Source: Thalassobaculaceae bacterium (lineage in GTDB: Bacteria > Pseudomonadota > Alphaproteobacteria > Thalassobaculales > Thalassobaculaceae). Taken from it: a stretch of DNA of 53,734 bases. Made by a program: the position numbers and the translations under genes. The notes beneath the pieces were generated by a model. That model did not search any database. It was not told the DNA's origin and was given only the letters and a program-made list of their open reading frames with translations. Positions 1 to 53,734 of the stretch are shown here, piece by piece (within the stretch, counting starts at the first letter, position 1; each line of letters opens with the position of its first letter). The DNA lies in assembly GCA_029212785.1 (NCBI GenBank), contig JARGOG010000029.1, positions 1-53,734 on the forward strand. Reading direction: 5' to 3'.

Positions 1-758
1 TCTTCTTCTGGGAATACATCCACCGGGTCTGGGGCCGGCTGATCGGCATCGTCTTTGCGCTGCCGTTCCTGGTCTTCCTGATCACCGGCCGGATTGAGCG
101 GGCGTTGGCGCCGCGGCTGGCGCTGCTGTTTGTGCTCGGCGGCATCCAGGGCGCGATCGGCTGGTGGATGGTGACCTCCGGCCTGGTGGACGAGGCCCGG
201 GTCAGTCCCTACCGCCTGGCGGTCCACCTCTCCATGGCCTTTCTCATCCTCGGCCTGCTGCTGTGGACCGCCCTGGGCCTCGTTCAGAAGCCGTCCGGCG
301 GCACCCGCAGCCAGAGGATCGGCGCCGGCCATGTGCTGGCGGCGATCTCCATTACCGTGGTGCTGGGCGCCTTCGTCGCCGGGACTGATGCCGGCTTCGC
401 CTACAACACCTTCCCGCTGATGGCCGGAGAGTTCGTGCCCGAGGGATATTGGAGTTCCGATCTCGGCTGGCGCACCTTGGTCGAGCATGTGCCCGCGGTT
501 CAGTTTCATCACCGCTGGGTCGCCGTTCTGACCGCGTTGCTGACCCTGGCTTTCGTCGCCCGGAACCGCGGTAAGGTGGAGGGGCCGGCAAAACTGGCGT
601 TGACCCTGCTCGCCGTGGCGGTTCTGTGCCAAGTCGCCCTCGGCATTTCCGCGCTGCTTGCGGTGGTGCCGGTCTGGCTCGGAGCTCTCCATCAGGCGGG
701 GGCGGTGGTGCTGTTCAGCGTGGCGGTGTGGGGGCGGTTCGCCTTGCGCGAGCCCTGA
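1..758 (+). CDS. ctaA: Heme A synthase (COX15/CtaA family), 5' end missing
   Basis: The reading frame is open from the first complete codon at position 3, so the gene begins outside the window. The visible part, about 250 residues, starts within the family-typical stretch 'FFWEYIHRVWGRLIG', followed by hydrophobic transmembrane segments. Conserved histidines occur in 'VHLSMAF', 'FHHRWVA' and 'LHQAGAV'; histidines of this kind ligate heme in this family. The enzyme oxidises heme O to heme A in the inner membrane for aa3-type cytochrome oxidase. No cytochrome oxidase genes are visible downstream, so any cta/cox cluster would lie to the left. The family call is strong; the start and N-terminal half cannot be judged. 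Confidence 0.93.
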   Translation, partial: FFWEYIHRVWGRLIGIVFALPFLVFLITGRIERALAPRLALLFVLGGIQGAIGWWMVTSGLVDEARVSPYRLAVHLSMAFLILGLLLWTALGLVQKPSGGTRSQRIGAGHVLAAISITVVLGAFVAGTDAGFAYNTFPLMAGEFVPEGYWSSDLGWRTLVEHVPAVQFHHRWVAVLTALLTLAFVARNRGKVEGPAKLALTLLAVAVLCQVALGISALLAVVPVWLGALHQAGAVVLFSVAVWGRFALREP

Positions 759-813
759 TTCAGCGATCCACTACCGGCTTCATGGCGCGCCGCGCGCCAA
801 GCAGGAGCCGCGC

Positions 814-1845
814 ATGAAGGTCAACCGCAGCGACTTCGACAGGGCCGTAGAACTGAGCGGCCTCTCCGCCGAGCAAGGGGACGTTCTGTGGGGTCGACTG
901 GAGGAAACGGCCCCCGGCGCCTCGTTCACCGGGGTGAATGTCCTATTCTACGCTGGCGCCCTGATCGTCATCGCGGCGATGACGCTCTATGTCGGCCAGC
1001 ATTGGGACGGTCTCTCCGGACTGGCGATCGCCGCGATCGGCATGATCTATGGCGCAGTGTTCCTGATCGCCGGCGACCTGCTGACGCGCCGTGATGGCAT
1101 GCGGGTGCCCGGAGGCCTCTGCGTGACGGTCGCGCTGGCGATGGTTCCGATGACCGTCTACGGCCTCCAGTACGAGGCTGGTCTCTGGCTCGATGCCGAG
1201 CCGGGTGAGTACGGCGACTTCACGCGATACATCGAGGGTGGCTGGTTCGCCATGGAGGTTGTCACCCTGGTCGTCGGTGCCGCGCTCTTGCGCGTCTACC
1301 GCTTTCCGTTCTTGGTCTTCGTGATCGGCGTGGTGCTGTGGTTCATGTCGATGGACATCGCGCCACTGCTGGTGGAGGAGCGGGCCGACTATTTCGAGAT
1401 CCGCCGCATGGTGTCGATGATCTTCGGCATCCCGGTGCTGATCGTCGCCTATCTGGTCGATCTGGGCTTCCGCCGGGATTACGCCTTCTGGCTCTACCTC
1501 TTCGGCATGCTGGCGTTCTGGGGCGGTCTGACTCTGTCGGAGGCCGAAACCGAATTCGCGCGGTTCCTCTACTGTCTGCTGAACGTCGTCCTGATCGCGC
1601 TGTCGGTGTTCCTGCGCCGCCGAGTGTTCATGGTCTTCGGAATCCTGGGTGTCATGGGCTATCTCGGCTACCTCGCCTTCCGGTTATTCGAGGACTCGCC
1701 CTGGTTCCCGTTCGCGCTCAGCGGGCTCGGCATCCTGGTGCTGCTGATCGGCTACGCGGCCCTGAAGAACCGCGAGCGGTTGGCGACTTGGGCGGACTCG
1801 GCGATCCCGCCGGCCTTGCGTTCCGTTCGCCCCGAGCGTGCCTGA
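814..1845 (+). CDS. DUF2157-like multi-pass membrane protein
   Basis: A 343-residue protein with a short soluble N-terminus (about 40 residues, 'MKVNRSDFDRAVELSGLS') followed by about nine hydrophobic segments. This soluble-helix-then-membrane layout resembles DUF2157 membrane proteins, whose function is unknown. The ATG at 814 is preferred over earlier in-frame starts because 'CAGGAG' lies just upstream and the earlier codons overlap ctaA in another frame. The gene lies 55 bases after ctaA on the same strand and could be cotranscribed with it. Its stop directly abuts the stop of the convergent helicase gene. Assignment to DUF2157 rests on general resemblance, not on a diagnostic motif. Confidence 0.7.
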   Translation: MKVNRSDFDRAVELSGLSAEQGDVLWGRLEETAPGASFTGVNVLFYAGALIVIAAMTLYVGQHWDGLSGLAIAAIGMIYGAVFLIAGDLLTRRDGMRVPGGLCVTVALAMVPMTVYGLQYEAGLWLDAEPGEYGDFTRYIEGGWFAMEVVTLVVGAALLRVYRFPFLVFVIGVVLWFMSMDIAPLLVEERADYFEIRRMVSMIFGIPVLIVAYLVDLGFRRDYAFWLYLFGMLAFWGGLTLSEAETEFARFLYCLLNVVLIALSVFLRRRVFMVFGILGVMGYLGYLAFRLFEDSPWFPFALSGLGILVLLIGYAALKNRERLATWADSAIPPALRSVRPERA

Positions 1846-4593
1846 TCAGGGGTGGTTGAGAAACGCCGCCGTCTCGGCCGCGGCCTCGGCCAGGCCGCAG
1901 CGCCTCACCGGCACGTCCGGTGGGAAGGCGCCGAGCAGGCGGCTTGGCATGCTGGGGTCGAGCAGAACGAACACACCCTTGTCGTCGGCCCGGCGGATCA
2001 GCCGGCCGAACGCCTGCTTGAGGCGCAGCCGGGTCAGCATGTCGGTATAGGCGTTGCCGCCGAAGGCCGCGCGGCGGGCGCGGTACAGGATGTCCGGGCG
2101 CGGCCACGGCACCCGGTCGAACACGATCAGCTTCAGGCTGTCCCCCGGCACGTCGACCCCGTCGCGCACCGCATCGGTGCCAAGCAGACAGCTCTCCGGC
2201 TCGGCCCGGAAAATGTCGATCAGAGTGGCGAGGTTCATGCCGTCCACATGCTGGGCATAGAGCGGCAGCCCGGCCTGATCCATCGGACCGGCGATGCGGT
2301 GATGGACCTGCCGCAGCCGGCTGATCGCGGTGAACAGGCCGAGCGCGCCGCCGTGGGAGGCCTGGAACAGGGTGCGGTAGGCGGCGGCCACCTGGTCGAA
2401 ATCGTCCTTGCGCACGTCGCCGACGATGAAAACACGGGTGCGGTTGGGGTAGTCGAAGGGGGAGGCGACGGCGGTGCGGATCGCCGGCGTCGGCAGATGC
2501 AGGGAGCCGGTACGGGTCTCCGCCGCATGCCAGTCCAGATCGTCGTTGCCGGTGCCGTCGCGCAGGGTGGCCGAGGTCACGACCAGACCGTGGGCGGTCT
2601 TCGCCACGGTCTCGGTGAAGGGCCGGGTCGGGTCGATCCAGTGGCGGTGCAGGCCGATATCGATGTCGCGGCCCTCGATCCGCTCCACCGCCATCCAGTC
2701 GACGAACTCGGCCGGGGTCTCCGCCTCCAGACTGGTGAGCATGGAGCGCCAGCCCTCAACCATGGACTCGCCCCGCCGGGTTAGCGACCGGGCCGCCGCC
2801 TCGATCCGCAGTCGTGTCGCGGTTTCCATCTCTTCGGCCTGCTCGTCCATCATCGCCAGCAGGTCCTTGCGCAGGACCAGCATCGGCTCGACCAGATGGC
2901 GCAGGGCCCCCTCCAGGGTGCGGGCCGTCGCTTCCAGCCCCTCGACCGGCGGTCGGGTCTCGGATTCCAGGCCGTAGGGCGAGCGTGGATCGGTCGAGCG
3001 GGCGTAGACTTGCTGGCGGACCATGAGCAGAAAGGCTTCCGTCGGTCCCTTTGGCTGGGCGTCGGAGATGCGGTTCATCCATCCCTCGCCAGGCAGGGCG
3101 CGGGCCGCTTCCTCGATCGCGTCGACGGCTTCCAACGCGGCCGGCCGGTCGGCGATCAGCTCTTCCACCCGCCGGCGCAGGCCCCGGGCCCGGCCGCCAC
3201 GCCGGGTCTCGGCCCCGAGCAACCAACGCCGCAACTCGACGGACTCGAGCGCCGACAGATGCGCGGAGAACGCGCTGTCGGCGGCATCGAAAACGTGATG
3301 ACCCTCGTCGAATACGTAGCGGGTCGGCACATGGGCGTCGTCGACCCCGCCCAGGGCCGCCTGGATCATGACCAGGGCGTGGTTGGCGACGACGATCCGG
3401 GCGCGCCGGGCACGGCGGACCGAGCGTTCGATGAAGCACTTGTTGTAATGCGGGCAGGCGGAATAGACGCACTCGCCCCGCCGATCGGCGAGCCCAAGGG
3501 TGCGGCCGCGGCCCAGAATGTCGGAAAGCCAGGCCGGGAAGTCGCCGCCCTGCAGGTCGCCGTCCCGCGTCGCCCGCGCCCAACGCGCCATCAGGCCAAG
3601 GGCGGTGGCGTATTGCGGTTGCATCGGCAGGGTGCGGATCGCCTCTTCCAGGTTCAGCAGGCAGAGATAATTCTCCCGCCCCTTGCGCACGACCACTTTC
3701 AGCGCCTTGCCGACGGGGTCCGGGTAGAGCCGGTCGAGTTCGCCGTCGATCTGGTGCTGCAGGTTGCGGGTATAGGTGGAGATCCATACCGCGCCTTCGT
3801 TCTTCTCGGCCCAGACTGAGGCGGGGGCGAGGTAGCCCATGGTCTTGCCCACACCCGTGCCGGCCTCGGCCAGCACCAGGGTCGGCTCGTCCTCGCGTTC
3901 GCGCGGACGGAACGCGGCGGCGGTGGCGGCGGCATAGTCGGCCTGGGACGGGCGTGGCTCGGCCGCGCTCCCCAGCATGTCGGCGAGGCGGACCCGAGCC
4001 TCGCTCTCGCCGACCGGTTCGTGGCCGGCGGGTGCCTGGGGCGCGTGTTCCGACCATTCCTGCAGTTCGCGCCAGACCTCCATCGTCGCCGGGCGGATCG
4101 GCGCCGGCGGTCCAGGCTCGGGCTCGCCCAGCGCCAGAAGGATCAGACGGCCCCAGCCCCAGCCGCCGTCATGCATGGCCTTGGCGATCGGCCTTGCCCA
4201 GCGATCCCGCTCGCCCAGCGCCTGGCGTTCCGGCAGTTCGGCCAACAAGGCGTCGGCGACGGCCAGCAGGGTGTCCGGCGCATCGTCCAGATGGAGCGGC
4301 GGGGCAATCCCCACCGCTTCGGCCAGGCCGCGCGGAGTCGGCAGGCAGAAGGTCGCCGGCCGCACGAAGGCGAACAGTTCCAGCACGTCGAGGGCGGCGA
4401 CCTGCTCGACCCCGAGCCGGCGGGCAATGGAGCGGGCGTGGCAGACCACAGGCGGTGCCTCGTGTGCCCTGAGGGCCGCCCGTGACGGGGTGAGATGCTC
4501 GATCCGGCCGTCCGGCATCCGCCACGCCGTTCCTACCGGGGAGGCGTGCAGGGCATCAAGCTGGCTGATCTCGCGGGCGACGGGGGAACGCAT
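1846..4593 (-). CDS. DinG/XPD-like ATP-dependent DNA helicase
   Basis: A 915-residue superfamily 2 helicase of the iron-sulfur (Rad3/XPD/DinG) class. Walker A is 'GTGVGKT' at about residues 245-251 and the DEAH-type box is 'DEGHH' near 429. Four cysteines near residues 311, 375, 380 and 386 lie between them, where this class carries its 4Fe-4S cluster. The C-terminal motor half has 'VVTSATL' and 'QAFGRLIRR' (motif VI). About 220 residues precede the motor and contain no domain I can name. Relatives unwind DNA 5' to 3', including R-loops and damaged substrates. It is convergent with the DUF2157 gene and diverges from the adenylate cyclase gene. The family is clear; the exact in vivo role is not. 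Confidence 0.9.
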   Translation of the reverse strand: MRSPVAREISQLDALHASPVGTAWRMPDGRIEHLTPSRAALRAHEAPPVVCHARSIARRLGVEQVAALDVLELFAFVRPATFCLPTPRGLAEAVGIAPPLHLDDAPDTLLAVADALLAELPERQALGERDRWARPIAKAMHDGGWGWGRLILLALGEPEPGPPAPIRPATMEVWRELQEWSEHAPQAPAGHEPVGESEARVRLADMLGSAAEPRPSQADYAAATAAAFRPREREDEPTLVLAEAGTGVGKTMGYLAPASVWAEKNEGAVWISTYTRNLQHQIDGELDRLYPDPVGKALKVVVRKGRENYLCLLNLEEAIRTLPMQPQYATALGLMARWARATRDGDLQGGDFPAWLSDILGRGRTLGLADRRGECVYSACPHYNKCFIERSVRRARRARIVVANHALVMIQAALGGVDDAHVPTRYVFDEGHHVFDAADSAFSAHLSALESVELRRWLLGAETRRGGRARGLRRRVEELIADRPAALEAVDAIEEAARALPGEGWMNRISDAQPKGPTEAFLLMVRQQVYARSTDPRSPYGLESETRPPVEGLEATARTLEGALRHLVEPMLVLRKDLLAMMDEQAEEMETATRLRIEAAARSLTRRGESMVEGWRSMLTSLEAETPAEFVDWMAVERIEGRDIDIGLHRHWIDPTRPFTETVAKTAHGLVVTSATLRDGTGNDDLDWHAAETRTGSLHLPTPAIRTAVASPFDYPNRTRVFIVGDVRKDDFDQVAAAYRTLFQASHGGALGLFTAISRLRQVHHRIAGPMDQAGLPLYAQHVDGMNLATLIDIFRAEPESCLLGTDAVRDGVDVPGDSLKLIVFDRVPWPRPDILYRARRAAFGGNAYTDMLTRLRLKQAFGRLIRRADDKGVFVLLDPSMPSRLLGAFPPDVPVRRCGLAEAAAETAAFLNHP

Positions 4594-4685
4594 GGGTCTC
4601 GTCTAGCAGGCTGCCGAAAGGTTTGAAAGCAAGCGTCCGCCACGGGTACGCTCACCGGGTTGCGCATCCACCGGGGACCGGCGAT

Positions 4686-5876
4686 ATGGCAGATATGGGT
4701 GCCCGGGAGACAAGGCTGCGCGCGCTCGAGGAGCAGTTGATCGACTGTGCGCTGAAACGCGCCGATGTGGAGACGATCATCACGCTCAGCGCCGAGGCAT
4801 TGAGCTCTGTCGGGGTCGCGGTGGACGAGGTCCGGCTCGGCGCGCGCACCCTGCATCCGGAGATCGACGCGATCGGTGTGACCTGGACGGCGCACCACGC
4901 GCCGGATAGCGGCGTTTGGCGCCATGACGACGAGTCGCGCGACATCTGGCTGAACAGCCCCCTCTACCACATGCTCAACCGCCACGAGTTCCGTATGCAC
5001 CGACCGCTGCGGGACCCGGATTGTCCGATGGATTTTCCGGTCTTCCCTGAATTGCGGGACGAAGGCTTCACCGATTACCTCGCCCATCTGGTGACGGTCG
5101 GCAAAGAGAGCGCCGAACGGCCGGAAGGCTTCATCATTCGCTGGCTGTCACGCGCGCCCGAAGGGTTCGGGGCAGAGGATCTGGCGACCCTGGACCGGAT
5201 TGTCTTCCGCATCGTCGCTGCTTGCGAACCGGGGCGCGAACGGGCGATGGCGCACGATCTGCTCGCCGCCTATCTCGGGCCGCGCTCCGGCTCCGCGGTG
5301 CTGAGCGGATCGGTGCAGCCCGGCCACACCCAGTCGCTGGCGGCGGTGATCCTGGTGGCCGATCTCGCCGGAGTCACCGCCGCCAGCGATACCATGCCGG
5401 GCGCACAACTGGTGGACTTCCTGGATCGGCACTTCGACGCGATGGTGCCGCCGGTGGATGCCGAGGGCGGGGAGATCCTGGCGTTCCTCGGCGACGGCTT
5501 CCTCGCCGCGTTCGATGCGGCGGGGGATCCCGGAGCCGCCTGCGCGCGCGGTGTGGCGGCGGCACGGTCCATTTACCGCCGGGTGGAAGCACTGCGGCGA
5601 TCCGACCCGACCGCGCTGCCGGTCGATATCTCCCTGCATATCGGCACGGTGCGCTACGGCAATGTCGGGGCTGGCGGTCGCCAGGCCTTCACCGTGATCG
5701 GACCCGCCGTGAACCTGGCGAGCCGGATCGAATCACTGTGCGGCCCGCTCGGCTGTCCGATCCTGATATCCGCCGACGTGGCTGCCTATCTCGACCAGTC
5801 CGATGTGCAGGAAATGGGTGACCATGCTGTACGAGGCATGGCGTCACCGGTTCCACTGTTTTCCTTGAAAAGATAG
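4686..5876 (+). CDS. Class III adenylate/guanylate cyclase
   Basis: A soluble protein of 396 residues from the ATG at 4686; an in-frame TTG at 4623 is possible but less convincing. About 210 N-terminal residues form an unnamed regulatory region. The C-terminal class III cyclase domain follows: first metal-binding Asp in 'ILVADLAG' (about residue 225), second in 'FLGDGFLAAF' (about 269), and the transition-state Asn/Arg motif in 'VNLASRIE' (about 342). All catalytic positions I can identify are present, so activity making cAMP (or cGMP) is expected. No transmembrane segment is seen. A CRP-type palindrome lies upstream of carD in this same window, consistent with cAMP signalling in this organism. 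The substrate cannot be settled by eye. Confidence 0.88.
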   Translation: MADMGARETRLRALEEQLIDCALKRADVETIITLSAEALSSVGVAVDEVRLGARTLHPEIDAIGVTWTAHHAPDSGVWRHDDESRDIWLNSPLYHMLNRHEFRMHRPLRDPDCPMDFPVFPELRDEGFTDYLAHLVTVGKESAERPEGFIIRWLSRAPEGFGAEDLATLDRIVFRIVAACEPGRERAMAHDLLAAYLGPRSGSAVLSGSVQPGHTQSLAAVILVADLAGVTAASDTMPGAQLVDFLDRHFDAMVPPVDAEGGEILAFLGDGFLAAFDAAGDPGAACARGVAAARSIYRRVEALRRSDPTALPVDISLHIGTVRYGNVGAGGRQAFTVIGPAVNLASRIESLCGPLGCPILISADVAAYLDQSDVQEMGDHAVRGMASPVPLFSLKR

Positions 5877-5883
5877 GAATAGT

Positions 5884-5929
5884 CCGGCAATTATCCGGAT
5901 ATGGACGATATTGACCGGAAAATTATCGG
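5884..5929. promoter_or_regulatory. Two similar 15-bp elements across the lrp start (possible operator)
   Basis: The element 'CCGGCAATTATCCGG' at 5884-5898 recurs as 'CCGGAAAATTATCGG' at 5915-5929. The second copy lies inside the first codons of the Lrp gene. The spacing is 31 bp, close to three helical turns. Lrp/AsnC proteins typically bind AT-rich-centred sites on one helical face near their own promoters, so an autoregulatory operator is plausible. This is inference from layout only. Confidence 0.35.
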
Positions 5930-6365
5930 TTTGGCGCAAGTATTCGGCCGCGCGACCAATGCCGAGATCGCCGGGGCCTGCGGGCTCTCCGTCTCGGCGG
6001 CGAACGAGCGGCTGAAGCGCCTGCAGGAGCGCGGCGTGATCACCGGATGGTCGGCGCGGATCGATCCGGACGCGGTCGACCTCGGGTTGCTGGCCTTCAT
6101 GTTCGTGGAGATCGACCGTACCGAGCACAACGAGCGGTTCCTCGCGGCGGCGGCCCTGATGCCGGAGGTGCTGGAACTGCACCACGTCACCGGCGAATGG
6201 TCGTATCTGCTGAAGATTCGGGCGCGAGACACGAAGGCACTGGAGGCGCTGATCACCGGGCGGGTCAAGGCGCTGCCAGGCGTGGTGCGCAGCATCACCC
6301 ATATCGCGCTGTCCTCAACCAAGGACAACGGGCCGCTTCCGGTGGGAGCCACCGGCGATGGCTGA
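5901..6365 (+). CDS. Lrp/AsnC-family transcriptional regulator
   Basis: A 154-residue protein with the Lrp architecture. An N-terminal winged helix-turn-helix (about residues 1-55, 'NAEIAGACGLSVSAANERLK') is followed by a ligand-binding RAM domain ('HHVTGEWSYLLKIRARD' and the closing 'LPGVVRSITHIAL'). Such proteins sense amino acids and control their transport or metabolism. The gene overlaps the following LysE exporter by 8 bases, so the two are cotranscribed and translationally coupled. The usual arrangement is a sensor controlling export of its own ligand. No clear Shine-Dalgarno precedes the ATG. A pair of similar repeats spans the start and may be its operator. Confidence 0.93.
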   Translation: MDDIDRKIIGLAQVFGRATNAEIAGACGLSVSAANERLKRLQERGVITGWSARIDPDAVDLGLLAFMFVEIDRTEHNERFLAAAALMPEVLELHHVTGEWSYLLKIRARDTKALEALITGRVKALPGVVRSITHIALSSTKDNGPLPVGATGDG

Positions 6366-6999
6366 CTGGGGGCTCGGGCCGTTCGGACAGGGGCTTCTGT
6401 TCGGTCTGGCGCTGGCGATGCCGGTCGGCGCGATCGGCCTGCTCTGCATCCGCCGCTCGCTGGAGCACGGCTTCACCACCGGCTTCGCCACCGGCATGGG
6501 GGCGGCGGTGGCCGACGCGACCTATGGCGCGGTGGCGGCGTTCGGTATGACGGCGGTCTCCGATTTCCTGCTGGCCTGGCAGACGATACTGGCCCTTGTC
6601 GGCGGCGCGGTGCTGATCTGGCTCGGCATGCAGTCCTGGCGAACCCGAGCGCGCGGTCCGGCGACGACCAGTCCGGTTGGCCCGCACCCGCTCATGGCCT
6701 TCTGCCAGACGGTCGGCCTCACGCTCGCCAACCCGCAGACGATTCTGACCTTTGTCGCCCTGTTCGCCGGGCTCGGCGTGGTACTGGGCGGCTCGGCGGA
6801 GTGGACGCCGGCCCTACTCCTGATCCTCGGCGTATTTCTCGGCTCCGGGATCTGGTGGCTGATTCTGGCGGGCGCCGTCGGCGGCGTGTTGCGCCGGCGG
6901 TTGAGCGAGGCGGCGATCGCTTGGATCAACCGGGGAGCAGGGGCGCTGATCGTGGGATTCGGCCTGTTGGCGATCGGCCGCGGTCTCGACCTCATCTAG
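6358..6999 (+). CDS. LysE/RhtB-family amino acid exporter
   Basis: A 213-residue inner-membrane protein with about six hydrophobic helices. Typical LysE-family features are 'LALAMPVGAIGLLCIRRSLEHG' near the N-terminus (only the GLLCIRRSLEHG core need be conserved), a hydrophilic loop near residue 100, and 'LTLANPQTILTF' in the middle. Members export basic or neutral amino acids, homoserine lactones or related metabolites. The start at 6358 overlaps the Lrp gene by 8 bases. The Lrp-LysE pairing supports amino acid export, but the substrate cannot be read from the sequence. Confidence 0.9.
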   Translation: MADWGLGPFGQGLLFGLALAMPVGAIGLLCIRRSLEHGFTTGFATGMGAAVADATYGAVAAFGMTAVSDFLLAWQTILALVGGAVLIWLGMQSWRTRARGPATTSPVGPHPLMAFCQTVGLTLANPQTILTFVALFAGLGVVLGGSAEWTPALLLILGVFLGSGIWWLILAGAVGGVLRRRLSEAAIAWINRGAGALIVGFGLLAIGRGLDLI

Positions 7000-7052
7000 G
7001 GCTTTCCAGGCCGCGAGGGCGATGCGGGGCGCGGTCCGGCGACGACGACCTT

Positions 7053-8036
7053 TTAGTTCAGTCGGAAAACCACCGGGACCATGGCTTCGCCGGCGACCGT
7101 CTGGCCGCCGCGTCTTGCCGGTTGGAACGTCCAGGTGGCGATCGTGCCGGTTGCCGCGTCGTCGAGCACGCCGTGGCCGCTGCTCTCGGCGATGGCGATG
7201 CGGATCGGACGGCCTTCGCGGTCTACGTCGACCCGCAGCACGACCCGGCCCTGCCAGCCCCGCTGACGGGCCCGATAGGGGTAGTCGGGCGCCGGGTTGG
7301 CGGCCGAGCCGAGGGCGAATTCCGCCCGGTCCGTGCCTCCATGCGACGCCGGCTGCGTGCCGGTCAGGGTCGCCAGGGATGTCGCTCGGCCGGCAGGTGC
7401 CTGCGCGGTTCGGGCGGCGGTCTCCACAGGGGTGCCGGTGGGGGCTCGGGCAAGGGCGGTCGGCTGAGCCTGAGTCTGCGCCGGCGCGGGTCGGGCGGCC
7501 GGGCGCGGTGGTTCGGCGATCGGCGCCGATACCGCGGCGGGTGCGACACGGTCGATCCGCACCTGGTCGATGACGACCTCGGCCATGGCGCTGGGCGGCG
7601 GGGTGCGATCGGCCGCGACAGCCGGCGCCTGCGTGGCTTGCCGGATTGGTTCGATGGTCGCCGGCACGACCTCGGCGGCGGCCGGCTTGGAGGTGTGAGT
7701 GGAGGCGACCGGCACGGGGGCCCGCACCGCCGGCGCGGCGGCTTCGGCCACCGGCATGGCGACCACCGGCGGCCCCGCCTGGCTGGGCGCGGTCGGCGCC
7801 GGCGCATGTGTGGTGGCACCCGGTGCCGGCGCCCGACCCGGTCGCGTGACCGTCACCATGACGACCTCGATCGGTCGCGGCACGGAGACCTCCTCGGCTC
7901 CCCAGAGCCCGATGGCGGCGGCGACGGCAACGCCGTGGATGGCGAGGGACGTCGCCACCGTGGCCAAGGCGACGAAAGGACGGCGGGGCTTTCCACACGG
8001 GATCGGGGGTAGCAGGCGGTCAGCGGCGCGTGGCAT
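7053..8036 (-). CDS. tonB: TonB-family energy transducer
   Basis: A 327-residue protein with TonB organisation. A single N-terminal membrane anchor lies at about residues 22-45. A long Pro/Ala/Thr-rich periplasmic linker follows (about 50-240). The C-terminal TonB domain contains 'PDYPYRARQRGWQGRV' and 'SSGHGVLDDAA' and ends in 'VVFRLN'. It transmits proton-motive energy from ExbB/ExbD to TonB-dependent outer-membrane receptors. A strong GGAGG precedes the start. The start overlaps the upstream ABC ATPase by 17 bases, so both are probably translated from one riboswitch-controlled mRNA. No exbB, exbD or receptor gene lies here. The context suggests dedicated use in cobalamin or other corrinoid uptake. 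Confidence 0.9.
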   Translation of the reverse strand: MPRAADRLLPPIPCGKPRRPFVALATVATSLAIHGVAVAAAIGLWGAEEVSVPRPIEVVMVTVTRPGRAPAPGATTHAPAPTAPSQAGPPVVAMPVAEAAAPAVRAPVPVASTHTSKPAAAEVVPATIEPIRQATQAPAVAADRTPPPSAMAEVVIDQVRIDRVAPAAVSAPIAEPPRPAARPAPAQTQAQPTALARAPTGTPVETAARTAQAPAGRATSLATLTGTQPASHGGTDRAEFALGSAANPAPDYPYRARQRGWQGRVVLRVDVDREGRPIRIAIAESSGHGVLDDAATGTIATWTFQPARRGGQTVAGEAMVPVVFRLN

Positions 8037-8868
8037 CGAGGCCTCCGCTAGGACCGTTGCCGCGTGTCCGCACCGTCCAGGGAACGATCAACGCGTCTTC
8101 ACCCTCGCCGATGCGCCGGGCCTCGACCTCGAAGGCGGTGGCGATTGTCTCCGGATCCAGGGCGGCGTCGGGCGTGCCCTCGGCCACCACGCGGCCTTCA
8201 TGCAGCACGTAGACCCGGTGGCAGAACCGGGCGGCCAGGGTCAGATCGTGCAGGACGACGAGGGTGCCGCGCCCGTCGCCGGCGAGCCGGTCGAGCAGCA
8301 GCATCGCCTCGAGCTGATGGCGTGGATCGAGCCCGGTCACCGGCTCGTCAAGCAGCAGCAGTTCGGGCGCGCCCGCCAGGACCCGGGCCAGCATGGCCCG
8401 CATGCGCTCGCCCCCGGACAGGGTGGTCACCGCGCGGTCGGCAAGATAGGTCGTGTCAGTGACGGCGAGGGCCTTGGCGACCGCCGCGTGATCCGCCTCG
8501 GCGATCCGCGACAGCGGTGACAGGAACGGGGTGCGGCCGAGCATCACGGTCTCGCGTACCGAGATCGGCCAGTCGCTGCGCGCGCTCTGCGGCAGATAGC
8601 CGATCCGCCGCGCCGTTGCCGCACGGTCGACGCGGGCAATCGGTTCGCCATCCAGGGTCACCGACCCGGCGGTGGGGTCGCTCAGGCGGGCGAGAATCCG
8701 CAGCAACGTACTCTTGCCGGACCCGTTCGGGCCAAGCAGCCCGACAACCTCGCCCGGACCAACGGTGAGGCTGACGCCGTCGAGCAGGGCCCGGTCACCG
8801 ACGTGCAGGCTCACGGCCTGCGCACTCAGACCGTTGGGATGAGGCGGGGGGCTGGAATTCTGGGACAT
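8020..8868 (-). CDS. ABC transporter ATPase, cobalamin/iron-chelate (BtuD/FecE) type
   Basis: A 282-residue ABC ATPase. Walker A is 'GPNGSGKST', the Q-loop lies in 'GYLPQSARSDWPISV', the signature is 'LSGGERMRAMLARVLAG', Walker B is 'LLLLDEPVTGLDP', and the H-loop is 'VVLHDLTLAARFC'. The sequence style is that of vitamin B12, heme and ferric-siderophore importers. A cobalamin riboswitch lies directly upstream and tonB overlaps downstream, which favours B12 or cobinamide import. No permease (BtuC-like) or binding protein (BtuF-like) gene adjoins it, which is unusual; these must be encoded elsewhere. Role is inferred mainly from the riboswitch. Confidence 0.88.
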   Translation of the reverse strand: MSQNSSPPPHPNGLSAQAVSLHVGDRALLDGVSLTVGPGEVVGLLGPNGSGKSTLLRILARLSDPTAGSVTLDGEPIARVDRAATARRIGYLPQSARSDWPISVRETVMLGRTPFLSPLSRIAEADHAAVAKALAVTDTTYLADRAVTTLSGGERMRAMLARVLAGAPELLLLDEPVTGLDPRHQLEAMLLLDRLAGDGRGTLVVLHDLTLAARFCHRVYVLHEGRVVAEGTPDAALDPETIATAFEVEARRIGEGEDALIVPWTVRTRGNGPSGGLDATRR

Positions 8869-8957
8869 GGGGCCGGTCCGATCACGATGGCGTAAACCGC
8901 CACCGTTCGAGCCACAGCCCTACCGTCGGAACACCCCGCCCGCCGGATGGTGACGCG

Positions 8958-9125
8958 TCGCAGTCGGTCTCCTGGCTTACGGCTCGGACGCGACCTCCGT
9001 CCTTCCCGGCACAAGTCCGGTGGCTTATCGGAGGTCGCTCGCCGCTTACAGTTGCGGGGGCAGCGCCGGTCTCTCACCGGCTTCCCTGACCGTCAGCCCT
9101 TTCAGCGTCCGGTCACCACGACGGC
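8958..9125 (-). promoter_or_regulatory. Cobalamin (B12) riboswitch
   Basis: Reading the minus strand, the region shows the conserved order of cobalamin riboswitches. 'GGGAAGCCGGTGAGAG' comes first (about 9087-9072), then 'GCCCCCGCAACTGTAAGCGG' (about 9062-9043), then 'CGGGAAGG' near 9005, and finally the B12 box 'AGCCAGGAGACC' (8977-8966). The B12 box ends about 98 bases before the ABC ATPase start. In this class, bound adenosylcobalamin normally lowers expression of the downstream transport genes. The 5' boundary is approximate. No obvious Shine-Dalgarno precedes the ATPase start and no clear U-tract terminator is seen, so control of translation is possible. Confidence 0.92.
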
Positions 9126-9199
9126 CGCAGTCTCCGGTTTCAGCGCCGGTCTTGCAAGGAGATTCAGGGTCGGGAAACCGGAGCCGCCCGGTCTCAGGC

Positions 9200-9715
9200 C
9201 TAGTGAACCAGGGCCGAGCCCTGGTGATGGGTGGCGACCGTCTCGATCCACCAGGCCTCGACAAGTCTCTCCCTGTCGATTGGCAGCACCAGATCGGCCA
9301 TGCACAATCCGCGGCCCAAAGCGGCGACCTGCTCGTAAGCGACCAGGGCGGATGCCGGCGGCAACCACGTCCGAACGACCTCGACGGCCTCGTCGCGCCG
9401 GCCGCGCTGGGCGAGCGCGATGGCCTGCAGGATGTCCCGCTCGCCGTCGCCGAGGGTCGGGCAGCGCACGCAGCCCACATCCCGCACCGTCGTCGCCTCA
9501 TGCAGCGTAATCATCAGCAACCGGTCGACCGCCTCGGTCATGTCGTCGGCAATCTGGTCGCCGGCATCGATCGTCGCGAAGCCGTGTCGCAGCAGATCGC
9601 GCGGGTCGAGGCGCGACTTGACGGAATGGACCCAGTGCCGGACCGCCCAGACGATCAGGGCATCGCCTGTTGTGAGTCGGCAGATGGGGGTGCGGGGTTT
9701 CGAGGGTTGGGCCAT
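9200..9715 (-). CDS. Hypothetical protein beside a Fur-like site
   Basis: A 171-residue soluble protein that I do not recognise. It is probably helical, has no signal peptide or membrane segment, and carries a close cysteine pair in 'VGCVRCPTLGDGE' near its middle. An Ala/Arg-rich C-terminal half could form TPR-like helical hairpins ('ILQAIALAQRGRRDEAVEVV'). It is transcribed away from an inverted repeat resembling a Fur box at 9730-9780, so iron control is plausible. Downstream on the same strand lies the B12 riboswitch, which probably has its own promoter. The start at 9715 is the only well-placed ATG. Confidence 0.6.
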   Translation of the reverse strand: MAQPSKPRTPICRLTTGDALIVWAVRHWVHSVKSRLDPRDLLRHGFATIDAGDQIADDMTEAVDRLLMITLHEATTVRDVGCVRCPTLGDGERDILQAIALAQRGRRDEAVEVVRTWLPPASALVAYEQVAALGRGLCMADLVLPIDRERLVEAWWIETVATHHQGSALVH

Positions 9716-9729
9716 CGCAGAAATCCCTT

Positions 9730-9780
9730 GTTGCGACTGGTTCTCATTTGTTGATACTGAAATTGAGAATGAGTTGCAAC
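9730..9780. promoter_or_regulatory. Inverted repeat resembling Fur-type iron boxes
   Basis: Two 17-base arms, 9730-9746 ('GTTGCGACTGGTTCTCA') and 9764-9780 (reverse complement 'GTTGCAACTCATTCTCA'), match at 14 of 17 positions with a 17-base gap. Each arm contains 'TTCTCA' plus a TTGC element, as in many proteobacterial Fur sites. It sits between two divergent unannotated genes. It may be one pair of Fur sites or an operator for another dimeric regulator. Confidence 0.5.
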
Positions 9781-9795
9781 AAGAAGGCGCGTCTC

Positions 9796-10194
9796 ATGTC
9801 GATTTCTCTGATCCTGTGCCTGTCCACTCTCACGCTGCTCGTTGCGACCGCGACGATCGGCATCGCTATCGCCGTCATCGAACGCAAAGGTGTGGTGCCT
9901 CGCCTGGCCGAGACAACCTTCATGGGGTTGGCGGGGGCCGGGTCCATCGTGCTGATGGCTTCCGTGGTGGTTCTGCATCCGCTGACGGCCGAAACGCTGA
10001 TCGGATCGCTCCACGCGCCCTCGGTCACCAGCACGGCGATGGCCGCCGAGATTGATGCGGCCGAGGAACCGGCATGCGTTTCCCTCGCCGACTTCCCCGC
10101 CTATGATCGCGGCCAAGCCCGATTTGAAGGCGACGGCGCAAAGGGAGAAGGCGGCCATGAAGTTTCTGTATTTCGATCACCCGGACCTCGGTGA
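9796..10194 (+). CDS. Small two-helix membrane protein, unknown
   Basis: A 132-residue protein from the ATG at 9796. Two strongly hydrophobic segments are visible: about residues 3-26 ('LILCLSTLTLLVATATIGIA' core) and about 37-60 ('GLAGAGSIVLMASVVVL' core). The C-terminal 60 residues are polar and overlap the start of the next gene by 38 bases in another frame, so the true C-terminus is less certain. The gene faces the Fur-like repeat at 9730-9780. I recognise no family. The membrane segments make it more likely real than a chance frame. Confidence 0.5.
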   Translation: MSISLILCLSTLTLLVATATIGIAIAVIERKGVVPRLAETTFMGLAGAGSIVLMASVVVLHPLTAETLIGSLHAPSVTSTAMAAEIDAAEEPACVSLADFPAYDRGQARFEGDGAKGEGGHEVSVFRSPGPR

Positions 10195-11101
10195 CTGGCG
10201 GCTCGGCGTTCTGTCGGGAGACGGGGTGATCGATGTCACCGGCGCTGTCGGGCACCTGCCGCATCTGGATAACCGCGGTCTGATCAATGCGGTGATCGCG
10301 GCATTCGCGGAGACGCGCGGGGCGATCGAGGCGGCGGTGTCGGCCGGAACGCCGGTGCCGCTCGACGCGGTGACGATCCGGCCGCCGGTACCGTTGCCGC
10401 GCCAGATCGACTGCATGGCCGTCAACTACATGGAGGACGGCACGCTTGCCGAGCCGCCGCTGATCAACGGCTTCCATAAGTCGCCAAGCGCGATCATCGG
10501 CACCGGCGGCACCATGGTCCTGCCGGACGTGCCCGCCGACGTGTTCGAGGGCGAGGCGGAACTGGCACTGGTCATCGGCAAGCGCGCATCCAACGTGCCG
10601 GCCTCGGAGGCGATGGACTACGTGTTCGGCTACATGAATTTCATCGACGGATCCGCCCGTAACCTGCCGCCGGCGGGCAATCAGTTCTTCCAGGTGAAGT
10701 CGCGCGAGACCTTCGCGCCGATCGGTCCCTACCTCGTCACCAAGGACGAAGTCGCCGACCCCAACGACCTGGCGGTCCGCCTGACCGTCAACGGCGACAC
10801 CCGACAGTCGTTCAACACCTCGGACATGGCGCACAAGATTCCGCGCTGCATCGAGTGGCTGAGCGCCATGCATACGCTGGAACCGGGCGACATCGTCGCG
10901 ACCGGCACCAACCACCGGGGCTTGAGCCCGTTCATGGACGGGGACCGGATCGAGCTGGAGGTCGCCGGCATGGGCGTTCTGAAGGTGTCGGTCAGCGACC
11001 CGCTGAAGCGGACCTGGGGCCGCGACAGCCGGCTGCAGCATAGGGAGAAGGGCCTGTCCGGCCCCTATACGCCGCAGCTCACGGGCAAGTACGCGAACTA
11101 G
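10157..11101 (+). CDS. Fumarylacetoacetate hydrolase (FAH) family enzyme
   Basis: A 314-residue protein starting at ATG 10157, with GGGAG about 10 bases upstream. The FAH fold is shown by 'NYMEDGTLAEPP', the metal-binding 'FEGEAELALVIGKRA' (two acidic ligands), 'FGYMNFIDGSAR', and the C-terminal 'SAMHTLEPGDIVATGTNHRG'. The family covers fumarylacetoacetases, acylpyruvases, oxaloacetate decarboxylases and 2-oxohepta-3-ene-1,7-dioate hydratases/isomerases, all Mg-dependent enzymes acting on oxo-acids in the cytoplasm. No aromatic degradation genes surround it, so the substrate is unknown. Its 5' end overlaps the preceding small membrane protein gene. Confidence 0.88.
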   Translation: MKFLYFDHPDLGDWRLGVLSGDGVIDVTGAVGHLPHLDNRGLINAVIAAFAETRGAIEAAVSAGTPVPLDAVTIRPPVPLPRQIDCMAVNYMEDGTLAEPPLINGFHKSPSAIIGTGGTMVLPDVPADVFEGEAELALVIGKRASNVPASEAMDYVFGYMNFIDGSARNLPPAGNQFFQVKSRETFAPIGPYLVTKDEVADPNDLAVRLTVNGDTRQSFNTSDMAHKIPRCIEWLSAMHTLEPGDIVATGTNHRGLSPFMDGDRIELEVAGMGVLKVSVSDPLKRTWGRDSRLQHREKGLSGPYTPQLTGKYAN

Positions 11102-11116
11102 CTGGGACCGGCGACG

Positions 11117-11716
11117 CTACGGGGCGGTCGGCGCCGGAATACCTGCGCCGAGGTCCAGGTAGGCGACGTCGACGGCCTCGACAGCCGTGAGACCGTCCTT
11201 TGAGGATAGTCGGCGTCGATCCTCGGGGAGCTTTTCGGTCACGAAGAAGACCGTGTCGACCACGCCGCTTCGCCCGATCATTGGCAGGCCGAGCGATTCG
11301 GCTTGGTGTTCGACATTGGCGCCCGAGAGATAAAGCAATCTGCAAACCAGGCCGCAGGGTCTGGATATCAGGTTCCTGAAGCGCTCTCTCGCCTCCGAGC
11401 GGCGTTCCGGAGCGACATAATCGAGATACCTGCTGTTGGTGATTTCCTTGCCGGCCATCTCGAAATGCCCGGTTCCGGCAAGCTTGAAGATCGATTGTCC
11501 GTCGCTGTCGACCTGGTGGATCGTGATGTGCGGCAGCACGGGGACGATCCGGGCGGGATCCACATCGTCGCGCTTCGGCAGAATAAAGCGCCCGGATATG
11601 TCCAGCCAATACTGGAGAAACAGTCCAGAAGACCTGAGGACAAGCGGGCGCGCCGTGAGGGAGGCGCGACGGCTTTCGACCTGCTGATCGGTCAGTTGAG
11701 CCTCAACCCGCATCAT
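11117..11716 (-). CDS. PAS_5-type single-domain protein (first of tandem pair)
   Basis: A 199-residue soluble protein built of one PAS-like domain of the PAS_5 group common in Rhodospirillales. Characteristic landmarks are 'RDDVDPARIVPVLPHI' (about residue 49), a predicted beta-strand stretch with 'IFKLAGTG', 'NSRYLDYVAPERR', and a final strand run near 'TVFFVTEK'. No output domain is attached, so it would act by binding a ligand or partner. Its start overlaps the stop of the upstream paralogue by 4 bases (ATGA), showing translational coupling. It is convergent with the FAH gene. Function is unknown. Confidence 0.72.
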   Translation of the reverse strand: MMRVEAQLTDQQVESRRASLTARPLVLRSSGLFLQYWLDISGRFILPKRDDVDPARIVPVLPHITIHQVDSDGQSIFKLAGTGHFEMAGKEITNSRYLDYVAPERRSEARERFRNLISRPCGLVCRLLYLSGANVEHQAESLGLPMIGRSGVVDTVFFVTEKLPEDRRRLSSKDGLTAVEAVDVAYLDLGAGIPAPTAP

Positions 11717-12297
11717 GGCTGTTCCAGTGGGATGCCCGCGCCGATGTTCAGGTACTGCAGGTCGCGGTAGTCGAGCGTGTCGATCGCTTGGTCGTCCTCG
11801 GCCGGGGCGAAATCGTTCGGCAACCGCTCGTTGACAAAAAGGACCATATCGATCGAGCCGCCCCGACCGACGAGTGGCAGGACAAGGGATTCCGTTTGTC
11901 CCTGGGCGCCCGAACGGACGGCGAATATCAGCCGGCCGAACATGCCGCAGGGCTGGCCGACGATCGTCCGCAGGCGCTCGGACGCTTGGTTCCGCCGTTC
12001 AGGTGCGACCAGGTCGAGATAGTTCGTTCCGGTCAGTTCCCGACCGTGGACCGCATAATATTCGGTGCCGGCGAGGCGGAACATCGGACGGTCGGGCGCT
12101 TCGATATGCAGGATTCCGACATTCGGCAGCGCGGTCATCATCCGGGCTGGATCGACGTCGTCGCGGGACGGAGCCAGCGCGGTTCCGGCAATCTCCAGCC
12201 AATGCCGGAGCACGATCTTTGACTTCTCGAGCACCATGGGAATGGTCGACAAAGTCGCCTGTCGAGCGGCGGCTTCGTCGGTAGTCAGTTGTCGCAT
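11713..12297 (-). CDS. PAS_5-type single-domain protein (second of tandem pair)
   Basis: A 194-residue paralogue of the next gene downstream, sharing 'SRDDVDPARMMTALPNVGI', 'MFRLAGTEYYAVHGRELTGT' and 'NYLDLVAPERRNQASERLR', plus the same C-terminal ending 'LNIGAGIP'. The ATG at 12297 matches the paralogue's N-terminus; the frame remains open further upstream without family resemblance. It diverges from the glycogen operon across about 190 bases, so the two could share a control region. No catalytic or DNA-binding domain is present. PAS_5 membership is by pattern recognition. Confidence 0.72.
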   Translation of the reverse strand: MRQLTTDEAAARQATLSTIPMVLEKSKIVLRHWLEIAGTALAPSRDDVDPARMMTALPNVGILHIEAPDRPMFRLAGTEYYAVHGRELTGTNYLDLVAPERRNQASERLRTIVGQPCGMFGRLIFAVRSGAQGQTESLVLPLVGRGGSIDMVLFVNERLPNDFAPAEDDQAIDTLDYRDLQYLNIGAGIPLEQP

Positions 12298-12487
12298 AAA
12301 CGTGTGCTCCAAGACTAAATTACCGCAAAATGTGCACGATTCAGCAAAGACTCGCCAGAAATCAGCACGGGCAAATCTTCCGCCGTTACCCGTGCCTGTC
12401 GCATTGCAGCATGCCGGCAATGGCGCTTTGGCGGGAAGCCGATATGCTCGGTACAAGCTACAGTCAGCAATTCCAGGGAGCATCCGC

Positions 12488-14572
12488 TTGGAGATTCTTA
12501 CCGGCAGTTACCACCGCCTCGGCGCCCAAGCCGACGACGATGGTGTGAATTTCGCCGTGTTCTCCGAGAATGCCGCCCGCATTGAGCTCTGCCTGTTCGA
12601 TGCGGATGGCAACGACACCGGCCGGGTAGACCTGCCGGAACGCAGCGGCCCGATCTGGCATGGATACATTCCGGGGCTCTCCGCCGGATGCCGCTACGGC
12701 TACCGGGCGCATGGCGTCTACGCGCCGGAACGGGGGCACCGCTTCAATCCGAACAAGCTTCTGCTCGACCCCTATGCACGTGCCCTCGACGGCGCGTTCG
12801 TGCAGAGCGACGCGCTCTATGGCTTCGATCTGCGAGCGGCGGAGGAGGACCTCTCTTTCGACGGCCGGGACAGCGCGCCGTTCGTGCCGAAATCGGTCGT
12901 GGTCCCGCATGTCGGCAGGCTGGGGACCGGCCCGCGTCTGCGCACCCCATGGGAAGAGACCGTAATCTACGAAGCCCATGTCAAAGGGCTGACGAAGCAG
13001 TTCGAGGCGGTGGACGCGCCCCTGCGCGGCACATATGACGCACTCGGCCATCCGGCGGTCGTCGCGCATCTGCGGGCGCTCGGCGTGACCGCGGTCGAAC
13101 TGCTGCCGGTCCAGACCATCCTGGACGAGGGGTTTCTGGCGGATAAGGGGCTGGTGAACTACTGGGGCTACAGCCCGATCGCCTATTTTGTACCGGATGT
13201 GCGCTATGCCGGTCCTGCCGGGATCGTCGGGTTTCGCGATGCCGTCCGCCGGTTGCACGATGCCGGGATCGAGGTGCTGCTGGACGTGGTCTACAATCAC
13301 ACCGCCGAGGCGGACCACCGGGGGCCGACGGTCTCCTATCGCGGCCTCGACAACGCCTCCTACTACCGGCTCCAGCGCGGGCGGCCGCGCTTCTATGCCG
13401 ACGAGACCGGCTGCGGTCACACACTGAACACGGCCCACCCCTTCGTGGCGCGGATGGTGCTGGACAGCCTGCGATACTGGGTCGAGGAGATGGAGGTCGA
13501 CGGCTTTCGCTTCGACCTTGCCACAGCACTCGGGCGGGAAGCCAACGGGTTCGAGGCGGGGGCCGGCCTGCTCGACTCGATGACCCAGGACCCGGTGCTA
13601 TCGGCGGTGAAGCTGATCGCCGAGCCTTGGGATATCGGGCCCGGCGGCTACCGTCTCGGGGGCTTTCCCTTCCCCTTCGGCGAGTGGAACGACCGGTTTC
13701 GCGACGATGTGCGCAAGTTCTGGCGTGGCGACGATCGCGGCGCCCACGGTCTCGCCGCCCGCCTGCTGGGATCGGCGGAACTGTTCGACGAGGGGGGGCG
13801 GGCGGCCTGGAGCTCGGTCAACCTGATCACCGCCCATGACGGGTTCACCCTGGCCGACACCACCGCCTACAACGAGAAGCACAACGAGGCCAACCAGGAG
13901 GACAACCGGGACGGTCACGAGGCGAATTACAGCGACAATTGCGGCGTCGAAGGGCCGAGCGACGATCCCGAGATCCTCGCCCGCCGCGCCCGGCGCCGGC
14001 GCAACCTGCTGACCACCCTGTTCGTCTCCCAGGGCACGCCCATGCTGCTGGCCGGCGACGAGATCGCCAACAGCCAGGGCGGCAACAACAACGCCTATTG
14101 CCAGGATAACGATATCGGCTGGATCGACTGGCCGAACGCGGACCGGGATCTCTTGGCATTCGTGTGCCGGCTGACCGCCTTGCGTCGGGCCCATCCCGCC
14201 CTGCGGCAGGCCCGGTTCCTGCACGGCCGGGTGCGGGCCGAGGACGGTCAGGCGGATGTCATCTGGCGTGCCTTCGACGGCGGGGCGATGAACTGGCGCG
14301 ACCCGGGGCTCGGCGTCGTCTGTCTGCGGGTACGGGGATCGGCGGAGGCGGCCGAGCACGCGCTGATCGATGACGACGTGTTCCTGGCCTTCAACGCCCA
14401 ACAGCGCGACCGCTCCCTCGCCCTGCCGGAGGCGCCGGAGGGGCGGCACTGGCTGCGCTGCCTCGATACGGCGGCTCCGGACGAACCCGAACGCCGGGTT
14501 CGTGAAATGGAATCCGTGCCGGCGGAGTCTGTGGTGGTGTTTGCATTGACCGACAACGGGAAGATTGAATGA
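12488..14572 (+). CDS. glgX: Glycogen debranching enzyme (isoamylase type)
   Basis: A 694-residue GH13 enzyme that hydrolyses alpha-1,6 branches of phosphorylase-trimmed glycogen. An N-terminal CBM48-like domain ('GVNFAVFSENAARIELCLFD') precedes the barrel. Conserved regions: 'DVVYNHTAE', the nucleophile Asp in 'GFRFDLATAL' (about residue 342), the acid/base Glu in 'LIAEPWDIG' (about 378), and 'ITAHDGFTL'. I chose the TTG at 12488 because AGGGAG lies 7 bases upstream and the family's first residues begin there; no suitable ATG is available. It is first in a four-gene operon and overlaps malQ by 4 bases (ATGA). Confidence 0.94.
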   Translation: MEILTGSYHRLGAQADDDGVNFAVFSENAARIELCLFDADGNDTGRVDLPERSGPIWHGYIPGLSAGCRYGYRAHGVYAPERGHRFNPNKLLLDPYARALDGAFVQSDALYGFDLRAAEEDLSFDGRDSAPFVPKSVVVPHVGRLGTGPRLRTPWEETVIYEAHVKGLTKQFEAVDAPLRGTYDALGHPAVVAHLRALGVTAVELLPVQTILDEGFLADKGLVNYWGYSPIAYFVPDVRYAGPAGIVGFRDAVRRLHDAGIEVLLDVVYNHTAEADHRGPTVSYRGLDNASYYRLQRGRPRFYADETGCGHTLNTAHPFVARMVLDSLRYWVEEMEVDGFRFDLATALGREANGFEAGAGLLDSMTQDPVLSAVKLIAEPWDIGPGGYRLGGFPFPFGEWNDRFRDDVRKFWRGDDRGAHGLAARLLGSAELFDEGGRAAWSSVNLITAHDGFTLADTTAYNEKHNEANQEDNRDGHEANYSDNCGVEGPSDDPEILARRARRRRNLLTTLFVSQGTPMLLAGDEIANSQGGNNNAYCQDNDIGWIDWPNADRDLLAFVCRLTALRRAHPALRQARFLHGRVRAEDGQADVIWRAFDGGAMNWRDPGLGVVCLRVRGSAEAAEHALIDDDVFLAFNAQQRDRSLALPEAPEGRHWLRCLDTAAPDEPERRVREMESVPAESVVVFALTDNGKIE

Positions 14573-16545
14573 CGGACGCCGCACTGGACGCCCTCGCCGC
14601 CCACGCTGGCATCTTCGAGCGCTACCGGGACCTCGCCGCGACCGAGCATGTCGCCTCGCAGGAGTCCAAGCGCGCCCTGCTGTCGGCCATGGGGCTCGAC
14701 GCCGACCACCCGGGGGATACGCTGCGGCGGCTGCAGTCCGAGGCCGAGGCCCGGCCGCTGCCGCCGGCGATCGTGGTGCGGGCGGGGGAGCCGACGGAGT
14801 TGGCGGTCCGGGGACGCGACATCGAGTGGCGGCTGGCGCCGGACCCGCGCACGGCGGAGCGGCTGCACGGAGACCGGTCGCGCGACGGCGTGGTCACGGT
14901 GCCGCCTTTGCCGGTCGGCCTGCACCTGATCATCGCCGAGGAACGCCATTCGCTGATCGTTGCCGCTCCCGAGACCGCGCCGGACCTGTCGATGCGCGGG
15001 CTGGTGGCTCCGCGCTGGGGCGTGACGGCGGCACTCTACGGCCTGCGGTCGGACGACAATCTCGGGATCGGCAGCTATCGCAATCTGGGGGTTGCGGCGG
15101 AGGCGTTCGGTCGGCAGGGAGCGGATTTTCTCGGCATCAATCCGGTCCATGCGCTCGGTGCCGCCTCGGGCACCATCAGCCCGTATTCGCCGACTCATCG
15201 CGGCTTCCTGAACACCGATCACATCGCGCCGCAGGGAGATGTCGCGGCGGCGGCGGCACTCCGCCAGGCCGACCAGGTTGACTATGCCGAGAGCCGGCGG
15301 ATGCTCGACCGTCTGCTGCGTCGGGAATATCAGCAGATCGATAGAGTCGATGCCGAGGACTTCCGGGCGTTTCGTGCCCGTTCCGGGGCGGCGCTGCAGG
15401 ATTTTTCGACCTTCGAGGCTTTGTCTCTGAGGCACGGGGCGGATTGGCGGATCTGGCCGGAGGAACTGCGCCACCCGACCGCCATCGCCGTGCGTCGGTT
15501 CGCTTCGGCGCACCCGACGGAGATCGACTACCACGCCTATCTGCAATGGCGGGCGGAGAGCCAACTGGCCGAGGCCCAGCGCAACGCCAAGGCGTCGGGG
15601 ATGGCGTTGGGGCTGTATGTCGATCTGGCCATCGGCGTGCGTCCGGACGGCGCCGAAGTCTGGGCAGAGCCCAATGCCTTCGCGCGCGGCGTCTCGCTCG
15701 GCACCCCGCCGGACCAGTTCAACGCCAAGGGACAGGTATGGGGCCTGGCACCTATGTCGCCGCTCGGACTGCAGGATGGCCTGTTCCGCCCCTTCGTCGA
15801 CACCATCCGCGCGGTCGCCAGCCATGCCGGCCTCGCCCGGATCGACCATGTGCTGGGGTTCATGCGCTGCTTCTGGGTGCCGGAGGATGGAACGCCGGGC
15901 GCCTATGTGCGTTACCCGACCGACCTGCTGCTCGCCATCACCAAGGTCGAGGCGTTCCATGCCGGCTGTATCATGATCGGCGAGGATCTGGGGGTGCTGC
16001 CGGAGGGGCTGCGCGATCGCCTGGCCGAGTCGCGGCTCTATGGCTGTGCCGTCGCCCAGTTCGAACGCGGTGACGACGGCGATCTGAGACACCCGCGCGA
16101 GTATCGCCCGGGCACGCTGGCGAGCTTTTCGACCCATGACACCCCGACCGTGCGCGGGTTTTGGCGGGGGTGGGAGATCGGGCGGCAGCAGGCCTTCGGC
16201 CAAATCGATGACGAGGCGGGAGCCGAGGCCCGTCAGCGCCGGGACTGGGACCGGCGCCGGCTGCACTGGCTGGTCGATGGCGCCTCGGACGAGCCGCCCG
16301 AGGACCTGGACGCCGCCGATGTCGCGCGGATCCATGCGTTGCTGGGGGAAGGGGCGTCGGACCTGATCGCAGTGCAACTCGACGACGTTCTCGCCCGACT
16401 GGAGCAGCCGAATTTTCCGGGGACGGTCGACGAATACCCCAACTGGCGCCTAAAATGCCCGGTATCGGTTGGCGATCTGGATGAGATCGCCGCACTCAAG
16501 CCCGTAAGGCGCACGGTGGAAAACCGCCGGACGCGCGATAAATAA
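14569..16545 (+). CDS. malQ: 4-alpha-glucanotransferase (amylomaltase)
   Basis: A 658-residue GH77 disproportionating enzyme that transfers maltodextrin segments between alpha-1,4-glucans. The N-terminal about 140 residues form the extra domain seen in E. coli-type MalQ. The barrel begins near 'GLVAPRWGVTAALYGL'. Catalytic landmarks are the nucleophile in 'RIDHVLGFMRCFWVP', the acid/base Glu in 'CIMIGEDLGVLP', and 'FSTHDTPTVRGFW'. The ATG overlaps the glgX stop by 4 bases. It would recycle short chains released by GlgX into longer substrates for GlgP. Confidence 0.94.
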   Translation: MTDAALDALAAHAGIFERYRDLAATEHVASQESKRALLSAMGLDADHPGDTLRRLQSEAEARPLPPAIVVRAGEPTELAVRGRDIEWRLAPDPRTAERLHGDRSRDGVVTVPPLPVGLHLIIAEERHSLIVAAPETAPDLSMRGLVAPRWGVTAALYGLRSDDNLGIGSYRNLGVAAEAFGRQGADFLGINPVHALGAASGTISPYSPTHRGFLNTDHIAPQGDVAAAAALRQADQVDYAESRRMLDRLLRREYQQIDRVDAEDFRAFRARSGAALQDFSTFEALSLRHGADWRIWPEELRHPTAIAVRRFASAHPTEIDYHAYLQWRAESQLAEAQRNAKASGMALGLYVDLAIGVRPDGAEVWAEPNAFARGVSLGTPPDQFNAKGQVWGLAPMSPLGLQDGLFRPFVDTIRAVASHAGLARIDHVLGFMRCFWVPEDGTPGAYVRYPTDLLLAITKVEAFHAGCIMIGEDLGVLPEGLRDRLAESRLYGCAVAQFERGDDGDLRHPREYRPGTLASFSTHDTPTVRGFWRGWEIGRQQAFGQIDDEAGAEARQRRDWDRRRLHWLVDGASDEPPEDLDAADVARIHALLGEGASDLIAVQLDDVLARLEQPNFPGTVDEYPNWRLKCPVSVGDLDEIAALKPVRRTVENRRTRDK

Positions 16546-16639
16546 GAAGCGGGCGAGGAAACGTCGAACAGCAAGACGGGTCGGCGCGGTGCCGGACAGC
16601 CGGCGACGGCCGAGGCATCGCAGGTGACAGCGAAGGGAA

Positions 16640-19072
<2,433 letters not shown>

Positions 19073-19141
19073 CGCCCGCGAGCGTCGCCGGTCCGCTTCC
19101 CGCGGATGTCGACCTCACAACAACCGGCAAAGCGGAGATCC

Positions 19142-21358
19142 ATGACCGACGAGACGCAACTCATCGATCCGACGACCGCCGCCGACATCGCCCGGGGCAT
19201 CTTCCCGGACCCGTTTTCGGTTCTCGGCATTCATCCACATGATGGCGGCTTCGTCCTGCGCGCCTTCCTGCCCGGCGCGGAAAGCGTCGACGTGCTGCCG
19301 CTGGCGGCGGGCAATCCTCTTGCGACGCTGTCTCCGGCCGGCAAAGACGGCGTTTTCACCGGCACTCTGAAGGAGCATCCCGGACGTTACCGGCTGCGGG
19401 CGACGCGGGGCGACGACACCTGGGATCTTGTCGACGCCTATGCCTTCGGCCCGGTGATCGGCGATCAGGACGAATACTATCTGTCGGAGGGCAGCCACCT
19501 GCGGCTCTGGCAGACCCTGGGCGCGCATCCGCTTACCCATGAAGGGGTGGATGGCGTGCATTTCGCCGTCTGGGCGCCCAATGCCATGCGGGTCTCCGTC
19601 GTCGGCGCTTTCAATGCCTGGGACGGGCGGCGTCATGTCATGCGCCGGCGCGGCGCCACCGGCGTGTGGGAGATCTTTCTGCCGGGCGTGACCGCCGGAG
19701 AGGCGTATAAATACGAGATCCGCGGCCCCGGCGGCAAACTGCTGCCGCTGAAGGCCGACCCGGTCGGCTTCGGCTCCCAGCATCCGCCGGAGACGGCCTC
19801 CATCGTGCGCGATCTGCGCGGGTATGGTTGGCAAGACGGGGACTGGATGCGGGACCGGGCCGCCCGCAACCGGGCCGATGCCCCGGTCTCGATCTACGAG
19901 GTCCATCTCGGCTCATGGAAGCGGCGCTGGGAAGAGGACGGCCGCATGCTCTCCTACAAGGAGTTGGCGGAGGACCTCGTGCCCTATGTGGCCGATATGG
20001 GTTTCACCCATCTCGAGGTGATGCCGATCTCCGAGTTCCCGTTCGACGGTTCCTGGGGATATCAGCCGGTCGGTCTGTTCGCGCCGTCGATCCGGTTTGG
20101 CCGGCCCGAGGAGTTCCGCGATTTCGTGACCGCCTGTCACGATCACGGGCTCGGCCTCATCCTCGACTGGGTTCCAGGGCATTTTCCGAGCGATCCGCAC
20201 GGGCTCGGCCAGTTCGACGGCACCCCGCTCTACGAACATGCGGATCCGCGCGAGGGGTTCCACAAGGACTGGAACACGCTGATCTACAACTACGGTCGAC
20301 GCGAAGTGTCGAATTTCCTGATCGCCAACGCGCTGTATTGGCTGGAGGCGCATCACGTCGACGGCCTCAGGGTCGATGCCGTCGCATCCATGCTGTACCG
20401 CGACTACAGCCGGGCCGACGGCGAGTGGGTTCCGAACGTCCATGGCGGGCGCGAGAACCTGGAGGCGATCGCCTTGCTGAAACGGATGAACGAGGTGGTT
20501 TACGGCGCCGACGCCTCGGTGATGACGGTGGCCGAGGAATCCACCTCCTGGCCCGGCGTGACGCGACCGACCGACAGCGACGGTCTCGGCTTCGGCTTCA
20601 AATGGAACATGGGGTGGATGAACGACACTCTGGAATACATGAAGCTGGACCCGCTTCACCGGCGCCATCATCACGCCAAGATGACCTTCGGGTTGCACTA
20701 CGCGTTCAGCGAAACCTTCATCCTGCCGCTGAGCCATGACGAGGTGGTGCACGGCAAGGGATCGCTTCTCGGCCGGATGCCCGGCGACCGCGGCCAGCGC
20801 TTCGCCAACCTTCGCACCTACTTCGCCTTCATGTGGAGCCATCCGGGCAAGAAGCTGCTGTTCATGGGCGGCGAGTTCGGCCAGGCGAGCGAGTGGAACC
20901 ACGATGCCGAAATTGACTGGGCGTGTCTGGAGGCGGACGACCATGCCGGCGTGCGCGCGCTGGTCCGTGACCTGAATGGGCTCTACCGCGATCTGCCGGC
21001 CCTGCATCGCCGCGATGCCCGCGAGAACGGCTTCGCCTGGATCAATGGCGGGGCGGAGGCGGAATCGGTGATCGCCTGGGCTCGGTATGGCGACGACGGA
21101 GATGCGCCGGTGGTGGCGGCGTTCAATTTCACGCCGGTGCCGCGCGCCGGATGGCGGCTCGGTGTGCCGGAGGCTGGAACCTGGCTGCTGCGCCTGACTA
21201 CGGATGCGCCGCAATATGGCGGCAGTGGCACGCCGTCGCGCCCGCGCGTCGAGGCGGAGCAGATCCCGTGGGATGGGTTCGGGCAGTCGATTGTGGTGGA
21301 TCTGCCGCCGCTCGCCGGGCTGATCCTGGAGCATGCGGGCGGGGCGGATCAGCGGTAG
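19142..21358 (+). CDS. glgB: 1,4-alpha-glucan branching enzyme
   Basis: A 738-residue GH13 enzyme that makes alpha-1,6 branches. The N-terminal extra domain ('DPFSVLGIHPH') is followed by a CBM48 domain ('GVHFAVWAPNAMRVSVVGAF'), then the barrel with 'DWVPGHFP', nucleophile Asp in 'GLRVDAVASMLYRDY', acid/base Glu in 'MTVAEESTSWPG', and 'LPLSHDEVVHGKGS'. The ATG at 19142, preceded by CGGAG, gives the usual N-terminus; an in-frame ATG at 19106 would add 12 residues. It is the last gene of the operon and the only biosynthetic one: no ADP-glucose pyrophosphorylase or glycogen synthase gene is here. Its 3' end overlaps the convergent PAS_5 gene by 10 bases. Confidence 0.95.
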   Translation: MTDETQLIDPTTAADIARGIFPDPFSVLGIHPHDGGFVLRAFLPGAESVDVLPLAAGNPLATLSPAGKDGVFTGTLKEHPGRYRLRATRGDDTWDLVDAYAFGPVIGDQDEYYLSEGSHLRLWQTLGAHPLTHEGVDGVHFAVWAPNAMRVSVVGAFNAWDGRRHVMRRRGATGVWEIFLPGVTAGEAYKYEIRGPGGKLLPLKADPVGFGSQHPPETASIVRDLRGYGWQDGDWMRDRAARNRADAPVSIYEVHLGSWKRRWEEDGRMLSYKELAEDLVPYVADMGFTHLEVMPISEFPFDGSWGYQPVGLFAPSIRFGRPEEFRDFVTACHDHGLGLILDWVPGHFPSDPHGLGQFDGTPLYEHADPREGFHKDWNTLIYNYGRREVSNFLIANALYWLEAHHVDGLRVDAVASMLYRDYSRADGEWVPNVHGGRENLEAIALLKRMNEVVYGADASVMTVAEESTSWPGVTRPTDSDGLGFGFKWNMGWMNDTLEYMKLDPLHRRHHHAKMTFGLHYAFSETFILPLSHDEVVHGKGSLLGRMPGDRGQRFANLRTYFAFMWSHPGKKLLFMGGEFGQASEWNHDAEIDWACLEADDHAGVRALVRDLNGLYRDLPALHRRDARENGFAWINGGAEAESVIAWARYGDDGDAPVVAAFNFTPVPRAGWRLGVPEAGTWLLRLTTDAPQYGGSGTPSRPRVEAEQIPWDGFGQSIVVDLPPLAGLILEHAGGADQR

Positions 21359-21864
21359 AAGTCCATGACGCCGATGATGTGGCTCGGCTCGCTGTCGGGC
21401 TCGCCCAGGGGCAAGATGAGACGGACATAGGCATTGATGTCGCCGAGCGACGTTTGCGCGTCGGTGTGTGTGGTGAGAACGGGCCGTCGCTCCTCGACGC
21501 AGCGCCGGTGCTCATAGAGTGTCTCGTCCCGGCTGGAGCCCGTCATCAACTCGCCGATGCACTTTCCCTTAAGTCTATGGGCATACCGGCTCGCCACCAG
21601 TTCACCGACCAGGCGGACGCGGAAATCGTCCTGCTCGACGTCGAGCAGGACGAGATTGGCCAGGAGCCAGGGAATATCCAACGGGTCTATCGCGCCCCGA
21701 TCGGGGAGCGCGCGGCCGCCGCCACGCCATGTGCGCCAGGCGGAGAGAAGGGCTGCCGCCTTCGGGTGGGCCGCGACGACGGCGTCGACACGGTCCGGAT
21801 CGAGGATTTGAAAGTGATCCTGACGATAACGGCCGACCGGTTCTCTGATCGGGTCGGACATCAT
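21349..21864 (-). CDS. PAS_5-type single-domain protein
   Basis: A 171-residue single-domain protein with PAS_5-like landmarks: 'LLSAWRTWRGGGRALPDRG', 'IDPLDIPWLLANLVLLDV', 'FRVRLVGELVASRYAHRLKG' and a closing strand 'HIIGVMDFYR'. Two adjacent ATGs exist (21864 and 21861); the second has the better spaced TGAGG. The gene is convergent with glgB and overlaps its end by 10 bases. It is the third PAS_5-type gene around the glycogen operon. No output domain is visible. Function unknown; ligand sensing is inference. Confidence 0.7.
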   Translation of the reverse strand: MMSDPIREPVGRYRQDHFQILDPDRVDAVVAAHPKAAALLSAWRTWRGGGRALPDRGAIDPLDIPWLLANLVLLDVEQDDFRVRLVGELVASRYAHRLKGKCIGELMTGSSRDETLYEHRRCVEERRPVLTTHTDAQTSLGDINAYVRLILPLGEPDSEPSHIIGVMDFYR

Positions 21865-21961
21865 GCCTCAGGGAATGGGGGGGGTAACCGACATTGCAAA
21901 GCGGCATACACCCCGGAGAATGAACGAACCGTTTAACCGCCGAGGGATTTCCCGGAGGCGC

Positions 21962-22210
21962 TCAGGCGAGCTTTCGTGTGCCGTCGTCTTCTTCCGGGAT
22001 GAGACCCTTGGCCAGTGCCTCTTCCAGATCGCGCACCCGTGACCACAGCTCGGTCTTGGTCTCGATCGGGAGACTCTCCAGCGCTTGCTGGCAAAGAATC
22101 AGGCTCAGGTTGTCGTTGTTCTCGATCGCGCTGGCGAGGTCGGTATAGGCCGAGCTCTTCCGGCCGAGAACATCGGCTATGGCCTTCAGTACGATATTTT
22201 TCTTGGACAT
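21962..22210 (-). CDS. Small hypothetical protein, likely helical
   Basis: An 82-residue acidic protein ('MSKKNIVLKAIADVLGRKSS' start) with heptad-like helical content and no signal peptide or cysteines. I do not recognise a family. It diverges from another PAS_5-type gene across a region holding two palindromes (22254-22310). The next gene downstream on the same strand is the PAS_5-type gene at 21349-21864, about 100 bases on, so the two might be cotranscribed. A GGGGCC lies upstream of the ATG. Confidence 0.6.
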   Translation of the reverse strand: MSKKNIVLKAIADVLGRKSSAYTDLASAIENNDNLSLILCQQALESLPIETKTELWSRVRDLEEALAKGLIPEEDDGTRKLA

Positions 22211-22253
22211 ATCCGGCCCCTATCCGACTCGGCGAATCGGTACACGAATTGTA

Positions 22254-22310
22254 GGTGATTCGCGATTCACCCGTCCAGCACCGGTATTCGGGCGGTGTGA
22301 TTGTTCACAC
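22254..22310. promoter_or_regulatory. Two GTGA...TCAC palindromes in a divergent promoter
   Basis: 'GGTGATTCGCGATTCACC' at 22254-22271 and 'GTGTGATTGTTCACAC' at 22295-22310 are both inverted repeats with GTGA/TCAC cores. Their centres are 40 bp apart. They lie between the divergent small-protein gene and the PAS_5-type gene. The gap in each differs from the 6-base gap of CRP sites (8 and 4 bases), so they are more likely sites for another dimeric regulator. No regulator gene adjoins them. Confidence 0.4.
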
Positions 22311-22414
22311 GAAACGCCGCTTTCGGTTGCCAGCGGGTTTTAATCATCTAGATAGTGTTTGAAATAAAAGCGGCTGTAAGGGCCGTCCGCTATCATAGGG
22401 AGGCGCGGATTGGC

Positions 22415-22963
22415 ATGAAACTGTTTCGTTGGTGCGCGCCGTCGCGAAGCGCGCGCGAGGTAAGGCGACATCCGCTTCACCTGCAGAAAAATGCAAGCGC
22501 GCGCCTCGACAGTGCCGGCGGCGACCTCAATCCCCAGGCTGCCCGCCTCATATCGTTTTGGCATGCCAATCGGCTGGAGACCGGCCTGCCCGACCGGCAG
22601 TCGTTCGATCCGTCATGCATGACCGAGTGGCTTGGCTACATCAGCATCTATGAGTACGAGCCGGCCAAGGACGACTTCCGAAACCGCCTCGAAGGAAGCT
22701 ACGTCGCCGACCTCACGGGCGAGAACTGGACCGGTCACTATGCCTCCGAGGTCGATATGCGGTTCGGTGCCCGGTTCCTGCGGGACCTCAAGGAAACGCG
22801 GGTTCAACGGGTTCCGTTGGTCGATCTTGTCCAGATTTTCCAGAACGACTACGGCGTGGCCCTCCGGGTGATGCTGCCGGTCTCGCGCCGTTCCGGCCGC
22901 GAGGCGGACCAGATCTTCGTCGCGATCTTCGCGGGCGGCGTCGGTCAGCCCGCGGTCGCCTGA
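22415..22963 (+). CDS. PAS_5-type single-domain protein
   Basis: A 182-residue protein from ATG 22415, with AGGGAGG about 12 bases upstream; an in-frame GTG at 22355 is possible. After about 35 variable residues the PAS_5-type domain runs 'LISFWHANRLETGLPDRQSF', 'MTEWLGYISIYEY', 'DFRNRLEGSYVADLTGENWT' and closes with 'ALRVMLPVSRR' and 'IFVAIF'. It is the fourth gene of this type near the glycogen operon and is convergent with the TPR-sulfotransferase. It is more divergent than the tandem pair at 11.1-12.3 kb. No output domain is present. Confidence 0.66.
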   Translation: MKLFRWCAPSRSAREVRRHPLHLQKNASARLDSAGGDLNPQAARLISFWHANRLETGLPDRQSFDPSCMTEWLGYISIYEYEPAKDDFRNRLEGSYVADLTGENWTGHYASEVDMRFGARFLRDLKETRVQRVPLVDLVQIFQNDYGVALRVMLPVSRRSGREADQIFVAIFAGGVGQPAVA

Positions 22964-22972
22964 AGGAGCGTC

Positions 22973-24652
22973 TCAGGTTTCGGCCTGAATACCGGCTTCG
23001 GCCAGCCGGGCGCGCATCGGCGCGAGACGGGCGGCATAGCGGCGCCATGAGCCGATGGCCTGGCTGTGAATCGGCTGACGCACCTGTTCGATGCTGGCGG
23101 TGCGCACGATCCTGGAGGTACTCGCGAAGTCGAGGCAGCGACTGTCCCATGGCAAGGCGCAGTAGTCCAACAGGGCACGGGTCGTGCCTTCGGGATCGCT
23201 GACAAGCCGCTCATAGGACAACTCGAACATGCCGTCGGGACGCGCGCTCGACCAGTGCGCCATGAATCGGTCGTAGACCGCGTAGAGCGACGCCGCTTCT
23301 TCCTGGTCGTAGGCATAGTGGAAGCCCCAGCCGACGAAGTTATGGCGGTAGATCGAGAAGCAGGTGTCGAGCGGGTTGCGGCGGCAGTGCACGATCCGCG
23401 CGCCGGGCAGAGCCGACCAGATCGCCGGCACCATCTGGAAGTTCCCCGGCGTCTTGTTGACGGTCACCGGCCGGCCGCTTGGCTCCAGGGACGTCTCATA
23501 GCCGAGGCCGACCTCGCGCCAATTGTCGGCGTCCAGATGGGATACGCCGTCCGGGAAGCCGTCGTCGCGGCCGATCCGCTCCAACCCGCGCAGCATCTCG
23601 CGCCGGAGGTTCTGGATCTCGCCGGCGCCGTGGACCATCGGATGGCTGGCCAGGATCTGCTCCACCAGCGTGGTGCCGGACCGCGGAAGGCCGACCACGA
23701 AGATATGGCCGCCACCGGGCGCATCCGGCTGTATCGGTCCGGCCGGCGGGATGCCGTCGAAGACCTGTTCGATCCGAGCGAAATAGCGTTGATCGGCTTC
23801 TGTCGAGTAGGTGAGCTGCTGGCGGACGAGGGTGTTGGCAGTCGCCAGATGATCGAAAGCCAAATCGTGCTTTCCGATGTCCTCATGCGCTTTGAACAGG
23901 GCGAAATGCGCGTCCGCCCGCTGCCGGGCCGGAAGCTGTTGCGCGATCGCCAGCGCCGAGAGTTCACCGATCCGGTCATCGCCGGGGAGGTGCTTGGTGA
24001 TTCGGGCGAGGCTGTAATGCGCGGCGGTGTTCGCCGGCTCGTAGCGTATGGCATCGCGGAAGGCGAGGCGGGCGGCATCCGCCTGACCGGCCTCCAGCAA
24101 CCGGGTGCCGAGACGGAGATGGGCGGTCGCCGCTTCCGGGGCCAGAGCGACGGCTTCCCGGCAGGCGGCAACCGCCTCCTCGATCCGGTAGCGGTCGATC
24201 AGCACGTCGGACAGGGCGAGCCAGAGGGGAGGCGCCGGGTCGAGGGCGATGGCGCTGCGAAGGGCGTGCTCGGCGGCATCGAGGCGACCGAGTTGGCGCA
24301 TGCCCTGGGCATAGGCGAGCAGGCCGCGGGCGTCACCGGTGATGGCAACGGCATGCCGATAGGCATCCTCGCTGGCTGTCAGGCGGCCGATCTCGCTCAG
24401 CAGGCCGGCGAAGGCAAAGGCGATATCGACGCGCTCGGGTGCGCTTGCGCGCGCCTTCTCCACCTGACCGATGGCGGCAGTCCGGGCGCCGAGGGCGGTC
24501 AGCACCATTCCGGACCCAAACAGGGCGTCCGGATTCTTCGGATCGATTTTGAGCACAGCTTCGTAGGCATCCAGCGCCCGCCGGAGGTGTCCGCCTCGGT
24601 GCAGGGTCCGGGCGGTCTCAAGCGCCTCCTTCGCCGGTGCCGGGCTAATCAT
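22973..24652 (-). CDS. TPR-repeat sulfotransferase
   Basis: A 559-residue protein. Residues about 1-290 form tetratricopeptide repeats ('ALDAYEAVLKIDPKNPDALF', 'AEHALRSAIALDPAPPLWLA'). The C-terminal half is a PAPS-dependent sulfotransferase: the 5'-phosphosulfate loop 'VVGLPRSGTTLVEQILASHP' at about 318-338 and the 3'-phosphate motif 'RIVHCRRNPLDTCFSIYRH'. This TPR-sulfotransferase fusion is widespread in Alphaproteobacteria, and its acceptors are mostly unknown (tyrosines, glycans or lipids). No signal peptide is visible. A second protein of the same design is divergently encoded 334 bases away. Confidence 0.9.
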   Translation of the reverse strand: MISPAPAKEALETARTLHRGGHLRRALDAYEAVLKIDPKNPDALFGSGMVLTALGARTAAIGQVEKARASAPERVDIAFAFAGLLSEIGRLTASEDAYRHAVAITGDARGLLAYAQGMRQLGRLDAAEHALRSAIALDPAPPLWLALSDVLIDRYRIEEAVAACREAVALAPEAATAHLRLGTRLLEAGQADAARLAFRDAIRYEPANTAAHYSLARITKHLPGDDRIGELSALAIAQQLPARQRADAHFALFKAHEDIGKHDLAFDHLATANTLVRQQLTYSTEADQRYFARIEQVFDGIPPAGPIQPDAPGGGHIFVVGLPRSGTTLVEQILASHPMVHGAGEIQNLRREMLRGLERIGRDDGFPDGVSHLDADNWREVGLGYETSLEPSGRPVTVNKTPGNFQMVPAIWSALPGARIVHCRRNPLDTCFSIYRHNFVGWGFHYAYDQEEAASLYAVYDRFMAHWSSARPDGMFELSYERLVSDPEGTTRALLDYCALPWDSRCLDFASTSRIVRTASIEQVRQPIHSQAIGSWRRYAARLAPMRARLAEAGIQAET

Positions 24653-24986
24653 GGGCGCCGCGGCGTCCGAGGCCGCACCTCGACGGGTGCGGGAAGACGA
24701 TGCGATACAGGGACGTACCCTCCCTTAACGGGCGACCGCGGGTCCTGAACTCCCGCTTGTGTAAAAGATGGAGCGGGATGCGTCGCGAAGGAAGAGCGGC
24801 ATACCCGGTGCGCGCGGAACTGCAATCGTGCCGCGATAGAGAGAATCGCGCCTGAGGCAAACGTTTTGCGAGCGCGAGCCCCGGGCCCATAATCGTCGAC
24901 ACGCGCCCACCCGACCGATTGCCGGATAGCCATGATTCGTCCCCGCCGCCCCATTCCAGATCGCCGTTGCGCCGTTTGCTGGAAGG
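24653..24986. other. 334-bp gap between divergent sulfotransferase genes
   Basis: No convincing gene is visible; the open frames here are antisense-like with no recognisable content. The region must hold promoters for both divergent TPR-sulfotransferase genes. I could not identify a clear operator, palindrome or RNA element in it. Confidence 0.4.
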
Positions 24987-26723
24987 ATGTCGGGCATGTC
25001 TGATCGGGAGTTCGTCGCGCAGACACGCCGTCTGCTTGCCGCCGCTGAGTCAGCGACCCAGGCCGGCGATGCGTCTGGAGCCGCCGGTACCTATCGGATT
25101 GTCGCCTGCCGCCACCCGGGGGTTGCCGTGGGTTGGGTGCAGGCGGCGACCGCGGCACAGGTGGTCGGCGACGCGGCGGCGGCGGTAAGCCTATTGCACC
25201 GCGCTCTGATCCTGGAACCGTCGCTGGTGCCGGCGGCCGAGCTGCTCGCCGAGGTCTCGACGCATGAAAGCCCCGAAAGGCGCCATCGGGCTACGGCGAT
25301 ATGGGCCATCACCCATTCGAGAAGTGCCGCGGCGTTCGGAGCACTGGCGAGCAGCCATCAGCAGGCGCGACGGTTCGGGGCGTCCTTGCGGTCCGCCCGC
25401 CGGGCATTGCAACTGAATCCGGATCTGGGTTGGGTCCGCGCGAACCTTGCGGTCGTGCTGCGTGGTCAGGACGACCCGGGTTCGGCGGCGATGGAACTGC
25501 GTCGGGCGGCGTTGCTCGATCCGGCGAACGGCCTGGTCTGGCGCCGGCTTGCCGGTCTGCGCGAGGTCCTGTCGGACCTTCAGGGGGCGGAGATCGCGGC
25601 GCGGCGCGCCCTGGCCGTCGACGGCGATGACCACGCGGCGTCGATGATCCTGGCGCTGGCGGAACGCCGATTGGGCCAGTTGCAGCAGGCGCTGGTCCGG
25701 CTGGAGGCCTTGCCGGAGCAGATGGTCGGGGAGGTCGGCCGCGACGCGGTGGAATTCGAACTGGGCGCTCTGCGCGACCGTCTGGGCGACCCGGCAGCGG
25801 CCTATGACCATTTCGTTCGCGGCAATACCATCGCAGCGGACCGTGCCGAGCCTTCGGCGGCGGATCCGGCACCCTATCTGGCCGCCGTTGCCGGTTTCGA
25901 GACGGCGATGACGCCAGATTGGCTGTCCCGATGGGCGCCGCTCGCCGACCGGACTTCCCCGGCCGTGTTCATGGTCGGGTTCCCGCGCTCGGGCACCACC
26001 CTGCTGGACCAGATTCTCGACGCCCATCCGGACGTCCGCGTGATCGAGGAGCAGCCGGTCCTGGCCGGTCTCGGCGCCAGTTTCGCCCAGCCGCCGGACA
26101 CAGTGGCGCGCCGGCTGGCGGTACTGAGTGACGACCGCGCGGAGTTTCTCAGGGCCGGGCTCGCCACCCGGCTGCATCGGTGGGGCGGCGAGCGCCTGCC
26201 GTCGGTGGTGGTCGACAAGATGCCGTTGAACATCGTGTACCTGCCGCTGGCGCTGCGGCTCTATCCGACGGCCAAGGTCATTCTGTCGCTGCGCCATCCC
26301 TGCGACTGTTGCCTGAGTTGCTTCATGCAGCCGATCCGCCTCAACCCGGCGATGGCGAGCTTCACGTCGCTGGATGGGGCGACCGCACTCTATGCCCGGG
26401 TCATGGCGCTCTGGGAGCGGGTTGCCGAGGCGCTGTCACCCGATCATGAAATCGTGCGCTACGAGGACCTGATCGGCGACGTGGAGGGGACGGCGCGCCG
26501 GGTGCTCGACTTCCTCGACCTGGACTGGAACGACGCGGTGATCGACCATACCGGCCACGCCCGCTCCCGGGGGGTGATCCGAACCCCCAGTTTCCGGCAG
26601 GTGTCCGAGCCGATCTACACCCGGGCCAAGGGGCGCTGGGAGAAATACCGCCCGCAGATGGCACCGTATCTGCACCGCCTGCGCCCCTATATCACCAGCT
26701 TCGGCTACGACGATCCGGATTAA
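24987..26723 (+). CDS. TPR-repeat sulfotransferase
   Basis: A 578-residue protein with the same plan as its divergent neighbour. TPR-like helices span about residues 10-290 ('AVSLLHRALILEPSLVPAAE', 'SARRALQLNPDLGWVRANLA'), followed by a sulfotransferase domain with 'MVGFPRSGTTLLDQILDAHP' near 330 and 'KVILSLRHPCDCCLSCFMQ' near 430. The ATG at 24996 has a better spaced GGAAGG and may be the true start. The 3' end overlaps the convergent znuA by 4 bases. The two proteins are clearly diverged, so this is not a recent duplication. Acceptor substrate unknown. Confidence 0.9.
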   Translation: MSGMSDREFVAQTRRLLAAAESATQAGDASGAAGTYRIVACRHPGVAVGWVQAATAAQVVGDAAAAVSLLHRALILEPSLVPAAELLAEVSTHESPERRHRATAIWAITHSRSAAAFGALASSHQQARRFGASLRSARRALQLNPDLGWVRANLAVVLRGQDDPGSAAMELRRAALLDPANGLVWRRLAGLREVLSDLQGAEIAARRALAVDGDDHAASMILALAERRLGQLQQALVRLEALPEQMVGEVGRDAVEFELGALRDRLGDPAAAYDHFVRGNTIAADRAEPSAADPAPYLAAVAGFETAMTPDWLSRWAPLADRTSPAVFMVGFPRSGTTLLDQILDAHPDVRVIEEQPVLAGLGASFAQPPDTVARRLAVLSDDRAEFLRAGLATRLHRWGGERLPSVVVDKMPLNIVYLPLALRLYPTAKVILSLRHPCDCCLSCFMQPIRLNPAMASFTSLDGATALYARVMALWERVAEALSPDHEIVRYEDLIGDVEGTARRVLDFLDLDWNDAVIDHTGHARSRGVIRTPSFRQVSEPIYTRAKGRWEKYRPQMAPYLHRLRPYITSFGYDDPD

Positions 26724-27652
26724 CCCGACATGCAGTCGCGCAGGGTGGTGGCGATCTCCCGGATCAGGCTGGAATAGAGTTCGGGGCCGGCGTCAATCGT
26801 GCTGCCCAGTGGGTCGAGTGTCGCGATCCGCACGCCACTGCCCTCGACGATCACCCGGGCGATGGATGGGTCGAACTGCGGCTCGATGAAGGCACAGGCG
26901 AAGCCATCCTCGACGACCTCTCGGCGCAACTCGGCGATCCGCTTCGCTCCGGGTTTGATCTCCGGATTGAGCGAGATCGCCTCGCCGGCGGCCAGACCGA
27001 ACCGGGCCGCGAAATGCCCGAGTGAATCATGGAAGGTCAGGAACGGCTTGAACCAGACCGGCTCCAGGATGGCGGACACCTCCGTTTTCAGCCGATCGAG
27101 TTCCGCCGTCAGGTGTGCGGCATTCGCCTCGAAGGCACGGGCATGCTCCGGCATGACATCGGAAAGCGTGCCGGCAATTGCCGTGATCATCGCGCGCGCA
27201 TTGTCCGGATCGAGCCAGATATGCGGGTCCTGCGGGCCGTGATGGTGCCCGGCATGGGCGTCCTCGGCGTGGTCGTCCTTTTCGGAATCGTCGTGGCCGT
27301 GATCGTGATCGCCGTCGAACTTCCGCTGGGTGAGACCCGGCGCATTCATCAGTGTCTCGACCGTCGCGTCGGCCGCCAGGGTCTCCAGCGGATGCTCCAG
27401 CGCGGTCTCCAGCCCCGGCCCGATCCAGAAGACGACCCGCGCCTGCTCCAGCTTGCGCGCGTCCGATGGTTTCAGGGAGAAAGTGTGCGGCGATGTCGTG
27501 CCCGGGATCAGCAACTCCGGTGTATCCACGCCCTTCATCACGCCGGCGACCAGCGAATGTAGCGGCTTGATGGAGGCCACGACCGTGCTGTCGGCGCGGG
27601 CTGGGGCGGCAAGGGCGATGATGACCGCGGCGGCGGCGAGAGGGATCCGCAT
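26720..27652 (-). CDS. znuA: Zinc ABC transporter substrate-binding protein
   Basis: A 310-residue periplasmic protein with a cleavable signal peptide (about residues 1-20, 'AAPARA' cleavage region). The cluster A-I metal-binding fold shows 'ASIKPLHSLVAGVM' and 'PGTTSPHTFSLKPSDARKL'. A His/Asp-rich loop at about 113-140 ('HHHGPQDPHIWLDPDN') is typical of zinc-specific ZnuA. Further metal-site residues lie in 'LTFHDSLGHFAARFGL'. It delivers zinc to ZnuB/ZnuC. The gene diverges from znuC across a Zur box and is convergent with the sulfotransferase gene (4-base overlap). Confidence 0.95.
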   Translation of the reverse strand: MRIPLAAAAVIIALAAPARADSTVVASIKPLHSLVAGVMKGVDTPELLIPGTTSPHTFSLKPSDARKLEQARVVFWIGPGLETALEHPLETLAADATVETLMNAPGLTQRKFDGDHDHGHDDSEKDDHAEDAHAGHHHGPQDPHIWLDPDNARAMITAIAGTLSDVMPEHARAFEANAAHLTAELDRLKTEVSAILEPVWFKPFLTFHDSLGHFAARFGLAAGEAISLNPEIKPGAKRIAELRREVVEDGFACAFIEPQFDPSIARVIVEGSGVRIATLDPLGSTIDAGPELYSSLIREIATTLRDCMSG

Positions 27653-27662
27653 CGGAGACTCC

Positions 27663-27685
27663 GAAATGTTATATTATAACGTTGC
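27663..27685. promoter_or_regulatory. Zur box between znuA and znuC
   Basis: The perfect palindromic core 'GTTATATTATAAC' is flanked by GAAAT on the left and GTTGC on the right, closely matching the alphaproteobacterial/enterobacterial Zur consensus around GTTATA-ATATAAC. It lies 11 bases upstream of znuA and 58 upstream of znuC, so zinc-bound Zur would repress both directions. No zur gene is in the window. Confidence 0.88.
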
Positions 27686-27742
27686 GCTCATTCGTAGCCG
27701 CTGTCATATCTCCGCGCAAGTGGTAAGCAATGAGGCTGCAAG

Positions 27743-28645
27743 ATGGATCACGTCGCCGCATTTCCGGCCCCCGTCGGGCCCTTGGGGGAGACCCTGGTCC
27801 GCCTGTCCGGCGTAGGCGTGCAGCGGTCGGGACGCTGGCTGACTCGCAATGTCGATCTCGACGTGCGGCCGGGTGAGATCGTCACACTGATCGGCCCCAA
27901 CGGGTCGGGAAAGACGACCACGGCCAAGATCGCCGCGGGCGTGATGCGGGCCGACGAGGGCAGGGCTGAGACCAGGCCGGGTCTGCGCATCGGCTATGTC
28001 CCGCAGAAAATCGTCATCGACTGGACTTTGCCGATGACGGTGCGCCGGATGATGACCCTGACCGCCCGGCACGGCCCGGCGGAGATCGACCCGGCCCTGG
28101 AGGCCGTTGGCATCGCCCATCTGGCGGAGGCCGAAGCCCAGTCGCTTTCCGGCGGCGAGTTTCAGCGCGCGTTGCTGGCCCGCGCCATGGTGCGTCGGCC
28201 CGACCTGCTGATTCTGGACGAACCGGTCCAGGGCGTGGACTTCTCCGGGGAGGTCACGCTGTACGCCCTGATCAAGCGGATCCGCGACGAGACCGGCTGC
28301 GGCATCCTGCTGATCTCCCACGATCTGCATGTGGTGATGGCGGAGACCGACACGGTGGTCTGCCTGAACGGCCATGTCTGCTGCCGCGGCACGCCGCAGA
28401 GCGTGGCGGAAAACCCGGAATACCTGCGGCTGTTCGGCGGCCGGTCGGCGAGCGCGCTGGCGGTCTACAGCCACGACCACGATCACACCCATCTGCCCGA
28501 CGGGCACATCCGCAATGCCGATGGCTCGATCACCGACGGGCATGCCCGCCATCATGAGCATGAGCATGCGCATGACCATGGGCACGATCATTCCCCTCCG
28601 CACGGCCAGTCCCGCGCCAGCCAATCGGGTCAGGGCCATGCTTGA
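27743..28645 (+). CDS. znuC: Zinc ABC transporter ATPase with His-rich tail
   Basis: A 300-residue ATPase. Walker A is 'GPNGSGKTTTAKIAAGV', the Q-loop 'IGYVPQKIVID', signature 'LSGGEFQRALLARAM', Walker B 'LLILDEPVQGVDF', H-loop 'LLISHDLHVVM'. The body ends near residue 240. The remaining about 58 residues contain 16 histidines ('HHEHEHAHDHGHDH'), which probably bind zinc. The start has TGAGG upstream, and the gene overlaps znuB by 8 bases. It is controlled with znuA by the intervening Zur box. Confidence 0.94.
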   Translation: MDHVAAFPAPVGPLGETLVRLSGVGVQRSGRWLTRNVDLDVRPGEIVTLIGPNGSGKTTTAKIAAGVMRADEGRAETRPGLRIGYVPQKIVIDWTLPMTVRRMMTLTARHGPAEIDPALEAVGIAHLAEAEAQSLSGGEFQRALLARAMVRRPDLLILDEPVQGVDFSGEVTLYALIKRIRDETGCGILLISHDLHVVMAETDTVVCLNGHVCCRGTPQSVAENPEYLRLFGGRSASALAVYSHDHDHTHLPDGHIRNADGSITDGHARHHEHEHAHDHGHDHSPPHGQSRASQSGQGHA

Positions 28646-29435
28646 CGATTTTTTCCTGCGGGCGCTGCTGGCCGGAATCGGCGTCGCGGTCACCGCCGGT
28701 CCGCTCGGCTGTTTTGTGGTCTGGCGGCGGATGGCCTATTTCGGCGACACCATGGCCCATGCCGGTCTGCTCGGCGTCGCGCTGGCTCTGGTGTTCCAGG
28801 TTGCCCCGGTGATCGGCGTCTTCGCCGTCACCGCCGCCATTGCCGCCGTGTTGCTGCTGCTTGACCGCCGCCGCGCGCTGTCGACCGACGCGCTGCTCGG
28901 ACTGCTCGCCCATGGGACGCTGGCGGTCGGGCTGGTGCTCGTCGCCCTGATGACCAATGTCCGGATCGACCTGACGGCGCTGCTGTTCGGCGACGTGCTG
29001 GCCGTCGGGGTCAGCGACGTCGTGCTGATCTGGGCCGGCGGCGCTGTGGTCCTGGCGGGGCTCGCCTGGTTCTGGCGCCCGCTGCTGGCCGATACCGTCC
29101 ACCCGGATCTCGCCGCTGCCGAGGGCATGCGCCCGGACCGCGCGCGCGCCGTGCTGATGCTGCTGATGGCACTGGTGATCGCGGTGGCGATGAAGGTCGT
29201 CGGCGTTCTGCTGATCACCGCGCTGCTGATCATCCCGGCGGCGGCCGCCCGGCGACTGTCGGCAACGCCGGAGGCGATGGCGGTCCTGGCCTCGTTGACG
29301 GGGGCGCTGTCAGTCGTGCTCGGCCTGGTGGCGTCGCTGCAATGGGACACGCCGTCGGGGCCGTCGATCGTCGTCGCGGCAGTTGTGCTGTTTGGGCTCG
29401 GGCTGGTTCTGCCGGCCTTCCGGATCGGACGCTGA
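28638..29435 (+). CDS. znuB: Zinc ABC transporter permease
   Basis: A 265-residue inner-membrane protein with about seven to eight hydrophobic helices and ABC-3 family features: 'PLGCFVVWRRMAYFGDTMAH' near the N-terminus, 'LLFGDVLAVG' in the middle, and 'GVLLITALLIIPAAAARRL' near the C-terminus. The ATG at 28638 gives the family N-terminus; the frame is open further upstream, but that part overlaps znuC's His-rich tail and is not like ZnuB. The overlap of 8 bases with znuC implies coupled translation. The last znu gene in the unit. Confidence 0.94.
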   Translation: MLDDFFLRALLAGIGVAVTAGPLGCFVVWRRMAYFGDTMAHAGLLGVALALVFQVAPVIGVFAVTAAIAAVLLLLDRRRALSTDALLGLLAHGTLAVGLVLVALMTNVRIDLTALLFGDVLAVGVSDVVLIWAGGAVVLAGLAWFWRPLLADTVHPDLAAAEGMRPDRARAVLMLLMALVIAVAMKVVGVLLITALLIIPAAAARRLSATPEAMAVLASLTGALSVVLGLVASLQWDTPSGPSIVVAAVVLFGLGLVLPAFRIGR

Positions 29436-29465
29436 ACCGGGCCTACGCCTCTCAGATCAGGCTGA

Positions 29466-29485
29466 CCGGGCGCGGATCCGCCCGG
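29466..29485 (+). terminator. GC hairpin after znuB, no U-tract
   Basis: 'CCGGGCGCGGATCCGCCCGG' forms a perfect 7-bp stem with a 6-base loop, 30 bases after the znuB stop. No run of T follows, so it may be a weak terminator or an mRNA 3'-end protector only. Confidence 0.35.
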
Positions 29486-29533
29486 AAGTGCCGGTGATGG
29501 TGAAGCGTTGGGGCCAAATCGCGGAATCCAGAT

Positions 29534-30070
29534 CTAGGACACGACGCAGGCCTCGAGCCGGCCGGTATCGGCTTCGCTGTTGTCGTCGAAGGTCGCCTCG
29601 CGGGTCACGGTGCCGCGGCCCGGTGCTGTGAACGCGGCGCGGATGTGGCCGTCGGCAATCTCATCGTCGGAGACGACCGTCGGTGCGAAGCCGGCCGTAT
29701 CGTCCAGATCGATCCTGAACCCGAAGGTTTCTCCCGGTTCGAACCGGCGGAATTTCATCGTCATAACGGTGTCACCATCGCCAATATCGGTTCGATTCTC
29801 GATTTCAGCGCTTCCTGTCGCCTCTTCGAAGGGTTGGTAGACGCTGAGGCCGGCGCCCCGCTCCGTGACGTCGAAGATCAGCCGCCCCTGGGACGGGCCG
29901 AGATCGATCTCGACGTCGGTCACCGACCATCCCGGGTCGCTCGCATTGAACAGGGTGAAGCGGTCGGCCGGAGACCCTTCCGCAAAGGTAACGATCAGGC
30001 GCGGGCCGCAGGCGTCGGCCAGGGCGGACCCGGGGAAGAGCAGCAGGGAGAGGCACATGAGAAGGCGCAT
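29534..30070 (-). CDS. Secreted protein, 'aggregation factor core'-like
   Basis: A 178-residue exported protein with a signal peptide (about residues 1-18, 'LLLFPGSALA'). A strong AGGAGG stands before the start. The mature part is acidic and beta-rich. The phrases 'RFTLFNASDPGW', 'GRLIFDVTERGAGLSVYQPF' and 'LDDTAGFAPTVVSDDEIADG' resemble proteins annotated 'aggregation factor core' in other Alphaproteobacteria; I recall this likeness and cannot verify it. Two cysteines (one at the mature N-terminus, one near the C-terminus) could pair. No enzymatic motif is visible. Confidence 0.65.
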   Translation of the reverse strand: MRLLMCLSLLLFPGSALADACGPRLIVTFAEGSPADRFTLFNASDPGWSVTDVEIDLGPSQGRLIFDVTERGAGLSVYQPFEEATGSAEIENRTDIGDGDTVMTMKFRRFEPGETFGFRIDLDDTAGFAPTVVSDDEIADGHIRAAFTAPGRGTVTREATFDDNSEADTGRLEACVVS

Positions 30071-30184
30071 CTAATCCTCCTGTATCGGCAATGATGTCAA
30101 TTAGATAGGCCGTTTCACTCCATTGTAACCCCAGAATCGGTTTCAGTAGTGGGGCTCGGTACTACCGGGTCGGGACAGGCCCGG

Positions 30185-31666
30185 TCAGCCGCCGTCGCCG
30201 AACAGCAGGGTGATGTTGATGCGCCGGTTGGTATGACCCGGGGCGAAGGAGAAACGATCTGTCTCGTGGATCAGTCGGCTATCGAAAACGACCGCCCGGT
30301 TGGCCCGGTGCGGCACCCGGATGAAGTCGGCCCGCCGCGCACCGAGGTAGTCGTAGATGAAATCGGCCGATGCGGTGTTGTAGGTGCGGAAGTCCCAGTC
30401 CGGCGGTGCCGCCTTGCGGTAGACGATCAGCCCACCGGTCTCCGGATCCAGGTTCGCGTCGTCCGGCGTGATCCAGAAGTTCAGATTGATCCGGGCGAAG
30501 TCGGCATGCGGGTTGATGCCGGCCATGGATTGCTCGTAGCTGTAGCCCCAGATCACCTTGATCGCGAGGCCGCCGAACGCCGCCGGCATCCGCTCCTGGA
30601 GCTCCTCGGCGATGCGGACGACCAGCGGGTCACCGAACCCTTCGCGGAAATAGGCGCCGAGGTATCCGGCCGCCTTGATCTGGTGCCAGATCGTGCTGTC
30701 CCAGCAGAAGCGCCGCAGCGCCGTGAGCGCCGTGGGGGTCAGCATGTCGTCGATGGTGATCGCCCGTGGATCGCCGTCCAGGAACGCCCGCTCCCGGCCG
30801 GCCCAGTCGATAGTCTCGTTCAGGACAGGGGCATCGTCCCAACCGGTGGAGGCAAGGTGAACGATGCGACCGTAGCTGCGCGCCAGCGTCGCGTAGCGGG
30901 CATCATCGAGATCGAAAGTGGCTGCCCGCCGCTCCTCAGCGCTCAGGCCGTCGATCACGCGGGCGTAGCGGTCGGGTTCGTCCGCGAGTTCGGGGGGCAG
31001 CAGCCCGCGGTCGCGCAGATGCTGCAACTGGGCTCGGTCGTGGGCGAGCCGATGCCAGCAACTCAGCCGTGGGATCGGCTTGACCGGTTCTGTCGGCAGA
31101 TCCGGGTCCGGGTCCGGTCCGTGATCAGTCAGCGCGCGTCCGTGCAGCAGGCGGGCATTGCGGCGATACGCTTCCGCTGCGCCGGTGAGGTCGCCGGCGG
31201 CGACCCGGGCGACGCCGAGGTTGAACCAGAGCGATGGCTCCGTAAGGCGCAGGCGTGCGACCCGCGCGAACAGACGGGCGGCATCCTCGGGTTGGCCCAT
31301 CGACATCAGGCGTTCGGCGAGTGCCGTCGCGGCGCCGACGTCTCCCGGATTGAGAATCAGGGTGCGCTTGGCGGTTGTATTCGCCGATGCCAGTCGCCCC
31401 AGCCCGACAAGCGCCGTCGCCAGGTTGGCATGCAATACCGATGACAGTGGCGCGGCGCGCACGGCGCCTTCGAGATAGGAAACGGCAGTCTGAGCATCGC
31501 CGCCGCGAAGGGCGATCAGGCCTAACTGAGCCAGCGCCATCGGGTGATGCGGCGCATCTTTCAGGACGTCGGCATAGAGCGCGCGCGCCTGCTCGACAGC
31601 GCCGGCAGTCAGTTTCCCGGACGCCTGCTTCAGGCGGTCCTCAATGGTGGTGGGGGCGACATACAT
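30185..31666 (-). CDS. TPR protein with 2OG-Fe(II) oxygenase domain
   Basis: A 493-residue two-part protein. Residues about 1-180 are TPR repeats ('QARALYADVLKDAPHHPMAL', 'AVSYLEGAVRAAPLSSVLHA'). The C-terminal half resembles an iron/2-oxoglutarate oxygenase: the His-x-Asp motif in 'INPHADFARINLNFWIT' (about residue 387), the distal His in 'VVFDSRLIHETDRF', and the 2OG-binding Arg in 'HTNRRINITLLFG'. Such enzymes hydroxylate protein, sugar or small-molecule substrates. All expected ligands are present. It diverges from the intradiol-type gene and lies 114 bases downstream of the secreted protein's start on the same strand. Substrate unknown. Confidence 0.82.
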   Translation of the reverse strand: MYVAPTTIEDRLKQASGKLTAGAVEQARALYADVLKDAPHHPMALAQLGLIALRGGDAQTAVSYLEGAVRAAPLSSVLHANLATALVGLGRLASANTTAKRTLILNPGDVGAATALAERLMSMGQPEDAARLFARVARLRLTEPSLWFNLGVARVAAGDLTGAAEAYRRNARLLHGRALTDHGPDPDPDLPTEPVKPIPRLSCWHRLAHDRAQLQHLRDRGLLPPELADEPDRYARVIDGLSAEERRAATFDLDDARYATLARSYGRIVHLASTGWDDAPVLNETIDWAGRERAFLDGDPRAITIDDMLTPTALTALRRFCWDSTIWHQIKAAGYLGAYFREGFGDPLVVRIAEELQERMPAAFGGLAIKVIWGYSYEQSMAGINPHADFARINLNFWITPDDANLDPETGGLIVYRKAAPPDWDFRTYNTASADFIYDYLGARRADFIRVPHRANRAVVFDSRLIHETDRFSFAPGHTNRRINITLLFGDGG

Positions 31667-31715
31667 TGCATTTCAAGGGTATTTCAGGAGAGCATTGAAG
31701 ACTAGGGGAGGGTGA

Positions 31716-32294
31716 ATGAAATCTCGTCGGACGTTCCTTGTGGGGGGATTGTGTGCCGCCTCGGCGTTGCCGGCGGTGGCGCTGCCGTTTTCCGCGTCGG
31801 CCGATCATCTCGTGCGCTCTCCATTTTGCGGCAAGGACTATGGGACGACGCCGTGGCAGCCGGCAGGAGAGTATTTTCTGGAAGGAGCGCCGGAGCGGGT
31901 CAATCTCGCCGACGACGACCCGGGCGGAGTGACGGTGGAGCTCTTCGGCTCGGTCTTCGACAGCCATTGCCATCCGGTGATCGGCGCGCGGATCGACATC
32001 TGGCAGTCCGATCATTTCGGCCAATACGATGAGGAGGGGTTCAAACTGCGCGGCCATCAGGTGACCGGGCCGTCGGGGACCTACTGCTTCGTCACCGTGA
32101 TCCCGGCGCCGCATGATGACGACCCGCCGCATTTCCATACAAGGGTCATCGGCCCGGCCGGAAAGCGGCTGACGACGAATGTCTACCTGCCCTCGGACGG
32201 GAAGGGCGGCGGCGGAAAGGTCGACCCGTCGCTCATCGCGATCAGCGACGCCTGGGGCGAGATCCGCCGGGTCCGCTTCGATTTCGTCCTCTGA
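31716..32294 (+). CDS. Tat-exported intradiol-dioxygenase-like protein
   Basis: A 192-residue protein with a twin-arginine signal ('KSRRTFLVGG', cleavage near residue 30). The rest resembles the C-terminal domain of intradiol ring-cleavage dioxygenases: 'VIGARIDIWQSDHFGQYD' supplies the first iron-ligand Tyr (Y104), and 'PHFHTRV' supplies the two His (H139, H141). The usual second Tyr in a P-G-x-Y motif is absent: the sequence reads 'IPAPHDDDPPHFH', with H133 at that point and a shortened loop. It is shorter than classical catechol or protocatechuate enzymes. GGGGAGGG precedes the start. Activity on catechols is therefore uncertain. Confidence 0.78.
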   Translation: MKSRRTFLVGGLCAASALPAVALPFSASADHLVRSPFCGKDYGTTPWQPAGEYFLEGAPERVNLADDDPGGVTVELFGSVFDSHCHPVIGARIDIWQSDHFGQYDEEGFKLRGHQVTGPSGTYCFVTVIPAPHDDDPPHFHTRVIGPAGKRLTTNVYLPSDGKGGGGKVDPSLIAISDAWGEIRRVRFDFVL

Positions 32295-32302
32295 CCACCC
32301 GC

Positions 32303-33997
32303 CTACGCCGCCCGGATCCGCTCGACGAAGGTGGTCAACTGGGACTTCAGCGTGTCGAACTGGCGGTTCAACTGGCCGATGGATTCGGACACCAGTCCGA
32401 CATCGGCGCCGGTCTCCTGGGACAGGCCGCTGACTGACTGGATCGTCGAGACGGTGCGCTCCACGTTGTCGGCCGCGTTCTGGGCGCTCTCCGAGATCTC
32501 CCGCGTCGCCTGACCCTGCTGTTCGATGGACTCGGCGATGGTTGAGGTGATCGCATCGACCTCCTCGGTGGCCTCGGATATCCGCCGGATCGCGTCAACG
32601 GCGCCGCTGGTCGACTCCTGAATCGCCCGAATCTGCTCGGAGATCTCTTCCGTCGCCTTCGCCGTTTGGGTCGCCAGGCTCTTCACCTCCGACGCGACCA
32701 CCGCGAAGCCCTTGCCGGCGTCTCCGGCCCGGGCCGCCTCGATCGTCGCGTTCAATGCCAGCAGGTTGGTCTGCTCGGCGATGTCCTGAATCAGCGCGAC
32801 GACGTTGCCGATCTTCTCGGCACCTTCCGCCAGGCTCTCGATCTGCCGGTTGGTCGCCTGGGCCGTCGCGGTGGCGTCCTTGCTGGTCCGCGCCGACTGC
32901 TCGACCTGACGGTTGATCTCGGCGATCGACGCGGTCAGTTCATTGGCGGCCATGGCGACCGCCTGCACGGCCGCGTTGGTCTGCTCCGACATGGCGCCGA
33001 CGGAATCGGTTTCGCTGACCATCCGGGTATTGGAGGAGACCAGACGCTCGGCGGTTCCGCTCATCTCGTTCGCCGAGAGGGAAACCGCGTCGACGACGTT
33101 GCGCACCGAGGCGTCGAATTCGTCCGAGAGCGCGACCATGGCGGCGCGGCGCTCGGCCACGGCGGCCTCCTGGCTGCTCTCGCGCTCCTCGCGCAGCCGC
33201 TCCACCTCTCGGGCGCTGTGTTTGAAGACTTCGACCGTGGCTGCCATCGAGCCGAGCTCGTCGGTGCGCTCGGTAAAGGGAACCGAGGTGTCCAGGTCGC
33301 CATCCGCCAACCGGGTCATGGCCGAGGACAGGCCGTTCAGACCGCGCACGACGCTCAACGTCACCCAGGCGATCAACGGCAGGATCACGACGAGACCGAC
33401 CACTGCCATGATGACCGACATCATGCGGGCGTTGTCGACCGCCTGCTCGCCTTCGAAGAGCCGGTTCTCCAACTCCGTGTTTGCCTTGTCGTAGATCGTC
33501 GTCAGCGATGCGGCGAACCGCTCGCCGGCGCCGTCGATCACGTCATCGATCTCAGCGAAGGCAGCGTCGTTCGCGTTCGAGGAGATGGCCTCGGCCAGAT
33601 CGACCTGGATCGCTTTGGCGAGCGCGGCGAAATCCGCATCGAGGGTCGCGGCTTGTGCGCTGATGTCGACCTGTTCGGCCAGCGAGGAAACGGTCGGGAG
33701 ACTCTTGGTGATGAACCCGATTGCCTGGGCGATGGTCTCGGCGCGCTCCGGCTGGATCCGCCCTTCGGTCTTGTCGATGATGGAGTCCATTGCCGCCAGC
33801 AGCAGCTCGATATTGGCGAGCCGCGCATCGGTCAGGACGGCGACCTCATGCTGGAGTTCGCTTGCGTCGGCCGTCTTCATCTTGACCGTGTTCGCGGAGT
33901 CGAACTGGATTGCACCAAGGGCTGCGACGACGATCACGACCAAGGTCGCAAGGACGATCATCCGGCCTTTGAGTGACCAGCTTCTGGTGCCCAACAT
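32303..33997 (-). CDS. Methyl-accepting chemotaxis protein
   Basis: A 564-residue membrane receptor. One helix at about residues 11-31, a helical periplasmic sensor domain (about 32-185), a second helix ('[18 protein letters not shown]'), a HAMP domain ('[20 protein letters not shown]'), then the cytoplasmic signalling rod with its conserved hairpin tip '[20 protein letters not shown]'. No CheR-tethering tail is seen. The start at 33997 has GGGAGGAAG just upstream; an earlier in-frame start at 34081 lacks that support. The upstream 34000-34100 stretch is AT-rich and probably the promoter. The ligand is unknown. It is convergent with the intradiol-type gene. Confidence 0.92.
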
Positions 33998-34121
33998 TTC
34001 TTCCTCCCCCAACGATTGAGAGATTTGAAATATGGCAAATACATTAATAGGAAATGAAGCTATTGGTGAAAATACAGACAAAATAGCGCTTGCGTCGCTG
34101 TCGACAGCGCTTTGAAGTGGC

Positions 34122-34154
34122 GGGTGCCGCTGGCCGCATGTCGCCGCGGCACCC
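34122..34154 (-). terminator. 9-bp stem after htpG, weak terminator
   Basis: 'GGGTGCCGC' (34122-34130) and 'GCGGCACCC' (34146-34154) pair perfectly with a 15-base loop, starting 8 bases after the htpG stop on the minus strand. No U-run follows, so termination efficiency is doubtful. Confidence 0.35.
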
Positions 34155-34162
34155 TTATGTGT

Positions 34163-36049
34163 TCAGGCGCCGAGCGCCTTGACCATCACCTCGGAGAAAC
34201 GCCGGGTGAACGCCTTCGGGTCGCTGACCGGCTCGCCCTCGAGGATCCGCGCCTGCTCGAACAGCAGATGGGCCGCGTCCTCAATACCCTCGGTCTTGCC
34301 GTCCTGCACCAGCTTGGCCAAGCCGCGGATCAGCGCATGATCCGGATTGACCTCCAGCACCCGCGGGGCCGCCTGGTCGAGCTGCTTGTGCTGGCGCAGC
34401 ATACGCTCGAGATTCATGTCCATGTCGGTCTCGTCGGCGATCAGGCAGACCGGGCTCTCCGACAGCCGGTCAGTGGTTCGCACGTCCTTGACGGTCGGGC
34501 CCAGCGCCAGCTTGACCGAGGCGATCAGGTTGTCGATCGAGCCGCTATCCTTGGTCGCGTCGTCCGTTTTCTCAGCGTCCGCGTCCGCGTCGTCCGCGCC
34601 GGATTTGATCGCGGCGAGGTCGGCGCCGCCGCGAGTGATCGACTTGAGCGGCTTGCCCTTGATCCCGTCGAACATGGTCTGAACCCAGAACTCGTCGATC
34701 GGATCGGTCAGGAACAGCACCTCCACACCCTTCTTCACGAAGCCCTCGAGCTGCGGCGACGCCTTGGCGGCGGCCTCGTCCTCGGCGGTGATGTAGTAGA
34801 TCGCCTCCTGGCCTTCCTTCATGCGCTCGACATAGCCGTCCAGGCTGGCGAGGTCGTCGCCGGCGCTCGAGCGGAAGCGCACGAGGTCGAGCAGGGCATC
34901 CTTGTTCTCGGCGCCGTCGGCGTAGAGGCCTTCCTTCAGTACCGCGCCGAAATTGTTCCAGAACTCGCCGTAGGAGGCGGAGTCCTTCTTCGCCTTCTTG
35001 GCCAGTTCGCTCAGAACGCGCTTGGTCAGCGCCTTGGAGATGGTGGTGACGACCGGATTGTGCTGCAGCATCTCGCGGCTGACGTTCAGCGGCAGATCCT
35101 CGCAATCGACCACGCCCTTCAGGAAGCGCAGCCAGGTCGGCACCAGTCCCTCGACCTCGTCGGTGATGAAGACGCGCTTCACGTACAGCTTCACGTGGTG
35201 CCGGCGCTCCGGATGGAACAGGTCGAACGGGCGCTGCGACGGCACGAACAGCAGGCCGTGGTATTCGATCCGGCCTTCGGCTTTCCAATGCAGGGTCATC
35301 CACGGATCGTCGAAGGCGTGGCCGACGTGGTGGTAGAATTCCTTATAGTCGTCGTCGGAAATCTCGCTCTTCGAGCGGGTCCACAGGGCGGAGGCCTGGT
35401 TCAGGGTCTCCTCGTCATCGCCGCTGACGAAGACGACGGGGAAGGGGATGTGGTCGGAATAAGTGCGGACGATGGTCTGGATCCGCTGCTTCTCCAGGAA
35501 CTCCTTGGCCTCCTTCTTGAGGTGCAGGGTGATGATGGTGCCGCGGGTGGCCTTCTCCGCCGGGGCGACCGTGTACTCGCCGAGCCCGTCGGAGGTCCAC
35601 AGCCAGCCGGCGGCCTCGCCCGCCTTGCGGGTCAGGACCTCGACCTTGTCGGCGACCATGAAGGCCGAATAGAAGCCGACGCCGAACTGGCCGATCAGGC
35701 TGGTGTCCTTCTTGGCGTCGCCGCTCATCTCATCGACGAAGGCCGAGGTGCCGGAGCGCGCGATGGTGCCGAGATTGTCGTGCAGTTCGCTCTCGGTCAT
35801 GCCCACCCCGTTATCGGAGAGGGTCAGCGTCTTCGCTTTGTCGTCGGCGGAGATGCGGATCTTGAAGGCGCTGTCGTCGGTCGTCAGATCCGGGGTGGAG
35901 AGCGCCAGGAAGCGCAGCTTGTCGCAGGCATCGGCGGCATTGGAGATCAGTTCGCGCAGGAACACCTCACGCTCGCTGTACAGCGCGTTCGCGACGATGT
36001 GCAGAAGTTTGGAGACTTCGGCTTGAAAGGATCTCGTTTCGGCGGCCAT
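34163..36049 (-). CDS. htpG: Molecular chaperone HtpG (Hsp90)
   Basis: A 628-residue cytoplasmic Hsp90. The N-terminal GHKL ATPase shows 'LRELISNAADACDKLRFLAL', 'DNGVGMTESEL', 'GQFGVGFYSAFMVADKVEV' and 'GTIITLHLK'. The middle domain has 'RIEYHGLLFVPSQRPFDLF', and the C-terminal dimerisation domain ends the chain. Length fits the family. The ATG at 36049 begins the family N-terminus ('MAAETRSFQAEVSKLLHIV'); the frame is open far upstream only because it lies antisense to the next gene. A RpoH-type promoter precedes it at 36099-36125. Confidence 0.97.
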   Translation of the reverse strand: MAAETRSFQAEVSKLLHIVANALYSEREVFLRELISNAADACDKLRFLALSTPDLTTDDSAFKIRISADDKAKTLTLSDNGVGMTESELHDNLGTIARSGTSAFVDEMSGDAKKDTSLIGQFGVGFYSAFMVADKVEVLTRKAGEAAGWLWTSDGLGEYTVAPAEKATRGTIITLHLKKEAKEFLEKQRIQTIVRTYSDHIPFPVVFVSGDDEETLNQASALWTRSKSEISDDDYKEFYHHVGHAFDDPWMTLHWKAEGRIEYHGLLFVPSQRPFDLFHPERRHHVKLYVKRVFITDEVEGLVPTWLRFLKGVVDCEDLPLNVSREMLQHNPVVTTISKALTKRVLSELAKKAKKDSASYGEFWNNFGAVLKEGLYADGAENKDALLDLVRFRSSAGDDLASLDGYVERMKEGQEAIYYITAEDEAAAKASPQLEGFVKKGVEVLFLTDPIDEFWVQTMFDGIKGKPLKSITRGGADLAAIKSGADDADADAEKTDDATKDSGSIDNLIASVKLALGPTVKDVRTTDRLSESPVCLIADETDMDMNLERMLRQHKQLDQAAPRVLEVNPDHALIRGLAKLVQDGKTEGIEDAAHLLFEQARILEGEPVSDPKAFTRRFSEVMVKALGA

Positions 36050-36098
36050 GGCAGGGGGTCCGTTGTTGCTAGTGTGGACTTGTGTGGACGGCTTCGAG

Positions 36099-36125
36099 AT
36101 ATGGCCGATCCGCGACGGCTGCAAG
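36099..36125 (-). promoter_or_regulatory. RpoH (sigma-32)-type promoter of htpG
   Basis: On the minus strand, 'CTTG' (36125-36122) is followed after 17 bases by 'CCATAT' (36104-36099). This fits the alphaproteobacterial RpoH pattern CTTG-N17/18-CYTATNT with one deviation. It lies about 50 bases before the htpG start. rpoH itself is at 46.5 kb in this window. Confidence 0.6.
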
Positions 36126-36199
36126 ACCTTCTCTCCGCGGAAGCCGTTATGTGTTATGCGGGTGTTTGCACTGAACGGACCGCGTCGTAAATCTCCCCA

Positions 36200-39100
36200 A
36201 TGGTTCTCGCCTCGCCCGCCGCTTCGGTTACGGCCGTTCTCGGTCCCACCAATACCGGCAAGACACACCTCGCGATCGAGCGGATGCTCGGTCACCGCAA
36301 CGGCGTGATCGGATTCCCGCTGAGACTGCTGGCGCGTGAGAACTACGACAAGATCGTCGCCCGCAAGGGCGCGCGCGCCGTGGCCCTGGTGACCGGCGAG
36401 GAGAAGATCGTCCCGCCGGACGCCAAATACTTCGTATGCACCGTGGAAGCGATGCCTCTGGACCGCCGGTTCGAGTTCCTGGCGGTCGACGAGGTGCAGA
36501 TTGCCGGCGAACAGGAACGCGGCCACGTCTTCACCGACCGGCTGATGCATGCCCGGGGCCTCGACGAGACCATGCTGCTCGGCTCGGAGACGATCCGACC
36601 CCTGCTGAAGCGCCTGGTACCCGGCGCGCGATTCGAAACCCGCCCGCGGCTCTCCGAGCTTTCCTATTCGGGCCTCTGCAAGATGACGCGCCTGCCACGC
36701 CGCAGCGCGGTGGTCGCGTTCTCCGCCGCCGACGTCTACGCCATCGCCGAGGTCGTGCGCCGCCAGCGTGGTGGCGTCGCCGTGGTGATGGGCGCGCTCA
36801 GCCCGCGCACCCGCAACGCCCAGGTGCAGATGTATCAGGAGGGCGATGTCGACTATCTGGTCGCGACCGACGCGATCGGCATGGGCCTGAACATGGACAT
36901 CGACCATGTGTTCTTCGCCTCCGACCGCAAATTCGACGGCCGGTTTCCGCGTCGGCTTCGGGCGGCCGAGCTGGCCCAGATCGCCGGACGCGCCGGCCGG
37001 CACATGAATGACGGGACCTTCGGCGTCACCGGCAACTGCGCGCCGCTGGACGACGAGGCGGTGATGGCGATCGAGAGCCATACGTTCGATCCGCTCAAGC
37101 AGCTCGGCTGGCGCAACACGCGGCTCGACTTCTCGACGATCCGCGATCTGAAGCGGTCTTTGGACATCTGGCCCGAGCATGATTTCCTGTCGCGCAAACG
37201 CGATGGCGAGGATCAGGAAGCGCTGGAGACCCTGTCGCGGATGGCGGATGTCGCCGTGCGCGCGACCTCACCGGCGCGCATCCGACTGCTCTGGGATGTG
37301 TGTCAGATTCCGGACTTCCAGAAACACCTGACGGAAAGTCATGCGCGACTTCTCGCACAAGTGTATCTTTATCTGACTGACGCTGAGGAGAAGCTGCCGA
37401 GCGACTGGGTCGACGGTCAGATGAGCCGTTTCGATAGGACCGAGGGCGATATCGATACCCTGATGGGACGTATCGCGCATATACGGACTTGGACCTACAT
37501 TACTCACCGAGGAGACTGGATTGACGACGCCGGTCACTGGCAGTCTAGGGCACGCGCGATTGAAGACCGATTGTCGGACGCGTTGCACCAGCAGCTTACC
37601 CTTAGGTTTGTCGATCGGCGGTCGGCGACGCTGTCGCGAAAGCTGAAGGGTGATAAGGAGGATATATTGGCGGGCGTATCCGGCGACGGAACGGTAACGG
37701 TCGAGGGGCATCGTGTCGGGCATCTGGAAGGATTTTCCTTTCAGCCCGACGCCGCGAATACCGAAGAAGAGAAGCAGGTGATGACCGCGGCGCGGCGCGT
37801 CCTTCCGGACGAGATCGCGCGGCGTGTGTCCCGACTCGAGAGCGATCTGGACGAGGTCTTCCGTCTGGACAGCCACGGCGTGTTCTTTTGGCGCGGTCAT
37901 CCGGTGGCCGATCTGGTCGCGGGCGACGTCGCCTGGCGTCCGGATGTGCGTGTGCGCGAGAGCGACATGCTGGAGCCGGCGCAGCGCGACCGGATGCATA
38001 AGCGCTTGCGCACCTGGATGGAGGCGCATCTCGAAGCCGTCGTCCCCCAGCTGCTGCAACTTGCCCGCTCGGATCTGTCCGGCGGCGCGCGGGGCATCGT
38101 CTTCCAGGTGCTGGAGGGGCTCGGCAATGCTCCGGCCGAAGGGCTGCGGGCGATGGTCAAGGAGCTCGACGACCAGGGCCGCAAGGATCTGGCCCGGGTC
38201 GGCATCCGGCTCGGCACCGAGAACCTCTATATCCCACAGCTGCTGAAACCGAAGGCGGTCGCCCTGCGCGGGCTGCTGTGGTCGGTACAGCATGGGCGGT
38301 TTCCTGAGGAAGGGCTGCCGCCGGAAGGACGCGTGCAAGTCGTGCGCCGGGCGGAGACGCCGACGGAATACGACGTCGCGCTCGGCTATCAGCGCCTCGG
38401 CGGCCGGGCGATCCGCATCGACATGGTCGAGCGTATCGCCGCCCTGATCCGTCAGGCCGCGCGCAACGGTCCATTCCCGATCAACCCGGACATGCTGTCG
38501 CTGGCGGGCGTCGATCACGAGACCTTCGCGGCGATCTTGAACGATCTTGGCTATCGCAAGGTCGGGGAGCGTCCGGCCGAAGTGCCGCAGGCGGTGACCG
38601 CCGCCGGCACCGCGCCGGAGACGGTGTCCGATACCGAGACGTCTGCCGTCACGCCGGTACCGACCGAGGCGGGAACCGATGAGGCAGTCCCGGCGGAGAC
38701 GGTTTCCGCTGAGGCCGCCCCCACCGGGTCCGACACTGTCGAGGGGGCAACGGACCCCACAGGCGCCATGCCCGATCCGGTGGCGGCGGAATCCCTCGCC
38801 ATGCCGACCCCGGAAGAAGACGGGCCGGCGAGCGACGCCGAACCCGTATCCGCTGTGGCGGTCGAGGATTCGCCGCAATCCGTCGAGCCGGAAGCCGAGC
38901 CCGTCACGTCAGAGCCGGCCGCGTCCGAGGCGGCCGCGTCCGAGGCTGTCGAACCGGAGGCCCAACCTCCGGTCGATATCACGGTCGCGGAAGCCGCCCC
39001 TGGCGACCAAGATCAGGCTGACTCCACTCCTGGCGATGTTGTTCCGGCGGGCCCGGATGTCGAGGAAATCCAGGTCGGGGACGTATCGTCCGCGCCTGCG

Positions 39101-39658
39101 GAAGATGCTGGAGATGCTGGCGCGACCGACGTCGAGGCCGAAGCGGAGCCCGTCGTCATGGTGCCACTCTTCGCGCGTCGCCGCCGCGAGGAAGGACGCC
39201 GGCCCCGCTCGAACCGAAGCAAGCGCCAGGGAGAGCAGCGGGCGGATGGAGCGCCCTCGGGCGAGAACCGACAGCAGGGTCGACCGTACCAGGGCCGCTC
39301 CGCTCAAAGTCAGCCGGGCCAGGGCCAAGGTCAGTCGGGCCAGGCGCAGTCGGGCCAGGGTCAACCGCCTCAAGGCCAAGCGCCTCAGGGCAGATCCGGC
39401 GACGGCAAACCGTCCCACGGCAAGCCGCAGCATGCGCGCCACGGCCAGGGTGATGGCGGTGGCCAGCGCTCGGACGGCAGGCGTGGCAAGGGGGGGGGGC
39501 CGAAACGGCGCGACGGTGATCGCCGCGGCCGTGACGGCCGTGACGACCGCCCCCGGGTCCACACTGCGGAGCCTGAGCGCAAGGGCGAGATCGATCCGGA
39601 TTCGCCCTTCGCCGCTCTCGCCGGTCTGCGCGACGCGCTGCGCAAAAAGGACGGATGA
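36200..39658 (+). CDS. SUV3-like helicase with disordered, Gln/Gly-rich tail
   Basis: A 1152-residue SF2 helicase similar to mitochondrial SUV3. Walker A is 'GPTNTGKTHLAIERML' near residue 13, the DExx box is 'FLAVDEVQIAGEQERGHVF', and motif V/VI lie in 'ATDAIGMGLNMDIDHVFFAS' and 'QIAGRAGRHMNDG'. Family members unwind RNA or RNA/DNA duplexes. Residues from about 800 to 980 are low-complexity Ala/Glu/Pro/Val; after that comes a basic Gly/Gln/Arg-rich segment and a conserved-looking end ('DPDSPFAALAGLRDALRKK'). The middle (37.3-37.76 kb) has unusual codon use. It overlaps the S4 gene by 4 bases (ATGA). Confidence 0.88.
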   Translation: MVLASPAASVTAVLGPTNTGKTHLAIERMLGHRNGVIGFPLRLLARENYDKIVARKGARAVALVTGEEKIVPPDAKYFVCTVEAMPLDRRFEFLAVDEVQIAGEQERGHVFTDRLMHARGLDETMLLGSETIRPLLKRLVPGARFETRPRLSELSYSGLCKMTRLPRRSAVVAFSAADVYAIAEVVRRQRGGVAVVMGALSPRTRNAQVQMYQEGDVDYLVATDAIGMGLNMDIDHVFFASDRKFDGRFPRRLRAAELAQIAGRAGRHMNDGTFGVTGNCAPLDDEAVMAIESHTFDPLKQLGWRNTRLDFSTIRDLKRSLDIWPEHDFLSRKRDGEDQEALETLSRMADVAVRATSPARIRLLWDVCQIPDFQKHLTESHARLLAQVYLYLTDAEEKLPSDWVDGQMSRFDRTEGDIDTLMGRIAHIRTWTYITHRGDWIDDAGHWQSRARAIEDRLSDALHQQLTLRFVDRRSATLSRKLKGDKEDILAGVSGDGTVTVEGHRVGHLEGFSFQPDAANTEEEKQVMTAARRVLPDEIARRVSRLESDLDEVFRLDSHGVFFWRGHPVADLVAGDVAWRPDVRVRESDMLEPAQRDRMHKRLRTWMEAHLEAVVPQLLQLARSDLSGGARGIVFQVLEGLGNAPAEGLRAMVKELDDQGRKDLARVGIRLGTENLYIPQLLKPKAVALRGLLWSVQHGRFPEEGLPPEGRVQVVRRAETPTEYDVALGYQRLGGRAIRIDMVERIAALIRQAARNGPFPINPDMLSLAGVDHETFAAILNDLGYRKVGERPAEVPQAVTAAGTAPETVSDTETSAVTPVPTEAGTDEAVPAETVSAEAAPTGSDTVEGATDPTGAMPDPVAAESLAMPTPEEDGPASDAEPVSAVAVEDSPQSVEPEAEPVTSEPAASEAAASEAVEPEAQPPVDITVAEAAPGDQDQADSTPGDVVPAGPDVEEIQVGDVSSAPAEDAGDAGATDVEAEAEPVVMVPLFARRRREEGRRPRSNRSKRQGEQRADGAPSGENRQQGRPYQGRSAQSQPGQGQGQSGQAQSGQGQPPQGQAPQGRSGDGKPSHGKPQHARHGQGDGGGQRSDGRRGKGGGPKRRDGDRRGRDGRDDRPRVHTAEPERKGEIDPDSPFAALAGLRDALRKKDG
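39311..39391 (+). repeat. In-frame 15-bp repeats encoding Gln/Gly-rich units
   Basis: Inside the helicase gene, imperfect 12-15-bp units such as 'CAGTCGGGCCAGGCG' and 'CAGTCGGGCCAGGGT' repeat in frame and encode QSGQA/QSGQG/QPPQG. The segment lies in the basic disordered tail. Such repeats may vary in length between strains by slippage. Confidence 0.7.
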
Positions 39659-40089
39659 ACGGGACGGTCGAAACTGCTCCTGAGGGTGCCGACAGCCAGC
39701 GCCTCGACAAGTGGCTCTGGTGCGCGCGGTTCTTTAAGTCGCGCTCGCTCGCCAACGCCTTGCTTGCCGCCGGACGGCTCCGGCTGGACGGCACCGTCGT
39801 GACCAAGGCTCATCAGAAGGTGCGGGCCGGCGCGGTCCTGACCTTTCCACAGGGGCCGCATGTCCGTGTGGTGAAGGTGCTGTTTCTGGCGACCCGACGC
39901 GGACCGGCGTCGGAAGCCCGGGCCTTGTTCGAGGATCTCGATCCCCTGCCCGAGCGCAAGGCCGAGCCGTCGGAATCCGCGATGTTCGAGGCGCGCGCGC
40001 CGAGCCGCGAGAAAGGGGCGGGTCGCCCGACCAAGCGCGAGCGCCGCGCCATCGACCGGTTGTTGGACGATGGAGAATCAGGAGGGTAG
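39655..40089 (+). CDS. S4-domain RNA-binding protein (Hsp15 type)
   Basis: A 144-residue protein with an S4 RNA-binding domain at about residues 15-75: 'QRLDKWLWCARFFKSRSLAN', then 'GRLRLDGTVVTKAHQKVRAG'. This is the Hsp15/HslR pattern; in E. coli Hsp15 binds 50S subunits carrying stalled nascent chains. The C-terminal tail is basic ('KGAGRPTKRERRAIDRLL'). Its start overlaps the helicase stop by 4 bases, so the two are coupled; the pairing suggests shared RNA metabolism. The E. coli function is assumed, not shown. Confidence 0.9.
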   Translation: MNGTVETAPEGADSQRLDKWLWCARFFKSRSLANALLAAGRLRLDGTVVTKAHQKVRAGAVLTFPQGPHVRVVKVLFLATRRGPASEARALFEDLDPLPERKAEPSESAMFEARAPSREKGAGRPTKRERRAIDRLLDDGESGG

Positions 40090-40122
40090 CCTCGGCGCGG
40101 AAAACGCGTGAGGGAGCCTTTC

Positions 40123-41307
40123 ATGTCCGTGAGATCTGGGACTATCGACGTCGACCGCGCTCGGGCGGAAACCCGGGGCTGCGAGAGCATCGTGCATCTG
40201 AATCATGCTGGATCCTCGCTGATGCCGATCCCGGTGGCCGATGCGCTGATCGGCTGGCAGCGCGAGGAAGAGTTCCGCGGTGGCTACGAGACCGCGGACC
40301 GGCATCAGGGCAAACTCGAGAACTTCTATGATGCGACGGCGCGGCTGCTGAACTGCCACCGTGACGAGGTCGCCTTCATCGAGAACGCGACCCGGGCCTG
40401 GGACATGGCGTTCTACGCTCTCGACCTCGGCCCCGGCGACCGCATTCTGACCACCGAATCCGAATACGGCTCAAACATGATCGCCTATCTGCATCGGGCC
40501 AGGCGGACGGGCTGCGAGGTGGCGATCGTGCCGAATGACGTCTTCGGCCAGATCGATGTGGAGGCCCTGGAGCGCATGATTGACGCACGGGTGAAGCTGA
40601 TCTCGATCAGCCACGTGCCGACCGGCGGCGGTCTGGTGAATCCGGCCGCTGCCGTCGGCGCGGTCGCCCGCCGGCACGGCGTGCCCTATCTGCTCGACGC
40701 CTGCCAGTCAGTGGGCCAGATCCCGCTGGACGTCCAGGCGATCGGCTGCGACTTCCTCTCGGCGACGGGTCGCAAATACCTGCGCGGGCCCCGCGGCACC
40801 GGGTTCCTCTATGTCCGCGGCGACTGGATCGGGCGCCTCGACCCGCCGCTGCTCGACCAGCATGCCGCGGAACTGATCAACGAGCGCGAATACGTCATGC
40901 GCGCCGACGCCCGGCGGTTCGAGAACTGGGAATGCCATTTCGCCGGCAAGGCGGCACTTGGGGTGGCGATCGACTACGCGCTCGGTTGGGGACTGGAGGA
41001 GATCCGCGATCGGGTGCAGCCGCTGGCCCAGGACCTGCGCGACCGCCTGGCGGCGATCGACGGTGTCGAGGTGCTGGACGAGGGGGCGGAGAAATGCGGG
41101 ATCGTGACCTTCCGCAAGGCAGGCGAGGATCCGGAGGCGATCAAACGCCGTCTCAAGGCCCGTGGCATTCATGTGAGTGTCTCGGGCGATAGTGGTGCCC
41201 GTGTTGGGTACGATCGACGGGGCATCGCCACCGCCGTCCGCGCGAGCGTGCACTACATCTCGCTCGAGCGGGAAATCGACGATCTGGCGGCCACGATCCG
41301 CGGCTGA
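40123..41307 (+). CDS. Class V aminotransferase-fold PLP enzyme
   Basis: A 394-residue PLP enzyme of fold type I, class V. Landmarks are 'HLNHAGSSLMPIPV' at the N-terminus, 'FIENATRAWDMAFYAL', the cofactor Asp/Gln in 'YLLDACQSVGQIPLDV' and the PLP-lysine in 'LSATGRKYLRGPRGTGFLY'. Relatives include isopenicillin N epimerase-like proteins, cysteine desulfurases and ergothioneine-type lyases; no Cys-containing desulfurase loop is evident, so desulfurase activity is unlikely. I chose the ATG at 40123 with GAGGGAG upstream. It follows the S4 gene by 33 bases. The reaction is unknown. Confidence 0.87.
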   Translation: MSVRSGTIDVDRARAETRGCESIVHLNHAGSSLMPIPVADALIGWQREEEFRGGYETADRHQGKLENFYDATARLLNCHRDEVAFIENATRAWDMAFYALDLGPGDRILTTESEYGSNMIAYLHRARRTGCEVAIVPNDVFGQIDVEALERMIDARVKLISISHVPTGGGLVNPAAAVGAVARRHGVPYLLDACQSVGQIPLDVQAIGCDFLSATGRKYLRGPRGTGFLYVRGDWIGRLDPPLLDQHAAELINEREYVMRADARRFENWECHFAGKAALGVAIDYALGWGLEEIRDRVQPLAQDLRDRLAAIDGVEVLDEGAEKCGIVTFRKAGEDPEAIKRRLKARGIHVSVSGDSGARVGYDRRGIATAVRASVHYISLEREIDDLAATIRG

Positions 41308-41335
41308 GGGCGCCTGGCCGCTCCCGAGGGTCGCG

Positions 41336-42580
41336 TCAGGCGGCCTGGGAAGTGTCGAGCGTCGGCCGGCTGGTCTTGCGGAAGGTGAGCGTCAGGGCGC
41401 GGGCGCCCGCCGCGGCGGTCGAAACGCTGACGGTCGCGCCGACGCCCCGGGCGAGCGAACTGATGAGCGACAGGCGGAGTGCCTGCTGGGTGGTCGACCG
41501 CATCGTCTCGGGAGTGCCGGTCCGACGGCCGCCGATTTCCGGCCCGGAGAGTTCCGCGGGCACATCGTCCACCGCCCAGGGAAGGTCGCTGATCACGGTC
41601 AGGATCGCGTGGCCGGCCGTCTCGCCGATCGAGACTTCCAGTCGGGAGGCAGTCACGGGCGTGCCGATCGCCGCCTGCAGCGTGTGCAGGATGATCTGCT
41701 TCAGCACCCGATCGGGCACCGTGACGACCGGTCCGTCATCGGACAGGCCGGCGAGATTCACGACGGTGCCGAAGCGGTCGGTATGGAAATGGGTCAATCG
41801 AACGGCCTGAGCGATCGCGGCTCCGAGGTCGGCCGGCGCGGCGGCCGCATCTTCGATCCCATTCGCGGCGCCGATCTCGGCCTCTTCGGCGCTCAGGTCG
41901 AGGATCGTCTGCAGGGTTTCGAGAAGATCGCCACCACTGCTGCGGATGTTGCTGGCATAGTCTCGGTAACGCCGGCTGCCGAGCGGGCCGAGCGCTTCGG
42001 TCGACATCACCTCGGCGAAGCCGATCATGTGGTTCAGGGGGGTGCGCAGGTCGTGGCTCATCCCGGCCAGCACCTCGAACTTCCGGCGATGATCGAGGAC
42101 CGCCTCCGCGCGCTGGGTGCGGGCGGTGTCGAGCGCCATGTCGAGGCGGGTCACCGTCTCCTGAACATTGGCGAGCAGGACGCCGACTTCGTCGTCATAG
42201 CGGGTCGGCAGCGACGGAACCCGGCCGGATTGCAGGTAGTCGCGCAGAGCTGCCGCCACCCGTCTCACCGGAGCGAGCAGGAAATACAGCATCGTCATCG
42301 TCACCCCGGTTCCAGCCAGCGTCGCCAGAAGCAGTGCTGCGAGAACGTCGAGCGTGTCCGTCAGGGAAATGTCGGCCGAGAGCAGAATGTAGGTTACCGC
42401 GCCAATCATCGGGATATGAACGCCGACGAAGCTGATGATCAGGATCTTGAACACATAGAGCCTTGGCAGGGGCAGGCGGCTCATCCAGGCATAGAATTTC
42501 ATGAAATTCGGCACATTGATTAGAATTAATCCAGTTCGCTGTTCTTCCAAATTGCGGTCGGGCGCGTCAACGTGATTCAC
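41336..42580 (-). CDS. Membrane sensor kinase with degenerate ATPase domain
   Basis: A 414-residue protein from GTG 42580; an ATG at 42502 is an alternative. Two transmembrane helices lie at about residues 41-68 and 77-103, followed by a HAMP-like linker ('APVRRVAAALRDYLQSG'). The HisKA dimerisation helix is intact with phospho-acceptor His176 in 'LAGMSHDLRTPLNHMIGFAE'. The ATPase domain is eroded: the N-box position reads 'VLKQIILHTLQAAIGTP' with no Asn, and the G1 Asp-x-Gly-x-Gly is replaced by 'VISDLPWAVDD'. It may not bind ATP. No response regulator gene is adjacent. Confidence 0.82.
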   Translation of the reverse strand: MNHVDAPDRNLEEQRTGLILINVPNFMKFYAWMSRLPLPRLYVFKILIISFVGVHIPMIGAVTYILLSADISLTDTLDVLAALLLATLAGTGVTMTMLYFLLAPVRRVAAALRDYLQSGRVPSLPTRYDDEVGVLLANVQETVTRLDMALDTARTQRAEAVLDHRRKFEVLAGMSHDLRTPLNHMIGFAEVMSTEALGPLGSRRYRDYASNIRSSGGDLLETLQTILDLSAEEAEIGAANGIEDAAAAPADLGAAIAQAVRLTHFHTDRFGTVVNLAGLSDDGPVVTVPDRVLKQIILHTLQAAIGTPVTASRLEVSIGETAGHAILTVISDLPWAVDDVPAELSGPEIGGRRTGTPETMRSTTQQALRLSLISSLARGVGATVSVSTAAAGARALTLTFRKTSRPTLDTSQAA

Positions 42581-42659
42581 TCACTCACGCGCGAACCGTC
42601 CGAACGGATGGGGGTGCCCCGGCATTCCGCCGTCCGGCCCGGCCTGGGGAGGGCGGCGG

Positions 42660-43355
42660 CTACCGTCGCAGCACGACGCAGAGATTGTTCGCCGGCATCT
42701 CATGGACGGCGCCGAGCCTCAGCCCGACCCCAGTCGCCACGGGAAGCACCTCCCGTTCCAGGTCGCGAATCCCCCAGCCGGGATCGCGTGAGCGGAGATC
42801 CGCATCGAAGGCGGTGTTGCCCGGGCTCATGTGCCGGCCGTCGCGATGGAAGGGGCCGTAGAGGATCAACGGTGCGCCGGGTCCCAGCCAGCGCGCCGCG
42901 CCGGCGAGAATGCCGAGGGTCACGGTCCAGGGCGCGATGTGGATCACGTTGGCGCTGACCATGGCGGACACCGGCGCGGCATCGCCAAGCGGCCAGGTGT
43001 CGGCCGGGTCGGCCGCGTCCAGGGCGCGGGGCGGCAGCGGCCGGGCGCCGTCCGGCGCGAGCAGGGTCATCCAGGCGCGGATGCTGTCGCGACGCTCGGC
43101 ATCCATCTCCGTCGGCAGCCATCGGCGCGGGAGCAGCGCCTGTGCGAAGGCGGCGGCGTGCTGGCCGGTACCGGCGCCGATTTCGAGAATTGTCCCGTCC
43201 GCCGGTAGTTCGGCCAGAAGCACGGCCAGCAACGGGCCCGCGTTGCGCCGTGCCGCCGGCGCGTCGAGCGCGCCCGGGGGCGGGGTCGCCGCCATGATCA
43301 GGTCAAAGGCAGCGGCGGGCGGGTGTCGGGGCGTGTCGGGGGCTGACGGATCCAT
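42660..43355 (-). CDS. DUF938 SAM-dependent methyltransferase-like protein
   Basis: A 231-residue protein of the DUF938 family. The SAM-binding motif I is 'ILEIGAGTGQHAAAFAQALL', followed by 'WLPTEMD', 'SANVIHIAPWTVTLGILAGA', 'LILYGPFHRDGRHMSPGNTA', 'WGIRDLE' and the terminal 'MPANNLCVVLRR', all hallmarks of this family. The substrate is unknown. It is divergent from the TerB-like gene (about 64 bases between starts), and follows the degenerate kinase's promoter region on the same strand. Confidence 0.9.
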   Translation of the reverse strand: MDPSAPDTPRHPPAAAFDLIMAATPPPGALDAPAARRNAGPLLAVLLAELPADGTILEIGAGTGQHAAAFAQALLPRRWLPTEMDAERRDSIRAWMTLLAPDGARPLPPRALDAADPADTWPLGDAAPVSAMVSANVIHIAPWTVTLGILAGAARWLGPGAPLILYGPFHRDGRHMSPGNTAFDADLRSRDPGWGIRDLEREVLPVATGVGLRLGAVHEMPANNLCVVLRR

Positions 43356-43419
43356 CTTCGGCGACTATGTACTCCTGCATCCGGCGCTTTGCCAACAACA
43401 CGAACCGGAACGGACACAC

Positions 43420-43887
43420 ATGCTCGCGCGACTGAAGGCTTTCATGACCCGCATCGAGGCCGGCGGCGCCCCCGCCGCCGCACCGAAGAATGAACTGGCG
43501 ACGACGGTTGCGGTCCTGTTGGCCCGGGCCGCGACCCTCGACGGAAGTTTCGAGGCGGAGGAGCGCGCCGTGGTCGCCGATCACCTGTGCAATCGGTTCG
43601 CGGTGAGCCGTGACGAGATCAACCGGACGCTCGACGAGGCGGTGACCTCCGCCGACGAAATGGTCGATCTCTATGGGCTGACCCGCACGGTCAAGGATCG
43701 CCTGGACGAGGACGGCCGGATCGAATTGATGGAGGTGCTGTGGGAAGTGGTCTATGCCGACGGGGAACTGCATGACTACGAGGCCCAGCTGATGCGCCGG
43801 CTGTCCGGCCTGCTCTACGTCACCGACCGGGAGAGCGGAGAGGCGCGGAAGCGCGCCTTGGCGAAGCTCGGCCTTGAAGTTAGCTGA
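43420..43887 (+). CDS. TerB-like helical protein
   Basis: A 155-residue all-helical protein of the TerB/DUF533-like group: 'LLARAATLDGSFEAEERAVV' and 'LWEVVYADGELHDYEAQLMR' are the two related D-G-x-x-x-x-E metal-binding-like repeats seen in TerB folds. TerB domains in tellurite-resistance clusters act in stress or phage responses; many standalone members have unknown roles. No other ter genes are here. The frame is open upstream, but the ATG at 43420 gives the domain start. It lies 45 bases upstream of fdxA. Confidence 0.82.
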   Translation: MLARLKAFMTRIEAGGAPAAAPKNELATTVAVLLARAATLDGSFEAEERAVVADHLCNRFAVSRDEINRTLDEAVTSADEMVDLYGLTRTVKDRLDEDGRIELMEVLWEVVYADGELHDYEAQLMRRLSGLLYVTDRESGEARKRALAKLGLEVS

Positions 43888-43932
43888 CCGGCTAAGCTAA
43901 AGAGCCCCGTCAACCGCGCGCCGGAGACCCGC

Positions 43933-44271
43933 ATGACCTACATCGTCAACGAGAAGTGCATTAAGTGTAAGTACACGGACTGTGTCGAGGTCTGCCCGGT
44001 AGACTGCTTCTACGAGGGCGAAAACATGCTGGTCATCCATCCGGACGAGTGCATCGACTGCGGTGTGTGCGAGCCGGAATGCCCGCCCGAGGCGATCCTC
44101 CCGGATACAGAGCCCGAGGCCGAGAAGTGGCTGGCGATCAACGCCGAGTACGCCGATACTTGGCCGAACATCACCCGCAAGATCGATCCGATGCCCGAGG
44201 CCGACAAACTTCAGGACGAAGCTGGCAAGTACGAGAAGTATTTCTCCGCCAATCCGGGCGAGGGGAGCTGA
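43933..44271 (+). CDS. fdxA: 7Fe ferredoxin FdxA
   Basis: A 112-residue ferredoxin with clusters bound by '[18 protein letters not shown]' and '[16 protein letters not shown]'. The cysteine spacing (C9, C17, C21, C25, C40, C43, C46, C50) fits the 3Fe-4S plus 4Fe-4S Azotobacter-type FdxA, found in nearly all Alphaproteobacteria. It is a soluble low-potential electron carrier. It lies between the TerB-like gene and carD; an FdxA-CarD neighbourhood is common in this class. Confidence 0.97.
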
Positions 44272-44623
44272 ACTACATCAGCTTCAGTGGTGTTTTTCGT
44301 CCACGACTTTAAGATTCCTGTCACAAACATCTGATCTAAAGGCGTCGTCGGCTATGGTGGCGCCTTCCGCCCGCGTTTCCGCGTGACTGCTACCATTCTG
44401 CCCGTTTTTGTGATATGGTTCACAACATCGCGCCGGTTTGGAGAGCTTAGTGGGCCGGCGTATCCCCGCAAAACGTGGGACCATCGACGAAACGACCTGA
44501 TGTTTCGCCCGTTTTTGGTGTTGACCGTTCATTTATCGGCGTCTTTGGAGGTCGAAACGATGAAACGGCAATCGATAGGTGTCTGTGCGCTATGAGAAAC
44601 GGTTCGGTGGTGGAGAGGGCGGA
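44272..44623. other. 352-bp leader region upstream of carD
   Basis: No gene is visible. The region holds the CRP-type palindrome at 44408-44425 and a possible promoter element TTGACC at 44521-44526 without a convincing -10 partner. It is less GC-rich than its surroundings, in keeping with a regulatory leader. Short frames here (for example one beginning at 44383) have no recognisable content. Confidence 0.5.
44408..44425. promoter_or_regulatory. CRP-type palindrome upstream of carD
   Basis: 'TTGTGATATGGTTCACAA' is a perfect inverted repeat TTGTGA-N6-TCACAA, matching the CRP core TGTGA-N6-TCACA. It lies about 200 bases upstream of the carD start and 137 downstream of fdxA. A cAMP-making cyclase is at 4.7 kb in this window. 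FixK/FNR sites differ (TTGAT-N4-ATCAA). Confidence 0.55.
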
Positions 44624-45148
44624 ATGGTAGAGGACGTGGAAAAATCACCCATGACGAAAAAGAACGAGTTCAACACCGGTGACTTTGTCGTGTACCCGAC
44701 GCACGGTGTTGGCCTGATCAAGGGGACGGAAACCCAGACCATCGCGGGGACCGAACTGGAACTTCTGGTGATCGACTTCGAGCAGGATCGCATGACCCTG
44801 CGTATTCCGCTCACCAAAGCCAAGACCAGCGGTTTGCGCCGGCTGAGCAGCCGTAAGCAGATGGATGCCGCGATCGCCAAGCTGAAAGGCCGTGCGCGCG
44901 TCCGCCGGACCATGTGGAGCCGCCGCGCCCAGGAATACGAAGCCAAGATCAATTCCGGCGATCCGGTCTCGATCGCCGAAGTCGTCCGCGATCTGCGCCG
45001 TTCCAGCAATCAGGCGGAGCAGTCCTACAGCGAGCGGCAGATGTATCAGGCCGCGATCGACCGTCTGGCGCGGGAATTCGCCAAGATCGAAAAGATCGAC
45101 GAAGAGGCCGCCATCGACCGTCTCGAGAAACTGATGGACGCTGCCTGA
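44624..45148 (+). CDS. carD: CarD-family transcription regulator
   Basis: A 174-residue protein. The N-terminal RNA-polymerase-interacting (CarD/TRCF RID) domain is at about residues 16-70 ('FNTGDFVVYPTHGVGLIKGT', 'MTLRIPLTKAKTSGLRRLSS'), followed by a helical DNA-binding domain. CarD stabilises open complexes at rRNA and other promoters. The ATG at 44624 has GGAGAGGG upstream; an ATG at 44651 is an alternative giving 165 residues. A CRP-type site lies about 200 bases upstream. A GC-rich terminator follows at 45189. Confidence 0.94.
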   Translation: MVEDVEKSPMTKKNEFNTGDFVVYPTHGVGLIKGTETQTIAGTELELLVIDFEQDRMTLRIPLTKAKTSGLRRLSSRKQMDAAIAKLKGRARVRRTMWSRRAQEYEAKINSGDPVSIAEVVRDLRRSSNQAEQSYSERQMYQAAIDRLAREFAKIEKIDEEAAIDRLEKLMDAA

Positions 45149-45188
45149 AGGTCGTTTTTCGGGCGCGAATCGGATTGGTTTATGCAAT

Positions 45189-45208
45189 GGGCGGCCCTCG
45201 GGCCGCCC
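45189..45208 (+). terminator. Hairpin terminator after carD
   Basis: Perfect 8-bp stem 'GGGCGGCC' / 'GGCCGCCC' with loop CTCG, followed by GTTTGCG. It lies 40 bases after the carD stop and separates carD from the next gene. Confidence 0.7.
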
Positions 45209-45290
45209 GTTTGCGTCTCCCGGTGAGCCGCATAGTATGCGAATACTCCCGGGGCGGACTAACCGAGCGATATCTTGGGTTTAGCTATAA

Positions 45291-45306
45291 ATTCCGAAAC
45301 CGGAAT
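45291..45306. promoter_or_regulatory. Perfect palindrome next to a TATAAA element
   Basis: 'ATTCCGAAACCGGAAT' is a 6-bp-arm inverted repeat with a 4-base centre. It directly follows 'GCTATAAA', which could be a -10 element for the next gene; no good -35 was seen. It could be an operator at the transcription start or an early mRNA hairpin. Confidence 0.35.
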
Positions 45307-45408
45307 CGGCGACTCGGGTGACCGGCCCTTGGCGCCGCGTTGACGCGCGACTCGGAAGTGGTATTGGGGTGGGATGACTCGTTTCACCGAGCGCGAGGCC
45401 TTCAGGCC

Positions 45409-46266
45409 GTGATCCCGACCTCTCCAGTCGCCTCCGACCGTCATGTCGACCTGTCCGGCGCCCGGCGCGTTTGGGCCGTTGGCGCGCTCTTCGGCGAGGC
45501 GGATCTGCTCTGCGACCTGCATGACGCGATCGCCACCCGGTTCGAGCCGGGGGACCGCATCGTCTATCTCGGGAACATGCTCGGCGGCGGAGATGTTCGG
45601 GCCACCTTGACCGAACTCATGCGGTTCCGCGCCCTGGTCATGGCGCAGCCGCCGCTCTATCTGCCCGAGGACATCGTCTGCCTGCGCGGCGCACAGGAGG
45701 AGATGTGGCACAAACTGCTGCAGATCCATTTTGCGCCGAAGCCGAAGGACCTGCTTGCCTGGATGTTGCAGCGCGGCGTCGGGGCCGTGCTGGCGGCCTA
45801 TGGCGGCGATGCCAATCAGGGCTTCGCCGCCGCCGACGAGGGCATGGTCGCGCTGACCCGCTGGACCGCCCGCCTCAAGTCCGCGGTTCTAGGGACGCCG
45901 GGCCATCAGATGTGGTTCAACCAGATCCGGCGCTTCGCCCATACCGGCAAGGGCGGTGTTCTGTTCGTGAATACCGGGGTCGAGCCGTCCCGGGCGCTGC
46001 ATGACCAGCGGGACGCCTTCTGGTGGGGCTCTCAGGGCTTCGAGCGCGTAGGAACAGAAGGGATCGAAGGCTTTACCAAGGTGGTGCGCGGCTATGATCC
46101 GGCCGGCCGCGGAGTCACGGAAACCGACCGGACCCTATGCATTGACAGCGGCTGCGGCCGAGGTGGTGCGCTGAGTGCCGCCTGCCTGAGCCCAGACGGA
46201 CGGCTGATCGACTGGGTCGAGGTGGCTCCGAGCGATAGCGTCGTACCTATCCGGGCGGCCCGCTAA
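45409..46266 (+). CDS. Metallophosphoesterase-like protein lacking all metal ligands
   Basis: A 285-residue protein from GTG 45409 (GTG 45358 or TTG 45340 would lengthen it). The whole chain follows the order of PPP-type phosphoesterases, but each metal motif is altered. G-D-x-H-G reads 'GALFG'; G-D-x-x-D-R-G reads 'GNMLGGG'; R-G-N-H-E reads 'RGAQE'; V-H-A-G reads 'VNTG'; G-H-T reads 'GYD'. The intervening framework is retained ('RIVYLG', 'VEPSRALHDQ', 'CIDSGCGRGGALSAACLSPDG'). It should therefore fold like a phosphatase but not be catalytic. It lies between carD and rpoH. Function unknown. Confidence 0.75.
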   Translation: MIPTSPVASDRHVDLSGARRVWAVGALFGEADLLCDLHDAIATRFEPGDRIVYLGNMLGGGDVRATLTELMRFRALVMAQPPLYLPEDIVCLRGAQEEMWHKLLQIHFAPKPKDLLAWMLQRGVGAVLAAYGGDANQGFAAADEGMVALTRWTARLKSAVLGTPGHQMWFNQIRRFAHTGKGGVLFVNTGVEPSRALHDQRDAFWWGSQGFERVGTEGIEGFTKVVRGYDPAGRGVTETDRTLCIDSGCGRGGALSAACLSPDGRLIDWVEVAPSDSVVPIRAAR

Positions 46267-46324
46267 ACGCACATTAGCGATATTTTTGGCTTCGCATTTT
46301 CTCTGCGTGATCACGATTCGTTGA

Positions 46325-46350
46325 TGCGGCACAGAGTCTTGTGCGCCGCA
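46325..46350 (+). terminator. Hairpin between pseudo-phosphoesterase and rpoH
   Basis: 'TGCGGCACA' (46325-46333) pairs with 'TGTGCGCCGCA' (46340-46350) with a 2-base bulge and 6-base loop, followed by GCAATATTTTCG. It may terminate the upstream gene or belong to the rpoH leader. Confidence 0.45.
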
Positions 46351-46458
46351 GCAATATTTTCGTGTTCATCGGGTCCGCGATGTGATCCGATTTCTTTCCA
46401 AGTACGTACGTAAGGCTAAAAAACCGCGGAGCGGGTGCCAACCACACAGGGGGCGGCA

Positions 46459-47343
46459 ATGGCCTATATCGACGACCCGGAGACCCAGCGCGCCAATATC
46501 GCCTTCATCAAGGCGTCGATGAAGGAGCCGCTGCTCGAGCGTGAACACGAATTCGATCTGGCCCGCCGTTGGCGCGAAAAAGGTGACGAACGGGCTCTGC
46601 ACGAGTTGGTTCGGTCCTACACCCGGCTGGTGGTGTCCACGGCGAGCAAATTCCGCAACTACGGCCTGCCCATCGGCGACCTCGTCCAGGAGGGCAATGT
46701 CGGACTGATGCAGGCCGCCGCCCGGTTCGAACCGGAGCGGGAGGTGCGGTTCTCAACCTATGCCGGATGGTGGATCCGATCGGCCATCCAGGACTACATC
46801 CTGCGCAACTGGTCGATCGTGCGCACCGGCACGACGGCGGCGCAGAAATCGCTATTCTTCAACCTCCGTCGCCTGCGGGCCAAGATCAACAGCTCGCTCA
46901 GCGGTTCGATGACCGACGAGGGACGGATGTATGTCGCCCAACAGCTTAATGTCGACCGCCGCGAGGTCGAGGCGATGGAGATGCGGCTGTCCGGCCACGA
47001 CCAGTCGCTGAACGCGCCGATCTCCGAGGCCGGTGAAGACGACTGGCAGGACTTCCTGGCGGATGAGCGGCCGAGCCCGGAAGCGGTCGTCACCGGCATG
47101 CGGGATGCGTCCACCCGGTCCAAGTGGTTGGCGGATGCCCTGTCCGAGCTGTCGCCGCGTGAGCGCACGATCATTGACCAGCGGCGGCTGAGCGAAGAGG
47201 GGGCGACCCTGGAAGAGCTGGGCCGGGAGCTTGGCGTCTCCAAGGAACGGGTCCGCCAGCTCGAGCACCGGGCACTGATGAAGCTGCGAGACCGTCTGGT
47301 CCACCGGGTCGAGCGTACCTCGGACCTGCTGCTGGACGCCTGA
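46459..47343 (+). CDS. rpoH: RNA polymerase sigma-32 factor RpoH
   Basis: A 294-residue heat-shock sigma factor. Region 2 includes 'LVQEGNVGLMQAAARFEPER' and the -10-recognition stretch 'RFSTYAGWWIRSAIQDYILR'. The RpoH box 'QKSLFFNLRRLR' is present, and region 4 has 'ELGRELGVSKERVRQLEHRA'. The ATG at 46459 follows CAGGGGGCGG; a GTG at 46435 is less likely. It would drive htpG in this same window through the CTTG-type promoter at 36.1 kb. Upstream region 46267-46458 is less GC-rich and includes a hairpin and the palindrome TACGTACGTA. Confidence 0.97.
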   Translation: MAYIDDPETQRANIAFIKASMKEPLLEREHEFDLARRWREKGDERALHELVRSYTRLVVSTASKFRNYGLPIGDLVQEGNVGLMQAAARFEPEREVRFSTYAGWWIRSAIQDYILRNWSIVRTGTTAAQKSLFFNLRRLRAKINSSLSGSMTDEGRMYVAQQLNVDRREVEAMEMRLSGHDQSLNAPISEAGEDDWQDFLADERPSPEAVVTGMRDASTRSKWLADALSELSPRERTIIDQRRLSEEGATLEELGRELGVSKERVRQLEHRALMKLRDRLVHRVERTSDLLLDA

Positions 47344-47359
47344 CGACGCGACCCGTGAG

Positions 47360-47381
47360 AGGGCCGGTCGACGTCGGCCCT
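47360..47381 (+). terminator. Rho-independent-like terminator after rpoH
   Basis: 'AGGGCCG' (47360-47366) pairs with 'CGGCCCT' (47375-47381) around an 8-base loop, followed by TTCTCT. It lies 17 bases after the rpoH stop, just before the convergent protease gene ends. Confidence 0.65.
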
Positions 47382-47385
47382 TTCT

Positions 47386-48852
47386 CTATTCGCTGACGAT
47401 TTTGACCAGCATGCCCGACTGAAGCGGGGTGCCGCTCTCCAGTCCGTTCAGAACCCGGAACCGCGCCAGTTGCTCTGGCCCTTGCGGCATGCGCGCCGCG
47501 AGGCTGTCAACGGTGTCGCCCGGCTGCACCTCGACAATCTGCAGGCGCTGCGGCCTATAGGAGGCGGCCTCGCTCTCGCTGAGCAGTTCGAAGCTGTAGG
47601 ATGTGCGCCGAAGCTCCTCTTCATTGGCGGCCAACGTGCTCGGGCTGCCGAGGAACACGAAGCGATAGACCCGGTCGCCGCCGGCGCGGATGGCGATCAG
47701 CCGGTAGCCGAGTGTGCCCTGCTGGGTCTGCACCGTCGCCGAAGCTGTGGCGGCGTCCATGCCGTTCACATCGAAGCCTTGCAATCCGGTCAATTGGAGC
47801 TTCTGGGTCCATTTGCTGCCGGAAAGGTACTGCGCCATGGACACGCCCGAGGTTTCGCGTACCCCGTCGAAGACCATGGCCAGCTCGTCGCCGCGCTTGC
47901 CTTCGACCCGGTCGGAGGCGTTCAGCAAGGCGAAGCCCGGCGGTGCGGTGAAGCGGAAGCGCAGAAGCGGATGGACGAAGGTGCGGTCGCGGATGAAGCC
48001 TTCATCCGGATTGTCGCCATACAGCATGCCGTCGATCCGCTGCAGGTAGGCGGCGCGCTCGACCCGTCCGGGCGCGAAGCTCCCCGTCGCCTGCTGAGCC
48101 TCGCGCACACGATCAAGGGTTCGCGGGTGGGTGGAGAGCAGGTTGAGGGCGTTCGGATCCGCTTGGGAGCCCTTCAATCGCGCCTCCAGCTCGGTCTGCG
48201 CCCCCAGACTGGCGAGAAATTCAGCCACGGCACTCGGCTCGTAGCCGATCGCGGTCATGTAGCGCAGGCCAAGACTGTCGGCCTCGAACTCGTTCTCGCG
48301 GCTGTAGCTCTTCAGGTAGAGACCGCCGCCCAGATTGGCGAGGTCGGCGACCGCGCGCTGGCCTGACACCGCACCGAGAATGCCGGCGCCGAGATTGACC
48401 AGAACCGACCGGCTGTAGCGCTCGGCGCTGTGGCGTGCGGTGACGTGGCCGATTTCGTGGCCGATCACACCCGCCAGTTCCGCCTCGTTGTTGGCCAGCG
48501 CCAGCAGGCCGCGGCTGACATAGACGTACCCGCCGGGCAGCGCGAAGGCGTTGACGACCTGGCTGTCGAGGATGGTGAAGGTGAAATTCAGGTCCGGCCG
48601 CTCGGAGGCGGCGGCCAGACGGGCGCCGAGATCGGCGACATAGGCACCAAGTTCCGGATTCTCGTAGGCGCCGCCGAACTCCTCCAGGATCTTGGGATGC
48701 TGCTCGGCCCCCAGCCGCTTTTCGTCCGCCGGCGACATGAACGCGGTGAAGCTCTGCTCCCCGGTGGCGGGATTGGTCGAACAGGCCCCAAGCGAGATCG
48801 CCGCCGCACAGGCGAGCAGGGTGACTTTGCGTTTCAACAGTGAAGCTATCAT
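47386..48852 (-). CDS. M48 family metalloprotease lipoprotein with LysM-like tail
   Basis: A 488-residue protein. A lipoprotein signal ends in the lipobox 'SLGACS' (Cys at about 24). The zinc protease motif H-E-x-x-H is 'GVIGHEIGHVTARHSAERYS', with the third ligand Glu probably in 'SRENEFEADSLGLRYM'. A middle region of unknown fold precedes a C-terminal LysM-like segment ('VEVQPGDTVDSLAARMPQG'). It resembles the BepA/YfgC/LoiP type of envelope quality-control proteases. It is convergent with rpoH. The lipidated protein likely faces the periplasm. Confidence 0.9.
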   Translation of the reverse strand: MIASLLKRKVTLLACAAAISLGACSTNPATGEQSFTAFMSPADEKRLGAEQHPKILEEFGGAYENPELGAYVADLGARLAAASERPDLNFTFTILDSQVVNAFALPGGYVYVSRGLLALANNEAELAGVIGHEIGHVTARHSAERYSRSVLVNLGAGILGAVSGQRAVADLANLGGGLYLKSYSRENEFEADSLGLRYMTAIGYEPSAVAEFLASLGAQTELEARLKGSQADPNALNLLSTHPRTLDRVREAQQATGSFAPGRVERAAYLQRIDGMLYGDNPDEGFIRDRTFVHPLLRFRFTAPPGFALLNASDRVEGKRGDELAMVFDGVRETSGVSMAQYLSGSKWTQKLQLTGLQGFDVNGMDAATASATVQTQQGTLGYRLIAIRAGGDRVYRFVFLGSPSTLAANEEELRRTSYSFELLSESEAASYRPQRLQIVEVQPGDTVDSLAARMPQGPEQLARFRVLNGLESGTPLQSGMLVKIVSE

Positions 48853-48967
48853 GCCGGTTACCCTACGGACTGGTCGTGGCGACGATATGGCAGGGGCAGA
48901 GCCTGACCAAGATCAAGTTGGCGTGAGTACGCTGTCCAACGACTCAATCCCCCGCCGGTTCCACCCC

Positions 48968-49786
48968 TTAGTCTTCGAGAATCTCGAGCTGCGCCGGGTG
49001 GGTGAGGTCGATCATCGGTCCATTGGTCGGGAATACCCAGCCACGGCCCCGCACTCGGCGGCCGGTCAGGTCGGCGACATCGATTCCGGCCCGTTTGAAG
49101 GCGCGGCGCGGGTCGCTCTCGATGCGGAAGGTGAAGTCGTTACGCCAGTCCAGGCCGAAATTAAGGTAGCCGGTCCCGCGCACGATCGCGGCATCGGCCA
49201 CCCGGCCTTCGACGATCTGCCAACTGTCGAGATCGCCCCAGGTCTCCGCCGGATTGCGGATCCGGTAGAACCGCTCGGACCAGATGCCGCGCCGGTTCGA
49301 CCGGGCGGTGCGCTCCAGATCCAGCATGGTGCGGGCCCCAAGGGCGGTCCGCGGCCATGTGTAGACCCGGGCGAGGCCGCGTTGAAGCAGGTGGCCCTGC
49401 AGCCAAACTCCGTCTTCGATGGTCACATGGGCAAGAGCGCGCTGCCAGCGGTCGCGGCGGTCGTCGGCATAGTGCAGAGTCACGCCGCGGCCGAGGCACA
49501 GAGTTCCGGTCTCCGCCGCCGCCTCGACGGAGAGCGGCCAGGCGGGGGCGCCATGACGCGCGGGCACCGGTGCCTGGACACCCGCCAGACGGACCCGAAG
49601 ACCGTCTTCCAGGTCGATGGTGTCGGCGGAGAGAATGGCGGAAACTCGCCTGGTCTCGCCCTGGCTGAGGCCGTCCGGCAGGCTGGGCCCGGGTCGTCCG
49701 GCGGCCGCCCCGGCAGGCACGATCGCGGCCCCGCCTGCCGCGAGGGCCAAGCGGAGCAACGTTCGCCGAGTCGGGTCGGCCGCCAT
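48968..49786 (-). CDS. Tat-exported thermonuclease (SNase)-like protein
   Basis: A 272-residue protein from ATG 49786. An N-terminal twin-arginine signal ('PTRRTLLRLALAAGG') precedes an SNase-like beta-barrel: 'ILSADTIDLEDGLRVRLAGV' and 'RDRWQRALAHVTIEDGVWLQ'. The counterpart of catalytic Glu43 in 'IDAPE' reads 'VQAPV', so the key acid appears missing, while the two arginines are retained. About 110 further residues lie C-terminal with no motif I know. It follows dps by 11 bases on the same strand, so the two are probably cotranscribed. Nuclease activity is uncertain. Confidence 0.78.
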   Translation of the reverse strand: MAADPTRRTLLRLALAAGGAAIVPAGAAAGRPGPSLPDGLSQGETRRVSAILSADTIDLEDGLRVRLAGVQAPVPARHGAPAWPLSVEAAAETGTLCLGRGVTLHYADDRRDRWQRALAHVTIEDGVWLQGHLLQRGLARVYTWPRTALGARTMLDLERTARSNRRGIWSERFYRIRNPAETWGDLDSWQIVEGRVADAAIVRGTGYLNFGLDWRNDFTFRIESDPRRAFKRAGIDVADLTGRRVRGRGWVFPTNGPMIDLTHPAQLEILED

Positions 49787-49797
49787 GGGCGTCCGCG

Positions 49798-50244
49798 TCA
49801 GCCCTTGAGGCTGCGCAGCATCCACGCGGACTTGTCGTGGATGGTGAGACGCGCGGTCAGCATGTCGGCGGTCGCCGGATCGCCGGCCTCCTCCGCGACG
49901 GAGATGCCGCTACGCAGGGTCGCGCCCATGGTCTCGTGGCTGGCGGCCAGATCGTCGATCATCGCCTTGGCGTCGCTGTTCTGCTTGGCGTCGGCGATCT
50001 TGGTCATGTCCAGGAAAGCCTGGAGACCGCCGGGCGCCGGTGCGCCGAGGGCGCGGATTCGCTCGGCCAATTCATCGGCCGCGCCCTGGGCGTCGGTGTA
50101 CTGCTCCTCGAACAGCGTGTGCAGTCCGAAGAAATTCGGACCCTCGACGTTCCAGTGATAGTTCTGTGTCTTCAGAGCCAGCGCGTAGGTGTCGGCCAGG
50201 GCCTGTTCCAGCGCGGCGATGACGGGTTTGCTGTTTGTGGACAT
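49798..50244 (-). CDS. dps: Dps-family ferroxidase/DNA-protection protein
   Basis: A 148-residue ferritin-like protein of the Dps family. The ferroxidase motif 'QNYHWNVEGPNFFGLHTLFE' followed by 'QYTDAQGAADELAERIRALG' is diagnostic. Twelve-subunit Dps shells store iron and protect DNA under oxidative stress. AGGAGGGA precedes the start. It diverges from oxyR, the classical arrangement for peroxide control; the OxyR-type half-site at 50360 lies between them. The downstream SNase-like gene follows within 11 bases. Confidence 0.95.
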   Translation of the reverse strand: MSTNSKPVIAALEQALADTYALALKTQNYHWNVEGPNFFGLHTLFEEQYTDAQGAADELAERIRALGAPAPGGLQAFLDMTKIADAKQNSDAKAMIDDLAASHETMGATLRSGISVAEEAGDPATADMLTARLTIHDKSAWMLRSLKG

Positions 50245-50359
50245 CGACTGTCCCTCCTATGTCTCTTGTCCGATTGAAGCATGGGAGCCCGGATCCGGGC
50301 TTACAATCCATATGGGTATCGGCGCGAAAATCACCTAATCGATAAAATCCACCGGTGTG

Positions 50360-50374
50360 ATAGTTTCTGTCTAT
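50360..50374. promoter_or_regulatory. OxyR-type ATAG-N7-CTAT element at the oxyR start
   Basis: 'ATAGTTTCTGTCTAT' matches one half of the OxyR consensus (ATAG-N7-CTAT repeated with 7-base spacing). The preceding half is weak (ATCG-N7-CCAC at 50338-50352). The element overlaps the first two bases of the oxyR ATG, fitting autorepression, and lies about 120 bases from the dps start. Confidence 0.55.
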
Positions 50375-51302
50375 GAGTCTCAATGGCCTCAGCCTGCGGG
50401 ATCTGGAGTACCTGGTTGCGGTGGCCGAGCACGGGCATTTCGGCCGGGCCGCCGATGCCTGCCATGTCAGCCAGCCGTCACTCTCCGCCGGGGTGCGGAA
50501 AATCGAGGATACGCTGGGGTTTCGCGTCTTCGAACGGACCAGCCGCAAGGTGTTGCTCACCGCCAGAGGGGCGCCTGCGGTGGCGCGTGCCAAGGCGGTG
50601 ATCGACGCTGCCGAGCGGTTCCTCGCCGCGGAACCGACGGCCGGCGATCCTCTGTCCGGGCGCTTTGTGCTCGGGGCGATAGCGACAATCGGTCCCTATC
50701 TCTTCCGCCACGTGCTGCGTCCGCTGCACGAAGCGCATCCCGAACTCGACCTGATCATCGAGGAGGGGCTGACCGACAACCTGATCGACCGCCTGCGCGA
50801 TGGCTCACTGGATGCGGTCATCCTGTCGCCGCCGGTCGCCGATGACGGGCTTGCGGTCGAGCCCTGCTATCGCGAGCGCTTCCATTTGGCGGAGGCGGCG
50901 CGGACATCGCTCTCCTCGAAGCCGGCGGATCTTGACGAACTCGACATGCGGGACGCCGTTCTGCTGGAAGACGGGCATTGCCTGCGCGACCAGACCCTGT
51001 CGGTCTGCGCCGCCACCGGCATTCGGCCGCGGCAGACGGCGATGAGCCTGGAGACCCTGAAGGCGATGGTCGCCTCCGGGTCGGGGTTCAGCCTGATCCC
51101 GGAGACGGCAATCGGCGACACGCTCGGCGGGCTGGTCCGCTATCGGGCCCTCAGCGACCCGCGGATCGGCCGCACGGTGGCGCTGGCCTGGCGGCGCAGC
51201 CGAACGGAGGATGCCGACATCCGCGCGCTGCTGGGCCTGCTGCGACGGGTACCGCCGCCAGGGGCGCTCCGTATCGAAGGCGTGGATACCGACGGGCTTT
51301 GA
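50373..51302 (+). CDS. oxyR: LysR-family peroxide sensor OxyR
   Basis: A 309-residue LysR-type regulator. The N-terminal winged helix ('GHFGRAADACHVSQPSLSAG') is followed by the regulatory domain. Cys203 and Cys212 in 'LLEDGHCLRDQTLSVCAATG' match the position and 8-residue spacing of the redox pair Cys199/Cys208 of E. coli OxyR, so peroxide sensing is likely. It diverges from dps. No clear Shine-Dalgarno precedes the ATG and an OxyR-type site overlaps it, so the message could be leaderless. A possible downstream unit continues with pip. Confidence 0.93.
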   Translation: MSLNGLSLRDLEYLVAVAEHGHFGRAADACHVSQPSLSAGVRKIEDTLGFRVFERTSRKVLLTARGAPAVARAKAVIDAAERFLAAEPTAGDPLSGRFVLGAIATIGPYLFRHVLRPLHEAHPELDLIIEEGLTDNLIDRLRDGSLDAVILSPPVADDGLAVEPCYRERFHLAEAARTSLSSKPADLDELDMRDAVLLEDGHCLRDQTLSVCAATGIRPRQTAMSLETLKAMVASGSGFSLIPETAIGDTLGGLVRYRALSDPRIGRTVALAWRRSRTEDADIRALLGLLRRVPPPGALRIEGVDTDGL

Positions 51303-51369
51303 CACCGAGAGGTTTTGACAACGCCAGGATGTCGGCGGATAACCGGTCGGTCCAGAAAAGGGGTGCGTC

Positions 51370-52341
51370 GTGATCCGAGACGATCTGTTTCCGGAAATCG
51401 CCAGTCGGCGCAACGGCTTCCTTGAGGTCGGCGACGGACACGCGATCTACTGGGAGGAGAGCGGCGCGCGCGACGGCATACCCGTTGTGTTTCTGCATGG
51501 CGGGCCGGGCTCCGGCACGTCGCCGACCCAACGCCGGTTTTTTGATTCCCGAGCCTATCGCATCATCCTATTCGACCAGCGCGGTGCAGGCCGCTCGAAG
51601 CCGCGCGCCGGGCTCGAGGGCAATACGACACCGAACCTGATTGCCGATATGGAGCGCCTGCGCCGCCATCTCGATATCGGGTCATGGCTGGTGTTCGGCG
51701 GATCCTGGGGCGCCACCCTGGCACTGGCCTACGGGCAGGCGCATCCGGAGCGGTGCCTCGGTTTCGTGCTCCGCGGCGTGTTCCTCGGTCGCAACAGCGA
51801 GATCCAGTGGTTCATGTCGGGCATCCGCGGTTTCTTCCCGGAGGTCTGGCGGGCGTTCGCGGAATTCATTCCGATGGAGGAGCGCGAGGACCTGCTGGGC
51901 GCCTATTACCGACGGCTGATCGACCCGGACCCGGAGCAGCACCTGTCGGCCGCCCGACACTGGGCGCGCTACGAGGCGTCCTGCTCCGCCCTGCTGCCGG
52001 AGCCGGGGCAGCTCTGGCCTGTCGAGGATCCGGGCTATGCCCTCGGGTTGGCGCGGCTCGAAGCGCATTATTTCGTGAACGGCATGTTCCTGGCGTCCGG
52101 CGGGTTGCTTGCGGGGATGGGGCGGATCCGCCACCTGCCGGCGACCATTGTCCAGGGACGCTACGACATGATCTGCCCGCCCGCGAGCGCCGATGCCCTG
52201 GCGCGGGTCTGGCCGGGGGCGGAGCTGATCTATGTGCCCGATGCCGGACATGCGGCGATGGAGCCGGGGATCCGGCGCGCTCTGGTTCGGGCGACCGAAC
52301 GCTTCAAGACCGAACTGGTCCAGCCGGCCGCCGTCGAATGA
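51370..52341 (+). CDS. pip: Proline iminopeptidase
   Basis: A 323-residue alpha/beta hydrolase of the S33 family. The oxyanion region 'VVFLHGGPGSGTSP', the 'LFDQRGAGRSKP' segment and the nucleophile Ser112 in 'FGGSWGATLALAYGQAHPER' are diagnostic. The catalytic Asp is in 'IVQGRYDMICP' and the His in 'PDAGHAAMEP'. It removes N-terminal proline from peptides in the cytoplasm. It starts 67 bases after oxyR. Its stop overlaps an in-frame ATG (52338) of the next frame, though the PagL gene probably starts later. Confidence 0.94.
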   Translation: MIRDDLFPEIASRRNGFLEVGDGHAIYWEESGARDGIPVVFLHGGPGSGTSPTQRRFFDSRAYRIILFDQRGAGRSKPRAGLEGNTTPNLIADMERLRRHLDIGSWLVFGGSWGATLALAYGQAHPERCLGFVLRGVFLGRNSEIQWFMSGIRGFFPEVWRAFAEFIPMEEREDLLGAYYRRLIDPDPEQHLSAARHWARYEASCSALLPEPGQLWPVEDPGYALGLARLEAHYFVNGMFLASGGLLAGMGRIRHLPATIVQGRYDMICPPASADALARVWPGAELIYVPDAGHAAMEPGIRRALVRATERFKTELVQPAAVE

Positions 52342-52460
52342 CGGCCGTATCCCGGCTTGAAGCGACCGGCATCGCCTCTATGATGCTGGTCTCCAATCCA
52401 GTTTCACCGTCACAGCCTCGCCCGCCGCGCGCGGATGCTTTGCAGCCCGGGAGACGATCG

Positions 52461-52976
52461 TTGCGCCAACCTCTCATCAAAGCCCTGACCCTCGCTGCCG
52501 GCCTGATCCTCGGCACAATCGGCGCTGCCCGTGCGGGGGAACCGGACTTCCTGACATTCGGGGCCGGCTACTACGACCTGTTCGACGATCAGGCCGCCGC
52601 CGAGGCGCGGTTCGAGTACCGGTTCTCCGAGAAGAACAAGCTGCTCTGGTTCACGCCTTTCGTCGGCCTGACCGCGACCTCGGATGCGGCGACCTACGGG
52701 TATGCCGGCATTGCGGTGGACTTCTTCTTCGGCAACCGCTGGGTGGCGACCCCGACCTTCGCCGCCGGACTCTACGGCAATGGCGAGGGCAAGGATCTCG
52801 GCCATGCGATCGAGTTTCGCTCGGGCCTCGAGATCGCCTATCGGTTCGACGACTATGCCCGCCTCGGCCTTTCCTTCACGCATATCTCGAATGCCGGGAT
52901 CGGCGAGCGGAACCCGGGCGTGGAATCCCTCGTGCTGTTCTATTCGGTACCGTTCGACACCCTGTTTTCGGACTGA
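52461..52976 (+). CDS. pagL: Lipid A 3-O-deacylase PagL
   Basis: A 171-residue outer-membrane barrel enzyme that removes the 3-O acyl chain of lipid A. I chose TTG 52461: GGGAGA lies 6 bases upstream and it gives a proper signal peptide ('RQPLIKALTLAAGLILG', ending 'AARA'). An ATG at 52338 would overlap pip and add about 40 non-signal residues. The catalytic triad matches PagL: His141, Ser143 and Glu155 in 'HISNAGIGERNPGVES'. The final residues end in an aromatic-containing strand ('LFYSVPF'). It probably belongs to the oxyR-pip-pagL-rhomboid run. Confidence 0.88.
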   Translation: MRQPLIKALTLAAGLILGTIGAARAGEPDFLTFGAGYYDLFDDQAAAEARFEYRFSEKNKLLWFTPFVGLTATSDAATYGYAGIAVDFFFGNRWVATPTFAAGLYGNGEGKDLGHAIEFRSGLEIAYRFDDYARLGLSFTHISNAGIGERNPGVESLVLFYSVPFDTLFSD

Positions 52977-52991
52977 CCCCGGCGCTCCGGC

Positions 52992-53693
52992 ATGCCGGAT
53001 CCGATCCCCTTCCGCCCGTCACCGCGCGATCCGCCGCAGGATAGCCGCTGGCCGCCGGTTGCAACCCTTCTCCTCACCCTGTCCCTTGCCGCGATCTTCC
53101 TCTGGCAGGAGGGGCTCGACGCCTATACGGACATCGCGGTCATCCATGGTTACGGCCTGATCCCGGCCGAACTGTTCGGTGTGCGGATCCGCGCGCCGCA
53201 GATCGAGGGACCGCCGCCGGTCGCCACGCTGCTCACCGCCCAGTTCCTGCATGGTGGAATCCTCCATCTGGTGGGCAACCTGGCGGCCATTCTGCTGGCC
53301 GGGATCCTGGTGGAACGCCGGGCGGGACCGCTTCGCACCCTGCTTGTCTTCCTGCTCGCCGGCATCGCCGGTCTGGCGGTGGAAGCCGCGGCCGAGCCCG
53401 GGGCGACCGCACCGATCATCGGGGCCAGTGCGGGTGCAGCGGGTTTGATCGGTGGCGTTCTACGCCGCGACCCGCGCGGGATGGTGCGCATCCCCTGGCC
53501 GGGCGGCAGGCGTGTCCGACTGCGCGAGATTCCGGCGCTGCCGCTGATCGGAATCTGGTTGATTGCCCAGGTCGCCGGGTTGGCGTTCGCTTCGGGAGAG
53601 CCGGTGGCGTTCCTCGCCCATGGGGCCGGCTTCGTGCTGGGAGCACTGCTGGCAGGCGGACGGCCCGCATCCGCGGCACCCGGAGCTACATGA
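52992..53693 (+). CDS. Rhomboid-family intramembrane serine protease
   Basis: A 233-residue protein with about six hydrophobic segments. The rhomboid hallmarks are 'FLHGGILHLVGNLAAILLAG', the catalytic Ser in 'IIGASAGAAGLIGGVL' and the catalytic His in 'FLAHGAGFVLGALLAG'. Such proteases cleave membrane-protein substrates within the bilayer. The Ser-His dyad is intact, so activity is expected. The gene starts 15 bases after pagL and its end overlaps the stop of a convergent gene by 8 bases. Confidence 0.9.
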   Translation: MPDPIPFRPSPRDPPQDSRWPPVATLLLTLSLAAIFLWQEGLDAYTDIAVIHGYGLIPAELFGVRIRAPQIEGPPPVATLLTAQFLHGGILHLVGNLAAILLAGILVERRAGPLRTLLVFLLAGIAGLAVEAAAEPGATAPIIGASAGAAGLIGGVLRRDPRGMVRIPWPGGRRVRLREIPALPLIGIWLIAQVAGLAFASGEPVAFLAHGAGFVLGALLAGGRPASAAPGAT

Positions 53694-53734
53694 TCGTCGA
53701 CGGGGCCGATGCCTCGAGCTTGAGCAGTTTTTCC
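53686..53734 (-). CDS. 3' end of a gene running off the right edge
   Basis: On the minus strand the frame reads 'EKLLKLEASAPSTIM' then TAG at 53688-53686. This short Leu/Lys/Glu stretch looks like a genuine C-terminus, but with 15 residues no family can be named. It overlaps the rhomboid gene by 8 bases. Confidence 0.4.
   Translation of the reverse strand, partial: EKLLKLEASAPSTIM

Follow-up and report, generated by a model that had tools for sequence, protein, structure and literature searches.

A conserved family of putative PPP-type pseudoenzymes encoded next to carD in Alphaproteobacteria

Introduction

Why would a bacterium keep a protein that has the frame of a PPP-type metallophosphoesterase and none of the residues that make such an enzyme work, and why is its gene found beside that of a global transcription factor? 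The question is raised by a gene in the window analysed here, a stretch of 53,734 nucleotides (contig JARGOG010000029.1, positions 1 to 53,734 of the forward strand) from the Thalassobaculaceae bacterium assembly GCA_029212785.1. A sequence-only reading of the window had proposed that this protein, encoded between CarD and RpoH, has lost every metal-binding motif of the PPP enzymes while keeping their framework, and that it is retained for a non-catalytic role. The two-metal ligands and the catalytic histidine of PPP enzymes are, in order, D, H, D, N, H, H and H. To our knowledge, pseudophosphatases have been described mainly from eukaryotes.

The neighbour makes the question a wider one. In the parts of the literature available to us, CarD (CdnL) is described as binding RNA polymerase and supporting rRNA and other transcription (PMC5324124; PMC8407463), and a supporting role at many housekeeping promoters of the Alphaproteobacteria has been proposed for it (PMC8407463). 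During starvation of Caulobacter, CdnL is cleared via SpoT and ClpXP; a (p)ppGpp-sensitive adaptor for this turnover was proposed and left open by the authors in the portion of their paper that we could consult (PMC11034885).

Results

The gene, which we call pseudo-PPP, occupies positions 45,409-46,266 on the forward strand of the window, running without interruption from a GTG at 45,409 to a TAA ending at 46,266 and encoding 285 amino acids. The claim that the protein keeps the full PPP framework was borne out by structure prediction. Its AlphaFold2 model (pLDDT 91.6, pTM 0.90) matched 176 PDB chains at E <= 0.001 in a structure search, and among the 50 of these 176 that were listed, the titles were those of PPP-type, ApaH-type or PnkP phosphatases, the few exceptions being titles that name a complex only (7sqc, for example). 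With VIA-align, the three best scores among the PDB chains compared all fell on PPP enzymes: 5vjv (Z 20.2 over 226 residues, 3.6 Å), 4j6o (Z 20.2, 222 residues, 3.3 Å) and 2qjc (Z 20.1, 198 residues, 2.7 Å). A profile of the protein family described below gave in hhalign a probability of 99.8% (E 1.5e-27) against nine alphaproteobacterial canonical PPPs, and in hmmsearch it reached PDB entry 2qjc at E 2.4e-6; a phmmer search of the PDB with the window protein gave no match at E <= 1. Model, VIA-align and hhalign thus agree on a PPP fold in which the five motif loops follow one another in the usual order.

Its matches place the window protein in a large family without a name, conserved in many alphaproteobacteria. 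Strong matches (E 4.3e-49 or better) were found in 134 of 385 sampled alphaproteobacterial genomes; 148 of the 385 matched in all, 14 of them only weakly (E 1e-14 to 1e-10), and those of the 14 that were examined carry canonical PPPs. Closer to the window, the family occurs in 25 of 61 near genomes (its own included) and, within the order, in 20 of 36, and the identity of members to the window protein falls as low as 33%. In a sample of the phylum, whose out-of-class share is unstated, 8 of 299 genomes matched at E <= 1e-20, all of them the window's own genome or genomes of the same family or class. Plasmid records held no family match, and the window's own genome no paralogue at E <= 1.

None of the Pfam or NCBIfam models tested names this family. 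The window protein matched no Pfam family at E <= 10, PF00149 included, and scored 11 bits against the NCBIfam ApaH model NF001204, whose cut-off is 176. Among 57 aligned members, PF00149 was matched by two (best E 0.077), the related PF14582 by nine (best E 0.0062) and NF001204 by two (best E 0.0015), whereas all five of the 14 canonical relatives that were run against Pfam exceeded the PF00149 cut-off. DUF6280 was matched by six of the 57 (best E 0.0006), and the Pfam families matched numbered 24 in all, most in one member; we take the DUF6280 and single-member matches to be due to chance.

The five motifs of the window protein are changed exactly as had been read from the sequence, and we counted the corresponding residues after aligning 14 canonical PPPs with the members found by the same searches, 174 once near-identical ones had been collapsed; the seven PF00149 loci of the window's own genome (L001-L007) were excluded. 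The former GDxHG is now GALFG (residues 25-29; forward strand, as for all five motifs, 45,481-45,495), its Asp being present in none of the 174 members and its His in 131. The former GDxxDRG is GNMLGGG (residues 55-61; 45,571-45,591); the Asp at position 56 survives in 8 of 174 members, with Asn there in 159, and Gly59 is nearly invariant (173 of 174). The former RGNHE reads RGAQEEMW (residues 93-100; 45,685-45,708), with the Asn of GNHE kept in four members and its His in two, Gln96 replacing the latter in 163, and Glu97 present in all 174. The former VHAG is VNTG (residues 187-190; 45,967-45,978), where 78 members have His, 42 Asn and 32 Ser, and the former HGHT is RGYD (residues 227-230; 46,087-46,098), with His229 in 6 members and Arg227 in 161.

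All seven active-site residues are present in 14 of the 14 canonical PPPs, whereas family members keep none (29 members), one (70), two (68), three (5) or four (2) of them. Loss at all sites, as first proposed, therefore holds for the window protein, which keeps none of the seven, and for the 29 members of which it is one; it does not hold for the family as a whole, in which the GDxHG and VHAG histidines are frequent. The altered state as such is family-wide, and because it is common to 174 distinct members the loss is not a matter of chance.

A tree of 104 thinned members (less than 62% mutual identity, at least 230 amino acids) and the 14 canonical PPPs, built with the seven active-site columns left out, parts the two groups by a single branch with an SH-aLRT of 100, in what is a quick tree with two long branches flagged. 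Within the 104 members, the two histidines of GDxHG and VHAG undergo at least 15 and at least 27 changes. The loss of the metal centre across the family is thus stepwise and not complete, and the simplest account would be that the key ligands were lost once, with the spare histidines eroding. Alignment, tree and hhalign together join homology to an enzyme with loss of its catalytic residues across orthologues.

Other residues have become fixed. Glu97, also present in the canonical enzymes, is found in all 174 members, and Gly59, Glu98, Gln96 and Arg227 in 173, 170, 163 and 161, respectively. Asn56, Gly59, Glu98 and Arg227 are specific to the family at a weighted frequency of at least 0.91, as are Trp22, Asp49, Arg74, Trp152, Thr153 and Trp205 at one of at least 0.93, and 23 columns are invariant across the 57 aligned members. 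The loop at residues 93-102 is the most conserved of the five that once formed the active site, with a mean entropy of 1.00 against 1.99 for residues 20-272 and 1.40-1.73 for the other four. Given the newly fixed residues and this low-entropy loop, a pocket that has been reused would fit better than one that has been abandoned. Some metal binding at the old site is conceivable in the family, two of its histidines surviving in many members.

The gene is also under selection. Between the four species compared, the window's and three others of its genus, dN/dS (NG86) was 0.094-0.179 in the six pairs, ratios that are rough since dS exceeds 1 in three of them, and nowhere near the value of 1 proposed beforehand as the mark of a decaying gene. 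In the same four species the sigma-32 gene gave 0.020-0.060 and fdxA 0.028-0.051, and carD had a dN of 0 in all six pairs over 171 codons (44,633-45,145), with a synonymous divergence of 0.42-0.74, so that pseudo-PPP is constrained, yet the least so of the four genes. The few stops inside the family matches (9 + 1 rows) fall in the last 30 or so bases of the match, at its C-terminal end, where the proteins concerned are shorter.

In the window, carD (44,579-45,148, forward strand; its start may instead be the ATG at 44,624 or 44,651) ends 260 bp upstream of pseudo-PPP. Its name comes from Pfam (PF21095, PF02559), the NCBIfam scan of the protein having returned no family at E 1e-5. Before carD lies the ferredoxin gene fdxA (43,933-44,271, forward strand; NF045490, 162.3 bits against a cut-off of 135), giving the order fdxA-carD-pseudo-PPP. 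Downstream, after 192 bp, comes a sigma factor gene (46,459-47,343, forward strand), whose product scores 385.6 bits against NF005693, "RNA polymerase factor sigma-32" (cut-off 315), but 299.1 against the RpoH equivalog TIGR02392, below its cut-off of 323.1; it is therefore a sigma-32 relative rather than a plain RpoH, and we take it to be, perhaps, a second, alternative RpoH type. Of the two neighbours named by the sequence-only reading, CarD thus stands as described, and RpoH has to be replaced by a sigma-32 factor below the RpoH cut-off.

The same division emerged when the loci of the family were compared. Of the 172 loci that could be tested for carD, 154 have it upstream in the same orientation. 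This count leaves out two loci at contig ends (L060, L157) and scores as adjacent genome G294, in which a carD of the same orientation is found some 1.6 kb upstream, outside the sequence retrieved for the locus. For a downstream sigma-32 gene of the same orientation the figure is 67 of 167 testable loci, seven having been left out here. Synteny is thus general on the carD side and not on the sigma-32 side: carD and fdxA are the neighbours that stay constant, rather than a carD/rpoH pair, the sigma-32 neighbour is secondary, and the sigma-32 factor as a generally constant partner was rejected. The order fdxA-carD-pseudo-PPP could be traced for 130 of the 174 members, not every locus being long enough to reveal it, and no carD was found within 1-2.3 kb on each side of the 14 canonical PPPs. 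In 150 of 153 loci the distance from carD to the likely start of pseudo-PPP could be tabulated: it is at most 20 bp in 12, at most 150 bp in 86 and at most 300 bp in 142, and exceeds 1 kb in four adjacent loci, where there is room for another gene between the two.

In the remaining 18 of the 172 testable loci pseudo-PPP does not lie downstream of an adjacent carD. Twelve of these 18 were read; their contexts differ and they share no other constant neighbour, L125 and L200 having neighbours that we took by eye for ffh and rpsP. Of 19 genomes first scored as having no upstream carD, 17 hold a carD, which lies close upstream in G294 and is convergent and adjoining in G284. Two loci (L147, L169) keep the sigma-32 gene and not carD. 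In genomes G391 and G314 (L222 and L226) the sigma-32 gene stands directly after carD and pseudo-PPP is elsewhere, a natural relocation. In G128 (L141), fdxA immediately precedes pseudo-PPP and no carD was detected in between; this genome's sole CarD match, a divergent one (43% identity), is on another contig.

Genomes without pseudo-PPP often hold carD (21 of 32 and 48 of 60 in two samples). In the carD loci of such genomes, fdxA precedes carD in 42 of 69, and a sigma-32 gene follows it on the same strand within a span of about 1.5 kb in 17 of 69, so that the proximity of carD and sigma-32 does not require pseudo-PPP; a sigma-32 gene directly after carD is the arrangement to be expected if the slot were simply empty. 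Genes for a TerB-domain protein and an M48 peptidase also recur around pseudo-PPP, as fdxA does, and the gene order could for this reason have been inherited passively. Two genomes of 1.5 Mb labelled as the same genus (G001, G005) have neither carD (E 1e-10) nor pseudo-PPP, the others being of 4.7-5.6 Mb.

Between carD and pseudo-PPP, the window carries a promoter-like element, TTGACG-N16-TATTGG (45,340-45,367, forward strand), with no T at the last position of its -10 box. It is nearly unchanged in an alignment of the four gene-holding species of the window's genus (TATTGC in one). Of 127 intergenic stretches tested, four contain the pattern TTGAC-N15-19-TAT, each of them from this genus, and the other 123 do not; shuffled controls gave a mean of 0.68 and a maximum of 3. 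A scan for the sigma-70 consensus found no promoter; it requires a final T in the -10 box, which the box identified by eye does not have. In the same genus a GC-rich hairpin, likewise found by eye, follows carD (arms 45,189-45,196 and 45,201-45,208). Hairpin and element together imply that pseudo-PPP probably has its own promoter in the window's genus, and they make its co-transcription with carD doubtful. Promoters without a T at the last -10 base are, according to the part of PMC8407463 available to us, of a type proposed to be CarD-dependent in Alphaproteobacteria, and the element at 45,340-45,367 is a candidate for such a promoter.

The C-terminal degron tail of CarD was also compared. It ends in AA or VA, in raw counts, in 139 of 154 cases with pseudo-PPP adjacent, in 11 of 16 with pseudo-PPP elsewhere and in 45 of 69 without it. 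On a FastTree phylogeny of 227 of the 239 CarD rows (identical bodies entered once), the nine independent pairs starred on the tree had the tail changing the same way in 1.2 and the opposite way in 0.1 cases on average (sign test, median p 1), and a link between this tail and pseudo-PPP is not supported once relatedness is controlled. Two CarD proteins from genomes of the same family without pseudo-PPP (L236, L237) end in an acidic tail rather than in AA or VA.

Discussion

The retained, non-catalytic role first suggested for this protein finds support, as far as sequences can speak, in the conserved loss of the active site, in the PPP fold and in the dN/dS of 0.094-0.179; catalysis is presumably absent, and the order of the genes points to a functional link with CarD. 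We propose that pseudo-PPP is a non-catalytic PPP pseudoenzyme that has lost its metal centre and become a regulatory partner of CarD-dependent transcription, a proposal to which we give an even chance. The ancestor would have been a PPP-type metallophosphoesterase of Alphaproteobacteria, similar to ApaH or to bacterial Ser-Thr phosphatases, whose two-metal centre was lost early in this alphaproteobacterial branch, probably once. The protein would then have been kept under purifying selection, non-catalytic and with a remodelled pocket, as a small partner protein that regulates the housekeeping transcription dependent on CarD; the face that had been the active site may bind CarD, RNA polymerase or a nucleotide-like ligand, and this binding may tune the level or the activity of CarD. 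In its most specific form, the family would be a dedicated, ligand-responsive CarD partner whose dead site binds a ppGpp- or Ap4A-like nucleotide, or a surface of CarD or RNA polymerase, and so adjusts the transcription of rRNA and housekeeping genes that depends on CarD; it might then be the (p)ppGpp-sensitive adaptor proposed for Caulobacter CdnL. So detailed a version we consider a long shot, although descent from a nucleotide or phosphoprotein phosphatase and a dead, conserved pocket beside carD would suit an adaptor of this kind.

The tie to CarD is one of gene order, and pseudo-PPP may instead be a retained non-catalytic protein with another task, such as binding nucleotides or phosphoproteins or regulating a canonical PPP, for which the window's own genome offers a counterpart (L003, whose ORF matches PF00149 and has three of the canonical PPP motifs in their usual order), its gene order being merely inherited. 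That fdxA-carD stands together in 42 of 69 genomes without the family, and that 18 of 172 loci persist without an adjacent upstream carD, speak for such a role, whereas an adjacency to carD kept in 154 of 172 loci despite divergence down to 33% identity, against 67 of 167 for sigma-32, speaks for the CarD partnership; we regard the unrelated role as a serious possibility, if a less probable one. Service to the downstream sigma-32 factor, for instance by modulating its level, would explain why that gene follows in 67 of 167 loci and why L147 and L169 keep it without carD, but it leaves 100 of the 167 testable loci with no such gene downstream, and 17 of 69 family-less genomes have sigma-32 after carD within about 1.5 kb all the same, which makes this reading quite improbable.

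The His of GDxHG in 131 of 174 members and that of VHAG in 78, the two members with four of the seven residues and several polar residues that are invariant or nearly so might be thought to sustain some residual catalysis, with one metal or by an unrelated mechanism using E97, E98, D202, H166 and R227; yet the first Asp is gone from 174 of 174 members and the second from 166, a minimum of 15 and 27 changes is needed for these two histidines on the tree of 104 members, and the window protein keeps none of the seven, so that we think this improbable. Decay of the gene, or an artefact of annotation, was rejected and has in our judgement a negligible chance: the GTG start and the total loss of motifs in the window protein could be read in its favour, but the dN/dS of 0.094-0.179, the 23 invariant columns in 57 members and the confident fold argue against it, and the few stops sit near the C-terminal match ends of shorter proteins. 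The partnership with CarD-dependent transcription is our best reading.

The control of CarD levels in starvation is, by the account in the part of PMC11034885 seen by us, an open question, for which a carD-adjacent and apparently non-catalytic protein would be a concrete candidate. That pseudo-PPP is conserved and usually adjoins carD suggests that a former enzyme has taken on a regulatory role. The case also shows that a protein family can occur in one third of the genomes sampled from a class (134 of 385) and still lack a Pfam or NCBIfam model. In the open-licence literature, which was partly surveyed, we found neither a bacterial PPP pseudophosphatase nor a phosphatase-like gene beside carD or cdnL, and the papers found there on CarD with rpoH and Azospirillum and on CdnL yielded no link to a phosphatase; the words phosphatase and phosphoesterase are absent from the Caulobacter cdnL paper.

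Among known systems, the canonical bacterial PPPs (PF00149) are the closest in fold, with Z scores of 20.2 for RLPH2 (5vjv) and for the phosphatase domain of PnkP (4j6o) and of 17.8 for lambda phosphatase (1g5b). They share with the family the order of the five motif loops and the residues L34, G55, G94, E97, W118, G123, Y131, H166, Q200, W206 and G228. The differences lie in the active site, where they have the metal ligands and the catalytic His of which the 174 family members keep 0-4 of seven, in the PF00149 match, which the window protein lacks at E <= 10, and in W22, D49, R74, W152 and R227, which are specific to the window family. The symmetrical Ap4A hydrolase ApaH (9ojd, 2dfj) and the related 2qjc also resemble the window model in fold (Z 17.2-20.1), and the C-terminal part of the window protein aligns weakly with the ApaH model NF001204, but at 11 bits against the cut-off of 176, and the active-site residues of ApaH are missing from the family. 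By the features tested, pseudo-PPP is thus classed as a relative of the PPPs that is neither an active PPP enzyme nor an ApaH. Further afield, PHLPP2 belongs to the PPM/PP2C phosphatase family. According to the parts of the reports available to us, this pseudophosphatase likewise has the fold of a phosphatase and an active site that has diverged, and activity of PHLPP2 was not found (PMC12002173; PMC13358185). It is an animal protein, whereas pseudo-PPP is a bacterial family of PPP fold. The bacterial pseudokinases, in the portion of PMC12599244 that we could consult, are conserved pseudoenzyme families of bacteria as well and differ in the class of enzyme from which they derive. Set beside these systems, pseudo-PPP is, on the sequence evidence, a new family of pseudoenzymes.
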